Positions 1 to 64,000 of a stretch of 64,000 bases of DNA are shown in pieces. The DNA is taken from contig DYJN01000003.1 of assembly GCA_020723085.1 (NCBI GenBank), positions 62,001 through 126,000 on the forward strand, in the 5' to 3' direction. The notes under the pieces are model-generated. The model was not told the origin of the DNA. It saw only the letters and a list, made by a program, of their open reading frames with translations, and searched no databases. A program made the position numbers and the translations under genes. Source of the stretch: Arcobacter sp. GTDB taxonomy: Bacteria; Acidobacteriota; Terriglobia; Bryobacterales; Bryobacteraceae. Each line of letters begins with the position of its first letter. The first letter of the stretch is position 1.

Positions 1-93
1 GATGCGTAGGCCAGTGCGGCATGCCCGGACAATAGGGTTGCGCGAGATCCACGCACCGCGCGCCGCGCGCGGCTTCCAGCATCCGCTCCAGGC

Positions 94-1002
94 TCAGCAT
101 GGCCCGAACGCCTCCCGCACGCGCCCCAGCAGCCGCACGAGCTTCTCGCGAGGATCGCCCGCGCCCAGCGTCTCGATGGGCAGCCAGCCCCGGTAGCCGT
201 GCGCGTCGATCAGAGCCTTGACGCGCCTCATGTCCGTAGGCTCTTCTCTGCCGCCGGGAGCGACGTTCTCCTTGAGCTGCCAGGAAACGGCGTATGGAAT
301 GAGCTGCGCGATCTCCGCGTACGGGTCGCCCTGCCGCAGGCTGCCGGCGTCGAGAATGACCCCGAACCATTCGTGATTCACCGCTTCGACCAGCCGGATC
401 GTTTGCCCGGCGGTCTTCAGGAAGTCGTCGTGATTCTGCACGCCGATCATGACGCCGTGCCGCGCGCCGTAGTCGGCGCACTCGCGCATCAGCGGCGCCA
501 TCCAGCCGAGCGCCTGCTCGAAGGAATGGCCCTCGGGCACGCCGCGCCCGCTGAAGACCCGGATCACGCCCGCGCCCAGGGCGGCGGCGACCTCGATCCA
601 GTCCTTCACCAGTTGCACGTCGCGCCGCCGCGCTTCCGCATCCGGCAACGCGAAGTCATTGCGCACGCCGGCGCCGAAGACCGCAACGCCGTGCAAGAAC
701 GCCTCGCGCTTCAGCCGCCGGACGAAGTCCCCCGGCGGCTTCGCCGGATACCCGGGGAAATAGTAGCCCGTCAGGTCGATCCCTGCGATGCGGTGTTCGG
801 CGCAGAAGCGCACGGCATCGAAGAGGGTCATCGAACCGCCGCGCAGCGGCTGGTTGAACGAGTAGACGTTGAGCCCGATCCGCACGCCCGAGCCCGCCAG
901 CCTCGCAGCACGGGGCGGCGCGCAGAGCGCGGGAAGAGCGCCGGAGGAGGCGAGCCATGCACGGCGTGTCCACCCCCGGTGCGGCGAATGTTGCCGATTC
1001 AT
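94..1002 (-). CDS. Sugar phosphate isomerase/epimerase-like TIM barrel protein with N-terminal export signal
   Basis: 302-aa ORF with RR-containing hydrophobic N-terminus and AP-endonuclease-2-like TIM barrel motifs (GLNVYSFNQPL, GVQNHDDFL, LKENVAPGG). Confidence 0.8.
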   Translation of the reverse strand: MNRQHSPHRGWTRRAWLASSGALPALCAPPRAARLAGSGVRIGLNVYSFNQPLRGGSMTLFDAVRFCAEHRIAGIDLTGYYFPGYPAKPPGDFVRRLKREAFLHGVAVFGAGVRNDFALPDAEARRRDVQLVKDWIEVAAALGAGVIRVFSGRGVPEGHSFEQALGWMAPLMRECADYGARHGVMIGVQNHDDFLKTAGQTIRLVEAVNHEWFGVILDAGSLRQGDPYAEIAQLIPYAVSWQLKENVAPGGREEPTDMRRVKALIDAHGYRGWLPIETLGAGDPREKLVRLLGRVREAFGPC

Positions 1003-1053
1003 GACGCCGAGTCTAGCAGAGCGGCGGCCCGGCAGCCCGCCGCAGGCTGCGCG

Positions 1054-4000
1054 CTACCGCAATTCCTTCAGCCGGAGCCGCGCCTCGAGCAGGTACGGGT
1101 TCAGATCCAGGGCCTTTCGCAGTTCGGCGCGGGCCTGCTCGCGGCGGCCAAGCCCCAAATGCGCCAGCCCGGCAGCCAGATGCGCGTTGGCCTCCCGCAT
1201 CCACGGCGGCCGGCCTTCGCCGAACTTGGCAAAAAACTCGCTCTCGCGGCGGCCTTCGAGCGCCTTCTCCGCCGCGGCGAGGAGGGCCTGGTACAACTGC
1301 CGCACGCGGGCGCTCTGGCCCAGCTTCTCAAGCGAACGCGCTTGGTAGTAGAGCATGGACGCCCCCGCGTCCACGCTGGGGTGCGGCTCTTCATCGGCGC
1401 CGGGCAGCGCGCCGGCGGACTGCTTCCACAGCTTCTCCGCCTCGTCCCTGCGCCCGGCGGCTTCGGCGGCCAAGCCGGCATAGTAGTAGGCCTCCGGCAG
1501 CCGCGAGCCGCGGTAGCCCCGCGTCACTTCCAGGTTCTCGGGAAACTCGACGGCGGCGAGGCAGTCCTTCCAGGCGCCTTCATGGTCCTTCGCCTCCATT
1601 CGCTGATGGCCGCGCAGGAGGTGCGCATCGGTCCAGGCGTCCTGCGCGTTGAAGCGCGCGCCCCCTTCCCAAAGATGGAAATGGCGCTTCTCCATGACGC
1701 TGATGGCCTCGTCGTACCTTCCCGCCAGCGTGAGCAGCGTGACAAACCGGCTCATGGCGTCGTCGCGCTTCTCCGCTGTCGAGCGGTGCTTGTCGAACAG
1801 CGCCAGCCGCTTCTCGACGGGCGTGCGCGAGAACTCATACAGCCTGTCCAGCTCGAACAGGTACAGCGCATCCCCGCTGTTGAGCGAGACTGCTCTTTCC
1901 AGCGCTTCAATGGCGCGCCCGGCGCCGTCCGCCTGCCGCGAATACGCCACGGCGAGATTGCGGTACGCGAGCGCGAAACCGGGGTCGAGCTTCACCACCT
2001 GCTGCCAGAGCCGCACCGCTTCCTCGGGCTGCCGGTCATAGAGGAGCAGACCCAGGTAGCAGGGTGCGCGGGCGTCCTTCGGATCCGCCTGCATGGCGGC
2101 GCCCAGCACATGGATCATTTCGATCTGGAAGGGAAAGACATAGTCATGCGGCTGCGAGGAGGCCAGCCGGTAATGCGCCGCCGCCGTCTCCTTCTGTCCG
2201 AGCCGCTCCATCAGCCATCCGCGCAGGTAGCGCGCCTGCACGTTGGACTGCGGCATGCGGTCCAGAATCCAGTTCGCCTCCAGGTGCATTCCGGCGGTCA
2301 GGCACTCGACCGCCATCTCGAGCCCTTCGGCGGGCTGCTCGCGGAAGATGCGCGCGAGCTCCGCGCCGTCGCGCGAGGCGCGCGGGTCTATGGGATCGAT
2401 GTCGCGGATGCGCCGCCGCGCCTGCGACGCTTCGCCGCCCCGCCCCTGCCGCTCCAGCAGCATGGATTTCAGAAACAGCGCGGGCGTATGAGAAGCGTTG
2501 GTCTCCAGGCTGCGGTCACAGTATGACAGCGCGCCTGGCAGATCGCCGCCGGCCGCGCGGATCTGCGCGATGCGGTAATACGAGGCGGACTTCCAGGCAT
2601 GGCTCCACGCGGCGCGTTGCAGCCAGTCTTCCGCCTCCCGCGCCCTGCCCTGGTATTGCAAAGCGAGTCCCAGATAATACAGCGCATCGGCATCCCTGGG
2701 GCGCGTGTAATTGGCGGTGACGCGCGCCACGGCGCGGCGCAGCAGCCGTTCCGCTTCAGCGAACCTGCCGCGCTTGAGATACAGGATGGCCAGTGCCGTG
2801 TTGTTGCGCGCGTCGCCGGGATCCCGGCGCAGCGCCTCTGCGTAATAAGGTTCCGGCTCCAGCGCCGGATTCTGAAACTGCTCCAGGCGCAGTCCGGTGA
2901 GATACAGCTCTTCCGCCGTGGGCACGTCCTTGGGCTCTCGCGGCGGCGCTGCCGCGGGCGGCAGGGGCAGCTTTTCCGGCGGCGCCGGTTCAGGCTGCCA
3001 GGCGACCAGCTCCCGCCCGCCCATGTCGTACAGGGCGGCTCTCAGCTCCTGAGGCTTCACGCCGGCGGGCAAGGCGGCGGTTTCCTTCAGCGGGTGCGCG
3101 GGATCCAGATCCGCAGTGCGCTCCCAGAGCGGCTGTCCGCTGCGCGTGAGCACGGCGCGAGCCTTGCGGAACCGCTTCGTCACAAAGAAGCCCAGCGCAG
3201 CCTCGCCGCCGCGGATCTCCAGATTGACCGCCGCCTCGCGCGTGGCGTTCTTCACGCCGCCGATCGAGTGGAACGGATACCAGTACTGCGTAATGGCCTT
3301 CACTTCATATGGCTGGAGCCAGGAGTAGTCGGGCTGGTTGTCGCTCCAGGCGCCCACCATCAGCTCCAGATACGGCCCGTCGGTGTCGGACAGGATCCTG
3401 TCCCAAAGCCTGCCGGCAGGACCTGTGCCCCATGTGAAGAACTTCTTGCCGGGAACCTGGTGGTGGTCAGCCACATGCAGCGTGCCCGCCTGGCGGCCAT
3501 GATCGTATCCGGCCAGCCAGTCGTCTGTGTCGTTCCAGGCGAACATCGAGATCGGGCTGGGATGGTTCTTCCACCAGGAGACGTCGGCGCCGCGGGTGAA
3601 GTCGACGCCGCCGTACACGGTGTCGGCGATGGGCCAGCGCGCGAACTCCCGCTTGGCATGCTGCGTGGCGAATTTCGTCGACGGCGGAAAGATCACCTGG
3701 TAGTTCCCGTTCGTGTGAACGGCCACGTTGGCGAAGTACAGCAGTGAGTTCTGCACGGGAGTGGTGTTCAACGCCACGACGTGCGCCTCCAGCACCGAAG
3801 AGCCCGGCCTAAGAGTCAGGGTGACGGCCCAGCGCATCCGGTCACGAAGTTCCAGTTCGCCGACGCTGACGGATTTCGAGCCGTCCTTGTGCTCGTGCGT
3901 GCGGTACAGCACCGGCATGAACGAGGTGGCGCGGTGGTGGTGCGGGATGTTCCATTCGACGCCGCCGGAGATCCACGCTCCCAGCATGCCGATCAGCGCG

Positions 4001-4350
4001 GGCTTGATCACGGACTGCTTATAGAAGAAGTTGTAGCCGTTCGTCTTGTCGACGGCCTCGAAGATTCTTCCGCCGAGTTCCGGCAGCACGCAGACTTTGA
4101 GGTACTCGTTTTCGAGGCAGACCTGGCGGTAAACGACATCGCGCTTCTCGTCCGTCAGGGCGTCCAGCATGGCATACGGATAGACCATCCCCTTTGCGCC
4201 CTGGTACACCCGTCCCGTGTAGAAGATGGGGTTCCTGTCGGGCGGGCCGGTGATGTAGGTCGGAATGGTGACGGCGCCCTCGGTGAGAGTCACCTGTGCG
4301 GGAAGCGCCGGAGCAAGCAGCGCCGCGGCTGCCATCAGACGGGCGATCAT
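1054..4350 (-). CDS. DUF5107-type N-terminal domain plus TPR repeats, secreted
   Basis: Track ORF runs to 4812; likely start is ATG at 4350 (MIARLMAAAALLAPALPAQ, signal peptide). N-terminal GRIFEAVDKTNGYNFFYKQ region and several TPR-like repeats. Confidence 0.8.
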   Translation of the reverse strand: MIARLMAAAALLAPALPAQVTLTEGAVTIPTYITGPPDRNPIFYTGRVYQGAKGMVYPYAMLDALTDEKRDVVYRQVCLENEYLKVCVLPELGGRIFEAVDKTNGYNFFYKQSVIKPALIGMLGAWISGGVEWNIPHHHRATSFMPVLYRTHEHKDGSKSVSVGELELRDRMRWAVTLTLRPGSSVLEAHVVALNTTPVQNSLLYFANVAVHTNGNYQVIFPPSTKFATQHAKREFARWPIADTVYGGVDFTRGADVSWWKNHPSPISMFAWNDTDDWLAGYDHGRQAGTLHVADHHQVPGKKFFTWGTGPAGRLWDRILSDTDGPYLELMVGAWSDNQPDYSWLQPYEVKAITQYWYPFHSIGGVKNATREAAVNLEIRGGEAALGFFVTKRFRKARAVLTRSGQPLWERTADLDPAHPLKETAALPAGVKPQELRAALYDMGGRELVAWQPEPAPPEKLPLPPAAAPPREPKDVPTAEELYLTGLRLEQFQNPALEPEPYYAEALRRDPGDARNNTALAILYLKRGRFAEAERLLRRAVARVTANYTRPRDADALYYLGLALQYQGRAREAEDWLQRAAWSHAWKSASYYRIAQIRAAGGDLPGALSYCDRSLETNASHTPALFLKSMLLERQGRGGEASQARRRIRDIDPIDPRASRDGAELARIFREQPAEGLEMAVECLTAGMHLEANWILDRMPQSNVQARYLRGWLMERLGQKETAAAHYRLASSQPHDYVFPFQIEMIHVLGAAMQADPKDARAPCYLGLLLYDRQPEEAVRLWQQVVKLDPGFALAYRNLAVAYSRQADGAGRAIEALERAVSLNSGDALYLFELDRLYEFSRTPVEKRLALFDKHRSTAEKRDDAMSRFVTLLTLAGRYDEAISVMEKRHFHLWEGGARFNAQDAWTDAHLLRGHQRMEAKDHEGAWKDCLAAVEFPENLEVTRGYRGSRLPEAYYYAGLAAEAAGRRDEAEKLWKQSAGALPGADEEPHPSVDAGASMLYYQARSLEKLGQSARVRQLYQALLAAAEKALEGRRESEFFAKFGEGRPPWMREANAHLAAGLAHLGLGRREQARAELRKALDLNPYLLEARLRLKELR

Positions 4351-4442
4351 GGCGGAGACCTCGATGGCAGTATATCCCCCGCTGTCCGGGGGCGCGCCGG
4401 GCGCAGATGCGCGGGTGGCCGCTGGGGCCGCGCCGCCGGGCC

Positions 4443-6242
<1,800 letters not shown>

Positions 6243-6327
6243 GGAAAAAGCGGGGGGGTGAACTTTCATTGTCGCACGCCGGCGGCCGCAGCGGCAGGCG
6301 AAAAACGCTGCGCTAGACTGAGAATGC

Positions 6328-7632
6328 ATGCCGCAGTCCACCGGCCTGCCCACGGTCGTCATCGTGGGACGGCCCAACGTGGGAAAGTCCACCCTGTTCA
6401 ACGCGATCCTCGGCCAGCGGAAAGCGATCACGGGCGACGAGCCCGGCATCACGCGGGACCGGATCGCCGGGGAGGCGGTGCATCGCCGCAGGCGCTTCCG
6501 CCTGATCGACACCGGCGGCATCATCCCCGACGACGACGCGTTGATCCCCTCCGAGATCCTGCGGCAGGCGCGCGTGGCGCTGGACGAAGCGGCGCATATC
6601 GTCTTCCTGATCGACGGCCGCACCGAGATCACCGCCGCCGACCGCGACCTGGCGATGCTGCTCCGCCGCCTCGGCAAGCCCGTGACGCTGGCTGTGAACA
6701 AGATCGACGCCCCGAAGCGCGAGGTGCTGGCGGCGGAGTTCTACTCGCTGGGCTTCGAGCGGGTGGTTCCGGTTTCCGCAGAGCACCGTCTGGGGATCGC
6801 CGAACTGCTGGACGAAGCCACGCGCGGCTTGCCCGAGATCGAGCCCGAAGCCGGGGAAGAAGACAAGCCGCGCGCCATCCGCGTCGCCATCATCGGCCGG
6901 CCGAACGTGGGCAAGTCCACGCTGCTGAACGCGCTGCTCGGGCAGGAACGCGCCATCGTCTCGCCCGTTGCGGGCACGACGCGCGATTCGGTGGACGAGC
7001 GCATGGTTATCGACGGGCGCGAGTACGTCTTCGTCGACACCGCCGGCATCCGCCGCAAAGGAAAGACGAAGCTGATGGCGGAGAAACTCAGCGTGGTGAT
7101 GGCGCGCCGCCACATCCGCATGGCCCACATCGCGCTGCTGGTGCTGGATGCCAGCGAAGGGCCGGTGGGCGGGGACGCCACCATCGGCGGCTATGCCCAC
7201 GAAGAGGGGCGCGCGCTCATCCTCGCCGTCAACAAGTGGGACCTCCTTCGCGGGAGTCAGCGAAAGGAATACGAGGCAGCCGTCCGGGCGCAGTTCCGGT
7301 TCCTCGACTACGCGCCCATCGTGTTCCTCTCGGCGAAGGAGAAGCGGGGAATCGACGAGCTGCTGGCCAGGATCGACCAGTGCTGGGAGTCGTTCAACCT
7401 GCGCGTGCCCACGGGAGAGCTGAACCGTCTGGCGGAACAGTTCCAACTGGAGCGCGGACGGCGAATCTACTACATCACGCAGCCTTCGGTCCGTCCGCCG
7501 GCGTTCGTGCTGTTCATGGACAGCGCCGAGCCGCTCCACTTCTCCACCGAACGGCAGATCGTCAACCGGCTGCGCCAGAGGTTCGGGTTTGAAGGGACGC
7601 CCGTGGTGCTGAAGGTCAAGGCGCGGCGCTGA
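6328..7632 (+). CDS. der: Ribosome biogenesis GTPase Der (EngA), two tandem G domains
   Basis: [22 protein letters not shown] and second [32 protein letters not shown]-terminal KH-like domain. Confidence 0.96.
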
Positions 7633-7633
7633 G

Positions 7634-8221
7634 TCAGCGGGGGACGATCCAATCGATGCGGTCGATGGCGGCGGCGCGGATCTGCCGCGTCAGCGCCGGA
7701 TAGCGCAACAGCGCAGCGGCTGACAGCATGCGCGCGCGAGCCTGCGGGTCCAGATCCAGAGTGTACTGGTCGGCGCGCTCCCTGTAGGAATAGCAGGAAT
7801 ACCGGGGCGAACCGAGTCCTCCCATGAGCAGGCTCCAGAAGCTCGACCGCCGCAGGAACCGCCGGGCCGTGCCCGCCTGCCTGTCGATCTCGATCCGCGC
7901 TGACGGTCCCCGCAGGACGACCCGGACGCAGCGCTCGAACGCGCACGGGCGGTCCGGCTCCGGCTGCGGAAGCAGGCGGACGGCTTCGGCGACTTCCTCC
8001 AGAGTGCACTCAAGGCGCTCCCAGCGGAAACGCGAGGAGCCGCTGACCAGCGAGCCGTGCGTCAGCAGGTGGTGGATGCGCGCGGCATCGGCGCCGGCGG
8101 CGGAGGCTGCCAGCTCCAGCAGTTCCATGACCGCCATCTCGCTGGAGACAACGGGTGTGAAGTCGATTGCGCCGGCGGCTTCGCTGGAGATCTTCACTCG
8201 GATCGTCCGGGGCAGCGGCAT
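7634..8221 (-). CDS. Hypothetical protein
   Basis: MPLPRTIRVKISSEAAGAIDFTPVV...; start trimmed to ATG 8221 with AAGGAG just upstream; convergent with der. Confidence 0.65.
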   Translation of the reverse strand: MPLPRTIRVKISSEAAGAIDFTPVVSSEMAVMELLELAASAAGADAARIHHLLTHGSLVSGSSRFRWERLECTLEEVAEAVRLLPQPEPDRPCAFERCVRVVLRGPSARIEIDRQAGTARRFLRRSSFWSLLMGGLGSPRYSCYSYRERADQYTLDLDPQARARMLSAAALLRYPALTRQIRAAAIDRIDWIVPR

Positions 8222-8251
8222 GGGCTCCTTCTCATCGTACAATCGCAGGCG

Positions 8252-8542
8252 ATGACTCCCCTCAAAAAAGTGCGGCGCGAACTGGACCGCTACGAGCATC
8301 TCCTGCTCGAGTTTGGCGCCGAAGAGACACGCGCGGGCGGAGTGGAGGTTGTGATCCGCCCGCGCGCCCGCGTCGCCGGAGCGCATGAGTACCGCGCTCC
8401 CCTGCACCCGCGCGACATCGCGCACCCGCAGTTCGAGTGGACTTTCCAGCGCCACCTGTACGACTGCATGCACGATTATCTGTGCGAACTGTTCGTCCGC
8501 AACCCGCAGGAGCGCGTGCGGGCCCCGGAGCAGCAGCCGTGA
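8252..8542 (+). CDS. Small hypothetical protein (96 aa)
   Basis: MTPLKKVRRELDRYEHLLLEFGAEETRAGG...; ATG 8252 is internal to the track ORF and lies 8 nt after TACAAT. Confidence 0.65.
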   Translation: MTPLKKVRRELDRYEHLLLEFGAEETRAGGVEVVIRPRARVAGAHEYRAPLHPRDIAHPQFEWTFQRHLYDCMHDYLCELFVRNPQERVRAPEQQP

Positions 8543-9534
8543 GGGTCCGGGCCAATCCACTCCAGGAGAAGCTGGCGGAGCGCATCCGCAGCCACGGGCC
8601 GCTGCGGTTTTCCGCGTTCATGGAGGCGGCGCTCTACGATCCCGATCACGGCTATTACAGCGCGGCGCGCCGCGCGCACGCCGAGCCGACCGGCGCCGCA
8701 GGCGACTTCTTCACAGCCACGCAAGTGCAGCCGGTGTTCGGCCGGATCGTCTGCGCAGCGCTGCGCCGCATCCGCGAGGAGCTTGGGCTGGCGGAAGGGT
8801 GCACGGTGGCCGACTGGGGCGCGGGCCGGGCTCTGATGGCAGAGCCGCTGGGCGGGTTCCGCTATGTGCCGGTGGAGGCGGGACAGCCCGCGCCGGCGCC
8901 GTTCGAAGGAATCGTGTTCGCCAACGAGCTGTTCGATGCGCTTCCCGTGGACGTTGCGAGATGCGGGGCGGCAGCCGCGCGGATGATGCGCGTCGGCTGG
9001 AGGGACGGCGCGTTCTGCTGGATCGAAGCCGAACCGCTGGCAGGCGAATGGAAGGAATATGCGGACCGGCTGTCGCGCCGGATGGAGGGGCCGGAAGAGT
9101 GGATCCTGGAACTGCCGGTGCGGATCGAGCCCGTGCTGCGGCAGATGGATGGCGCGCTCAGGCGCGGGGCGCTCATGGTGATCGACTACGGTTACACCGA
9201 GCGGGAGGCGGTCCGTTTCCCGCGCGGGACGCTGATGAGCTACCGGCGCCACGCAGCGCACGAGGACGTGCTGCGGGATCCGGGGATGCAGGACATCACG
9301 GCGCATGTGCCGTTCACCTTTCTCGGGGAGCGCGCATCCGCGCTCGGCTGGAGGGCGGGAGCGCTGGAAGACCTCTCGTCGTGGCTGCTGCGCGCCGGCG
9401 AACGCGACATGTTCGCTTCGGTCTTGCGGGCGGAGAGCGAAGAGGAAGAGGTCCGGCTGCGGCTTCAGCTCAAGACGCTGCTGTTCGGGATGGGGGAGGC
9501 GTTCCGCTGCCTGCGGCTGGAGAAGGGAGCATAA
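8539..9534 (+). CDS. MidA/NDUFAF7-like class I SAM-dependent methyltransferase
   Basis: LAERIRSHGPLRFSAFMEAALYDPDHGYYSA...GDFFTATQVQPVFGRI, FANELFDALPV, IDYGYTEREAVRFPRGTLMSYRRH; GTG start 8539 overlaps the upstream stop. Confidence 0.85.
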   Translation: MRVRANPLQEKLAERIRSHGPLRFSAFMEAALYDPDHGYYSAARRAHAEPTGAAGDFFTATQVQPVFGRIVCAALRRIREELGLAEGCTVADWGAGRALMAEPLGGFRYVPVEAGQPAPAPFEGIVFANELFDALPVDVARCGAAAARMMRVGWRDGAFCWIEAEPLAGEWKEYADRLSRRMEGPEEWILELPVRIEPVLRQMDGALRRGALMVIDYGYTEREAVRFPRGTLMSYRRHAAHEDVLRDPGMQDITAHVPFTFLGERASALGWRAGALEDLSSWLLRAGERDMFASVLRAESEEEEVRLRLQLKTLLFGMGEAFRCLRLEKGA

Positions 9535-9541
9535 AAAGGTT

Positions 9542-9565
9542 GCGGCCCCGGTCGCCCGGGGCCGC
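9542..9565 (-). terminator. Rho-independent terminator for the minus-strand mini-gene
   Basis: Perfect 9-bp stem GCGGCCCCG/CGGGGCCGC with 6-nt loop; on the minus strand it is followed by AACCTTTTTATG. Confidence 0.7.
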
Positions 9566-9612
9566 GCTGGTGATCCTCTGTTTGCGGCGCTTCACTGAGA
9601 AGCGCGCCGCAG

Positions 9613-9693
9613 TTACTTCTTCTTCTTGGCGGGCGCCTTCTTGGCGGCCTTCTTTGTCGCCTTCTTGGCAGCCTTCTTGGTCGCGTTCTTCAT
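9613..9693 (-). CDS. 26-aa Lys/Ala-rich histone-H1-tail-like peptide
   Basis: Minus strand reads MKNATKKAAKKATKKAAKKAPAKKKK*; GGAGA 8 nt before ATG; promoter and terminator below. Too short for the ORF track. Confidence 0.75.
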   Translation of the reverse strand: MKNATKKAAKKATKKAAKKAPAKKKK

Positions 9694-9751
9694 CGATCTG
9701 TTCTCCGTAACATCAGATTTTGCGGTCGCAGTGCGACAGCATTGTGATCTC

Positions 9752-9781
9752 TTTATAAACTTGGTCTCCGAGTGTTGTCAA
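9752..9781 (-). promoter_or_regulatory. Sigma-70-like promoter for the mini-gene
   Basis: Minus strand TTGACA-N18-TATAAA. Confidence 0.75.
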
Positions 9782-9846
9782 GAAAAAAGTGAAGACGGGA
9801 GTCACGAAGATGTGTTTTCGCGGACGCCGGAGGGGTTAAAACAGAG

Positions 9847-10536
9847 ATGAGGAGTTTTGTTTTGCCCTCCGGAACGCAGGTTCTCCGCTTCTCCGCCTGT
9901 GCGGCGCTGCTCGCGGCGGCGCTGGTCCTGCCGGCGGGCTGCGGGCGCAGGAAGCGCGCGCCTGCCGCGCCCGCCGCTCCTTCACCCGGATGGACCGAGA
10001 CGGGGATCGCAAGCTGGTACGGCAACCCTTACCATGGACGGCGCACCTCGAGCGGCGAAGTGTTCGACATGAACCAGATGACGGCGGCGCACCGGACCCT
10101 GCCGTTCGGTGCGATCGTCAGAGTCGCCAACCTCGACAACCGCAGGTCGGTTTCCGTGCGCATCAACGACCGCGGTCCCTTCGCCGAAGGGCGCATCATC
10201 GACCTCTCACGCGCCGCGGCGCGCGAGCTTGGGCTGATCGGTCCAGGAACCGCCAGGGTGCGCATCGAACTCACCGGGTACACAAATCCGGATTCGGCGG
10301 GACAGCCACCGCTGTTCACCATCCAGGCGGGCTCGTTCGCCGACCGCGCCAGCGCCGAGAGGTACCGCGACCAGTTGCGCCGGCGCTATGAGCCGGTCGA
10401 CATCGTGGCTTCGCTGACTCCTCCCGGCGCGTACCGGATCTTCGTGGGGAGGTTCGGCGATCTGCGGGAAGCCGAAGCGGCAGCGGGCGAGATGCGGCGG
10501 GACGTGAAAGAGGTGTACGTGGTGCGCATCCGGTAG
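9847..10536 (+). CDS. rlpA: RlpA-family septal ring lytic transglycosylase with SPOR-like C-terminus, lipoprotein
   Basis: Lipobox-like PAGC; GIASWYGNPYHGRRTSSGEVFDMNQMTAAHRTLPFG, VRINDRGPF; C-terminal IQAGSF repeat. Confidence 0.92.
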   Translation: MRSFVLPSGTQVLRFSACAALLAAALVLPAGCGRRKRAPAAPAAPSPGWTETGIASWYGNPYHGRRTSSGEVFDMNQMTAAHRTLPFGAIVRVANLDNRRSVSVRINDRGPFAEGRIIDLSRAAARELGLIGPGTARVRIELTGYTNPDSAGQPPLFTIQAGSFADRASAERYRDQLRRRYEPVDIVASLTPPGAYRIFVGRFGDLREAEAAAGEMRRDVKEVYVVRIR

Positions 10537-10648
10537 CCGGCGAGCCGGGCGCCCGGGCAACGCCGGCGGGAATCGGGCTTACAATGAGGCTTGGCGAAGT
10601 TTCCTGTAGAGAAATTCTCCCGCGCGAGCACTACTATGCCGAGGAGAA

Positions 10649-11686
10649 ATGTCTCTGCATCCGGTAGAGAACTTTGAGGACCGGCGCTGGATGATCCAGG
10701 AAAGCAAGGCGCGCAGCTACGAGCTGGTAGGCCAGTCGGCGCGGCTGAGAAACGTGCTGAGGTTGGCCGCCAAGCTCGGACGCGGCCACTGGCCGGTGCT
10801 GCTGCTGGGCGAAACCGGCACGGGCAAGGAGCTGGTGGCGCGCACCATCCACCGCAACGGTCCGGGCGGCCCGTTCGTGACCATCGACTGCTCGTCGATG
10901 GTGGGCACGCTGATGGAAAGCGAACTGTTCGGGCACGTCAAAGGCGCCTTCACCGGAGCCAATTCGAACAAGATCGGCCTGATCGAGCAGGCTGATGGCG
11001 GCGCCGCCTTCTTCGACGAGATCGGCGAGCTGCCGCTCGATCTCCAGGCCAAACTGCTCCGCGTTCTTCAGGAGAAAGAGTTCCGTCCCGTGGGGTCGTT
11101 GCAGGTGCGGAAGTCGAGCTTCCGCGTCATCGCCGCGACCAACCGGGATCTGGCGAAAGAAGTGGAGGCGGGGCGGTTCCGGCAGGATCTTTATTACCGG
11201 CTCAACGTCGTGACGCTGCGGCTGAGTCCGTTGCGGGACCGCAAGGAGGATCTGCCCGCGCTGATCCGCCACTTTCTGGAGATGTACGGCAACGGGCACA
11301 CGGTCAGCGGCGAACTGCTCGAACTGATGATGAGCTACGACTGGCCGGGCAACGTGCGCGAACTGGAGAACTGCGTGCAGCACATGGTGGCGGTCAACAG
11401 CGGGCCGGTGCTGCACCTGCAGGACGCTCCTTCGCAGCTGCTCCACTTCCACGAGCGGCGGCGCGCGCCGGAAGCCATGGTTCAGGCGGCGGCTGCGGCG
11501 CCCGATGGCGATGGGCCCGATGAGAGCTTCGTGACGCCGGTGCTGCCGCTGGCGGAGATGGAGCGGCGCGCCATCATCAATGCGCTGCGCTACACCAAGG
11601 GCGACCGGGTGGCGGCGGCGCATCTGCTCGGAATCGGCCGCACGACTCTGTACCGCAAACTCAAGGAATACGGGATCCGCGATTGA
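10649..11686 (+). CDS. Sigma-54-dependent transcriptional activator, AAA+ plus FIS-type HTH, no receiver domain
   Basis: GETGTGKELVARTIH, ESELFGHVKGAFTGA, FFDEIGELPLDLQAKLLRVLQE; C-terminal AAHLLGIGRTTLYRKLKEY. Confidence 0.93.
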   Translation: MSLHPVENFEDRRWMIQESKARSYELVGQSARLRNVLRLAAKLGRGHWPVLLLGETGTGKELVARTIHRNGPGGPFVTIDCSSMVGTLMESELFGHVKGAFTGANSNKIGLIEQADGGAAFFDEIGELPLDLQAKLLRVLQEKEFRPVGSLQVRKSSFRVIAATNRDLAKEVEAGRFRQDLYYRLNVVTLRLSPLRDRKEDLPALIRHFLEMYGNGHTVSGELLELMMSYDWPGNVRELENCVQHMVAVNSGPVLHLQDAPSQLLHFHERRRAPEAMVQAAAAAPDGDGPDESFVTPVLPLAEMERRAIINALRYTKGDRVAAAHLLGIGRTTLYRKLKEYGIRD

Positions 11687-12723
11687 CGATCGGCCTCGAC
11701 GCCACCTACAGCGAGGGCGGGCAGCTGTCCGGCATCGGCGTCTACAGCCGCGAACTGCTGCGCGGGCTGGCCCAGGCGCATCCTGAGGCGCGTTTCGAGT
11801 GGTACTACCGTCTCCACCGGCTCCGCGCCGGATGGCGCGCGCCGAGGCCTCCCAATGTGGCCGTGCGTCCTCTGCTCGAACACGTCAGAACCGGGAGCGC
11901 GAAGTTGTTCCACGGCCTGAACCAGCGGCTCCCGGCGGCGCGGTTTCCGGTTCGCGTGGCCACGTTCCACGACCTGTTCGTGTTCACGGCGGAATACTCC
12001 ACGCCCGGCTTTCGCCAGCGGTTCCAGAAGCAGGCTCGCGAAGCGGCGGCGCGGGCGGATCTGATCCTGTGCGTGAGCCGGTTCACCGCGGGGCAGGTGG
12101 AAGAGATTCTTGCCGTGCCGGCGGCGCGGCTCCGCATCGCGCCGCACGGCGTCCGCCTGTCCGAACCGGAGGCGGGCGGACAGCGGGAGCCGCTGATCCT
12201 CCATGTCGGCGCGGTGCAGCGGCGGAAGAACCTGGTGCGGCTGGTCGCGGCGTTTGAACGCGCCGCGCCGCAGCCGTGGCGGCTGGTGCTGGCGGGCGGC
12301 GCCGGGTACGGATCGGAAGAAGTGCAGGAGCGGATCCGCCAGAGCCCGGCGGCGGAGCGCATCGCCTGGACGGGATGGCTGCCGGATGAGGAGGTGGAGC
12401 GGCTCTACCGGCGCGCCTCCGTGTTCGCATTTCCTTCCCTGGATGAGGGCTTCGGCATCCCCGTGCTGGAAGCCATGGCTCATGGCGTGCCGGTGCTGAG
12501 CTCCACGCGCGGCGCGCTGCCGGAGGTATGCGGCGATGCGGCGCTGCTCGTGGATCCTCTTCGGGACGACGAGATTGCGCAGGCGCTGGAAGCGCTGGTC
12601 CGCGACGAACCGCTGCGCGGGCGGCTGGCGCAGGCCGGACGCGCGCGGGCAGCGCAGTTTCCCTGGGAACGCACCGTGGAAGAAACCTGGAGCGTCTACG
12701 CCGAATTGGGAGCGGCCGGTTGA
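11683..12723 (+). CDS. GT4-like glycosyltransferase
   Basis: TTG start overlaps the preceding TGA; VGAVQRRKNLVRLVAAF, FPSLDEGFGIPVLEAMAHGVPVLSS. Confidence 0.9.
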   Translation: MTIGLDATYSEGGQLSGIGVYSRELLRGLAQAHPEARFEWYYRLHRLRAGWRAPRPPNVAVRPLLEHVRTGSAKLFHGLNQRLPAARFPVRVATFHDLFVFTAEYSTPGFRQRFQKQAREAAARADLILCVSRFTAGQVEEILAVPAARLRIAPHGVRLSEPEAGGQREPLILHVGAVQRRKNLVRLVAAFERAAPQPWRLVLAGGAGYGSEEVQERIRQSPAAERIAWTGWLPDEEVERLYRRASVFAFPSLDEGFGIPVLEAMAHGVPVLSSTRGALPEVCGDAALLVDPLRDDEIAQALEALVRDEPLRGRLAQAGRARAAQFPWERTVEETWSVYAELGAAG

Positions 12724-12760
12724 CAACGTCCCGCCAGTGCGGAGGGTGCCCGCCCGGGGG

Positions 12761-13294
12761 TTACTTCTTCCGCGGAGCGGACTCGGCCAGAATCCTGTCC
12801 AGAATGTGGAACAGACCGTCGCCTTCGAAGATGTCCTTGCGCGAGTCGTCGTAGACGAGGTCCTCGCGGATGATGCCGTCCGGCGCGACGATGAGCAGGG
12901 TGGGCAGCTTGATGGATGGGTTCCGGGGCGTGATGTGGAGCATCGCAGCCACCGCCTGTCCGAAATCGAACAGAACCGGAGTGGTGATCTTGTGCCGGGC
13001 CACATAAGCCGCGACGGTCTGCTGGTTGTCCGGCGGATTCACAATCGACAGGACATTCAGGCGGTTGCCGTAGCGGCTCTTCACCCGCTCCAGCACCCTG
13101 GAGAACATGCCGCAGTGCGGGCAGTCGGTCTTCATGATGTCGACGAGGAGGACCTTGCCGCGGTAGTCGAGCACGTCATGGTAGCGGGCCTGCGAATCCG
13201 GCAGCGTGAAGCTGGCGATCCTCTTTCCTGCCAGCGGGCCGGCGGGGAGTGCGGTTCCCAGGACCACAAAAAGGGCGGCAACGTGTTTCAGCAC
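12761..13294 (-). CDS. TlpA/peroxiredoxin-like thioredoxin-fold protein, exported
   Basis: Signal peptide; VLLVDIMKTDCPHCGMFSRVL (CPHC); 1 nt downstream of mtnA. Confidence 0.85.
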   Translation of the reverse strand: MLKHVAALFVVLGTALPAGPLAGKRIASFTLPDSQARYHDVLDYRGKVLLVDIMKTDCPHCGMFSRVLERVKSRYGNRLNVLSIVNPPDNQQTVAAYVARHKITTPVLFDFGQAVAAMLHITPRNPSIKLPTLLIVAPDGIIREDLVYDDSRKDIFEGDGLFHILDRILAESAPRKK

Positions 13295-13295
13295 T

Positions 13296-14342
13296 TCATT
13301 CTCCTCTCGCGAATGCAGCCAGGCTCTCTTCGTACGGCGGGCGGGCGACGCCCTTCTCTGTAATGATGGCCGTGACGTAGCGGCTTGGGGTCACGTCGAA
13401 GGCGGGATTGGCCACAGCGGTTCCCTCCGGCGCCACGGGCACGCCGAAGACGTGAGTGACTTCCCCGGCCGCGCGTTCTTCGATCGGAATCCGGCCGCCC
13501 GACTCCAGACTGAGATCCAGCGTCGAGACCGGGGCAGCCACATAAAACGGGACGTTGTTCTCCCGTGCGAGCACGGCCACCGAGTAAGTGCCGATCTTGT
13601 TGGCCGTGTCGCCGTTGCGGGCGATGCGGTCGGCGCCGACGATGACGCAGCCGATGCGGCCGCTCTTCAGGAAGTGCCCGGCCATGTTGTCCGTGATCAG
13701 CGTCACCGGGATGCCGTCCTGCTGGAGTTCCCACACTGTGAGACGCGCGCCCTGCAGGAACGGTCTCGTCTCGTCGGCGAACACGTGGACTTTCTTGCCT
13801 GCCTCCACAGCAGCGCGGATCACGCCGAGCGCCGTGCCGTAACCGGCGGTGGCGAGAGCGCCGGCGTTGCAGTGGGTCAGGACGGACTTGCCGTCGGGCA
13901 CCAGCGGAGCGCCGTGGCGCCCGATGGCGCGGTTGATGGCGATGTCCTCTTCATACACGCGCAGGGCTTCCTCGACGAATGCCTGACGCAGGCGCTCCGG
14001 AGGGCTCCCGTCGAGCGATGCGTACAGCCGCTTCATGCGGCTGATGGCCCAGAACAGATTGACGGCTGTCGGGCGGGTGGACGCGAGAGTCTCGCAGATG
14101 CGGGGAAACTCCGCTGCCAGCCGTTCCGGGGGGGTCTGAAGCACGCCCAGCGCGACGCCCATGGCGGCGGAAACGCCGATGGCCGGCGCTCCCCGCACCA
14201 CCATCGTCCGGATGGCATCCGCCACTTCCTGATAAGTCCTGCAGGTGACGAACTCCACCGTGCGCGGCAGCTTCGTCTGGTCGATCATGACGACGCCGTC
14301 AGGCGTCCACTTGACGGTCTCCACCATAAGGGGAACTTCCAT
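13296..14342 (-). CDS. mtnA: S-methyl-5-thioribose-1-phosphate isomerase
   Basis: [58 protein letters not shown]. Confidence 0.95.
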
Positions 14343-14364
14343 TGAACCATGCGGGCGGCGCCCG

Positions 14365-15093
14365 TCACATCAGCAGTTCCCGCCGCTGCGCCAGATAGCC
14401 GACGAAGAATGTGAGGTTGTATGTGGCATGAACAATCGTCGATGCCGCGGTCGAGCCCGTGCGGTGCCGCGTGTATCCGAAGACGAACGAGGCGAGAAAC
14501 AGCAGGAACATGTGCTGCCAGTTCCAGGCGTACTGCGGCCCATGCAGCAGCGCGAACGGCATGCTGGCCAGCGCGATGCCCAGCCACTTGCCGAACGTGC
14601 GCACGGCGAGGGGCTGCACGAACCCGCGGAAGATCAGCTCTTCGGCGAGTGGACCCAGCGTCACCGCGAAGGATCCCACCAGCAGGATCGACCAGCGGTC
14701 GCGGAGCAGGCGCGCCACGGCGTTGTCGATCACAGGCGTGTGGAGCAGCTCCCCGAGTATGGCGATGACGATGACCAGCCCCGGTCCCAGGATTCCCGTC
14801 CACAGCATGTTCGGCCACGGGAAGCGCCATCCCAGCGAGTCCCAGAAAGGCGCCTGATACCGCTGCCGGAGAATCAGCCAGAGGGCGCCGAACCAGAGCG
14901 CGTAAGCCGCGAATTGCAGCGTGAGCGCGCGGGCGGCTTCGCCCGGCATCCGGGGCAGCAGGAGAAAGGCGCCGTGCGTCAGCGCGATAGCCAGCGAGAA
15001 GCAGGGGATGGACAGCACCGCCAGCAACAGGGCGTCCGTCCACGTCCAGAAGGGACCCTGGCGGAGCGGGGGAGGCGGGGCGGGTTCCGTCAT
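14365..15093 (-). CDS. CPBP-family intramembrane metalloprotease
   Basis: [14 protein letters not shown] and [11 protein letters not shown] motifs with many TM segments; start trimmed to ATG 15093. Confidence 0.9.
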
Positions 15094-16049
15094 GCGTCCG
15101 CCTCCACGAGCAGCGCCGCCAGCAGCGGCAGGAGGATTTCGTGATGGCCGGTGATCGAATAGCCCGCCCCGCCGGACCGCGCGTGCGGGCGCTCGACCAC
15201 ATTCAGCCGCGGGCGGTAGTGCTGGAGGAAGTCCAGATTCACCGTGGTGAAGTCCGCCAGCGGGTACCGCAGGTTCCGCACGGCGGAAACGGCCTTCAGA
15301 AACACTTCCGGCAACACGACCGCCGAGCCCACGTTCAGATAGACGCCGCCCGAGTCGAGCCCCCGAACCAGCGAGCAGAAAAGACGGAAGTCGCGGTGCG
15401 AGGCAGCGCCGATGGCCGCGCCGGAAGCGGCCGGGTGCGTGTGCGGCGTGTCGGTTCCGACGGCCACATGCACGGTGACCGGGATCGACCGCCGCCATGC
15501 CTGAAGCAGGAGGGAATACGGCGCGAACTGCGCCGGCGCGAGCGCGTCGAGCGCGGCGCCGAGCGCCTCTCCCAGCCCGCTGTCATCCTCCTGCGCGTGC
15601 CGGATCGCTTCATTCATGAGTCTTCCCGTCTCTTCCGCCGAGCCAAAGCGGCCGTCCGGGAGCACGGCTTCCACATCCTCGCTCGTGCAGCCGGCCAGGG
15701 CGATTTCGAAGTCGTGGATCGAGGTGGCGCCGTTCATGGCGATGCCGGTGACGAAGCCGCGGTCCATCAGGTCAATGAGCACCGGCGCCAGCCCGCACTT
15801 GACCACATGCCCGCCCAATCCCCACAGGATGGCGCGCCCGCGCCGGCGCGCTTCCGCGGCCGCGGCGGTCACGGCGCGCAGGGAATCCGCCGCCAGCAGG
15901 CGCGGCAGGCCGTCCAGCCACTGCGTGAAGGTGCCGCCCGGCCGGTGCGGGGCCGCCATGTGCTCGACGCGCACCTTGCCGCCCCGTTCGGCCAGCGGGA
16001 TGGTGGACAGGCGGGACAGATCGAGGGGTGGCTCGCGGTATTTGCTCAA
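15090..16049 (-). CDS. Deoxyhypusine-synthase-like protein
   Basis: ILWGLGGHVVKCGLAPVLIDLMDRGFVTGIAMNGATSIHDFEIALAG and GGVYLNVGSAVVLPEVFLKA resemble the DHS Rossmann region; TTG start. Confidence 0.55.
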   Translation of the reverse strand: MSKYREPPLDLSRLSTIPLAERGGKVRVEHMAAPHRPGGTFTQWLDGLPRLLAADSLRAVTAAAAEARRRGRAILWGLGGHVVKCGLAPVLIDLMDRGFVTGIAMNGATSIHDFEIALAGCTSEDVEAVLPDGRFGSAEETGRLMNEAIRHAQEDDSGLGEALGAALDALAPAQFAPYSLLLQAWRRSIPVTVHVAVGTDTPHTHPAASGAAIGAASHRDFRLFCSLVRGLDSGGVYLNVGSAVVLPEVFLKAVSAVRNLRYPLADFTTVNLDFLQHYRPRLNVVERPHARSGGAGYSITGHHEILLPLLAALLVEADA

Positions 16050-16057
16050 GGCGGTTC

Positions 16058-18820
16058 CTAACCAGCTTTGCCGTTTTTCAGAGCTTTTTCAAGTGCGCGC
16101 GCCGTGTGGCTGCGCCGGGACCGGACGATGTGCTCGGGAGGTCCGGCGGCGACCACCGTGCCGCCCTTCTCGCCGCCTTCCGGACCGAGGTCGATGATCC
16201 AGTCGGCGGACTTGATCACGTCAAGCTGGTGTTCGATGACGACCACTGTGTTGCCGAGGTCCACAAGCTGGTTCAGCACTTCGAGCAGCTTGCGGATGTC
16301 CTCGAAGTGCAGGCCCGTAGTGGGCTCGTCCAGGATGTAGAGTGTCTTGCCCGTCTGACGGCGCGAGAGTTCGCGGGCGAGCTTGATGCGCTGCGCCTCG
16401 CCGCCGGACAGTGTCGTGGAAGACTGCCCCAGATGCAGATAGCCGAGGCCGACGTCGGCGAGCGTCTGGAGTTTGGCCTGGATCTGCGGGATGTTCCTGA
16501 GCAGCTCGAGCGCGTCTTCGATGGTCATCTCGAGCAGGTCGGCGATGGAGACGCCGTTGAAGCGGACCGCCAGTGTCTCCGAATTGTAGCGGCGCCCGCG
16601 GCAGACGTCGCAGGGGACGTAGACGTCGGGCAGGAAGTTCATCTCGATGCGCTTGACGCCGTCGCCCTGGCAGGCTTCGCAGCGCCCGCCTTTTACGTTG
16701 AACGAGAAGCGCCCCGGCTTGTAGCCGCGCTCCCGCGCCTCCGGCAGCATGGCGTAAAGCTCCCGGATCGGCGTGAACACGCCCGTGTAGGTGGCAGGGT
16801 TGGAGCGGGGGGAGCGTCCGATGGGGGTCTGATCGATCTCGATCACCTTGTCGATGTGCTCGAGCCCTTCGATGGAGTCGAACAGCCCGGGCGGCGTCCT
16901 GGCGCCGTAAAGGTTCTGCGCCAGCGCCCGGTACAGGATGTCGTGCACCAGGGTAGACTTGCCGCTGCCGCTGACGCCGGTGACGCAAAGGAACATGCCG
17001 AGCGGGAATTCGACGCCGATGTTCTTCAGGTTGTGCTGGCGCGCCCCGCGCAGCACGAGCTTCAGCCCGTTGCCGGGGCGGCGCGCCGGCGGCACCGGGA
17101 TCGAGCGGCGTCCGGAGAGATAGGCGCCGGTGAGCGAGCGCGGGTGGGCGGCGATCTCGGCGGGTTTGCCGGCGGCGATCAACTCGCCTCCCAGCCGCCC
17201 GGCGCCGGGACCGAGGTCGATGACGTAATCGGCGCGCTCGATGGTCTCCTCGTCGTGTTCGACGACAAGCACGGTGTTGCCCATGTCGCGCAGCCGGACG
17301 AGCGTCCCCAGCAGGCGCGCGTTGTCGCGCGGATGGAGTCCGATGGAGGGCTCGTCCAGCACATAAAGAACGCCGCGCAGGCGCGAGCCGATCTGCGTGG
17401 CCAACCGGATGCGCTGCGATTCGCCGCCGGACAGCGTGGCGGCGGAGCGGTCCAGAGACAGGTAGTCGAGGCCGACTTCGCAGAGGAACGACAGCCTGTG
17501 GCGGACCTCTTCGACGATGCGCGCGGCGATCTGCTGCTCCCGCGGCGAGAGCGTCCACGAGCGGATCTCCTCGAGCGCGCGCGAAACGGGCAGGGCGGTG
17601 AAGTCGGCGATGGACATGCCTTTGAGCTTCACCGCCAGGCTGGAGGGGCGGAGCCGCCGCCCGCCGCAGGCGCTGCACTCCGACGGGGACATGAAGTCCG
17701 CCAGGTATTCGCGGTAGCCCTCGGTCGAGTCTTCAAAGGCGCGCTGGAGCAGGGCGAGGATGCCCGGCATGGCGCCGGAGCCGTGGAGGAGCGCCTGCTG
17801 CTGCTTCGGAGGCAGGTCTTCGAACGGCCGGTCCAGGCGGATGCGGAGCTGCCGCGCGAGAGCGTGCAGCGCCTGCTGCATCAACATGCTGGAGCCGCCG
17901 GGGCCGAGGCCGCCGTCCAACAGCGGGCGCGACGGATCGGCGATCACCTTCAACGGGTCGAACGACCACGTGGCGCCCAGGCCGTGGCAGGCATCGCAGG
18001 CGCCGTAGGGACTGTTGAAGGAAAACGAGCGCGGTTCGATCTCCGGCACGCTCCGGCCGCACTCCGGGCAGGCGAGCTTCAGCGAGTAAAGCCGTTCCTC
18101 CCCGCCTACGTGGGCCACCACGACCAGGCCGTTGGCGAGCCGCGTGGCGGTTTCGATGGATGCTTCCAGCCTGCGCGCGGAATCGGGCTTGAGCGGCAGC
18201 CGGTCGACGACCACTTCGATCGTGTGATTGCGGCGCCGGTCCAGCTGGATGTCCTCGTCGAGCGCGCGGAGTTCGCCGTCGATGCGGGCGCGGACGAAGC
18301 CCGCCCGGGCGAATTTCTCCAGTTCCTTCTTGTACTCGCCCTTTCGGCCGCGGACGATGGGCGCAAGGATCATCACGCGCTCGCCCGCCGGCAGCGCCGT
18401 CACCTGTTCCACAATCTGTTGCGCGGTCTGCCGCGTGATGGGGATGCCGCAGTCCGGACAATGCGGCGTGCCGATGGAGGACCACAGCAGGCGGAGGTAA
18501 TCGTAGATCTCCGTGATGGTGCCCACCGTCGAGCGCGGGCTGCGGCTGGTGGTCTTCTGCTCGATGGAGATGGCGGGCGAGAGGCCGTCGATTGCGTCCA
18601 CGTCCGGCCTCTCCATCTGGTCGAGGAACTGCCGGGCGTAGGGCGAGAGCGTCTCGACATAACGCCTCTGGCCTTCGGCGTAGATCGTGTCGAAGGCGAG
18701 CGAAGACTTCCCCGAGCCGGACAGCCCCGTGATCACCGTGAACGATCCGCGGGGGATGGAGACGGTGACGTCCTTGAGATTGTGCACCCGCGCCCCGTGC
18801 ACGGAGATGCGGTCGATCAT
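16058..18820 (-). CDS. uvrA: Excinuclease ABC subunit A
   Basis: [54 protein letters not shown]; zinc-finger CX2C pairs. Confidence 0.98.
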
Positions 18821-18851
18821 GGAAATTCCATTGTCCCGCAGGGAGGCGGCG

Positions 18852-19922
18852 TCAGAGGGAGGCCGGGGAGGCGGCCATCCGGCGCACCGTGGCTTCCGCC
18901 AGCAGGTCGAAGATCTGGCGGGTCTCCTCCAGGTCGATGCAGGCGTCCGTGATCGACCGTCCGTAGGTCAGCGGCTGGCCGGGAATGAGATCCTGGCGCC
19001 CGGCGACGAGGAAGGACTCGAGCATGACGCCGAAGATGCCGGCCTGGCCGGCGGCGACCTGCGTGGCGAGATTGCGGGCGACAGCCGCCTGCAGCCGGTA
19101 GTTCTTCAGCGAGTTGGCGTGAGAGCAGTCCACCATCACGCGGTCGGGCAGCTTGGCGCCGCGCAGGCTGAGCAGGACGGTTTCGATCGACTGCTCATCG
19201 AAATTCGGCAGCTTGCCGCCGCGCAGGATGACGTGGCAGTCGCGGTTGCCCTTGGTGCAGACGATGGCGGAATGGCCGGCCTTGGTGACCGACAGGAAAT
19301 GGTGCGAGATGCGCGCGGCGCGGACGGCGTCGATGGCCACCTTGAAGTTGCCGTCCGTGCCGTTCTTGAAGCCGACGGGGCACGACAGCCCGCTGGCCAG
19401 CTCGCGGTGCACCTGGCTTTCCGTCGTGCGGGCGCCGATGGCGCCATACGAGATCAGATCGCCGATGTACTGCGGCGTGATCATGTCAAGGAACTCGGTG
19501 GCGCAGGGCATGCCCATCTGCGTGAGGCGCAGCAGCAGCCCCCGGGCGCGGCGCAGCCCCTCGTTGATCTGGAAGCTGCCGTCGAGGAAGGGATCGTTGA
19601 TGAGTCCCTTCCAGCCAACCGTGGTCCGGGGCTTTTCAAAATAGACCCGCATGACGACGAACAGCGCATCCCGGTACTGCCGGGCGAGTTCCGCCAGCCT
19701 GCCGGCGTAGTCTTCAGCGGCGGAGATGTCGTGGATGGAGCAGGGACCGGCGACGACGGCGAGGCGGTGGTCCCTGCCGTAGAGCATGTCGTGGATGGTG
19801 TGGCGCGCCTCCCAGATCAGCCTGGCGCCGTCCTCGTGCAGCGGGAACTGATCGAGCAGCGCCTGAGGCGTCACCAGTTCATAGATCTGCTGGATGCGGA
19901 CGTCGTCGGTACGGTAAGGCAT
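18852..19922 (-). CDS. 3-deoxy-7-phosphoheptulonate synthase (AroFGH class)
   Basis: [48 protein letters not shown]; alternative start 19934. Confidence 0.95.
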
Positions 19923-19926
19923 GGAA

Positions 19927-20157
19927 TCAACCACTCGGCGGCTGGTCCGTCCCGCGCCGGTTCCGGAAGCGGGCCGATTCTTCCTTTATTTTGCCGCGGG
20001 CCCAATGCAGAACCCGGCGCAACGGCGGGAAGAACTCGGACAAAATGATGAGTCCCGGGATCATGAAAGCCCACCCCGGCACGATTGGCAGCAACCAGCC
20101 GATGATACCCAAGATACACAATCCGACGCCTGCCGCCAGCCTGAGGATCTTGCTCAC
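19927..20157 (-). CDS. Small PGPGW-type membrane protein
   Basis: [45 protein letters not shown] start. Confidence 0.65.
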
Positions 20158-20195
20158 GGGGGAATTTCCAGTCTACCAGCCGGACGGGCTCTTCG

Positions 20196-20224
20196 TTGAC
20201 CGCAACGGCGGAAGACGATAGAAT
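20196..20224 (+). promoter_or_regulatory. Sigma-70-like promoter upstream of the sugar isomerase
   Basis: TTGACC-N17-TAGAAT. Confidence 0.65.
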
Positions 20225-20258
20225 CGCAGCATTGCAATCGTTTGCAGGAGCCAATCTT

Positions 20259-21668
20259 ATGACCAAACAGACGTTCGGGTTGATTGTCGGCAACCGGGGA
20301 TTCTTTCCGGATCACCTGGCCAAATCCGGCCGGGAAGAGATGATTCAGACGCTGGAGAAGCTGGGCTACGGAGTGGTGGCTCTTTCGCCTGAGGACACGA
20401 AGTACGGAGCGGTGGAGACGCGCGCGGACGCGAAGAAGTGCGCCGAACTCTTCGACCGCCACCGCCATGAGATTGGCGGCGTGATCGTGACGCTGCCGAA
20501 CTTCGGAGACGAACGCGGCGTGGCCGAGGCGCTGAGAGGTTCCGGGCTGAAGGTGCCCGTGCTGGTGCAGGCCACTCCAGACCGCGCCTCCAGCATGACG
20601 ATCGCCGACCGCCGCGACAGCTTCTGCGGCAAGATGAGCGTCTGCAACAACCTGAAGCAGTTCGGCATCCCATACTCGCTGACGAAGCTCCACACGGTGG
20701 CGCCATCGAGCGAAGAGTTCGCGCAGGACGTGGAGTGGTTCGCCGCGGTATGCCGGGTGGTGAACGGGCTGCGCAAGTGCCGCGTCGGCGCCATCGGCGC
20801 GCGTCCGGCGGCGTTCAATACAGTGCGTTACAGCGAGAAGCTGCTTGAGGGCGCCGGGATCGATGTCGACACGATCGACCTGTCGGAGATCTTTGGGCGC
20901 ATCGGAAGGCTGAAGGACGATGACGCAGCGGTGCAGGCGAAGCTCGCCGAGATCAACAGCTATGTGAGCACAGCGGGCATCGACGCCGCCGCGCTCGTCA
21001 AGATGGCGAAGCTCGCCGTCGTGGTGGACCGCTGGATGTCGGACAACGACATCACGGTGACGGCGGTACAGTGCTGGACCTCGATGGAAGAGTACTTCGG
21101 CGTGGTCCCCTGCACGGTGATGAGCATGATGTCGAACCGCCTGCTGCCAAGCGCCTGCGAAGTGGACGTTCCGGGCGTGGTGGCGATGTATGCGCTGGCG
21201 CTTGCCTCGGGCACGCCCAGCGCGCTGCTCGACTGGAACAACAACTACGGAGACGACCCGGACAAGGCAGTGTGCTTCCACTGCTCGAACCTGCCGAAGC
21301 ACTTCTTCGAGACGGCGCGCATGGATTACCAGGAGATCATCGCCGGAACGGTGGGCAAGCTGAACACGTTCGGCACGGTCGTGGGACGCGTGAAGGCGGG
21401 ACCAATGACCTACCTGCGGCTGTCGACCTGCGACGCCGAGGGCAGGCTGAAGGCCTATGTCGGCGAGGGCGAGTTCACGCGCGATCCGCTGGAAACGTTC
21501 GGCGGCGCGGGGGTGGTGCGCATCCCCAACCTGCAGGCGCTGCTGCACTACATCTGCGAGAACGGCTTCGAGCACCACGTGGCGGCGAACTTCTCCCAGG
21601 TGGCGGCGGCGGTCTACGAGGCAGGGCGCAAGTATCTCGGCTGGGAGATGCACTGGCACAAGGGGTGA
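20259..21668 (+). CDS. L-fucose/L-arabinose isomerase-family protein
   Basis: MTKQTFGLIVGNRGFFPDHLAKSGREEMI... VQCWTSMEEYFGVVPCTVMS, CEVDVPGVVAMYAL; RBS caggag; start trimmed. Confidence 0.85.
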   Translation: MTKQTFGLIVGNRGFFPDHLAKSGREEMIQTLEKLGYGVVALSPEDTKYGAVETRADAKKCAELFDRHRHEIGGVIVTLPNFGDERGVAEALRGSGLKVPVLVQATPDRASSMTIADRRDSFCGKMSVCNNLKQFGIPYSLTKLHTVAPSSEEFAQDVEWFAAVCRVVNGLRKCRVGAIGARPAAFNTVRYSEKLLEGAGIDVDTIDLSEIFGRIGRLKDDDAAVQAKLAEINSYVSTAGIDAAALVKMAKLAVVVDRWMSDNDITVTAVQCWTSMEEYFGVVPCTVMSMMSNRLLPSACEVDVPGVVAMYALALASGTPSALLDWNNNYGDDPDKAVCFHCSNLPKHFFETARMDYQEIIAGTVGKLNTFGTVVGRVKAGPMTYLRLSTCDAEGRLKAYVGEGEFTRDPLETFGGAGVVRIPNLQALLHYICENGFEHHVAANFSQVAAAVYEAGRKYLGWEMHWHKG

Positions 21669-21676
21669 AGCCCCGC

Positions 21677-23350
21677 TCAGCCGGCCGAGAACTGCTCGAT
21701 CAGTTTTTCGGCGTGGCGCAGCGCTTCCTGCGTGAGCTTCTGCCCCGACATCATGCGGGCGATCTCGCGCACGCGGTCCTTATGGCCGAGCCATTGGACG
21801 CCGGCGGCGGTCCTGCCGCCGGCTTCGCTTTTCGAGACGAGATAGTGGTGCTCGGCGAAGGCGGCGATCTGCGGCAGGTGCGTGACGCAGAGCACCTGAT
21901 GGCGCCGCGCGAGCTCGCGCAGCCGGCGGCCGATCATCTCCCCCGCCGCGCCGCCAACGCCCGCGTCCACTTCATCGAAAACCAGCGTCCGCGCCGCGCC
22001 CTCCTGCGCGGGCGCCATGCAGGTCTTGATGGCGAGGGCGACGCGCGAGAGCTCGCCGCCGCTGGCGACGCGGTCCAGCGGACGCGGCTCCTCGCCGGCG
22101 TTGGCGGAAAACAGGAACTGCACGGCGTCCATGCCCGCCTCGCCGGGCTCGCAGGGTTCGACGAGGATTCGGAAGACGGCGCCCGGCATGGCAAGCCCCG
22201 CCAGCTCCTCCTGGACTTTGCGGGAGAGCCTGCGCGCGGCGCGCGCGCGGACTTCGCGCAGCTCCACCGCCAGTTCGCGGTAGCGCGCCTCCAGGCGCGC
22301 GACGGATTCTTCCAGAGCCGCGCGCCGCTCGCCTGCCGTCTCCAGCGCGGCAAGACGGGAAGACACGTCCTCAAGGAACGCCAGGATCTCCTCAACCGTC
22401 GTGCCGTACTTGCGCTTCAGGCGCTCAATCAGCGCCAGCCGCGCCTCCACTTCTTCAAGCCGGCGCGGATCGGCTTCGAGATTTCCGAGATAGCGGCGCA
22501 GTTCGTGCGAGGCTTCCTGAATGGCGATCAGCGCCGGGCGCAGCGTCTCCACCGCCGGCTCGAGCGTGGCGTCGATGCGGGCGGCTTCTTCCAGCCGCTT
22601 CAGGGCCTGCCCCACGCCGGCGCCCGCGCTCGTCTCCGACTCCTCCAGGAGCGCGTAAGCAGCCGACACGGCGTCGCTCAGGCGGGCGACGTTGCGCAGG
22701 ACCCGGCGCTCGTTCCCGAGCAGCGCGTCTTCGCCGGGCTTGAGCGAGGCGGATTCGATCTCTTTCCGCTGCATCGACCACAGGTCCGAGAGCCGCAGCC
22801 GCTCCTGCTCCGCGCGGTCCAGTTCCGCCAGCTCGCGCAGAGCCCCGCGCCAGCCCTGCCAGGCTTCGCGCGCCTGCTCGAGCAGCGCCTGCGCGCCGGC
22901 GGCTTCGTCCAGCATCTCGCGCTGCGCTTCCGGTGAGAAGAGCTTCTGCTGGTCGTGCTGCCCGTGGATGTCGCCGAGGAAGGGGGCGATGTCCCGCAGG
23001 AAGCTGGCCGCGACGGGGCGCGAGCCGGCCCAGGCGCGGGACTTGCCCGAGGCCGAGATCTCGCGCTCCAGCAGCAGCTCGCCGTCCTCGGCGCCGATGC
23101 CGGCCTGCTCGAGCAGCTCGTGCAGCCGCGCGTCGCCGGGGATCTCGAAGATGCCGGAAACCAGGGCGCGCTCCTCCCCCGTGCGGATCATGTCGGCCGA
23201 GGCGCGGCCGCCGAACAGGAGGCCCAGGGCGCCGGCGACGAGGCTCTTGCCGCTGCCGGTCTCGCCGGTCAGGGCGTTGAAGCCCGGATGCAGGCGGAGG
23301 CGCAGGCGCTCGACGACGGCGAGGTTCTCGACGGCGAGTTCCACCAGCAT
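21677..23350 (-). CDS. recN: DNA repair protein RecN
   Basis: LVELAVENLAVVERLRLRLHPGFNALTGETGSGKSLVAGAL; ASGGELSRVALAIK; FDEVDAGVGGAAGEMIGRRLRELA. Confidence 0.96.
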   Translation of the reverse strand: MLVELAVENLAVVERLRLRLHPGFNALTGETGSGKSLVAGALGLLFGGRASADMIRTGEERALVSGIFEIPGDARLHELLEQAGIGAEDGELLLEREISASGKSRAWAGSRPVAASFLRDIAPFLGDIHGQHDQQKLFSPEAQREMLDEAAGAQALLEQAREAWQGWRGALRELAELDRAEQERLRLSDLWSMQRKEIESASLKPGEDALLGNERRVLRNVARLSDAVSAAYALLEESETSAGAGVGQALKRLEEAARIDATLEPAVETLRPALIAIQEASHELRRYLGNLEADPRRLEEVEARLALIERLKRKYGTTVEEILAFLEDVSSRLAALETAGERRAALEESVARLEARYRELAVELREVRARAARRLSRKVQEELAGLAMPGAVFRILVEPCEPGEAGMDAVQFLFSANAGEEPRPLDRVASGGELSRVALAIKTCMAPAQEGAARTLVFDEVDAGVGGAAGEMIGRRLRELARRHQVLCVTHLPQIAAFAEHHYLVSKSEAGGRTAAGVQWLGHKDRVREIARMMSGQKLTQEALRHAEKLIEQFSAG

Positions 23351-23449
23351 TCAGGACAAGTATACGGTCTTGGGGCGGAGCCCGGAGGCTGGAACAGGAA
23401 AATACGAAAATGTTTGATCCCGGCGGGCCGCGTCCCTTCGATATGATGG

Positions 23450-24166
23450 ATGGCAGAGCCACACAAAGGAGCGTACCCGTTGTTCCATAGCCTGCCTCTG
23501 GCGCTCCTGCAGCAGCATTCGCTGTGGGAGCTGGCGCTGGCGGCTTCGCCGGTAGCCAAGTTCGTCCTTGTCCTTCTGCTGCTGGCCTCGCTGATGAGCT
23601 GGGCGGTGATCTTCGCCAAATGGACGCAGTTCCGCCATGGCGGCGCGGCCAATGCGGCGTTCCTGCGGGCGTTCCGCAAGGCGCCGGGCCTGGAGGCGGT
23701 GGCCGTGGCGCTGGAGCAGTTCCGCCTGTCCCCGCTCACCGGCGTGTTCGATTTCGGCTACCACGAAGTGACGCGGCAGATGAACGCCCGCGGGCGCCTT
23801 GTCAACAAGAACGCGCTCGAGCGCGCATTGCAGCTGGGCATCAGCGAGGAGGTCGCGCGGCTGGAGCGCCGCATGAGCTGGCTGGCGACGACGGCCAGCG
23901 TCTCTCCCTTCGTGGGCCTGTTCGGCACCGTGCTCGGCATCATCGACGCGTTTCAGGGGCTGGGCACGGCGGGCAGCGCGAGCCTGCGCGCGGTGGCGCC
24001 GGGCATCAGCGAGGCGCTCATCGCCACTGCGGCGGGCCTGGCGGCGGCCATCCCGGCGGCCGTCGCGTACAACGCGTTCGGCCATGCGATCAAGGAGTTC
24101 GCGGCGCGCATGGACGATTTCGCGCTCGAATTCATGAATCTCGTCGAGCGCCAATTCGAGGAGTGA
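23450..24166 (+). CDS. tolQ: TolQ/ExbB/MotA-type proton channel
   Basis: SPFVGLFGTVLGIIDAFQGLG; in tol-pal context; true start may be TTG 23480 after AAGGAG. Confidence 0.92.
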   Translation: MAEPHKGAYPLFHSLPLALLQQHSLWELALAASPVAKFVLVLLLLASLMSWAVIFAKWTQFRHGGAANAAFLRAFRKAPGLEAVAVALEQFRLSPLTGVFDFGYHEVTRQMNARGRLVNKNALERALQLGISEEVARLERRMSWLATTASVSPFVGLFGTVLGIIDAFQGLGTAGSASLRAVAPGISEALIATAAGLAAAIPAAVAYNAFGHAIKEFAARMDDFALEFMNLVERQFEE

Positions 24167-24170
24167 CGCG

Positions 24171-24605
24171 ATGGCGTTCTCGATCAACGGCGGAGGCGGC
24201 AACGGCGGCCGCCGGCGGCGGCACGTGGGGGCGTTGTCGGAGATCAACGTCGTGCCGCTGGTGGACGTGGTGCTCGTGCTGCTGATCATCTTCATGCTGA
24301 CGGCGCATGTGATGGAGTTCGGCCTCGAAGTGCAGGTTCCCAAGGTGAAGCAGGTGCGCGACAGCGCCGAGGAGCTGCCGGTGGTGACGCTGACGCGCAA
24401 TGGCGAGCTGTATCTGAACGAGACGCCGGTCAACATTCACCGGCTGGGCGAGGAGTTCGGGCGGCGGTTTCCCGGCGCGAAGGCCGTCTATGTGCGTGCT
24501 GACAGCCAGACGATCTGGGATCCGATCGCGCAGGTGATCAGCGCCCTGGGCGAACTGGGGCTGGATGTGAGGGTCGTGACGCAGCCCGAAGATTCGCGCC
24601 GGTGA
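24171..24605 (+). CDS. tolR: TolR/ExbD biopolymer transport protein
   Basis: LSEINVVPLVDVVLVLLIIFMLTA. Confidence 0.93.
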   Translation: MAFSINGGGGNGGRRRRHVGALSEINVVPLVDVVLVLLIIFMLTAHVMEFGLEVQVPKVKQVRDSAEELPVVTLTRNGELYLNETPVNIHRLGEEFGRRFPGAKAVYVRADSQTIWDPIAQVISALGELGLDVRVVTQPEDSRR

Positions 24606-24617
24606 GAACGGGGAGCC

Positions 24618-25412
24618 ATGGAGCCGCGCCATGTCGACGTGCTGGAGGGGCGGGACGAGTTCCGGCGCCCGCTGCTGGCGTCGCTGGCGTTGCATGCGGC
24701 GGTGTTCGGGCTGACGGCTGCGGCGGCGTTGACGGGCATCGGCAGACGCGCCCCCTGGGGTGATCCCAATTCGCTGGGAGGCGGCGGCGCCTACAGCGTG
24801 AGCCCGGTGCGCAACATTCCGATTGCGGGCCGCAGCGGACCCGTCAACCGGCTGGCCTCCGACACCGAGTCCCGGATCCCCGCGCCGCCGAAGCAGGAGA
24901 CGAAGAAGGCGGCGGAGCCGCCCGAACCGGACGCGATTGCGCTGAAGAGCCGCAAATCCCCGCGCACGGACCGTGCGCAGCGCACGGAAACGGCGCGCCG
25001 CGATGCGAGGGAGTTCACCGGCAATCAGGTGTTCAGCCGCGGCGGACAGGCGGCGGCGAGTCCGATGTATGCGGCCACGCCCGGCGTGGGAGGCGTGGGC
25101 ATCGGCAGCGGCGCGCCCTTCGGCGCGCGCTGCGGCGGCTATGTGACCGTGCTGCGCGACCGCGTGGCCCAACGATGGAGGACGGAGCAGGTCGATCCCC
25201 GCATACGGGCGCTGCCGCCGGCCATTGTCGTGTTCGATCTGTACCGCGACGGCCAGGTCCGCAACGTGCGCCTGGTGCAATCGAGCGGCAATGTGGCGCT
25301 CGATTACTCGGCCCAGCGCGCTATCTTGGATGCAAGCCCGTTTGAGCCGATTCCGCCGGGCTGCGAAGGCAATCCCGCGCGAGTCGAGTTCTGGTTTGAG
25401 CTGAAACGATGA
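24618..25412 (+). CDS. tolA: TolA/TonB-like energy transducer
   Basis: Single N-terminal TM, basic/proline linker, TonB-like C-terminus; between tolR and tolB. Confidence 0.75.
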   Translation: MEPRHVDVLEGRDEFRRPLLASLALHAAVFGLTAAAALTGIGRRAPWGDPNSLGGGGAYSVSPVRNIPIAGRSGPVNRLASDTESRIPAPPKQETKKAAEPPEPDAIALKSRKSPRTDRAQRTETARRDAREFTGNQVFSRGGQAAASPMYAATPGVGGVGIGSGAPFGARCGGYVTVLRDRVAQRWRTEQVDPRIRALPPAIVVFDLYRDGQVRNVRLVQSSGNVALDYSAQRAILDASPFEPIPPGCEGNPARVEFWFELKR

Positions 25413-26770
25413 AGCGACACTGGATTCTACTCACTTGTGCCGTCCTGGCCGCGGCCGCGGCGGCCTACACGCAGGTGCAGAGCGATATCGTCATCCGCCT
25501 GACAGGCGGCGCGAGAAAGGTGGTCGCACTGCCGGATTTCGGCGGCGCGGGCGCCTCGGCGCAGTTCGCCGCCGTGTTCAACGCCACAGTGTTTGAAGAC
25601 GTGCAGCGCTCGGGCGTGTTCACGATGGCGCCGAAGAGTTTCTACCCGCTCAACGCTCCGCAGCAGGAACGCGACCTGCGCGCGCCGGTTTCGCCTCAGG
25701 CGCAATGCGGCGGGCTGTGCCTCTCCGACTGGGGCGGCGCGCCGGTCAACGCCGACTACCTGGGCTTTGGATATCTGGCCGAGCAGAGCGGGCGGCTGGT
25801 GGCGTCCGGCAATTTCTTCAACACCAGGATGGAGCAGGCATCCTCGGCGCGCGTGTTCACCAAGCTCTACACCGGCGAGCTGAGCGAAGCAGGCGCGCGG
25901 AAGATCGCCCACGAATACGCCGCCGACATCCTGGCCCAATTCGGAGTGCCGTCCCTGGCGGGTTCGAAGATTTACTTTGTCAGCGACCGGCAGGGCAAAA
26001 GGACGAAAGAAATCTGGGTGATGGACTTTGATGGCGGCAACCAGCGGCGGCTCACGCATTTCAACTCGATCACCACGATGCCCTCGATCTCGCCCGACGG
26101 GCGGCGGCTGGCGTTCACCACTTACGCCAAGGGGCAGCCGCAGATCATGATGTATTCGACCGAGACAGGCCGCTTCATCCCGTTCCGCAACTCCGCCGCG
26201 CCTACCAACGCGCAGGCGTCCTTCACGCCGGACGGACGCCATGTTCTGTACGCCTCGTCGGTCAGCGGGTACATGCAGATTTACATCTCCGACCTGGATG
26301 GAAGCAATCCGAGGCGGCTGACGACGACTCGGGCCATCGAGGCGGAACCGAAGGTGAATCCGAAGACCGGCGCCGAAATCGTCTTCGTCAGCGGGCGGGG
26401 CGGTCTGCAACAGGTATATAGAATGAATATGGACGGCGCGGACGTGGAACGGCTGACCAACGGGGAAGGCGAGGCGAGCAATCCGGCCTGGCATCCCGAG
26501 GGGAGGCATCTCGCGTTCGCCTGGACCCGAGGCTACGCGCCCGGCAACTGGAACCTGTTCCTGATGGATGTGGCCTCGAAGGAGACGGTGCAGCTCACTC
26601 ATGGACAGGGCAGGAACGAAAATCCGGCCTGGGCGCCCGACGGGCGCCATCTGGCATTCTGCTCCAACCGCACCGGTTCCTACCAGATCTTCACCATGCT
26701 GGCTGACGGCACGGGCGTCCGGCAGTTGACGACGGAAGGCAACAACTGGATGCCGGTATGGTCGAAGTGA
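25409..26770 (+). CDS. tolB: Tol-Pal translocation protein TolB
   Basis: Beta-propeller repeats (ISPDGRRLAFTTY, FTPDGRHVLYAS, WAPDGRHLAFCSNRTGSYQIF). Confidence 0.95.
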   Translation: MKRHWILLTCAVLAAAAAAYTQVQSDIVIRLTGGARKVVALPDFGGAGASAQFAAVFNATVFEDVQRSGVFTMAPKSFYPLNAPQQERDLRAPVSPQAQCGGLCLSDWGGAPVNADYLGFGYLAEQSGRLVASGNFFNTRMEQASSARVFTKLYTGELSEAGARKIAHEYAADILAQFGVPSLAGSKIYFVSDRQGKRTKEIWVMDFDGGNQRRLTHFNSITTMPSISPDGRRLAFTTYAKGQPQIMMYSTETGRFIPFRNSAAPTNAQASFTPDGRHVLYASSVSGYMQIYISDLDGSNPRRLTTTRAIEAEPKVNPKTGAEIVFVSGRGGLQQVYRMNMDGADVERLTNGEGEASNPAWHPEGRHLAFAWTRGYAPGNWNLFLMDVASKETVQLTHGQGRNENPAWAPDGRHLAFCSNRTGSYQIFTMLADGTGVRQLTTEGNNWMPVWSK

Positions 26771-26840
26771 AAATCCGGCTAGAGGGAAGAAGTTCGAAAA
26801 GAAGATCCTAGAGATCCAGCACAGAAAGAAGGGAGGCATT

Positions 26841-27635
26841 TTGCCCATCATGAAGCGCCTATTGAAACCACGGCTCATCGCCATCAGCATCCTGAGCGTG
26901 TTCCTGTTGCTATTCGCCGCAGGCTGCAAGAAGAAGCAGCCCGCGCCTCCTCCACCCCCGCCGCCTCCGCCGCCGAAAGAGCAGCCGAAGCCCGCGGCAG
27001 CGGTCATCCGTTCGTTCACCGCGGAGCCTTCGACGGTCACGCGCGGCCAGAGTTCGACGCTGCGCTGGACCGTGGAGAACGCCAGCGAAGTGGTGATCGA
27101 CCAGGGGATCGGCACGGTCCCGCCGCGCGGGCAGCGGGTGGTCTCGCCCAGCGGCACGACGACCTACCGGATGACGGCACGCAGCGCCGGCGGCGATGCC
27201 GTCGCCGCGGTGACGGTGACGGTGACCGCGCCGCCGCCTCCGCCGCCTCCTCCGGCCAAGCCGAAGCCGAGCCTGTCGGAGCGCATGGCGCGCGAAGTGC
27301 AGGACGTCTTCTTCGACTACGACAAGAGCGAGGTCCGCGAGGATGCGCGCGCCACGCTGCAACGCAACGTCGAGGCGCTGAAGGCGATCCTCAACGATTT
27401 CCCCTCGGCGGCTGTCCTGATCGAGGGCCACTGCGACGAGCGCGGATCGGCTGAGTACAACCTCGGCCTGGGCGACCGCCGCGCCAACTCCGCCAAGGAG
27501 TTTCTCGTGCAGTTGGGCGTGCCGGCGGACCGCCTGAAGACGATCTCTTACGGCAAGGAGCGGCCTTTCTGCACCGAGTCGAACGAGAGCTGCTGGCAGC
27601 AGAACCGCCGCGCGCACTTTGTCGGCGTTCAGTAA
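26841..27635 (+). CDS. pal: Peptidoglycan-associated lipoprotein with OmpA C-domain and extra Ig-like domain
   Basis: Lipobox FAAGC; VFFDYDKSEVREDARATL, IEGHCDERGSAEYNLGLGDRRA; start TTG 26841 or ATG 26850. Confidence 0.93.
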   Translation: MPIMKRLLKPRLIAISILSVFLLLFAAGCKKKQPAPPPPPPPPPPKEQPKPAAAVIRSFTAEPSTVTRGQSSTLRWTVENASEVVIDQGIGTVPPRGQRVVSPSGTTTYRMTARSAGGDAVAAVTVTVTAPPPPPPPPAKPKPSLSERMAREVQDVFFDYDKSEVREDARATLQRNVEALKAILNDFPSAAVLIEGHCDERGSAEYNLGLGDRRANSAKEFLVQLGVPADRLKTISYGKERPFCTESNESCWQQNRRAHFVGVQ

Positions 27636-27702
27636 TCGCTGGAGGGCGGGAGCGGTCCGCGGAGGCCGCTCCCGCCGCGCCTCCGGCGGGGAGGAAGCAA
27701 GG

Positions 27703-28557
27703 ATGCGGACACTCGCGATCGCTTTTGCCATCGCCCTGGCTTGGCCCGCTTCGGCGCCTGCGCAGCGGCGGGATCAACTGGTGGAGCTTGGGCGGGACCT
27801 CGCGCTGTTGCAGGAAGAGGTCCGGCTCATGAACAAGACGCAGACGGAGCGCCTGACGCAGATGGAAGAGACGCTGAAGGCGATGCAGGAGCAGATCGCC
27901 GCGGCAAACCGTTCGCTCGCCGTGCTGGACAGCGGCTTGAAGAAGCGGCTGGAAGACTCGATGGTGAAGCCGCTGTCGGGCGTGACCGGCAAAGTCGACA
28001 CGCTGAGCCAGGACTTCGGATACGTCCGCGAAACTCTCGTGGAAATCAACACGCGCCTGGCGAAGATGGATCAGAGGGTGGCGGATCTCGAGAACACCAT
28101 CCGGATGATGCAGGCGCCGCCGGCGCCGCCGGCGGCTCCGGCATCCGGTCCGCCTCCGGGCGTGTCGGCCAAGAGCCTGTACGACGATGCTCTCCGCGAC
28201 AAGATGGGCGGCAACTTCGATCTCGCATTGCAGCAGTTCACCAATTATCTCGCCTGGTTCGGCGACACCGAAATGGCCCCCAACGCGCAGTATTACATTG
28301 GCGAGATCCACTACAACCAGAAGCGGTTCCAGGAGGCGGCGGCGGCCTTCGACAGGGTGCTGGAGGCCTATCCGGCCAACTCCAAGACCAACGACGCGCG
28401 GCTGATGAAAGCGCGCTCGCTGGCCGAACTGGGCGACAGGGCGGGAGCCGAGCAGGAGCTGCGCGCGCTGATCAAGGCGGCGCCCAACAGCGCTGCCGCG
28501 CGGCGCGCCCGTGCCGAACTCCAGAAGCTGTCCGGCTCCCGGGGGCGGAGGCGCTGA
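27703..28557 (+). CDS. cpoB: Tol-Pal system protein CpoB/YbgF, coiled coil plus TPR
   Basis: Signal peptide, coiled coil, YDDALRDKMGGNFDLALQQFTNYLAWFGDTEMAPNAQYYIGEIHYNQKRFQEAAAAF. Confidence 0.9.
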   Translation: MRTLAIAFAIALAWPASAPAQRRDQLVELGRDLALLQEEVRLMNKTQTERLTQMEETLKAMQEQIAAANRSLAVLDSGLKKRLEDSMVKPLSGVTGKVDTLSQDFGYVRETLVEINTRLAKMDQRVADLENTIRMMQAPPAPPAAPASGPPPGVSAKSLYDDALRDKMGGNFDLALQQFTNYLAWFGDTEMAPNAQYYIGEIHYNQKRFQEAAAAFDRVLEAYPANSKTNDARLMKARSLAELGDRAGAEQELRALIKAAPNSAAARRARAELQKLSGSRGRRR

Positions 28558-28602
28558 GCACGGCGGCGCGGGAGACATTCCAGCCCGCGCGGAAAGCGGA
28601 GA

Positions 28603-29349
28603 GTGCGCCCCATGGAAGAGGCATCGAATCTGCGGGAATCGCCGGCCCCTGAGGAGCTGGCTCAGGCGCTGTCGCTGTGGCTCCTGCGGCCCGGCTTGCC
28701 GGACTCCGGCGTGCTGGACGGGTGCCGCGCGGCCGCTGCGGCGGCAGGGCTGGGCTCGGTGGCGGTGTTCGCCTCGGACGCCGAACGCGCCCTGCGGGCG
28801 CTCGAAGGCAGCCGCACACAGGTGGCCGCATTCGCGGGATATCCGTACGGCGCGTCCACCACTGCGGCGAAGCTTTACGAAGCGCGCGACCTGCTGCGGC
28901 GCGGCGTCCGCGAGGTCGGGTTCGTGCTCAATGCCGCGCAGCTCATTTCGCGCGAGTTCCAGCAGGTGGAGACGGAACTGATGCAGATCGGCCGCTCCTG
29001 CGCCGAGGCAGGGGCGCGCCTGGTGGCCGTAGTGGAAGCGGGCCTGCTGGCCGCCGACTTGCGCGTCATCGTCACCAAGATCTGCAAGCGGTGCGAGGTT
29101 TCCACCCTGAGCATTTCCGCCGGGCAGCAGCCTTTGCAGGATGCCGGCGGCACTCTGGATGAGTTCCGCCGCTTCGCGCGGGACGAGCTGGAGCTGGGGC
29201 TCATGGCGCCGGAACTGGAGCTGGACAAGGCGCTGGAAGCCTGGCGCCACGGGGCTGCGCGGCTATGCTGCGGAAACGCCGTGGAGCTGGCTGGCGAGTG
29301 GAGGGCGCGCCTGCAGGCGCAGGCGGAAAGCGGGCAGGGCGCCGGGTAG
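28603..29349 (+). CDS. DeoC/aldolase-like protein, probably catalytically degenerate
   Basis: VAAFAGYPYGASTTAAKLYEARDLLRRGVREVGFVLN resembles DeoC, but no KTSTGF-like Schiff-base motif. Confidence 0.7.
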   Translation: MRPMEEASNLRESPAPEELAQALSLWLLRPGLPDSGVLDGCRAAAAAAGLGSVAVFASDAERALRALEGSRTQVAAFAGYPYGASTTAAKLYEARDLLRRGVREVGFVLNAAQLISREFQQVETELMQIGRSCAEAGARLVAVVEAGLLAADLRVIVTKICKRCEVSTLSISAGQQPLQDAGGTLDEFRRFARDELELGLMAPELELDKALEAWRHGAARLCCGNAVELAGEWRARLQAQAESGQGAG

Positions 29350-29409
29350 GCCGCGGTGCGTCTGTGAGATGATATCCTCTTCCGCGACCGCCTGAACATT
29401 GAGGAGGAT

Positions 29410-30960
29410 ATGACCTTACGCGCGCCACTGCCGAAAATCTGCATCGCACTCGGCCTGCCCGATGCATCGCGGCTTCTGGAGCACGCCCGGCGTGAAGCGG
29501 ACAACGGGGAGCGGTTCCTGGAGTTCCGGCTGGATTATCTGCCGCGTCCGGAGGACGGATTGCCGGTGATCCGCAAGTTTCTCGAGCTTCACCCCGGCGC
29601 GACGCTGCTGGCCACGTGCCGCCGCCATCAGAACCATGGACGCTTCAACGGCAGCGTTGAAGAGCAGTTCCGGATTCTGGGAGCGGCGGTGGACGCGGGC
29701 GCGCGAGCCGTGGATGTGGAGATCGAAAGCGCGGAAATGCCGCTGGCGCCGATGCACCTGCTCGAGGGCAAGGCGCATATCATTCTCAGCTACCACAACT
29801 ACGAAGGCACGCCGGCGCTGGATCCTCTGATGAAGCGCATGCTCCGCGTCCCGGCGTCCGCGTACAAGATCGTAACCACGGCGCGCAAGCCCTCCGACAA
29901 CCTCCGCGTGCTGTCGCTGGCGCGGAGCTATCCGAAAACGCCGCTCATCCTGCTGGCGATGACAGAAATGGGGTTCCCCACGCGGGTGCTGTGCACGGTG
30001 TTCGGGGGCGTGTACACCTACGCCGCTCCTTCCCTCACCGAAGGCACGGCTTCCGGGCAGGTGATGGCGCGCGTGCTGCGCAACCTCTACCGCGTGGACC
30101 GTGCGTGGAAGTCACCCCGGCTTTATGGGGTGATCGCGGATCCCGTGCGGCACAGCATTTCGCCGGCGGTGCATAACCGGGCGCTCCAGGCGCGGCGCGT
30201 GGAGGGACTCTACCTCCCATTTCTTGTTTCTCCGCTGCAGCTGAAGGATTTCTTTGTACTGGCCGAGAAGCTCCCGCTGGCGGGCTTCAGCGTCACCATC
30301 CCGCACAAGCACCGCATCATGCGGTATCTGGACTCGAGCGATCCGCTGACGAAGCGGATCGGCGCCGTCAACACCGTCTACCGCAAGGCGGGGCGCTGGC
30401 GGGGCACGAACACGGACGCCGACGGCATCCTGATTCCGCTGCGGAAGCGGATCCGGCTGGCGAAGGCGAGCGTGCTGATCGCAGGCAACGGCGGCACGGC
30501 GCGATCCGCGGCTTTCACCCTGAAGGACGCCGGCGCGAAGCTGGCGATCACGGGGCGCAACATCGACCGCGTCCGCGCGCTGGCCAAGCTGGTGGACGCC
30601 GAGGCTCTGACAATGGAGCAGGCCGAGGCGCGCTTGTTCGACGTGCTGATCCACGCCACTCCCGTCGGCATGTGGCCGCACACGGAGAACTGCCTGTTCC
30701 GCGGCGCAATTCCCGCATCGGTTGTGTTCGATCTTGTGTACACTCCCCAGGAGACGCTGCTGCTGAAGCGGGCGGCGGCCGAAGGGCGCCAGGTAATCTG
30801 CGGGCTGGAGATGTTCCTGGAACAGGCGGCGAGGCAGTTCGAGATCTTCACCGGAGAAACCGCTCCGCGGGCGGCGATGGAACGCGCGGCGTGCGAAGCG
30901 CTGCGGGAGCAGGAGGAGCAGCTCCGCCTGCATGGCGGCAAACACGGGGGGACGCTATGA
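29410..30960 (+). CDS. aroDE: Bifunctional type I 3-dehydroquinate dehydratase/shikimate dehydrogenase
   Basis: N-terminal SYHNYEGTP and YKIVTTA; C-terminal ADPVRHSISPAVHNRAL, NTDADGI; RBS gaggagg. Confidence 0.93.
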   Translation: MTLRAPLPKICIALGLPDASRLLEHARREADNGERFLEFRLDYLPRPEDGLPVIRKFLELHPGATLLATCRRHQNHGRFNGSVEEQFRILGAAVDAGARAVDVEIESAEMPLAPMHLLEGKAHIILSYHNYEGTPALDPLMKRMLRVPASAYKIVTTARKPSDNLRVLSLARSYPKTPLILLAMTEMGFPTRVLCTVFGGVYTYAAPSLTEGTASGQVMARVLRNLYRVDRAWKSPRLYGVIADPVRHSISPAVHNRALQARRVEGLYLPFLVSPLQLKDFFVLAEKLPLAGFSVTIPHKHRIMRYLDSSDPLTKRIGAVNTVYRKAGRWRGTNTDADGILIPLRKRIRLAKASVLIAGNGGTARSAAFTLKDAGAKLAITGRNIDRVRALAKLVDAEALTMEQAEARLFDVLIHATPVGMWPHTENCLFRGAIPASVVFDLVYTPQETLLLKRAAAEGRQVICGLEMFLEQAARQFEIFTGETAPRAAMERAACEALREQEEQLRLHGGKHGGTL

Positions 30961-31154
30961 AGACGCCCGTCCGCCTCACCCGGCGCCGCCTGGCAGCGGC
31001 GCTGGCCGCGCCGTTCGCCGCCGCTCCGGCAACAAACGCGCAGCCGCAGCAGGACGGGGCGCGGCGCCCCGGCAGGATCCGGGAAGCCGCGGCGAAGCTG
31101 ATGGCGGCGCGGCCCGGCAAGAACATTTCTCCTGCGTTCCGTTTTATACCGTGA
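30957..31154 (+). CDS. 65-aa secreted small protein, translationally coupled to aroDE
   Basis: ATGA overlap; MKTPVRLTRRRLAAALAAPFAAAPATNAQPQQDGARRPGRIREAAAKLMAARPGKNISPAFRFIP*. Confidence 0.5.
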   Translation: MKTPVRLTRRRLAAALAAPFAAAPATNAQPQQDGARRPGRIREAAAKLMAARPGKNISPAFRFIP

Positions 31155-31160
31155 GGGCAT

Positions 31161-32408
31161 ATGGCCCAGGCTTATGCCAGCCTGCTGGAGCTGAACGGCC
31201 TGCTGCGGTCGGGCGCGGTCAAGGCCCGCGACATCGTCCGCGAAGCGGCCAGGCTGCTGGAAGCCGAAGCGGGTCCGGACGGCGCGGTGCGCCGCATCCT
31301 GCTCGACGAAGCGATGGAGGCGGCGCGCGGCGTGGAAAGGGAGTTGAAGCGGGGCAGAACGCGCGGAGTTCTGCAAGGCGCGCCGTTCGGCGTCAGCGAA
31401 CTGCTTCAGACCGCGCGGCGGCCGCCGGCATGGGATCCGCAGACGCCGCCCCGGGAGGCGGAGGACGCCGCCGCTGTCAGCCGTTTGCGGGGCGCGCGGG
31501 CGGCGCCGCTGGCGCTGCTGGCCTCGCCTGCGTTCGGCGGAATTGCGGAAGGCTTCGGCGCCAGGGAAGACGCCTGCGCCCGGGTGGTCTCGCGCGGCCT
31601 TCTGCCCTTCGCTGTCAGCCTGGACTTCAATGGCAACGTGTTGCGGGCCGCGCTCCGGCGCGGCTGCTGGGCCCTCCGGCCCACATTTGGAACCGTGAGC
31701 GGATTCGGATCGGCGCCGTTGTCCTGGACGCTGGGGGCTGTCTCCGTTCTGGCGCGGACGCCGGAAGACTGCGGCCATGTCTTGGCGGCCATGAGCGGCG
31801 GCGACAGCCGCTGTCCCCACTCGCCGGGAAGAACTTTTCGGTTCGTTCCGCAATATGCCAGGCCGGTGCGCGGGCTGCGTGTCGCGGACGCGGGAGCGGA
31901 AGCCGGGCTCCGCGCATGGCTTGAGCGCCAAGGCGCGGTTCTCGCGGCGGCGCAAAAGCCGCAGGCGCTGCCGCTGGAAATTCTCCATGCCGTTACCGCC
32001 GCGGAAGCGGGAGAGGCGCTGGAGCAGGAACTGGCCCGGTGCGGGCAGTGCCAGCACTTCCTGGCTCAGGCGCGCGAACTGGCCGCGTTCGAATACCTGC
32101 GCGCCATGCGCCTGAGGCGCTCCCTGCTGGACTGGTACAACCTGGCGCTTGCCGAGGCTGATGTCCTGGTCTTGCCCGCCGAGCCATGGGCGATGGCGGA
32201 ACCCGAGAAGGGCGAAAACGGCGCCCCGCAGCAGTGGGTTGCCACCGCCCTGCTGGCTGGAGCGCCGATCCTGGTCTGGGGCGGAGGCGGCCCACGCGGC
32301 CTGCCTGCATTCGGCCTGACCGGCAGAGCCGGCGCGGAGAATACGCTCCTGCGGCTGGCGGGCGCCCTGGCACAGGGGCCCTGGCATCGGAAAAATCCTG
32401 AAGACTAG
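31161..32408 (+). CDS. Amidase-signature-like protein lacking the catalytic triad
   Basis: LQGAPFGVSELLQ, CWALRPTFGTVSGFGSAPLSWTLGAVSVLARTPEDCGHVLAAMSG align by eye to amidases. Confidence 0.7.
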   Translation: MAQAYASLLELNGLLRSGAVKARDIVREAARLLEAEAGPDGAVRRILLDEAMEAARGVERELKRGRTRGVLQGAPFGVSELLQTARRPPAWDPQTPPREAEDAAAVSRLRGARAAPLALLASPAFGGIAEGFGAREDACARVVSRGLLPFAVSLDFNGNVLRAALRRGCWALRPTFGTVSGFGSAPLSWTLGAVSVLARTPEDCGHVLAAMSGGDSRCPHSPGRTFRFVPQYARPVRGLRVADAGAEAGLRAWLERQGAVLAAAQKPQALPLEILHAVTAAEAGEALEQELARCGQCQHFLAQARELAAFEYLRAMRLRRSLLDWYNLALAEADVLVLPAEPWAMAEPEKGENGAPQQWVATALLAGAPILVWGGGGPRGLPAFGLTGRAGAENTLLRLAGALAQGPWHRKNPED

Positions 32409-32495
32409 CGGTTCTAGGCCAAGGAGGCGCGATTTTCCTTGGAGAAAAAGCGGTTCATCAAGGGACAATACGATATAGCGCACGATTAAGACCTT

Positions 32496-33854
32496 ATGAC
32501 AAACCCTGCTCCCCCCTCCCGTGGGCCGAGGAGCCGGTTCGCGGCTGTCCGGCCCGAACCCAGGCTGGTGGATGGCGGAAAATTCGAAGCGATCCTCGAT
32601 CAGCGCGTCGCTGCCGGACCCAGGAAGAAATTCGCGGTTTGCGTGGCTGGGCTGAACCGTTTCCGGCGAATCAACCACCTGCTGGGCTACCGGGGAGGCG
32701 ATCTGGCGATCCAGGAGCTGTCCCGGCGCATCATGTGCTTTCCCCATGCATCGGCGCCCGCATGTCATCTGGGGGGCGACGAGTTCGCGATACTGCTGGA
32801 ATGCAGGACGCGGCGGGGCGCCACGGAGATTGCCGGGAAGCTGATCGAATGGCTCGGACGGCCGCTCACGGTGCACGGACACGAGTTCTACATGACTGCG
32901 AGCGTCGGCTTGGCGATGTATCCCGCCAGCGGATCGGACGGAGTGTCGCTCCTGCGCCGGGCATCAGCCGCCATGCTTCAGGCCAAGGCGAGGAGCGGCA
33001 ACTCGGTGGAATGGAGCCGGTCCGTGGATCCATCTCCCCACGAGGAAGTGTTCCGGCTGGAGAGCGCGTTGCACCGCGCGATCGAGCGGCAGGAGCTGTC
33101 CCTCCGGTTCCAGCCGGAGGTGGACCGCGACGGACAGGCGCGGGCGGTGGAGGCTCTCCTCGTCTGGAACTCGGCTGAGCTGGGCCACGTGGACACGGAG
33201 ACATTCATACGGCTGGCGGAAGAGACCGGCATCATCACGCCCATCGGTGAATGGGTGTTGCGGGAGGCATGCCGGCAGGTGGCCCTGTGGACTTCCGGCA
33301 GCGGGAAAGATCTGTCCGTCGCGGTGAATGTTTCGCCGCAGCAGTTCGCCTCCCCGGATTTCGTGGCTGCCGTCAAGCGGATCCTGGAAGAGTCCGGCAT
33401 CCGGGGCGAGAGCCTGGAACTCGAGGTCACCGAAAGCTGCATTCTGGCTGACATCGAGCAGTCGGCTCACCGGATGGCGGAACTCCGGAAGCTTGGCGTG
33501 AGAATTGCCATCGATGACTTCGGCGTCGGTTACTCGCCGCTGGCGTATCTGCACCGCCTGCCACTGGACAAGATCAAAGTGGACCGGTCCTTCGTCCGAC
33601 AGATTGCTCAGCCCGGCGGCACGCTCCCCGTCGTGCACACCATCACCGTGCTGGCGCACCACCGGGGGCTGCAGGTCGTGGCCGAGGGCGTGGAGACGGA
33701 GGAGGAATTCGAGCTCGTCCATGCGGCGCGGTGCGATCTGGTGCAGGGCTACTACGTAGGACTTCCCCTTTCCGCCAAGGAGATCTCGGCCCTGCTTTCG
33801 GACCGCGGATCCTTCGCCCGGTACGCAGTCGCGGCATCCAACTGGCATTACTGA
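32496..33854 (+). CDS. GGDEF-EAL protein
   Basis: HLGGDEFAILLE; VEALLVWNS; IDDFGVGYSPLAYLHRLPLDKIKVDRSFV. Confidence 0.95.
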   Translation: MTNPAPPSRGPRSRFAAVRPEPRLVDGGKFEAILDQRVAAGPRKKFAVCVAGLNRFRRINHLLGYRGGDLAIQELSRRIMCFPHASAPACHLGGDEFAILLECRTRRGATEIAGKLIEWLGRPLTVHGHEFYMTASVGLAMYPASGSDGVSLLRRASAAMLQAKARSGNSVEWSRSVDPSPHEEVFRLESALHRAIERQELSLRFQPEVDRDGQARAVEALLVWNSAELGHVDTETFIRLAEETGIITPIGEWVLREACRQVALWTSGSGKDLSVAVNVSPQQFASPDFVAAVKRILEESGIRGESLELEVTESCILADIEQSAHRMAELRKLGVRIAIDDFGVGYSPLAYLHRLPLDKIKVDRSFVRQIAQPGGTLPVVHTITVLAHHRGLQVVAEGVETEEEFELVHAARCDLVQGYYVGLPLSAKEISALLSDRGSFARYAVAASNWHY

Positions 33855-33904
33855 GGCGCGCCGGCGGGCGGAGGAGCGGACGGGGCGGAAATCGGCTACA
33901 TTTG

Positions 33905-35197
33905 ATGAAGCGGCGCGGTCTGCCGCGCGCGCATCGTATGGGCATGGACATTCCGAGGCAGGGGGTTGCGCGGAGAAGAATGCTCCGCGTCGGCGCGGTG
34001 CTCATCCCGCTGGCGGTTCTCATCGCCGCCGGCGTGTGGCGGCTCAGCAGCGCCAAGCCGGCTGCGCCGGCCGTGGATCGCAGCAGTCTCTGGATCGACA
34101 CGGCAAGAGTCGCGCCGCTGGTGCGGCAGGTGCGGGGGCTGGGGACGCTGATCCCCGAGGAAATCGTCTGGATTCCAGCGCCTCAGGATGGCCGCGTGGA
34201 GAAGATCCTGCTCCGGCCTGGGGCGGCTGTCAAGCCTGACACCGTGCTGGTGGTGCTATCCAACCCGGAGCTCGAACTGGCGGCGGAGGATCTGCGCTGG
34301 CAGCTGCGGGCGGCGGAGGCGAACCTGCGGGACCTCCGCGTGAAGCTGGAATCCTCGCAGCTGGACCTGCGGGCCGCCGTGGCGCGCGTGGAGAGCGAAT
34401 TCGTCCAGGCGCAGCTGAAGGCGGACAATGACGCCGCGCTCGGCAAGGAGGGGCTGGCGGCCGAGCTGAATGTAAAGCTGTCGCGCGCGGTGGCGGACGA
34501 GGCGCGCAAGAGGCTGGACATCGAAAAGAAGCGGCTCGAGATCAGCACGTCGAGCGCGGAAGCGCAACTGGCGGCGCAGCGCGTGCAGATCGAAAAGCTC
34601 CGCGCTGCATACGAGCTGAAACGCAGGCAGGTGCAGAGCCTGAGCGTGAAGGCGGGCACGGCCGGCGTCCTGCAGCAGATGCCCGTGGAAGTCGGCCAGC
34701 GGGTGGCGGCGGGCGCGACGCTGGCCAAGGTGGCGCAGCCGGAAAGGCTGAAAGCCCAGATCCGGATTCCGGAGGTGCAGGCCAAGGACGTCGCCGTAGG
34801 ACAGGCGGCCGTCGTCGACACGCGCAACGGCAGGGCGCCAGCGCGCGTAGCCCGCATCGATCCGGCTGCGGCGGCGGGCAACGTGCTCGTCGATCTTCGT
34901 CTGGAGGGCCCGCTGCCGCCCGGCGCGCGGCCGGATTTGAACGTGGAAGCCGTGATCGAAATCGAGCGGCTCGCCGAGGCGCTCCAGATTCAGCGTCCGG
35001 CGCTCGCGCAGCCCAATGCCGCTCTCACCCTGTTCCGGATCTCGCCCGGAGGACAGGAGGCGGTCCGCGTGCAAGTGCGGACGGGGAGGACGTCGGTGCA
35101 AACCATCGAAATTCTTAGCGGGCTTCGGGCGGGCGACCGGGTGATTCTCTCCGATTTATCCGCTTACGAGGGCGCCGATCGGCTCGCCATTCGTTGA
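33905..35197 (+). CDS. MacA-like periplasmic adaptor (HlyD/RND MFP family)
   Basis: N-terminal TM, biotinyl-lipoyl-like halves, long coiled coil; upstream of ABC genes; start uncertain (33905 or 33938). Confidence 0.88.
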   Translation: MKRRGLPRAHRMGMDIPRQGVARRRMLRVGAVLIPLAVLIAAGVWRLSSAKPAAPAVDRSSLWIDTARVAPLVRQVRGLGTLIPEEIVWIPAPQDGRVEKILLRPGAAVKPDTVLVVLSNPELELAAEDLRWQLRAAEANLRDLRVKLESSQLDLRAAVARVESEFVQAQLKADNDAALGKEGLAAELNVKLSRAVADEARKRLDIEKKRLEISTSSAEAQLAAQRVQIEKLRAAYELKRRQVQSLSVKAGTAGVLQQMPVEVGQRVAAGATLAKVAQPERLKAQIRIPEVQAKDVAVGQAAVVDTRNGRAPARVARIDPAAAAGNVLVDLRLEGPLPPGARPDLNVEAVIEIERLAEALQIQRPALAQPNAALTLFRISPGGQEAVRVQVRTGRTSVQTIEILSGLRAGDRVILSDLSAYEGADRLAIR

Positions 35198-35260
35198 CAA
35201 ACGATGATAATATAGCAGGCAATCCATGCGTGAGTGGACTGGATGCGGGAGGCGCCTCAA

Positions 35261-35959
35261 ATGGAAAATGGAGCATTGATACGCCTGCAGGGGATTTCGA
35301 AGGTCTTCCTGACCGACGAAGTCGAGACTCATGCGCTGGATCAAATCCAGCTCGAGATCCAGCAGGGAGAATTCGTTTGCGTATCCGGACCCTCCGGATG
35401 CGGCAAATCGACGCTGTTGTCGATCCTGGGCCTGCTCGAGGCCCCGACCATGGGGCAGTACTGGCTGAAGGGAACGCCGGTTCACGCTCTGGGGCTGGCC
35501 GAGCGCGCGCGGATCCGCAACCGGGAAATCGGTTTCATTTTTCAGGCGTTCAATCTGATCGGCGATCTGACTGTCTACGAAAATGTGGAGCTGCCTCTCT
35601 CGTACCGGGGCTTGAGCGCGGCGGAGCGGAAAAAGCTGGTGCTCGAAGCGCTGGAGCGGGTCGGCATGGCGCACCGGCTGAAGCATTATCCCGCGCAACT
35701 GTCCGGCGGGCAGCAGCAGCGCGTGGCTGTCGCCAGGGCGCTGGCGGGCAAACCATCGATCCTTCTGGCCGACGAGCCGACGGGGAATCTGGATTCGGCC
35801 AACAGCGAGTCGGTGATGGACCTGCTGAGCGAACTCCACGCAGGACGATCCACCATCTGCATGGTCACGCATGATCCGCGCTTCGCCCGGCGGGCGCAGA
35901 GGACGGTCCACCTGTTCGACGGCCGGATTGTGCCTGCTGGCCAGGCCGCCACGTTGTGA
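35261..35959 (+). CDS. ABC transporter ATP-binding protein, MacB/LolD-like
   Basis: [55 protein letters not shown]. Confidence 0.95.
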   Translation: MENGALIRLQGISKVFLTDEVETHALDQIQLEIQQGEFVCVSGPSGCGKSTLLSILGLLEAPTMGQYWLKGTPVHALGLAERARIRNREIGFIFQAFNLIGDLTVYENVELPLSYRGLSAAERKKLVLEALERVGMAHRLKHYPAQLSGGQQQRVAVARALAGKPSILLADEPTGNLDSANSESVMDLLSELHAGRSTICMVTHDPRFARRAQRTVHLFDGRIVPAGQAATL

Positions 35960-36078
35960 GGACGTAGATGGGCTGCAGCACACGCCGCGTCCGGGGACTT
36001 CCCGGCATGGTCTGCGGAACGGGCGGACGATGCGGTTGATGGGGAGGAATTTCATCAGGTTGAGATGACGGGGTGGGT

Positions 36079-38496
36079 ATGTTTTCCAGCCTCCTGCAAG
36101 ATCTGCGGTACGGTTTCCGGCAATTGCGCAAAGAGCCGCTGTTCGCTGCCGTTTCCGTTTTCCTGCTTGCTCTCGGTATCGGCGCGAACACGGCGATATT
36201 CAGCGTGATCGACAGCGTATTGCTGCGTCCTCTCCCGTATCCGGAGCCGGAGCGTCTGTTTTTCGTCCGCGTAAAGAACCTCGGCGGCGGACCGGCTGTT
36301 CTGCCCAATATGTTCGAGTATCTGGCGCTCGAGAAGGGCATCAGCAGCGCGGAGGCGGTGGGCGCCATTCTGGGCCAGCCATTCAATCTGAAATGGAACG
36401 GACGCTCCATGCTGGTCCGGGGCGCGTATGTCGGTCCCGGTTATTTCCGCGCGCTCGGCGTGAAGCTCCTTGCCGGACGCGAGTTCTTCCCGGAAGAGTA
36501 CGTATCGGGCAAGAATCAGGCGGTCTATTTCGACGAAGCATTCTGGCGGACCCGCCTGGGGGGAGATCTGGGGATTCTCGGCAAGACGGTGGAGATGGAG
36601 AAGGAGGTGCACGTCGTGGCCGGCGTCCTGCCGGGGCTGCCGGCGCTGCGGTCCGAGGCCGCCGGGGCGCCGGCAGCCGTGGTGCCTCTGCCGATCACCC
36701 GGGAAATGGTGGATGCTTTCGACCGCCGGTCCATGGTCGTGGCTGTGCGGCTGGGGAAAGGCGCGACGAAAGAGCAGGCGGATGAGGAGATCCGGGCCCT
36801 TTACCGGCGGCTGGCCGAGCAGGAGCCTCGCAGCAGCAGCAACCGGGAGGCCTATCTGGTCCCGGCCGACCAGTTCCTGAGAGGAACTTCCCATCAGCCA
36901 CTGATCGTGCTGGCGCTGGCCGCGGGACTGGCTCTGCTGCTGGCCTGCGCGAATCTGGCCGGAATCCTGCTGGCGAGGGCTTCATCACGCCTGCGTGAAC
37001 TCGCAATCCGATCGGCGCTGGGCGCGTCGCAGATCCGCATCTTCCGGCAGATGCTGACGGAAAGCGTCCTGCTGTCCCTGGTGGGCGGTGCGGCAGGACT
37101 GGGAGTGGCCGCCTGGGCGATCCACTTCCTGAGAAGCTGGGACCGGCTCCGGCTGCCTGGAATCGGCGCAACGCAACTGAATCTGAACACGCTGTTGTTC
37201 GCATTGGCCGTCTCCGTCGTTGCCGGCCTCGTGTTCGGCACCGCTCCTGCCTGGAGCGTGCTGCGGCTCAACCTGGCCACGGCGTTGAACGAGGAGTCGC
37301 GCGGCGCGTCGGCTGGCCGCGGCAGAAGCCTGCTTCGGAGCCTGCTCATCGGCGCTGAGGTGGCTGTCTGCGCGACTCTCCTGATCGGCTCCGGCCTGTT
37401 GTGGCGGACGTATTACCGGCTGGTGCAGACCGATATGGGCTTCCAGCCGGACAATGTCCTGCTGCTGCGCACGATGCTGCCGGAAGCCGCGTATCCCGAC
37501 GATGCGGCCCGCAGCGAGTTCTACCGGACGGTGCTCGGCCGGATGAGGGAGATGCCGGGCGTGGTGGATGCCTCCGTCACTGCCTATCCGCCGCTGGCCG
37601 GCGTCAACTGGCCGTGCATGTTCCGCATTCCTGGCCACGAGACGGCAAGCGAGCTTCAGCAGGTCTATTACAATACTGTGTCTCCGCGGTACTTCTCCGC
37701 GATTGGCGCGCGATTGACGGCAGGCAGGGATTTTCAGGACAGCGACACGCGGGAAGCGCCCCGCGTGCTGATCATTTCGGAGACCTTGCGCCGGCAATTC
37801 TTTCCGAACGAGGACCCCATAGGCCGTGAGATCGAATACGTTCTCATGGGCGAAAAGGGCGCCGGGACCATTGTGGGCGTGGTGCAGGATATCGCCTTCC
37901 ACCAGCCGGACACCACGCGCCGGCCGATGATCTATGAATCGTTCACGCAGCGGCCCTGGGCCTTCCCGTTCTTTGCCCTGAAGACTGCGGTCCCGCCGAT
38001 GGACCTGGTTCCAGCCCTGGCGAAGATGATGAGCGAAGTGGCGCCGGACGTGGCTGCCGACCAGGCGAGCGAACTGAGGGCGCAGCTCGAGCGGGCCACG
38101 GGGCAGCACACTGCGGCGCTATTTCTGTTCGGTGTGTTCGCGGGGCTGGCCGTGCTGTTGTCGGCCGTGGGGCTGTATGGCGTCCTGGATCTGGCGGTGG
38201 CGCAGCAGCGGCGCGAGATCGGCATCCGGATGGCGCTGGGCGCCACGCCCGGCATGATCCGGGCGATGACGCTGCGCACGGGCTTGCTGCTGGCGGGCGT
38301 TGGCATTCTGGCGGGACTTTTATCGGCGCCGCTGACGGGGCAGACGCTGCGGCGGATGATTTACGGGGTGGAAGCCTTCGACGTGGCCGTGTATGCGGGC
38401 GTGGGGGCGCTGCTGGCTGCGGTCAGCCTGTGCGCTGCCCTCGTACCCGCTTTGCGCGCGGCGCGCCTGGATCCCGCGGCCGCGTTGCGGGAATGA
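36079..38496 (+). CDS. ABC transporter permease, MacB/FtsX-like (ADOP-type)
   Basis: [56 protein letters not shown]; duplicated FtsX domains. Confidence 0.93.
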
Positions 38497-38506
38497 CGGC
38501 GCGGCC

Positions 38507-39937
38507 TCAATTGCCCTGCATCCGGCGCTTCGTCTCGCGCGCCTGCTTCATGATAGGTCCGTAGACGCTCTTGTCGAACGGCGGGCAGCCGGTAGGGAAC
38601 TGCCCGAGTTCGTTGTGCTTCTGCCGCATGAGATACGTGCAGTAGGTGAGCGTCTTGCACACGCGGGACTCGTCCAGTTCGCCCTTCTCGATCACGTCGC
38701 GGGCGAAATCCGGGTAGGTGAGCGCGCCGCGGCCGATGCCCACGAAACGGATCCTGCCGTCCTCGATATTGGCCGCGCCGGCGTGGATGAAATACTTCTG
38801 CAGCCAGCTGTAACCGGTGCCCGCCATCGGCAGTTCCGGAAATTCCTGCTGAAGTTCGCCCGCGACGCGGAAGTGCCGGTCTACGCCAAGGAGGGGATGT
38901 TCCGGCTCCTCATAGTTGCCCTCGTCGGGCTTCTCAAAGGGGCGGCCGAGGTGCGGGTTGTAATAGGGGCTGCCGAGGCTGACGTTGAGCAGTTCGAGGC
39001 CCCACTCTTGGAACCACCGGATGGCCTGCTTCACTTCCGTGAGATCCGGTTCGAGCGGGTTCATGGAATTCACGCCCCAGCCCCAGGGATACGGAACCGG
39101 GTACGGCAGCGGCTTGCCAAGGCCTGTCTCGGGATCGGTGACATAGGGCACGCCGTCGAAGCAGCCCAGCCGCATGCAGAGCATCAGCCGGCGGCCGTAT
39201 TTCGCGCGGATCTTGCCGAAAACATTCCGAAAGAATCTTGTTCGATTTTCCAGCGGGCCGCCGTAACGGCCTTCCCGCGTCTTCGCGCCGAGCAGTTCGC
39301 TCAGCAGGTAGCCGTGCGTGGCTTTGATGTCGGCGGCGGCGAAACCGGCTTCCAGCGCCAGCCCGGCGGCATCGACGTAGAAGTCTTCCAGCCGCTCGAT
39401 CTCGTCATCGCTGATGACGGGGCAGTCCGGAGGCGTGCCTGTCTTCTGGTCGATCAGGGGGTTGTGATACGCGATGACGCGCACCGGGTGGGAGTACCGT
39501 CCCGAGTGCGTGAGCTGCACGGGAATGAGCAGATCGTCCGCCGTGCCCCACTCCTCGCGGTGCACGCGGCGCATCATTTCCACAAGCCGGGCGAACTCGC
39601 TCACGGTATTGCGGTCCAGCATCAACTGGCGCGTATTGGCGCGCCCGTCGGCGCGCACCGCCGTGGCTTCGAACCAGATCAGCTTTGCGCCGCCGCGGGC
39701 GAAGCGCTCATACCGCCGCCAGGTCAGCTCGTCCGGTTTGCCATCGAGCGTGCCGTCGCACCCCTCCATGGGGTGGATCGCCATCGAGTTGCCGGTGAGA
39801 AAACCGCCCACGGCCACCTTGCGTGAGAGCAGCTCCTGCACACGGGTCCTGTCGTGGACGAAACGGACGTGAACCGCGCCCACGGCGCGCGCGGCCGCTT
39901 CCAGTTCGGCCAGCGAGCGGTAGGTGAAATAACGCAT
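38507..39937 (-). CDS. NADH:flavin oxidoreductase (Old Yellow Enzyme family)
   Basis: LTHSGRYS, FAAADIKATHGYLLSELLGAKTREGRYGGPLENRTRF. Confidence 0.92.
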   Translation of the reverse strand: MRYFTYRSLAELEAAARAVGAVHVRFVHDRTRVQELLSRKVAVGGFLTGNSMAIHPMEGCDGTLDGKPDELTWRRYERFARGGAKLIWFEATAVRADGRANTRQLMLDRNTVSEFARLVEMMRRVHREEWGTADDLLIPVQLTHSGRYSHPVRVIAYHNPLIDQKTGTPPDCPVISDDEIERLEDFYVDAAGLALEAGFAAADIKATHGYLLSELLGAKTREGRYGGPLENRTRFFRNVFGKIRAKYGRRLMLCMRLGCFDGVPYVTDPETGLGKPLPYPVPYPWGWGVNSMNPLEPDLTEVKQAIRWFQEWGLELLNVSLGSPYYNPHLGRPFEKPDEGNYEEPEHPLLGVDRHFRVAGELQQEFPELPMAGTGYSWLQKYFIHAGAANIEDGRIRFVGIGRGALTYPDFARDVIEKGELDESRVCKTLTYCTYLMRQKHNELGQFPTGCPPFDKSVYGPIMKQARETKRRMQGN

Positions 39938-39943
39938 TCCCCG

Positions 39944-41182
39944 CTATTGTCCCTCTTCAATGAGCTTATGCCGCGGCAACAGCGCAATCGACACAGCGCC
40001 GAGCATGGCCACGCCAAGCACCACCATCATCGCACCCTGATAACCGTTCATGACTCTCTGCAAATGCGAGACGAGATAGGGGAACCAGGTCTGGCCGATG
40101 GTGTTGACCGGAAGGATAACCGCCATGGCGCGCGCCAGAGAGTTGACGCCGAACACCTCGGCGGCCATGAGTGGAATCATCATGTAGTCGGCGCCCATGC
40201 CGAAGCCGAACAGGATGGCGAAGGCGTACAGGTAGAAGGATGAGCCGGGGTGGACTTGCAGCAGCAGGGGGATGGTGGCAGCCACGATGAAGTAGGTGAA
40301 GAACATCACCCACTTCTTCGAAAACTTGTCGGCGAAGTAGCCGATGGAGAGCCGGCCCGCGATGGAAGACCAGAGGATGAGGATCGAAGCGGTTCTCCAG
40401 GCGCCGTCCACCTCCGGGCCTTTGGTGAAGCCCTGGTCCAGGAAGACGAACTTCATGTGGAAGTTGACGGCGCCGATGCTGCCGATCGAGCACAGGCTGC
40501 CGAGCAGCAACAGCCAGAAGGCGGGACTGGAGAACAGTTCGGCGAAGGTTCTGGACACGATGGCCTGCTCTTTGGCCGGCTCCGGGTCGCCGTCGGGATT
40601 CTGGCCGATATCGGAGGGCTTGTCCTTCAGCACGAAGAACACAAGGGGCCAGGCGAGGAACAGCATCAGGCCGAGGATCACGAGGGCGGCGTGGTAGCCG
40701 AACCGCTCCGTGAGCGGCTTGACGAGGAAGCTGCCGACCGATCCCATCAGGCCGACGCCGACATAAACGATAGCCATCGCTTTGCCGCGATTCCGCCGGT
40801 ACCAGTGAGACACAATGATCTGGTGCGGGGGCGGCCCGGAGAGGAAATAGCCCACCGTGTAGGCCATCCAGAAGCCGTAGTAGACCGCCAGCGAGCCAGG
40901 CATCTTGCCGAAGCCCGTCAAGGCGATGCAGGTGAGTCCCGTGCCGATGAGGATCAGCTTCCTCGGGCTGAAGCGGTGGATGAGCAACGGCCCCATCCAG
41001 ATGGTCAGAGCCGCGGCCAGAGGAAAGCCGAGCGTGATCTGCTCGCGCGACCAGCCAAAGTCCCGGGCGAAGTAATCATAGAAGAACGGGATGTTGTAGT
41101 AGGGGATGCCGGTGGACAGCCCGAAGGTGATGAAGGCGGCGAATACGATCCAGGGGCCGTGAAACTTGCGAGGGTTGCTCAT
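39944..41182 (-). CDS. MFS transporter
   Basis: Twelve-TM-like profile; MSNPRKFHGPWIVFAAFITFGLSTGIPYYNIPFFYDYF; start trimmed. Confidence 0.9.
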   Translation of the reverse strand: MSNPRKFHGPWIVFAAFITFGLSTGIPYYNIPFFYDYFARDFGWSREQITLGFPLAAALTIWMGPLLIHRFSPRKLILIGTGLTCIALTGFGKMPGSLAVYYGFWMAYTVGYFLSGPPPHQIIVSHWYRRNRGKAMAIVYVGVGLMGSVGSFLVKPLTERFGYHAALVILGLMLFLAWPLVFFVLKDKPSDIGQNPDGDPEPAKEQAIVSRTFAELFSSPAFWLLLLGSLCSIGSIGAVNFHMKFVFLDQGFTKGPEVDGAWRTASILILWSSIAGRLSIGYFADKFSKKWVMFFTYFIVAATIPLLLQVHPGSSFYLYAFAILFGFGMGADYMMIPLMAAEVFGVNSLARAMAVILPVNTIGQTWFPYLVSHLQRVMNGYQGAMMVVLGVAMLGAVSIALLPRHKLIEEGQ

Positions 41183-41241
41183 GGTGAAAGTGTCTCCGCA
41201 GCGCAGGCTTGAGCCCGCGAGCAATTGAAATGCCAGTTATA

Positions 41242-41985
41242 TCACAACGTACGCAGATGGAACCCGCCGTCGGCATTGAGCACCGTGCCCGTGCCGTAAT
41301 CGAGCAATCCATCGGCGATGGCCCGCACCTGCCGCGCCACATCTTCCGGCTTGCCCAGCCGCCCCTGCGGCAGCAGCCCGGAGCGCGCCTTCTCCTCGTA
41401 AACTTCGCGGACCTTCGCGATCATGTCGGTCTCGATGATGCCGGGGCGGACTTCGAACACCAGCACGCCGTGGCGCGCCAGCCTCGCCGCCCACAACTGG
41501 ACGGCCATGCTGAGTCCGGCTTTGGAGATGCAGTATTCGCCCCGGTTCAGCGATGCCGTGTAGGCGGAGATCGACGTCACGAACACGATGCGCCCCGCGC
41601 CCTGCTCCGCCATCCACCGGGCGGCCAGCTGCGTGAGGAAGTAGGGGCCCTTGAGATTGGCGGCCAGCACTTCGTCGAAGATCTCTTCCGTGGCTTCCAG
41701 CAGGTCCAGCCGCTCGCGGGGCGCGATGCCCGCATTGTTGACGAGCAGGTCGAGGCGGCCGTAGTTCGAGCGCGCGTGCTCGATCAGCGCCAGCCGATCC
41801 GCCGCCGAAGCGAGATCGCATCGCACGATGTCGGCGCTGCATTCCGCCTGCAGGCTCTCGGCGGCGTCGCGGCGGCCCCGGTAGGTGCCGATGACGCGGT
41901 GCGTCTTCGCCAGTTCCAGCGCGATGCCCCGGCCGATGCCGCGCGAGGCGCCGGTGACGATGGCGACGGGCCGTGTGTCCGTCAT
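41242..41985 (-). CDS. Short-chain dehydrogenase/reductase (FabG-like)
   Basis: VTGASRGIGRGIALELA, LVNNAGIAPRE, YCISKAGLSMA; start trimmed. Confidence 0.93.
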   Translation of the reverse strand: MTDTRPVAIVTGASRGIGRGIALELAKTHRVIGTYRGRRDAAESLQAECSADIVRCDLASAADRLALIEHARSNYGRLDLLVNNAGIAPRERLDLLEATEEIFDEVLAANLKGPYFLTQLAARWMAEQGAGRIVFVTSISAYTASLNRGEYCISKAGLSMAVQLWAARLARHGVLVFEVRPGIIETDMIAKVREVYEEKARSGLLPQGRLGKPEDVARQVRAIADGLLDYGTGTVLNADGGFHLRTL

Positions 41986-42020
41986 AGGCGCAGAAACCCT
42001 CCCTGAGATGCCATTGCTCC

Positions 42021-42896
42021 TCAGCCCGCCTTCACCATCCTGGCCAGACTGGAGGCCACCTCGCGGCCGCGCGCGTAGGCCTCTTCGTAAGCCTTCTCGC
42101 GCTCCTCGCGGCTCAGCCCGTAGCCCAGCCGGTACAGCCGGTCCAGCGCCGTGCCCACCACATATGTCCCCGCGTACGCCACCGCTGCCTTCGGGATGAT
42201 GCCTCCGCCGAAGGGGATCTTGCTCACCAGCTGCCGCGCGCCCGCGCGCCAGCCCCATGCGCCGGCCATGATCGACCCGATCTCGCGGCGCTGCTCCCGG
42301 AATCCCACTCCGCGGTCGCTGGCGGCGGCGAGCAGGAACGCCATGCGGATCTGGTTGGCCGTGAGCACCGCCGTGTCGGAGGCGAACTCGCCGATCAGCC
42401 ACGGGATCTGCGCAATGCCCGGCACGATGTTGGGCAGCGATGTCAGGATGCTGAACAACGCATTTTCGCGCGAGATCTGATGAATGGTCTGCCGCGCGTA
42501 CTCATGGCGCACCGGCTCGAGCAGGCGCGCCAGCGCGAGCGCCTCGTCCGGCCGCGCGCTGACGAACCGCGTCACGAACTGCGGCAGCCGGTTCACGTCG
42601 AACTGGAAGAAATCGACCTCCTCTTGCCAGCCCTCCGGCGCGGGCATGCCATGTTCGGCAAAGATGAAATGGAACCTGCCCTCCGCGCCGGGATCGCAGG
42701 CGCGGGTGATCGTTTCCGCGGCCTTCATCCTCTTGCTTCTGCTGGCGCCCGCCGGCGTCAGAAAGTCCTCGACAGCGGCATACGACGCCGGCGAGCCGGC
42801 GATGAGCAGGATGCGGTAGCGCCTGGCGGCGAGAGCGCGGATGTCCTCGGGATCCACCTTCCGCAGCGCCTCTCGTACCTGGGTCAGAAATTTCAT
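42021..42896 (-). CDS. YcjF/DUF697-like membrane protein with N-terminal region lacking a P-loop
   Basis: NIVPGIAQIPWLIGEFASDTAVLTANQIRMAFLLAAAS...IPFGGGIIPKAAVAYAGTYVVGTALDRLY. Confidence 0.55.
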   Translation of the reverse strand: MKFLTQVREALRKVDPEDIRALAARRYRILLIAGSPASYAAVEDFLTPAGASRSKRMKAAETITRACDPGAEGRFHFIFAEHGMPAPEGWQEEVDFFQFDVNRLPQFVTRFVSARPDEALALARLLEPVRHEYARQTIHQISRENALFSILTSLPNIVPGIAQIPWLIGEFASDTAVLTANQIRMAFLLAAASDRGVGFREQRREIGSIMAGAWGWRAGARQLVSKIPFGGGIIPKAAVAYAGTYVVGTALDRLYRLGYGLSREEREKAYEEAYARGREVASSLARMVKAG

Positions 42897-42908
42897 GGCG
42901 CAAGCGCC

Positions 42909-44432
42909 TCAGTCCGGTCCGTTCCATTCGGGCCGCCCGCCTCCACGCACCCGCAGCACGACGCGCGGCCTTTGCTGCCATTCTACGCCAAGCCCCACAC
43001 GCTCCACTTCCACGTCCGGGTGGAAGAAACCGAGCAGCGTCTCCGTCGTGGGGTGGAATTCCATCGCAGGCGCGGCCAGCACCAGCCGCGGCGGGCGGGG
43101 ATCGACGGCGAGCCCTCGAAAATACCCCCGGCGGGCGAAATCTCCCTGTGCGGCGTGATGCGCCACCCTGCTCCAGTAGTTGAGCGCCTGAAGCGGCAGT
43201 TCGATGTCCGCCGTGGCTTTGATCTCGATCACCGTCAGCCGCCCGTCCCGCCGCAGGGCGAGCAGATCCATGATGCCGCGCCCGGTCCCCTGTACGGTTT
43301 CCGCTTGGCTGTAAACCGGTTCGCTCAGCAGCAGAGGATCGATCAACTCGAGTCTCTGCCGCACAATGGACTCGAGCCACGCCTCGGGCATCGCCAGGCG
43401 CCACTCATGCCGCGGCTGCGGGCTGCCGGCGCAGCGGACCCGCGCCAGTTCGCGCGCCAGGCGCCGCACCGGCGCCACGCTCTGCGCCCGCCTCCGCTGA
43501 AATACCCCGTAGAACAACGCGCCGTCGCGGCAACGGGCGAACTCCAGTCCGTGCACGCGCAGGCTCCACTCGCCGGGCGCGGCGGCTACGGCTTCGACGT
43601 TCTCCTCAAGCCGGAGCTCATGCACCCACCGCGCCGCTTCGCCGGCGCCGGCTGCGGGCGGCTCCGCCCAGAGCGGCAGTTCGCGAACCAGATTGCCGCA
43701 GTCTGACGCATCCACGGGCGTTTCCACGCCTGTCCCGTCCCAGACGAACAGGGCGGCGCCCGTCTTCAACCACCGCAGGCACAGGGCAATGGAGCTCTCG
43801 GCGCCGCGCGGCACGAACAGGGCGATCGACTGCACCTCCGCGCCGTCGCGTCTTCGCAGGTGATCCGCCCAGAGCAGCGCCTGCGTCAGCGCCTGAGCGG
43901 CGTGCTCCCGGTCCGCGGCGACAGCCGCGCACCGGCGTTGGCCCAGCGTGAGCAGCGCGCGCGGGCAGGCGCCGCTCATGGAATGCTCCAGATCCATGCC
44001 CGCGCTGATCTCGCGAAGCCGCCAGCCGGGGTATTGCCGCGCCAGCCAGCGCCGCAAAAGTTCGAGCAGTTGCGCGCGCTCGCCGCGAAGAAGAGCCGGC
44101 GCGGAGTGCGGGTCAGCGCGATCCGCCAGCGTGATCGCGCCCTGGCGGCCGCCGAAGCGCTCCACGGCGAGAGACAGCCGCCCCCGGCCGTCCGCCGCAG
44201 CCGCGGTCACGCGGCGCGCCAGCGTCCGCGTCTCGTCCCACGCTTCCAGCAGCAGGAAGGATCCGCGCTCCGTGCAGGCCCAGCCCGCGCCGCCGCCGAG
44301 CGCGAACGGGGCTTCTCCGGGTTCGATCAGGACGGGATCGCTGCACGAGGCGAGGAAACGCTCCACCTCCGCCCGCAGGCTCGCGGCCGAGCCCGCGCGG
44401 CTTGCCCTGCGGAGGCTTGCCACCGCCCCCAT
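42909..44432 (-). CDS. PD-(D/E)XK nuclease-superfamily-like protein of unknown function
   Basis: GRGIMDLLALRRDGRLTVIEIKATADIELPLQALNYW gives D...ExK...Q; start trimmed to ATG 44432 (GTG 44423 possible). Confidence 0.65.
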   Translation of the reverse strand: MGAVASLRRASRAGSAASLRAEVERFLASCSDPVLIEPGEAPFALGGGAGWACTERGSFLLLEAWDETRTLARRVTAAAADGRGRLSLAVERFGGRQGAITLADRADPHSAPALLRGERAQLLELLRRWLARQYPGWRLREISAGMDLEHSMSGACPRALLTLGQRRCAAVAADREHAAQALTQALLWADHLRRRDGAEVQSIALFVPRGAESSIALCLRWLKTGAALFVWDGTGVETPVDASDCGNLVRELPLWAEPPAAGAGEAARWVHELRLEENVEAVAAAPGEWSLRVHGLEFARCRDGALFYGVFQRRRAQSVAPVRRLARELARVRCAGSPQPRHEWRLAMPEAWLESIVRQRLELIDPLLLSEPVYSQAETVQGTGRGIMDLLALRRDGRLTVIEIKATADIELPLQALNYWSRVAHHAAQGDFARRGYFRGLAVDPRPPRLVLAAPAMEFHPTTETLLGFFHPDVEVERVGLGVEWQQRPRVVLRVRGGGRPEWNGPD

Positions 44433-44446
44433 TATAATGGCAGACA

Positions 44447-45118
44447 GTGGGCGCGGGTCTTTCTGAAAATCTCGCCAGTGTTGAAGAGCGCATCCTGGCG
44501 GCGTGCGCGCGCCGCGGGCGCCGCCGGGAGGAAGTGACCCTGCTGGCGGTGACGAAAACGTTCCCGGCCGAGGCGATCCTGGAGGCGTATGAGCTGGGCT
44601 TGCGCGAGTTCGGCGAGAACTACGTGCAGGAATTCGAGCAGAAAGCGCCGCTTGTGCGATCCCTGGCCGGCGCGCGGTTCCACCTGATCGGACATCTGCA
44701 ATCGAACAAGAGCCGGCGCGCCGGGGAGCTGTTCGACGTGATCCAGACGGTGGACTCGGCGAAGCTGGCGCGGCGGCTGGACGCGCTGGCGCGTCCTCTT
44801 GAAGTGATGATCGAGGTGAAGCTCTCGCCGGAGGAGGCGAAGGCCGGTTGCGCGCCCGAAGATCTGCCGGCGCTGATCGAAGCCATCCGCGCATGCCCGA
44901 ATCTGCGCCTGGCGGGCTTGATGACGATGCCGCCGTGGTCGGACGATCCGGAGCTGTCGCGCCCCTATTTCCGCCGCCTGCGCGAGCTGGGGGAGAAGCA
45001 CGGCCTGCCGGGGCTTTCCATGGGCATGTCGCATGATCTCGAGGCGGCGATTGAAGAGGGCGCGACAGTGGTGCGCGTGGGCACGGCGCTGTTCGGGCCG
45101 CGGAGGCGGCAGGAGTAG
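44447..45118 (+). CDS. yggS: YggS-family PLP homeostasis protein
   Basis: LLAVTKTFPAEAILEAYELGLREFGENYVQEFEQK, FHLIGHLQSNKSR, GLSMGMSHDLEAAIEEGATVVRVGTALFG. Confidence 0.95.
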   Translation: MGAGLSENLASVEERILAACARRGRRREEVTLLAVTKTFPAEAILEAYELGLREFGENYVQEFEQKAPLVRSLAGARFHLIGHLQSNKSRRAGELFDVIQTVDSAKLARRLDALARPLEVMIEVKLSPEEAKAGCAPEDLPALIEAIRACPNLRLAGLMTMPPWSDDPELSRPYFRRLRELGEKHGLPGLSMGMSHDLEAAIEEGATVVRVGTALFGPRRRQE

Positions 45119-45121
45119 GCG

Positions 45122-46840
45122 ATGCTGCGGCGGAGCGTCGTCCTGCTGTTGGCTCTGGCCGGCGCGGCGGCTGCGCAGCGTGTGGTGCAGCTCCATGTGC
45201 GCGTCCCCATGCGGGACGGCGTGCGGCTGTGCACCAACATCTTCCGGCCTGCGTTGCAGGGGCGCTTTCCGGCGGTGCTCCACCGCACGCCTTACCGGAA
45301 GATCGGGCGGGTGACGCCGTCTGTGCAGACATTTCTCGACCGCGGCTACGCCGTGGTGTCGCAGGACGTGCGCGGCCGCTACGACAGCGAAGGCGAGTTT
45401 CAGCAGTTCGTGCAGGAAGAGCGGGACGGTGCGGACACTTTGTCCTGGATCGCGAAGCAGTCCTGGTCGGACGGAAAAGTGGCCATGTTCGGCGGCTCGT
45501 ATGTCGGCATCACGCAGTGGCGCGCCGCTCTCAGCGGCCATCCGGCGCTCAAGGCGATCGCGCCGGCTGTCAGCGGAGGCGACGAGTACTTCGACCGCTA
45601 TTACAGCCGCGGAGGCGCATTCCGGCTGGCCCACCGCCTGCGCTGGATCGCCGAGAACTTCAAGCCGCCGGACCGGCCGGTCGTGGATTTCCAGAAGATG
45701 GTCACGTTCCTGCCGCTGCGGAATGCCGACCGCTTTGTGGCGGGGCGCACGCTGGATTTCTACCAGGAGGCGATGGCGCATCCCTCTTACGACGGCTACT
45801 GGCTGGGGCTGAGCACATTGCGCCGCTCGGGCGCCGTGCGCGCGGCGGCGTTGATCGAAGGCGGCTGGTACGATCCGTTCCTGCCGTCCGACATCGCCAT
45901 GTGGCAGGCGCTCCGCGCGCAGGGGCGGCCGGCGCGGCTCATCATCGGCCCCTGGGGCCACAACCAGAACCCGCGGATGCCGGAGGCGGACTTCGGCCCG
46001 TCTGCCGTCCTGCCGTTCCGCCGCCTGGAGGCGGACTGGTTCGACGCATGGCTGCGCCGGCTGGCGCCGCCTGCCCCGAGCAGCGTGCTGTATTTCGTGA
46101 TGGGCGCCAATGAATGGCGGGAGAGCGGCGCCTGGCCGCCCGCCGGGTCTGAGCCTCTGGAACTCTATCTCGCCTCCGGCGGAAGCGCAAATTCGCTGAC
46201 CGGCGACGGGCGCCTCAGCGAGAAGCAGCCCGCAGAGGAGTTCGCGGACCGTTATGAGTACGATCCGCGGAAGGCCGTGCCGACCATAGGCGGCGCCACC
46301 TGCTGCAATTTCAAGGTGATGTCCTGGGGGCCGCTGGATCAGCGCCCCGTCGAAGGGCGCCGCGATGTGCTCGTCTACACCACCGGGCCGCTGCGAGAAC
46401 CGCTCGAGGTGGCTGGACAGATCCGCGCCGTGCTCTACGTCTCCTCGAGCGCCCCCGACACCGACTTCACGGCCAAGCTCGCCGCCGTGGCGCCGGACGG
46501 CCCGGCGCGGATCCTCACCGACGGGCTCACCCGGCTCCGGTACCGCGAAGGGGTGGAGCGGCCTGTCGCCTACAGACCCGGCACGGTGGCCGAGGTGGAG
46601 ATCGATCTCGGCCCGACTGCATACCGGTTTGCGCCCGGCGAGGCGATCCGGCTGGAAGTGTCGAGCAGCAATTTCCCCAAGTTCGAGCGGAACCTGAACA
46701 CCGGCCGCCTGCAGGCGCCGGAGACGCAGATGCGGAAGGCGCGGCAGGCGGTCTACCACGGCCCCGAACGGCCCTCGCGGCTGGTTCTGCCGGCGCTCCC
46801 GCGCGCCGGAAGGCCGCTTTGGGAGCGTCTGGTACGATAA
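45122..46840 (+). CDS. CocE/NonD-family hydrolase
   Basis: [43 protein letters not shown]-terminal jelly-roll; signal peptide. Confidence 0.93.
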
Positions 46841-48307
<1,467 letters not shown>

Positions 48308-48338
48308 TCCCATGAGCTAGGCGCTGCAACCAGGGACA

Positions 48339-48497
48339 GTGGGATGGATGGATCTCGCTGTCGAGGACGCCGCTCGGGTGCGGGTGTTCTATGAGGCCGC
48401 GGCCGGCGGGCCGCGCACGGCGGGCTCGGGACGCTTCTGCGTGCTGCGCGATCCCGCAGGCGCGCCATTCGCGCTGTACGAAAACGGCGGTGCATGA
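48339..48497 (+). pseudogene. VOC/glyoxalase-family remnant, internally deleted
   Basis: 52-aa frame VGWMDLAVEDAARVRVFYEAAAGGPRTAGSGRFCVLRDPAGAPFALYENGGA* joins VOC-like N-terminal and C-terminal signatures. Confidence 0.6.
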
Positions 48498-48545
48498 AAG
48501 CTGCCGGTTCCTGCGGCGCGCGTTCATCCACTGAGGAAGGCCATC

Positions 48546-49709
48546 ATGTTCAATTTCGAATACTGGAATCCCACGAAAATCCTGTTCGGGAAGGGCCAGA
48601 TCCCGGCCGTTGCGCACGAGATCCCCGCGGGCACGAAGGTGTTGATGACTTATGGCGGAGGCTCGATCCGTGCGAACGGCGTCTACGATCAGGTACGAAG
48701 CGCTCTCGCCCATTGCCGGGTGATCGAGTTCGGCGGCATCCAGCCGAATCCCGAGTACCGCACGCTCATGGAAGCTGTGGAGCTCGCCCGCAAGGAGAAG
48801 GCGGAGTTCCTGCTCGCCGTGGGCGGCGGCTCCGTGCTCGACGGCACGAAGTTCATCGCCGCGGCCATTCCGTTTGAAGGCGAGCCGTGGGACATCGTGC
48901 AGAAGGGCGCCGGAGTGAAGTCCGCCATTCCGCTCGGCTCCGTGCTGACGCTGCCCGCTACTGGGTCTGAAGCGAATCCCTATGCCGTCATCAGCCGCGC
49001 GGAAACCGGCGAAAAACTCGCCTTCTCGTCGCCTCATGTCTACCCGAAATTCTCCGTGCTCGATCCGGAAACCACGTTTTCGCTGCCGCCACGGCAGGTG
49101 GCGAACGGCATCGTAGACGCCTTCGTGCACACGATGGAGCAGTATCTCACGTTCCCGGCGCACGCAGAATTGAACGACCGTTTCGCCGAATCCATCCTGC
49201 AAACGCTCATCGAAATCGGGCCGAAAACCCTGGCAAATCCCAAGGATTACGATGCGCGCGCCGCCTTCGTCTGGACGGCGACCATGGCGCTGAACGGCCT
49301 GATCGGATGCGGCGTTCCCCAGGACTGGGCCACGCACATGATCGGGCACGAACTCACGGCGCTCTACGGCATCGACCACGCGCGCACTCTCGCCGCGGTC
49401 GCTCCCCATTTGTATCGCGTTCTCCGCCACGGCAAGGCGGCCAAGCTCCTGCAATACGGCGAGCGTGTGTGGGGCATCCGCGAGGGCCCGGACGAAGAGC
49501 GGATCGAAGCCGCCATCCGCCGCACCGAGGAATTCTTCGAATCGCTCGGCGTCCCCACGCGCCTGGCGCGCTACGAAGGCGTCCGCGCGGAAACGCCGCG
49601 CGAGGTGGCTCAGCGCCTGAAGCAGCGCGGCATGGAGAAGCTCGGCGAGCGCGGCGCCGTCACGCCTCCGGTGGTCGAAGAGATCCTGCGGCGCAGCCTC
49701 GCGGCCTGA
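48546..49709 (+). CDS. yqhD: Iron-containing alcohol dehydrogenase, YqhD-like
   Basis: MFNFEYWNPTKILFGKGQ, AVGGGSVLDGTKFIAAA, LPATGSEANPYAVIS, DWATHMIGHELTALYGIDHARTLA. Confidence 0.93.
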   Translation: MFNFEYWNPTKILFGKGQIPAVAHEIPAGTKVLMTYGGGSIRANGVYDQVRSALAHCRVIEFGGIQPNPEYRTLMEAVELARKEKAEFLLAVGGGSVLDGTKFIAAAIPFEGEPWDIVQKGAGVKSAIPLGSVLTLPATGSEANPYAVISRAETGEKLAFSSPHVYPKFSVLDPETTFSLPPRQVANGIVDAFVHTMEQYLTFPAHAELNDRFAESILQTLIEIGPKTLANPKDYDARAAFVWTATMALNGLIGCGVPQDWATHMIGHELTALYGIDHARTLAAVAPHLYRVLRHGKAAKLLQYGERVWGIREGPDEERIEAAIRRTEEFFESLGVPTRLARYEGVRAETPREVAQRLKQRGMEKLGERGAVTPPVVEEILRRSLAA

Positions 49710-49715
49710 TGTCCT

Positions 49716-49739
49716 CTATTTGACGATTTGTGCAAATAG
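49716..49739. promoter_or_regulatory. Candidate ArsR operator
   Basis: Inverted repeat CTATTTG-N10-CAAATAG directly upstream of the arsR-like gene. Confidence 0.6.
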
Positions 49740-49757
49740 TTGCTAGGCTGGAAGCGC

Positions 49758-50069
49758 ATGGACCGGCAGGCCAGGCGCAGGCTTGAAAAACGCGCCGCGA
49801 TCCTGAAGGCGCTCGCCCATCCGGCCCGGTTGATGCTGATCGAAGAACTCAGCCGCGGCGAACGCTGCGTCTGCGAGTTGCATGAGGCCGCAGGCGGGGA
49901 TTTCTCCACCGTGAGCCGGCGCCTGGCGCAGCTCCGCCAGGCAGGGCTGCTTCTGGCGGAAAAGCGCGGGCTTCAGGTTTTTTACCGGCTGAGGAGCCGC
50001 TGCGTACTCCGCCTGCTCCAGTGCGCCGATAACGCGGTGAAGACTGCCTCCAGGGAGGTGCGAAGGTGA
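49758..50069 (+). CDS. ArsR/SmtB-family transcriptional regulator
   Basis: ILKALAHPARLMLIEELSRGERCVCELHEAAGGDFSTVSRRLAQLRQAGLLLAEKRGLQVFYRL. Confidence 0.93.
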   Translation: MDRQARRRLEKRAAILKALAHPARLMLIEELSRGERCVCELHEAAGGDFSTVSRRLAQLRQAGLLLAEKRGLQVFYRLRSRCVLRLLQCADNAVKTASREVRR

Positions 50070-50302
50070 AGATTCAGATTCTCGGTTCCGGCTGCGCCAA
50101 GTGCAATCAGTTGAAAGAAAGCGCGGAAACTGCGGTGCGCGCGCTTGGCTTCGAGTACGAAATCGAAAAGATCACCGATTTCAGGGAAATCGCCCGGATG
50201 GGCGCTCTGGTGACACCCGCGCTCGCCATCGACGGCAGATTGAAGCTGGTGGGGAGGGTGGCTTCGCCGGAGGAAATCAAGCCTTTGTTGAAGCAATCCT
50301 GA
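50066..50302 (+). CDS. Thioredoxin-like redox-active disulfide protein
   Basis: MKIQILGSGCAKCNQLKESAETAVRALG...VTPALAIDGRLKLVGRVAS (CxxC); overlaps arsR stop. Confidence 0.9.
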   Translation: MKIQILGSGCAKCNQLKESAETAVRALGFEYEIEKITDFREIARMGALVTPALAIDGRLKLVGRVASPEEIKPLLKQS

Positions 50303-50312
50303 AAGCCCCTCC

Positions 50313-51278
50313 ATGCCAAGCCTGTTCGCCCCCTACGAGTGGTTCGCGCGCTGGTGTGTGGAGCGCGTGTTCGGGCTGGATCACGCCACGCGGCTCGGAT
50401 CGAGCATCGAATTCTTCCTCTACGACGTGCCCAAAGTGCTGACGCTGCTTCTGGCGGTGAGCTTCCTGGTCGGCACGTTGCAGACGTGGCTTCAGCCGGA
50501 GGCCGTGCGGCGCATTCTCGGCGGCAGGAGGCTGTTCTTCGGCAATGTGGCGGCGGCGGGCATCGGCATCTTCACGCCGTTTTGCAGTTGTTCCGCCGTG
50601 CCGCTGTTCATCGGCTTCCTCAAGGGCGGCGTGCCTCTCGGCGTCACGTTCTCTTACCTGATCTCCGCGCCCATGGTGAATGAAGTGGCGGTGGCCCTGC
50701 TTTGGGGCCTTTTCGGCTGGCGGATCGCGCTCACCTATATCGGCTTCGGCGTGGCGCTCGCGATCGCCTGAGGCGTCGCGATCGGGATGTTGAAGCTGGA
50801 GAAATGGGTGGAGCCGTTCGTCTGGGAGGTGCCCGTGGGAGCGGGCGATGTGGAGGCGATGCCCTTGCGGGCGCGCCTGGCGGAGGGCTGGCGCTCCACG
50901 CGCGAAATCATGGGCAAGGTCTGGCCGTACATCGTGGGAGGGATCGCCGCAGGGGCTTTCATCCACGGCTTCGTGCCCGGCGACCTGGTGATGCGATGGG
51001 CCGGACCGGGCAACCCCTTCGCCGTGCCGGTTGCCGTGCTGCTGGGCGTGCCGCTCTATGCAAACGTCGCCGGCGTGCTGCCGATCACCGAGGCGCTCGC
51101 GGGGAAAGGCATGCCGCTCGGAACCGTGCTCGCCTTCACCATGGCCGTCACGGCCCTTTCCGCCCCGGAGATGATCATCCTCCGCAACGTGCTGCGGCCG
51201 CAACTGCTGGCCGTCTTCATCGCCGTGATGACCGCCGGCATCATTGCCGTCGGCTACCTGTTCAACGTTGTCCTTTGA
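50313..51278 (+). pseudogene. COG0701/ArsP-YraQ-like permease interrupted by one in-frame TGA (50769-50771)
   Basis: 50313-50771 (GIFTPFCSCSAVPLFIGFLKGG) and 50787-51278 (LYANVAGVLPITEALAGKGMPLGTVLAFTMAVTALSAPEMIIL) are in the same frame. Confidence 0.8.
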
Positions 51279-51419
51279 TCCTGCCGCCCCGCTTCATTTG
51301 CGGCCGGCGCGGCCGGGCGCTACAGTGGCGGTGAAAGGCCTGTTCCCCTCGAGTCCTACATTGCCGCCGGCGTGCCGGCGGGATGGGGCTGTGTGCCCTG
51401 CCGGCTGAGGAGAGCCCTC

Positions 51420-53558
51420 ATGATGACCCGCACAAAACTCCGCGTGGCCACGGCGATCTTCAGCGCCGCGGCAATCCTGGCTCCTGCGAGCCCGTCCGGC
51501 GCGCAGACGCCGCAACCGTCTCCGCCTCCGCCCGCCATCGTGGTCGATGTGGACGAAGTGGTGGTGGATCTCATTGTCCGCGACCGCCGCGGGCGCCTCG
51601 TCGAGGATCTCAAGCCGGACGAGATTGAGATCCTCGAAGACGGCGTGCCGCAGCAGATCCGGTCGCTGCGGCTGATCGAGGGCCCGGAGGCCGTGCTGGA
51701 AAACCGGCAGCGCGTGACTCTGGACCCGTTGCGGCAACTGCGTCTCGTCAGCCTCGTCTTCGAGCGCCTTGGTCCCAATGCCATGCGCCTGAGCCGCGAC
51801 GCCGCCAACCATCTCGTGTCCAAGGAGACGGATCCCAACGTCTTTTTCGCCGTTTTCCGCGTCGATCCGGCGCTGCGCGTGCTCCAGGGTTTCACCCGCG
51901 ACAAAGGTCTTCTCAAGAAAGCCATCGAGCGCGCCACCAGCGGCGTGGCCACGGACCTGCGCCAGAAACGCGACGAGGGGCGGAAAGCCTCTGAACAGAT
52001 CCGCGCCGCCGATGCCGCCCGTGCCGCGCAGCCGCCCGCGGCGGGCCAGGCGCCGGACGGCGCCAATTACGCCGAACAGGCGATGGCGCGCGCGCTGCGC
52101 AACATGGAAGTGTTCCTCGAACAGACCACCCGCGAGCAGCAGGGCTCGCTCTCGCTCACTTCGCTGCTCGCGCTGGTGAAGGGCCAGCAGGGACTCGCCG
52201 GCAGAAAGACCGCCATCTATTTCACCGAGTGGCTGGTGGTGGACGAAGCCCAGGATCAGATGTATCAGACGCTGCTCGGCGAGGCCAACCGCACCAACTT
52301 CAGTTTCTACACTGTGGACGCCAAGGGGCTCACCACGTGGTCGCAGAGCGCGCCCAGCATCGACACGCTGCAATCGGTGAATCAGCTCCCATCGGGACTG
52401 GAAAACACGGCCACCCGCACCGCCGAAACCGCCGCCGGCATGAAGCGCACCGACCGGCAGGTGGCCGCCACGCGGAACAATCCGCAGGCCTGGCTCCAGA
52501 GCCTGGCTGCCAGCACCGGCGGTTTCCTGGTCGCTGACACCAACGATTTCCGCCGCCCGATGGAACGGATTGTGGAAGACATCTACGCGTACTACGAGGC
52601 CAGCTACAAGCCCCAGAACCGGGACTTCAACGGCAAGTACCGGCAGCTTGCCGTGCGTGTGAAGCGCGAGGGGCTGGTTGCGCAGTCGCGCATCGGCTAC
52701 TTCGCCCTGCCGCCCGAGTTTCGCGACGTGCTCTTCCCGTGGGAAGTGCCGATTCTCAAGGCGCTGGCGCAGCCGAAACTGCCGCGCGACGTCGAATACC
52801 GCTCCGCCGCGTTCCGCTTCGGGCAGCAGGGCTCGTTCGTCAAGACCGTTGCGGCGGTGGAGGTCCCGCTGAAAAATCTGGAAGTGAAGAAGGACGAGCA
52901 GCGCAAGACGTTCGCCATGCACTTCTCCGTGCTCGGCCTGGTCCGCGACTCGCAGGGCCAAGTCGTCCGCAAGTTCCAGCGGGACTTCCCGCTCGTGCGC
53001 GAGCTGGACAAGCTGGAAAACTACCGTGCCGGCAACTTCACTTTCTCCGAACCGTTCGAACTTGCGCCGGGCCGCTACACGCTCGAGTCGGCGGTGATGG
53101 ACTGGACCTCCGGCCGCATGGGCGCCAAGCGGGCGGCGCTGGTTTCCGCGCCGGCGCAGGGCGCATCGCTTTCCTCGCTGGCGCTGATCCGCCGGGTCGA
53201 GCCGGTGGAAGGCCCGGACGACGGTTCGAACCCTTTCCGGTTCGAAAAGGGCCGAGTCGTTCCCGACCTCGATGCGCGTATTCCTGCCGGACCGAATGCT
53301 CAGATCTCGATCTATTGCGTGATCCAGGCGGCGCCGGGTGGAGCCAAGCCGGCCCTCGAGATGGAGTTCAGCCGCGACGGGCAGGTGCTCGGCAAGGGCG
53401 AAGCGCCGCTGCCGGATCCCGGCAAGGATGGGCGGATCCCTTACATCGCCCAGATTCCTGCCTCAGGCTGGCCGGCAGGGCAATACGAGGTGCGCGCCTT
53501 GCTGATCGGCGCCGGACGCCAGGCGGCGGAGGAACGGCTGAGTTTTGTGATTGAATAG
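51420..53558 (+). CDS. VWFA-related protein (TIGR03436-like), secreted
   Basis: Signal peptide; VDEVVVDLIVRDRRGRLVEDLKPDEIEILEDGVPQQI; YEASYKPQNRDFNGKYRQLAVRVKREGL. Confidence 0.85.
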   Translation: MMTRTKLRVATAIFSAAAILAPASPSGAQTPQPSPPPPAIVVDVDEVVVDLIVRDRRGRLVEDLKPDEIEILEDGVPQQIRSLRLIEGPEAVLENRQRVTLDPLRQLRLVSLVFERLGPNAMRLSRDAANHLVSKETDPNVFFAVFRVDPALRVLQGFTRDKGLLKKAIERATSGVATDLRQKRDEGRKASEQIRAADAARAAQPPAAGQAPDGANYAEQAMARALRNMEVFLEQTTREQQGSLSLTSLLALVKGQQGLAGRKTAIYFTEWLVVDEAQDQMYQTLLGEANRTNFSFYTVDAKGLTTWSQSAPSIDTLQSVNQLPSGLENTATRTAETAAGMKRTDRQVAATRNNPQAWLQSLAASTGGFLVADTNDFRRPMERIVEDIYAYYEASYKPQNRDFNGKYRQLAVRVKREGLVAQSRIGYFALPPEFRDVLFPWEVPILKALAQPKLPRDVEYRSAAFRFGQQGSFVKTVAAVEVPLKNLEVKKDEQRKTFAMHFSVLGLVRDSQGQVVRKFQRDFPLVRELDKLENYRAGNFTFSEPFELAPGRYTLESAVMDWTSGRMGAKRAALVSAPAQGASLSSLALIRRVEPVEGPDDGSNPFRFEKGRVVPDLDARIPAGPNAQISIYCVIQAAPGGAKPALEMEFSRDGQVLGKGEAPLPDPGKDGRIPYIAQIPASGWPAGQYEVRALLIGAGRQAAEERLSFVIE

Positions 53559-53668
53559 AAGGCAGCAAGGTTGGAAACTGAAGATAGTAGGAACCAAAGT
53601 GGCTCTGCCAGTGTCTGTACCAATAGAGGCGCCCAGGTCGGCGCAAGGTGAGCCGTCAGGAGGCAGCG

Positions 53669-54343
53669 ATGCCGCCGGCTGAGGACCAGTTCGGACCGCC
53701 GGAGGAAACGCCCGTGGCCGAATGGCCGGGGTTTGGCAGCGAAGAGCGGCTGCTGGAAGGTCTGCGCGCCGGTGAGGACGCGGCCTACACAGCGCTGCTG
53801 GAGCGGTTCCAGACACCCGTCTATCAGCTCGTGCATCGCCTCATCGAGGATCCGAACGAAGTTGCCGACGTCGTGCAGGATGTGTTTCTGAAGGTGTTCC
53901 GGGGAGTGACAGCATTCCGGGGCCACAGTTCCATGAAGACCTGGATCTACCGGATCGCCGTCAACGAGGCCCATAACCGCCGCCGGTGGTTCAGCCGGCA
54001 CCGCAAGGCGGAGGTCGTGCTTGGCGGCGAAGAGGAGAGTGCAGACCGGCTCGAAATGTTCAGCGACCGGGGCAGAACGCCATACGATTGGACGCTGAAC
54101 GGGGAGATGAGGACGGCGATCGAGGAGGCTCTGGAGGAGCTGAACCCGGCGTTCCGCTCCGCTGTCGTCCTGAGGGATCTCGAAGAGCTGAGCTACGAGG
54201 AGATTGCCGACGTACTCGATGTATCGATCGGTACGGTGAAATCCAGAATCCTGCGGGGGCGCGAGGCGCTGCGCAGGGCGCTGATGGAGAAGTTGGAGCC
54301 GGCGCGGGGGCTGGCGTGGTCGCCGCAGACGGCATCTGACTGA
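53669..54343 (+). CDS. ECF-type RNA polymerase sigma factor
   Basis: DVVQDVFLKVFRGVTAFRGHSSMKTWIYRIAVNEAHNRRR; LSYEEIADVLDVSIGTVKSRILRGREALR; AGGAGG before ATG 53669. Confidence 0.94.
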   Translation: MPPAEDQFGPPEETPVAEWPGFGSEERLLEGLRAGEDAAYTALLERFQTPVYQLVHRLIEDPNEVADVVQDVFLKVFRGVTAFRGHSSMKTWIYRIAVNEAHNRRRWFSRHRKAEVVLGGEEESADRLEMFSDRGRTPYDWTLNGEMRTAIEEALEELNPAFRSAVVLRDLEELSYEEIADVLDVSIGTVKSRILRGREALRRALMEKLEPARGLAWSPQTASD

Positions 54344-54353
54344 GGTCTGGATC

Positions 54354-55055
54354 GTGATGATGGACTGCCAACAGGTAAAGTTGACGCTATCCGCGTTCCA
54401 GGACGGCCGCGTGCTGGACGAGGATCGCCGCCGGATTCAGGAGCACCTGGGGCGTTGCCCCGGCTGCGCGGAGCGGTTGGCGCAGTTGGAGATGGTCCGG
54501 CAGTCGCTGCGGACCTTGCCGGAGCGCCCGATGCCGCCGCACCTGGTGTTCGCCCTCCGCTCGCTGGCATCCCGCGAGGCGGCGCGGCGGCGGTATTACG
54601 CTGGTCTGCGCGGAGCATTGCGCGCCGTGGCTGATCGCGCTTCGCTTTGGCTGAACAACCTCATGAGACCCGTGGCGCTGCCGGCTGCGGGAGGGCTGGC
54701 GTCTGCGGTGTTCCTGTTCACCGTGGTGCTGGCGAACTTCCAGCCAATCGTCACCGAGCACCGCAACGACGTGCCGCTCGCCGTGGTGACCGCCCCCACC
54801 GTGCGCAGCGTCCTGTTCGATCTCTCCGACGACTCCGAGGTGACGCTCGACATCTTCGTCGATGAAGAAGGCCGTGTGCTCGACTTCGTTGTTCCGCAGA
54901 GCTTCGGCTCCGTGGCCACAGAAAACATGCGCCGCCGCCTGGCGGCCATGCTGTTGATGACTTCGTTCCATCCGGCCACCGCATTCGGGCAGCCCGTCAG
55001 CGGCTGGGTTCGCGTGAAGTTCCGGGGGCGCAGCGAGATCGACGTTCGGGGCTGA
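54354..55055 (+). CDS. zf-HC2 anti-sigma factor with TonB-like C-terminal domain
   Basis: CQQVKLTLSAFQDGRVLDEDRRRIQEHLGRCPGCAERLA; TM; VTLDIFVDEEGRVLDFVVPQSFGS...FHPATAFGQPVSGWVRVKF. Confidence 0.85.
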   Translation: MMMDCQQVKLTLSAFQDGRVLDEDRRRIQEHLGRCPGCAERLAQLEMVRQSLRTLPERPMPPHLVFALRSLASREAARRRYYAGLRGALRAVADRASLWLNNLMRPVALPAAGGLASAVFLFTVVLANFQPIVTEHRNDVPLAVVTAPTVRSVLFDLSDDSEVTLDIFVDEEGRVLDFVVPQSFGSVATENMRRRLAAMLLMTSFHPATAFGQPVSGWVRVKFRGRSEIDVRG

Positions 55056-55065
55056 GCTGCGAGGC

Positions 55066-55800
55066 GTGGGACGTCCGCTCGGACAGCACTTTCTTTTCCA
55101 TCAGGGTATTCTCGGCCGGATCGCCGCCGCTGCTTGCGGCGGCGCACCGTGCCGTGTCATCGAAATCGGCTGCGGGCCGGGCGGGCTGACCGGACGATTG
55201 CTCGAGCGCGCGCCCGAGGTGATCGGCATCGAGACCGATCCGGATCTGGCCGCGGGGCTCCGGACGCGGTTCGGAACCGACTCCCGCTTCCGTCTGATCG
55301 AGGGCGACGTGCTGGAAGTGGATTTTGCCCTGCTTGCTCCGGCCGCCGTCTGCGGCAACATTCCTTACTACATCACCGGTCCGATCCTGAGGAAGACTCT
55401 GGCGCTGGGCGCGGGCCTCGTGCGGGCCGTGTTTCTCGTTCAGCGGGAGGTGGCGCTGCGCCTTGCCGCCCGTCCCGGCAGCCGCGAGTACGGCTATCTC
55501 AGCGTTGCCGCGCAGGCCCTGTGCGGTGTGGAAGTGCTCATGACCGTCAAAGCCGGCGCCTTCCGCCCGCCGCCTAAGGTGGACAGCGCCGTAGTGCGGC
55601 TGACTCCGCTCGCTGCGCCGCGCGTGGCCGATTACCCGGCGTTTCTCGCCTTCGCCGAACGGTGTTTCCGGCACAAGCGGAAGACGCTGCGGAACAATCT
55701 CGGCCGCGGCGACTTCCCGTTCGCCTCCCGCCGAGCCGAGGAGCTCACCGTGGAACAGCTCGAACAGGTGCGCGAGGAGTGGGCGGCGAAACGGGCATGA
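55066..55800 (+). CDS. rsmA: 16S rRNA dimethyladenosine transferase
   Basis: LGQHFLFHQGILGRI, VIEIGCGPGGLTGRLLERA, GNIPYYITGPILRK, FRPPPKVDSAVVRL. Confidence 0.95.
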   Translation: MGRPLGQHFLFHQGILGRIAAAACGGAPCRVIEIGCGPGGLTGRLLERAPEVIGIETDPDLAAGLRTRFGTDSRFRLIEGDVLEVDFALLAPAAVCGNIPYYITGPILRKTLALGAGLVRAVFLVQREVALRLAARPGSREYGYLSVAAQALCGVEVLMTVKAGAFRPPPKVDSAVVRLTPLAAPRVADYPAFLAFAERCFRHKRKTLRNNLGRGDFPFASRRAEELTVEQLEQVREEWAAKRA

Positions 55801-55815
55801 GATACTGAAAGTTTC

Positions 55816-57264
55816 ATGGCCAGAGTGCGCTTTGCTCCCTCGCCGACGGGCTATCTCCATATCGGCAGCGCCAGGACGTTCATCTTCAACTGGCTCTTCG
55901 CGCGCCACAACGGCGGCACGATGATCCTCCGCATCGACGACACCGACGTCGAGCGCAACACGGAAGAGTCGCTGGATTCCATCTTCGAAGGGCTTCGCTG
56001 GCTGGACCTGGGCTGGGACGAGCAATACCGGCAGAGCGAGCGTTTCCGGCTCTACCGCGATGCGGCGGAGGCGCTGCTCGAAAACGGCTTCGCCTACCGC
56101 GATTTCACTCCGCCGGACGCCAAGGCGCTGTCAGAAGAGGGCGAGGGCAAGGCGGGCTGGCTATGCCACCCCGAAATGCGGGCGCTTTCCCGCGCCGAGT
56201 CCGACAGGCGCGCCGCCGCGGGCGAGCCGTTTGTCCTCCGCTTCCGCGTCCCGCGTGAGCCTGAGCGCGCCGTGGTCTTCCGCGACCTCGTTTACGGCGA
56301 ACAGTCCAAGTCCACCGCCGACATCGAGGACTTCGCCCTTCTCCGCTCCACCGGGGCGCCCACTTACCACCATGCCTCCTGCGTGGACGACGCCGATCTG
56401 CGCATCACGCACATCATCCGCGGTCAGGACCACCTGACCAACACCTTCAAGCACATCCTGCTGTTCGAAGCCCTCGGCGCGCGGATGCCGGAGTTCGCCC
56501 ACCTGCCCCTGTTGATCGCGCCTGACGGCGCCAAGCTCAGCAAACGCCGCCACGGTCCCGTGGTCAGCGTGCTCACTTACCGCGACGCCGGCTTCCTTCC
56601 GGATGCCTATGTGAACTTCCTGTGCCTGCTTGGCTGGAATCCGAAGGACAACCGCGAGAAGATGTCGCGCGAGGAGCTGATTGAAGCCTTCACGCTTGAG
56701 GGTGTCAACCGCTCCAACGCGGTCGTCAATTTCACGGACGAGGATCCCATCGATCCCAAGGCCCTCTGGCTGAATTCGCAGCACATCTACTCGCTGCCCG
56801 CGGAGCGGCTGGCGGAGCTGCTCGAGCCGGTGTGGCGCCGGGCCGGCTACGAGGTCTCCCGCGGCAAGGCCCTGCGCGTGACGCCGCTGATTCAGGAGAG
56901 GATCAAGACGCTGAACGATGCCGTCAGCGTGGCGGACTTCTTTTTCGTGCGCGAGCTCGCGCCGTACGATCCGGCCGAGCTGGTTCCGCAGAAGGGCGAC
57001 CGCGCCATGGCGCTGCGCGCGCTGGAGAAGGCCCTGACCGTGCTTTCCGATGGCGACTTCTCCCATGCGGCCATTGAAGAGCGGCTGCGGGCGGCGGCTT
57101 CCGGGCTCGGACTGAAGGCGGGCCAGATGTTCCAGCCGATCCGCGTGGCGGTTTGCGGGCGCAAGAACGCGCCGCCGCTGTTCGAGACGCTGGAGGTGGC
57201 AGGGCGTGAAATATGCCTGGAACGGATCGCCCGCGCCATCGAAATGCTCAGACGGGAATCGTGA
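55816..57264 (+). CDS. gltX: Glutamyl-tRNA synthetase
   Basis: [39 protein letters not shown]. Confidence 0.97.
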
Positions 57265-57270
57265 AAAGAC

Positions 57271-58985
<1,715 letters not shown>

Positions 58986-58989
<4 letters not shown>

Positions 58990-60563
58990 TCATCGTGGGT
59001 TTGGGCGGGCTCCAGAAGGACGCCGCCTGCGCCGTCCTGCGGGACGGAGAGCTGGTGTCCGCCGTCGAACAGCAGAAGGCGGCGCCAAGGCACATGCGCG
59101 GCGCCCTGCCGGTGGAAGCCATGCGCATGGCGCTGGAAATCGGCGGCGTTCAGGGCGGAGATGTCGAAACCGTGGCCCTGGCGCGCCCTTTGGGCGAAGG
59201 CCACCGCGCCCGCCAGATCCATCTCGAGCTGCGCAGCCTGTTCCCGAAGGCGCGCGTCGTCAGCGTGGATCACCACCGCGCGCACGCCGCGTCCGCCTAT
59301 TACGCTTCGCCGTTTGACCGGGCCACCGTGGTGGCGATGGACAATGTGGGCGACTTCCGCTGCGGGTCCCGCTGGCGCGCCGAGGGCACCGACCTGTGGC
59401 TGGAAGCCGAGATGTCCTATCCGGATTCGCTCGGCGACCTCTACAGCCGCGTCACGGAACTGCTGGGCTTCCGTCCGATGCTCGAAGAGCACAAGGTCCA
59501 GTGGCTGTCGGCTTCCGGCGAGCCGAAGTACGCCGGCGTGTTCCGCGAGATTCTGCGCCAGGACGCCTCGGGCTTCCGCGCCGACCCGGCGTGGTTCGAC
59601 ATGGACCGGCGGGAGGCGGGCGGGTTCGGCGCGCGCTTCTATGAGGCCCTGGGTTTGGCCGAAGGCGCGGAGATCCCGGAGGCGATGAAGCCCGACCTCG
59701 CGGCCAGCATTCAGTCAGCCGCCGAGGCCATCGTCATGGATTTCGCCGGCGCGGGCGGCAATCTCTGCCTGGCGGGCGGGCTGGCGCTCAACGCCCTGCT
59801 GGTGGCGGCGCTGGAGCGCAGCGGCCGCTGGGACAACGTTTTCGTGCAGCCCGCGGCGGGCAACAGCGGCACGGCCATCGGCGCGGCCTATCACGCCTGG
59901 CGGCGCACCCATGGCCGGAGCGAGCGCTGTCCGATGCGGTCCCTCTGCCTCGGCCCGGAGTTTTCGGCCGAGCAGATCAAACGGGTGCTCGAGAACTGCA
60001 AGCTCCGTTTCCGCTTCCTGCCCACCCGGGAGGAGCTGCTGGCAGCCGCGCTCGATCAGCTTTCGCAGGACAGGATCGTGGCCTGGATGCAGGGCCGCAT
60101 GGAATTCGGGCCGCGCGCCCTGGGCAACCGCTCCATCCTGGCTTCTCCCCTGGATCCCTACTCGACAGAGAACCTCAACGTCTACATCAAGCACCGCGAG
60201 TCCTTCCGCAAGTTCGCCGCGTCGGTGCCCGAAGAGGCGGCGGACGAGTATTTCGAAACCGGCCCGAATGCGCGCTTCCTCGCCACCGTGAGCCGCGTGA
60301 AACAGAAGCACCGGAAAACGTTTGAGGCGGCCGTGCTCGGCGGAGACTGGGTGCGCGTCCATGTCGTCTCGAAGAGCGAGAACCCGCTCTTTCACCGGCT
60401 GCTGGTGGAATGGGGAAAACGCACAGGCTTGCCTGTGCTCTACAACACCAGCTTCAACCTGTTCGGCGATCCTCTGGTCTGCACGCCGCGCGACGCCGTG
60501 AGGAGTTTCTACTCCTCTGGAATCGACGCCATGGTGACGGGCCAGTTCCTGCTGGAAAAGTAG
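58986..60563 (+). CDS. NodU/CmcH-family carbamoyltransferase
   Basis: [71 protein letters not shown] overlap with glnS stop. Confidence 0.92.
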
Positions 60564-60777
60564 CGCATCCGCTCTTCCCTCTGTGGATCCCTCCTCGGCG
60601 GAGCCGGCGTCTGCGCTCCGCCCGCGTCACCCGCGGCTGCCGCCGGTGCAGCGGTCATCCGGCAGCCCGGCGGTGCTTGTTACCTCCAGCGGCCCGGTCA
60701 CGCCATACGGAAAAAATCCGCCGCAGGCGGTCAGCCGCCGGATTCGCTTTCGCAAGATCCAGAGGTGCATCCATCCC

Positions 60778-61920
60778 ATGCTTTACCGAAGTCGCCTGCT
60801 TCTCTCGTTCGCGCTTGCCTGCTCTCTTGGCCTCGCCCAGCCGCCGCAGGGTCCGCCGCAACCCCAGGTGCAATCGCCGCAACTCCTGGAGGGCGGCCGG
60901 GTGGCGTTCCGGATCCTTGCTCCCAAGGCGTCGGAAGTGCGCCTGATCGGCACCGACATCCCCGGCAACCAGAAGGGCGCTCCGCTTGCCAGGGCCGAAA
61001 ACGGCGTCTGGGAAGTGGTGCTGGGTCCGATCGAGCCCGGCTCGTACCGCTACTTCTTCCTCGTCGACGGCGTGCCGGTCATCGATCCGCGCAACCCCGT
61101 CACGAGCGAATCGAACAACAATTCCTGGAGCCTCGTGCATATGCCCGGCGCGGCTTTCATGGATACAGCCGATGTGCCGCACGGCGCGGTGGCCGAAGTG
61201 ACCTACTATTCTTCCGTGCTGAAGCGCTTCCGCCGCATGCACATCTACACGCCGCCCGGATATGAGCTTGGCAGCGGCAGGTACCCCGTGTTCTACCTGC
61301 TGCACGGCGCCGGCGATTCGGACAACTCCTGGAGCACAGTGGGCCGCGCCGGCTTCATCCTCGACAATCTCATCGCAGCGAAGAAGGCGAAGCCGATGAT
61401 CGTCGTGATGCCCGCCGGCCACACCAGCCGCGCTCCCCGCATGCCGGGCTCGCAGGCAGCCGATGAGTTCCCGCAAGAGTTCATGCAGGACATCCTGCCC
61501 TATGTCGAAAAGCACTACCGCGTGATCGCGGACCGCGCCCACCGCGCCATCGCCGGGCTCTCCATGGGCGGCGCCCACACGTTGAACATCGCCATCCCCA
61601 ATCTCAGCCGCTTTGGCTACATCGGCGTTTTCAGCTCAGGCATCTTCGGCATCGTCCCGCGCCCGAACATGCCGCCTCAGAAGGGCCCCTCCTGGGAGGA
61701 GCGCAACAAGGCGGCGCTCGAAAATGCCAAAGCCAGGCAGGGGCTGAAAGTGTTCTGGTTCGCCACCGGCAGCCAGGACTTCCTGGTGGAAACCAGCCGC
61801 GCCACCGTCGCCCTGTTCAAGAAATACGGCTTCCCGGCCGAATACAAGGAAACCGGCGGCGCCCACACCTGGATCGTCTGGCGGAATTACCTGAACGAGT
61901 TCGCGGCCAAGCTTTTCTGA
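60778..61920 (+). CDS. Esterase (CE1/esterase-D-like) with N-terminal CBM48/E-set-like domain, secreted
   Basis: VAFRILAPKASEVRLIG; YLLHGAGDSDNSW; HRAIAGLSMGGAHTLNIA. Confidence 0.9.
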   Translation: MLYRSRLLLSFALACSLGLAQPPQGPPQPQVQSPQLLEGGRVAFRILAPKASEVRLIGTDIPGNQKGAPLARAENGVWEVVLGPIEPGSYRYFFLVDGVPVIDPRNPVTSESNNNSWSLVHMPGAAFMDTADVPHGAVAEVTYYSSVLKRFRRMHIYTPPGYELGSGRYPVFYLLHGAGDSDNSWSTVGRAGFILDNLIAAKKAKPMIVVMPAGHTSRAPRMPGSQAADEFPQEFMQDILPYVEKHYRVIADRAHRAIAGLSMGGAHTLNIAIPNLSRFGYIGVFSSGIFGIVPRPNMPPQKGPSWEERNKAALENAKARQGLKVFWFATGSQDFLVETSRATVALFKKYGFPAEYKETGGAHTWIVWRNYLNEFAAKLF

Positions 61921-61927
61921 GGCAGCG

Positions 61928-61970
61928 GCGGCGAAGAGCGGCGGAGCTTGGCTCTGCCGCTCTTCGCTGC
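61928..61970. terminator. Hairpin between convergent genes
   Basis: 19-bp stem GCGGCGAAGAGCGGCGGAG/CTCTGCCGCTCTTCGCTGC (two G-U on the plus transcript), 5-nt loop. Confidence 0.6.
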
Positions 61971-61982
61971 GTCCCTGTTCCT

Positions 61983-62849
61983 TCAGGAGCGAAGGAAGGT
62001 GATGCTCTGCTTGAGGCTGTCGAGCGGGTTGCCGGGCCACCAGTCCTGCTCCACGATATAGTGGCGCACACCCGCCTCTTCGCACGCCTTCAGTACGCTT
62101 GGCCAGTTCAGCTCGCCGTTGCCGACTTCCTTGAATGCCTCCCGCGCCACTTTGCCCTCGTTGTACTCGACCGCCGTGCCGCGGGCGATGTCCTTCAGGT
62201 GGACCAGCGAGACGCGCCCCTTCAGCCGGCGCAGCATCGCCGCCGGATCCTCGCCGCCGATCTTCATCCAGAAGGTGTCGATCTCGAAGTGTACGAGCTT
62301 CGGATCGAACCTTTCGACGAGCTTGTCAAAGGGCCGCTTCCCGCCAGCCGGATCGAATTCGAACGAGTGGTGGTGGTAGCAGAGCTGCACGCCGAGCCTG
62401 CGGCAGGTCTCGCCGGACTTGTTCATCTGATCGGCGAACCTTTCGTAGAAGCCGGGCGCGTCGCGGTCGGGCTTGCCCACGTAAGAAATGACGGCGAACC
62501 GCACGCCCTTCGCCGGCAGGGGCGCAATCGCCTCCTCCAGGGATTGAGGCGCGTTGGCGAGCGCCGGCGCGCCCTGCGGGCGCCCGGTGACCAGCGGCAG
62601 CTCCAGTCCGACGCTCGGCGTGGAGAGCTTGAGTTCCTTCAGGTACGGCTCAAGCTGCGCGAGTTGCCCGCGGCCCGGCTCGACAAACTGATACCCCATG
62701 CCGGCGATCGCAGCCAGCGTCCCGCGCGGGTCTTTCGGCATCAGCATGCGGACCGTGTATAACTGCACGCCAAGCGGCTGAGTAAACTTCGCGGCCATCA
62801 GCGGCAGAGCGGATGAGGCCAGAACGCTTCGGCGGGTAAGGCGGATCAT
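61983..62849 (-). CDS. Sugar phosphate isomerase/epimerase-like TIM barrel protein, exported
   Basis: [63 protein letters not shown]. Confidence 0.88.
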
Positions 62850-63144
62850 GGTCCGATCCTATCACCCCGGGTGGAGGACGAAACGGCCGAAGCAGCCTGA
62901 CGTGGCGCGCTTCCGCTCGTTCCACACGAATTGGAATTTTCGCGATGGAACTTGCGCCCTCCCGTTCCGGCTTTCTCCAGACCTCCGCAATGGCAACCGT
63001 AGACGGGACTGGACCGGCCTGCCGCGTGGAAGCCTGGATGACGCCGCCCTGCCACAGGAAGGCGGGGGACAACGTTGCGCTGCCGGTTTCTCATTCTGCC
63101 TCATCTCCCGCGCCGCATCGAGCGTGGGCGAGAATGCGGAAAGG

Positions 63145-64000
63145 ATGTACCGCGGGCGTTTTGCTCCCTCGCCGACGGGACCGTTGCATTTTGGCTCGCT
63201 CGTGGCCGCCGTGTGCTCGTGGCTCGACGCCCGCGCCCACGAGGGCGAATGGCTGGTGCGGATCGAAGATGTGGACGAGCCGCGGTGCCGCCCGCATTGG
63301 GGCGGCGAGATCCTGCGCACTCTGGAGCGGCTGGGTCTCCACTGGGACGGCCCCGTTGTGTGGCAAAGCCGGCGGAAGGAGGCTTACCGCGCAGCCCTGG
63401 AGCGGCTGCGAAGGGCCGGACTCGCCTATCCGTGCGCGTGCACGCGGCGGGAGGCGGCGGGACGCTATTCCGGGCGGTGCCGGAATGGACTGCCGGAAGG
63501 CGCTGCCGCACGGGCATGGCGATTCCCCGTGCCGCCTGGGCGCGTGGGATTCCACGACCGGTGGCAAGGATGGTTCGAGCAGGATGTGGAAGAGGAGGCC
63601 GGGGACTTCATCCTGCTTCGCGCCGACGGCTGTTTCGCCTACCAGCTTGCCGTTGTCGTGGACGACGCCGGGCAGGGCGTCACGCACGTGGTGCGCGGCG
63701 CCGATCTGCTCGATTCCACGCCGCGGCAGATCCTGCTGCAACAGGCGCTGGGCCTTTCTCAGCCGCTCTATCTCCATCATCCGGTGGCCGTGGACGGCGC
63801 AGGGCGGAAGCTGAGCAAGCAGAACCGGGCGCCGGCGCTCGATCCTTCCCGCGACTGCGAGAACCTCCGCGCCGCGCTGGCATTGCTGGGGCTCCCGCCG
63901 CCTGCAGAGGCGGACGGAGCCGCTCTGCTTTCGTGGGCGGTGGCGCGCTGGAGGGAACGATGGACCGCCGGGGCTCAGCCCGCGGCGCCCTCTTTTTCCG
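63145..64000 (+). CDS. gluQ: Glutamyl-Q tRNA(Asp) synthetase, 3' end beyond window
   Basis: [57 protein letters not shown]; open to window end, absent from the ORF track. Confidence 0.93.

Follow-up and report, generated by a model that had tools for sequence, protein, structure and literature searches.

An in-frame TGA in an ArsP_1 permease gene of a Bryobacteraceae genome: probably a very recent nonsense mutation or a consensus error

Permeases of the ArsP_1/COG0701 family (PF03773) share with the gene described here its length, its layout of two repeats and the motif TPFCSCS, while the latter differs from them by one in-frame TGA at codon 153 which is absent from the compared relatives. 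Two further described transporters belong to the same superfamily. The SO_0444 family Cu/Zn efflux transporter (NF033936) has the CxC motif in common with our permease, which reaches 87.3 bits against this model and stays below its cut-off of 300. For SO_0444 transporters a selenoprotein form has been reported whose selenocysteine (Sec) lies in a UxC motif and not at the end of the first repeat (PMC13188914); we take this UxC to be the CxC motif with Sec in it. The SaoE efflux transporter (NF040736) is matched with 104.5 bits at a cut-off of 325, so that the permease is not a member of this family either. The permease as such is already known, and the locus represents an ordinary gene with a private nonsense codon.

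The permease frame (50313-51278) comprises 321 codons followed by a terminal TGA, and codon 153 is the sole stop interrupting it. This bears out the original prediction of an ArsP/YraQ-like COG0701 permease of about 321 residues whose two halves are in frame and separated by a single TGA at 50769-50771. Translated through this stop, the protein matches the ArsP_1 model across its full length (residues 31-318; 3.1e-65; 220.7 bits at a curated cut-off of 32.3), and each half does so independently (Table 1). A global change of the genetic code, rightly held to be unlikely from the outset, is rejected, TGA being an ordinary stop in this DNA which terminates many genes including the permease itself.

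The permease is preceded by genes for an ArsR/SmtB-type regulator, starting either at TTG 49740 or at the in-frame ATG 49758, and for a small thioredoxin-like protein which carries a CxxC motif and whose gene is free of in-frame TGA codons. As read from the sequence, the stop codon of the regulator gene shares bases with the GTG at which the thioredoxin-like gene starts, and the end of the latter is separated from the permease start by 10 nt. Because of this overlap and the short gap, the three genes, with the permease as the third, look like one operon. According to profile matches they are flanked by an iron-containing alcohol dehydrogenase on the left and an acidobacterial VWA-domain protein on the right.

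Table 1. Features at the permease locus, numbered within the window (the whole 64-kb stretch of DNA analysed)
Feature	Position	Strand	Remarks
ArsR/SmtB-type regulator	49740..50069	+	PF01022 3.9e-11; NF033788 77.3 bits, above cut-off 55
Small thioredoxin-like protein (Thioredoxin_3; MTH895/ArsE family)	50066..50302	+	PF13192 1.7e-23; TIGR00412 90.4 bits, above cut-off 62
Permease part 1	50313..50771	+	152 aa, ends at the in-frame TGA; PF03773 1.9e-33 (50313-50768)
GC-rich hairpin, UGA in apical loop	50740..50800	+	-36.1 kcal/mol, z -4.2
In-frame TGA, codon 153	50769..50771	+	inside predicted transmembrane helix 136-160; Gly or Ala codon in all close orthologues
Permease part 2	50787..51278	+	possible restart at ATG 50787, 163 aa; PF03773 2.7e-28 (50787-51275)

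In all seven close orthologues the permease gene is uninterrupted. Four of these are from congeners (88-91% amino acid and 80-86% nucleotide identity), the remaining three from the same family but different genera (71-75% amino acid identity). The congeners carry GGC or GCA at codon 153, and TGA differs by two bases from the GGC found in most of them. For a wider comparison one genome per species was scanned; 60 loci were fetched and 58 sequences could be aligned at this site, the named relatives being mostly Bryobacteraceae assemblies, followed by Cyanobacteria. The site is occupied by Ala in 25, Ser in 21, Gly in nine and Thr in three of these homologues, while neither Cys nor a stop occurs in any of the 58. 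The alignment of homologues that had been called for to identify this residue hence answers the question, and the relatives with two separate reading frames that would have spoken for a true split were not found, the close relatives all having single ones. As judged from these alignments, no other genome in the comparison carries the TGA, and the disruption is absent from the orthologues, as is expected of a pseudogene.

Among the fetched loci, two (L118 and L119) match a short N-terminal stretch only. In Calothrix sp. PCC 7103 (L117:3001-3522) the orthologue is reduced to its N-terminal part and breaks off at about residue 152-154, adjacent to the codon which corresponds to the TGA here. A search of the remaining genome did not bring up the C-terminal part, and an Rfam search at the break revealed no RNA. 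The orthologue of Planktothrix sp. UBA8402 (L114:43-1025), located on a short contig, exhibits a change of frame near residue 190, which is probably an error of the draft assembly.

Selection on the gene appears undiminished on both sides of the break. In comparison with the nearest congener, dN/dS amounts to 0.091 for residues 1-152 and to 0.064 for residues 160-321, both values falling within the range of pairs of congeners and indicating strong purifying selection; the relaxation downstream of the stop which would characterise a pseudogene is not seen (0.064 in the C-terminal half). At sites where the congeners agree, 23 base changes are strictly private to this genome, 17 of which are synonymous. 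Since selection is intact over the whole gene by both measures, the stop should be young or false; taking bypass into account, the substitution pattern leaves it as very recent, false or bypassed. The private amino acid differences are distributed less evenly, as four of nine cluster at codons 153-159, i.e. in what would be the spacer between two reading frames plus the restart ATG (permutation p about 0.003 assuming uniformity, about 0.008 among variable codons). This clustering is confined to amino acid differences; taken together, the strictly private base changes do not cluster significantly (p 0.09). Apart from the stop all private changes at codons 153-159 are conservative. They include the first base (A) of ATG 50787, which is private among the congeners; Met159 itself is also found in uninterrupted relatives.

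The 9-bp direct repeat TCGCGATCG (50758 and 50776, offset 18) which had been pointed out on either side of the TGA is real. It does not merit special significance, as the window harbours 46 repeats of 9-mers at offsets of 9 to 30, the offset being a multiple of 3 in 37 cases, and the DNA has 66.9% GC. Similarly, the strong hairpin which presents the UGA in its apical loop is matched or surpassed in folding energy by 31 of 6394 windows of 61 nt, and its geometry differs from that of a bacterial SECIS element. It is not evidence of recoding because part of it recurs in congeners that lack the stop, where the corresponding region folds to -18 to -32 kcal/mol.

An insertion of Sec at the permease UGA would at first sight find what it needs in this genome. 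The original prediction had proposed a search for selA, selB and tRNA-Sec, and all three are present: tRNA-Sec (74 bits), SelA, SelB, whose gene contains an additional G, and, beyond these, a SelD that itself contains Sec and is conserved within the genus. At a spacing of 36 nt the permease UGA is followed by a hairpin (-9.5 kcal/mol) which formally lies within the published limits for bacterial SECIS elements, which were used for this test (PMC13188914). However, an acceptable hairpin of this type also occurs at 65% of random sites in the window, the permease ranking near the median. The selD control yields -15.3 kcal/mol at a spacing of 20. No SECIS match was obtained from Rfam, the genome-wide SECIS_1 search being uninformative as it matched no control either. 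In selD the in-frame TGA, with the motif KAAG-U-ASK, is common to three congeners and is followed by a good hairpin; as seen in L139, L140, L141 and L142, the SelD of this Bryobacteraceae genus is a selenoprotein (KAAG-U-ASKLSPKVL), and the hairpin that follows its UGA is conserved. In the permease, in contrast, the UGA is neither aligned with Cys, which never occurs at site 153 in the 58 homologues, nor conserved, the congeners having GGC or GCA there. In addition, the CxC motif of the permease is intact (C91 and C93) and selB is frameshifted in this assembly. On these comparisons Sec recoding at the permease site is unsupported, and we regard it as extremely improbable. Ordinary near-cognate readthrough, if it produced full-length permease in amounts that keep the gene useful, would account for two halves in one frame, the lack of other damage and the low dN/dS. 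Yet one frame and low dN/dS are equally expected with a recent or erroneous stop, and nothing in the relatives points to a recoding site. A C following UGA constitutes a leaky context; here the next base is G, and readthrough is very unlikely.

There are also points in favour of a functional split, with termination at the TGA, reinitiation 18 nt further on at the in-frame ATG 50787 and a permease assembled as two subunits from halves which each roughly correspond to one internal repeat. The first base of that ATG is a private one, the private changes concentrate in the would-be spacer and both halves are still conserved. In the structure model made for the intact congener (37 sequences, mean pLDDT 81) the helices are predicted to form two similar sets (27-160 and 185-320), and the break lies near the boundary between these. 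Furthermore, coupled starts may occur in this operon, considering the overlap of the upstream ArsR and thioredoxin-like genes. According to the model, translation resumed at ATG 50787 would yield the whole second repeat, but in the first one the last helix would be truncated at its end: residue 153 is located within helix 136-160, which the stop cuts after 17 residues, and residues 153-158, including Gly154, invariant in the 37 sequences, and the nearly invariant Gly158, would be part of neither product. Although the second reading frame does possess an ATG, the sole Shine-Dalgarno-like sequence (GAGG) is found, on reading the sequence, 13 nt upstream of it, probably too far for a good site. 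Met159 occurs in uninterrupted relatives as well, none of the close relatives is split, and the same arrangement of two reading frames was not encountered among them. Neither sequence nor fold searches of the PDB brought up an informative match. Altogether we consider a functional split unlikely, and slightly less likely still its full version, a permease newly split within one species into two translationally coupled subunits at the repeat boundary, the stop, a freed spacer and the restart ATG having arisen while both halves are under selection.

We therefore favour, with a probability of roughly 0.83, a private nonsense codon due to a very recent mutation or a consensus error, with no programmed recoding. 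Hence, of the options listed initially, mutation and error are retained, the stop being private and the relatives intact, while the evidence speaks against a true split and against Sec recoding. The locus would then be an ordinary full-length ArsP_1 permease gene with a nonsense codon in this one genome, the TGA would not be a programmed recoding site, and it would either cut the protein short at 152 of its 321 residues or be an error in the consensus of a GC-rich draft assembly. Provided that the base is real, the permease is presumably not made as a working protein. An error is plausible in view of selB, which this assembly gives with one surplus G in a run of five, breaking the frame (contig C72, locus L049 at about 1504-1530, minus strand). 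With the Sec codon and SECIS of selD preserved, selB probably works and its frame was probably broken by a consensus error, which suggests that this assembly contains errors of the kind; the alternative would be a genome on its way to losing Sec decoding. Among 51 genes of the same contig and 41 elsewhere in the genome, permease and selB show the only convincing interruptions, where it should be kept in mind that these rates derive from sampled stretches and that selB was examined because of the Sec question. Several other apparent frameshifts or stops in this genome were rejected, being located ahead of the actual gene start or in reading frames that lack support. Against the favoured reading stand the two-base difference from the GGC of most congeners and the cluster of four of nine amino acid differences at codons 153-159, which a single wrong base does not predict, even though all changes there but the stop are conservative. 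Mutation and error appear about equally likely.

The locus calls for caution: a UGA in frame that coincides with a strong hairpin in a genome which decodes Sec looks like recoding, but the case does not survive comparison with the relatives. Were the split true, unlikely as it is, it would offer a snapshot of a repeat-based transporter becoming two subunits.
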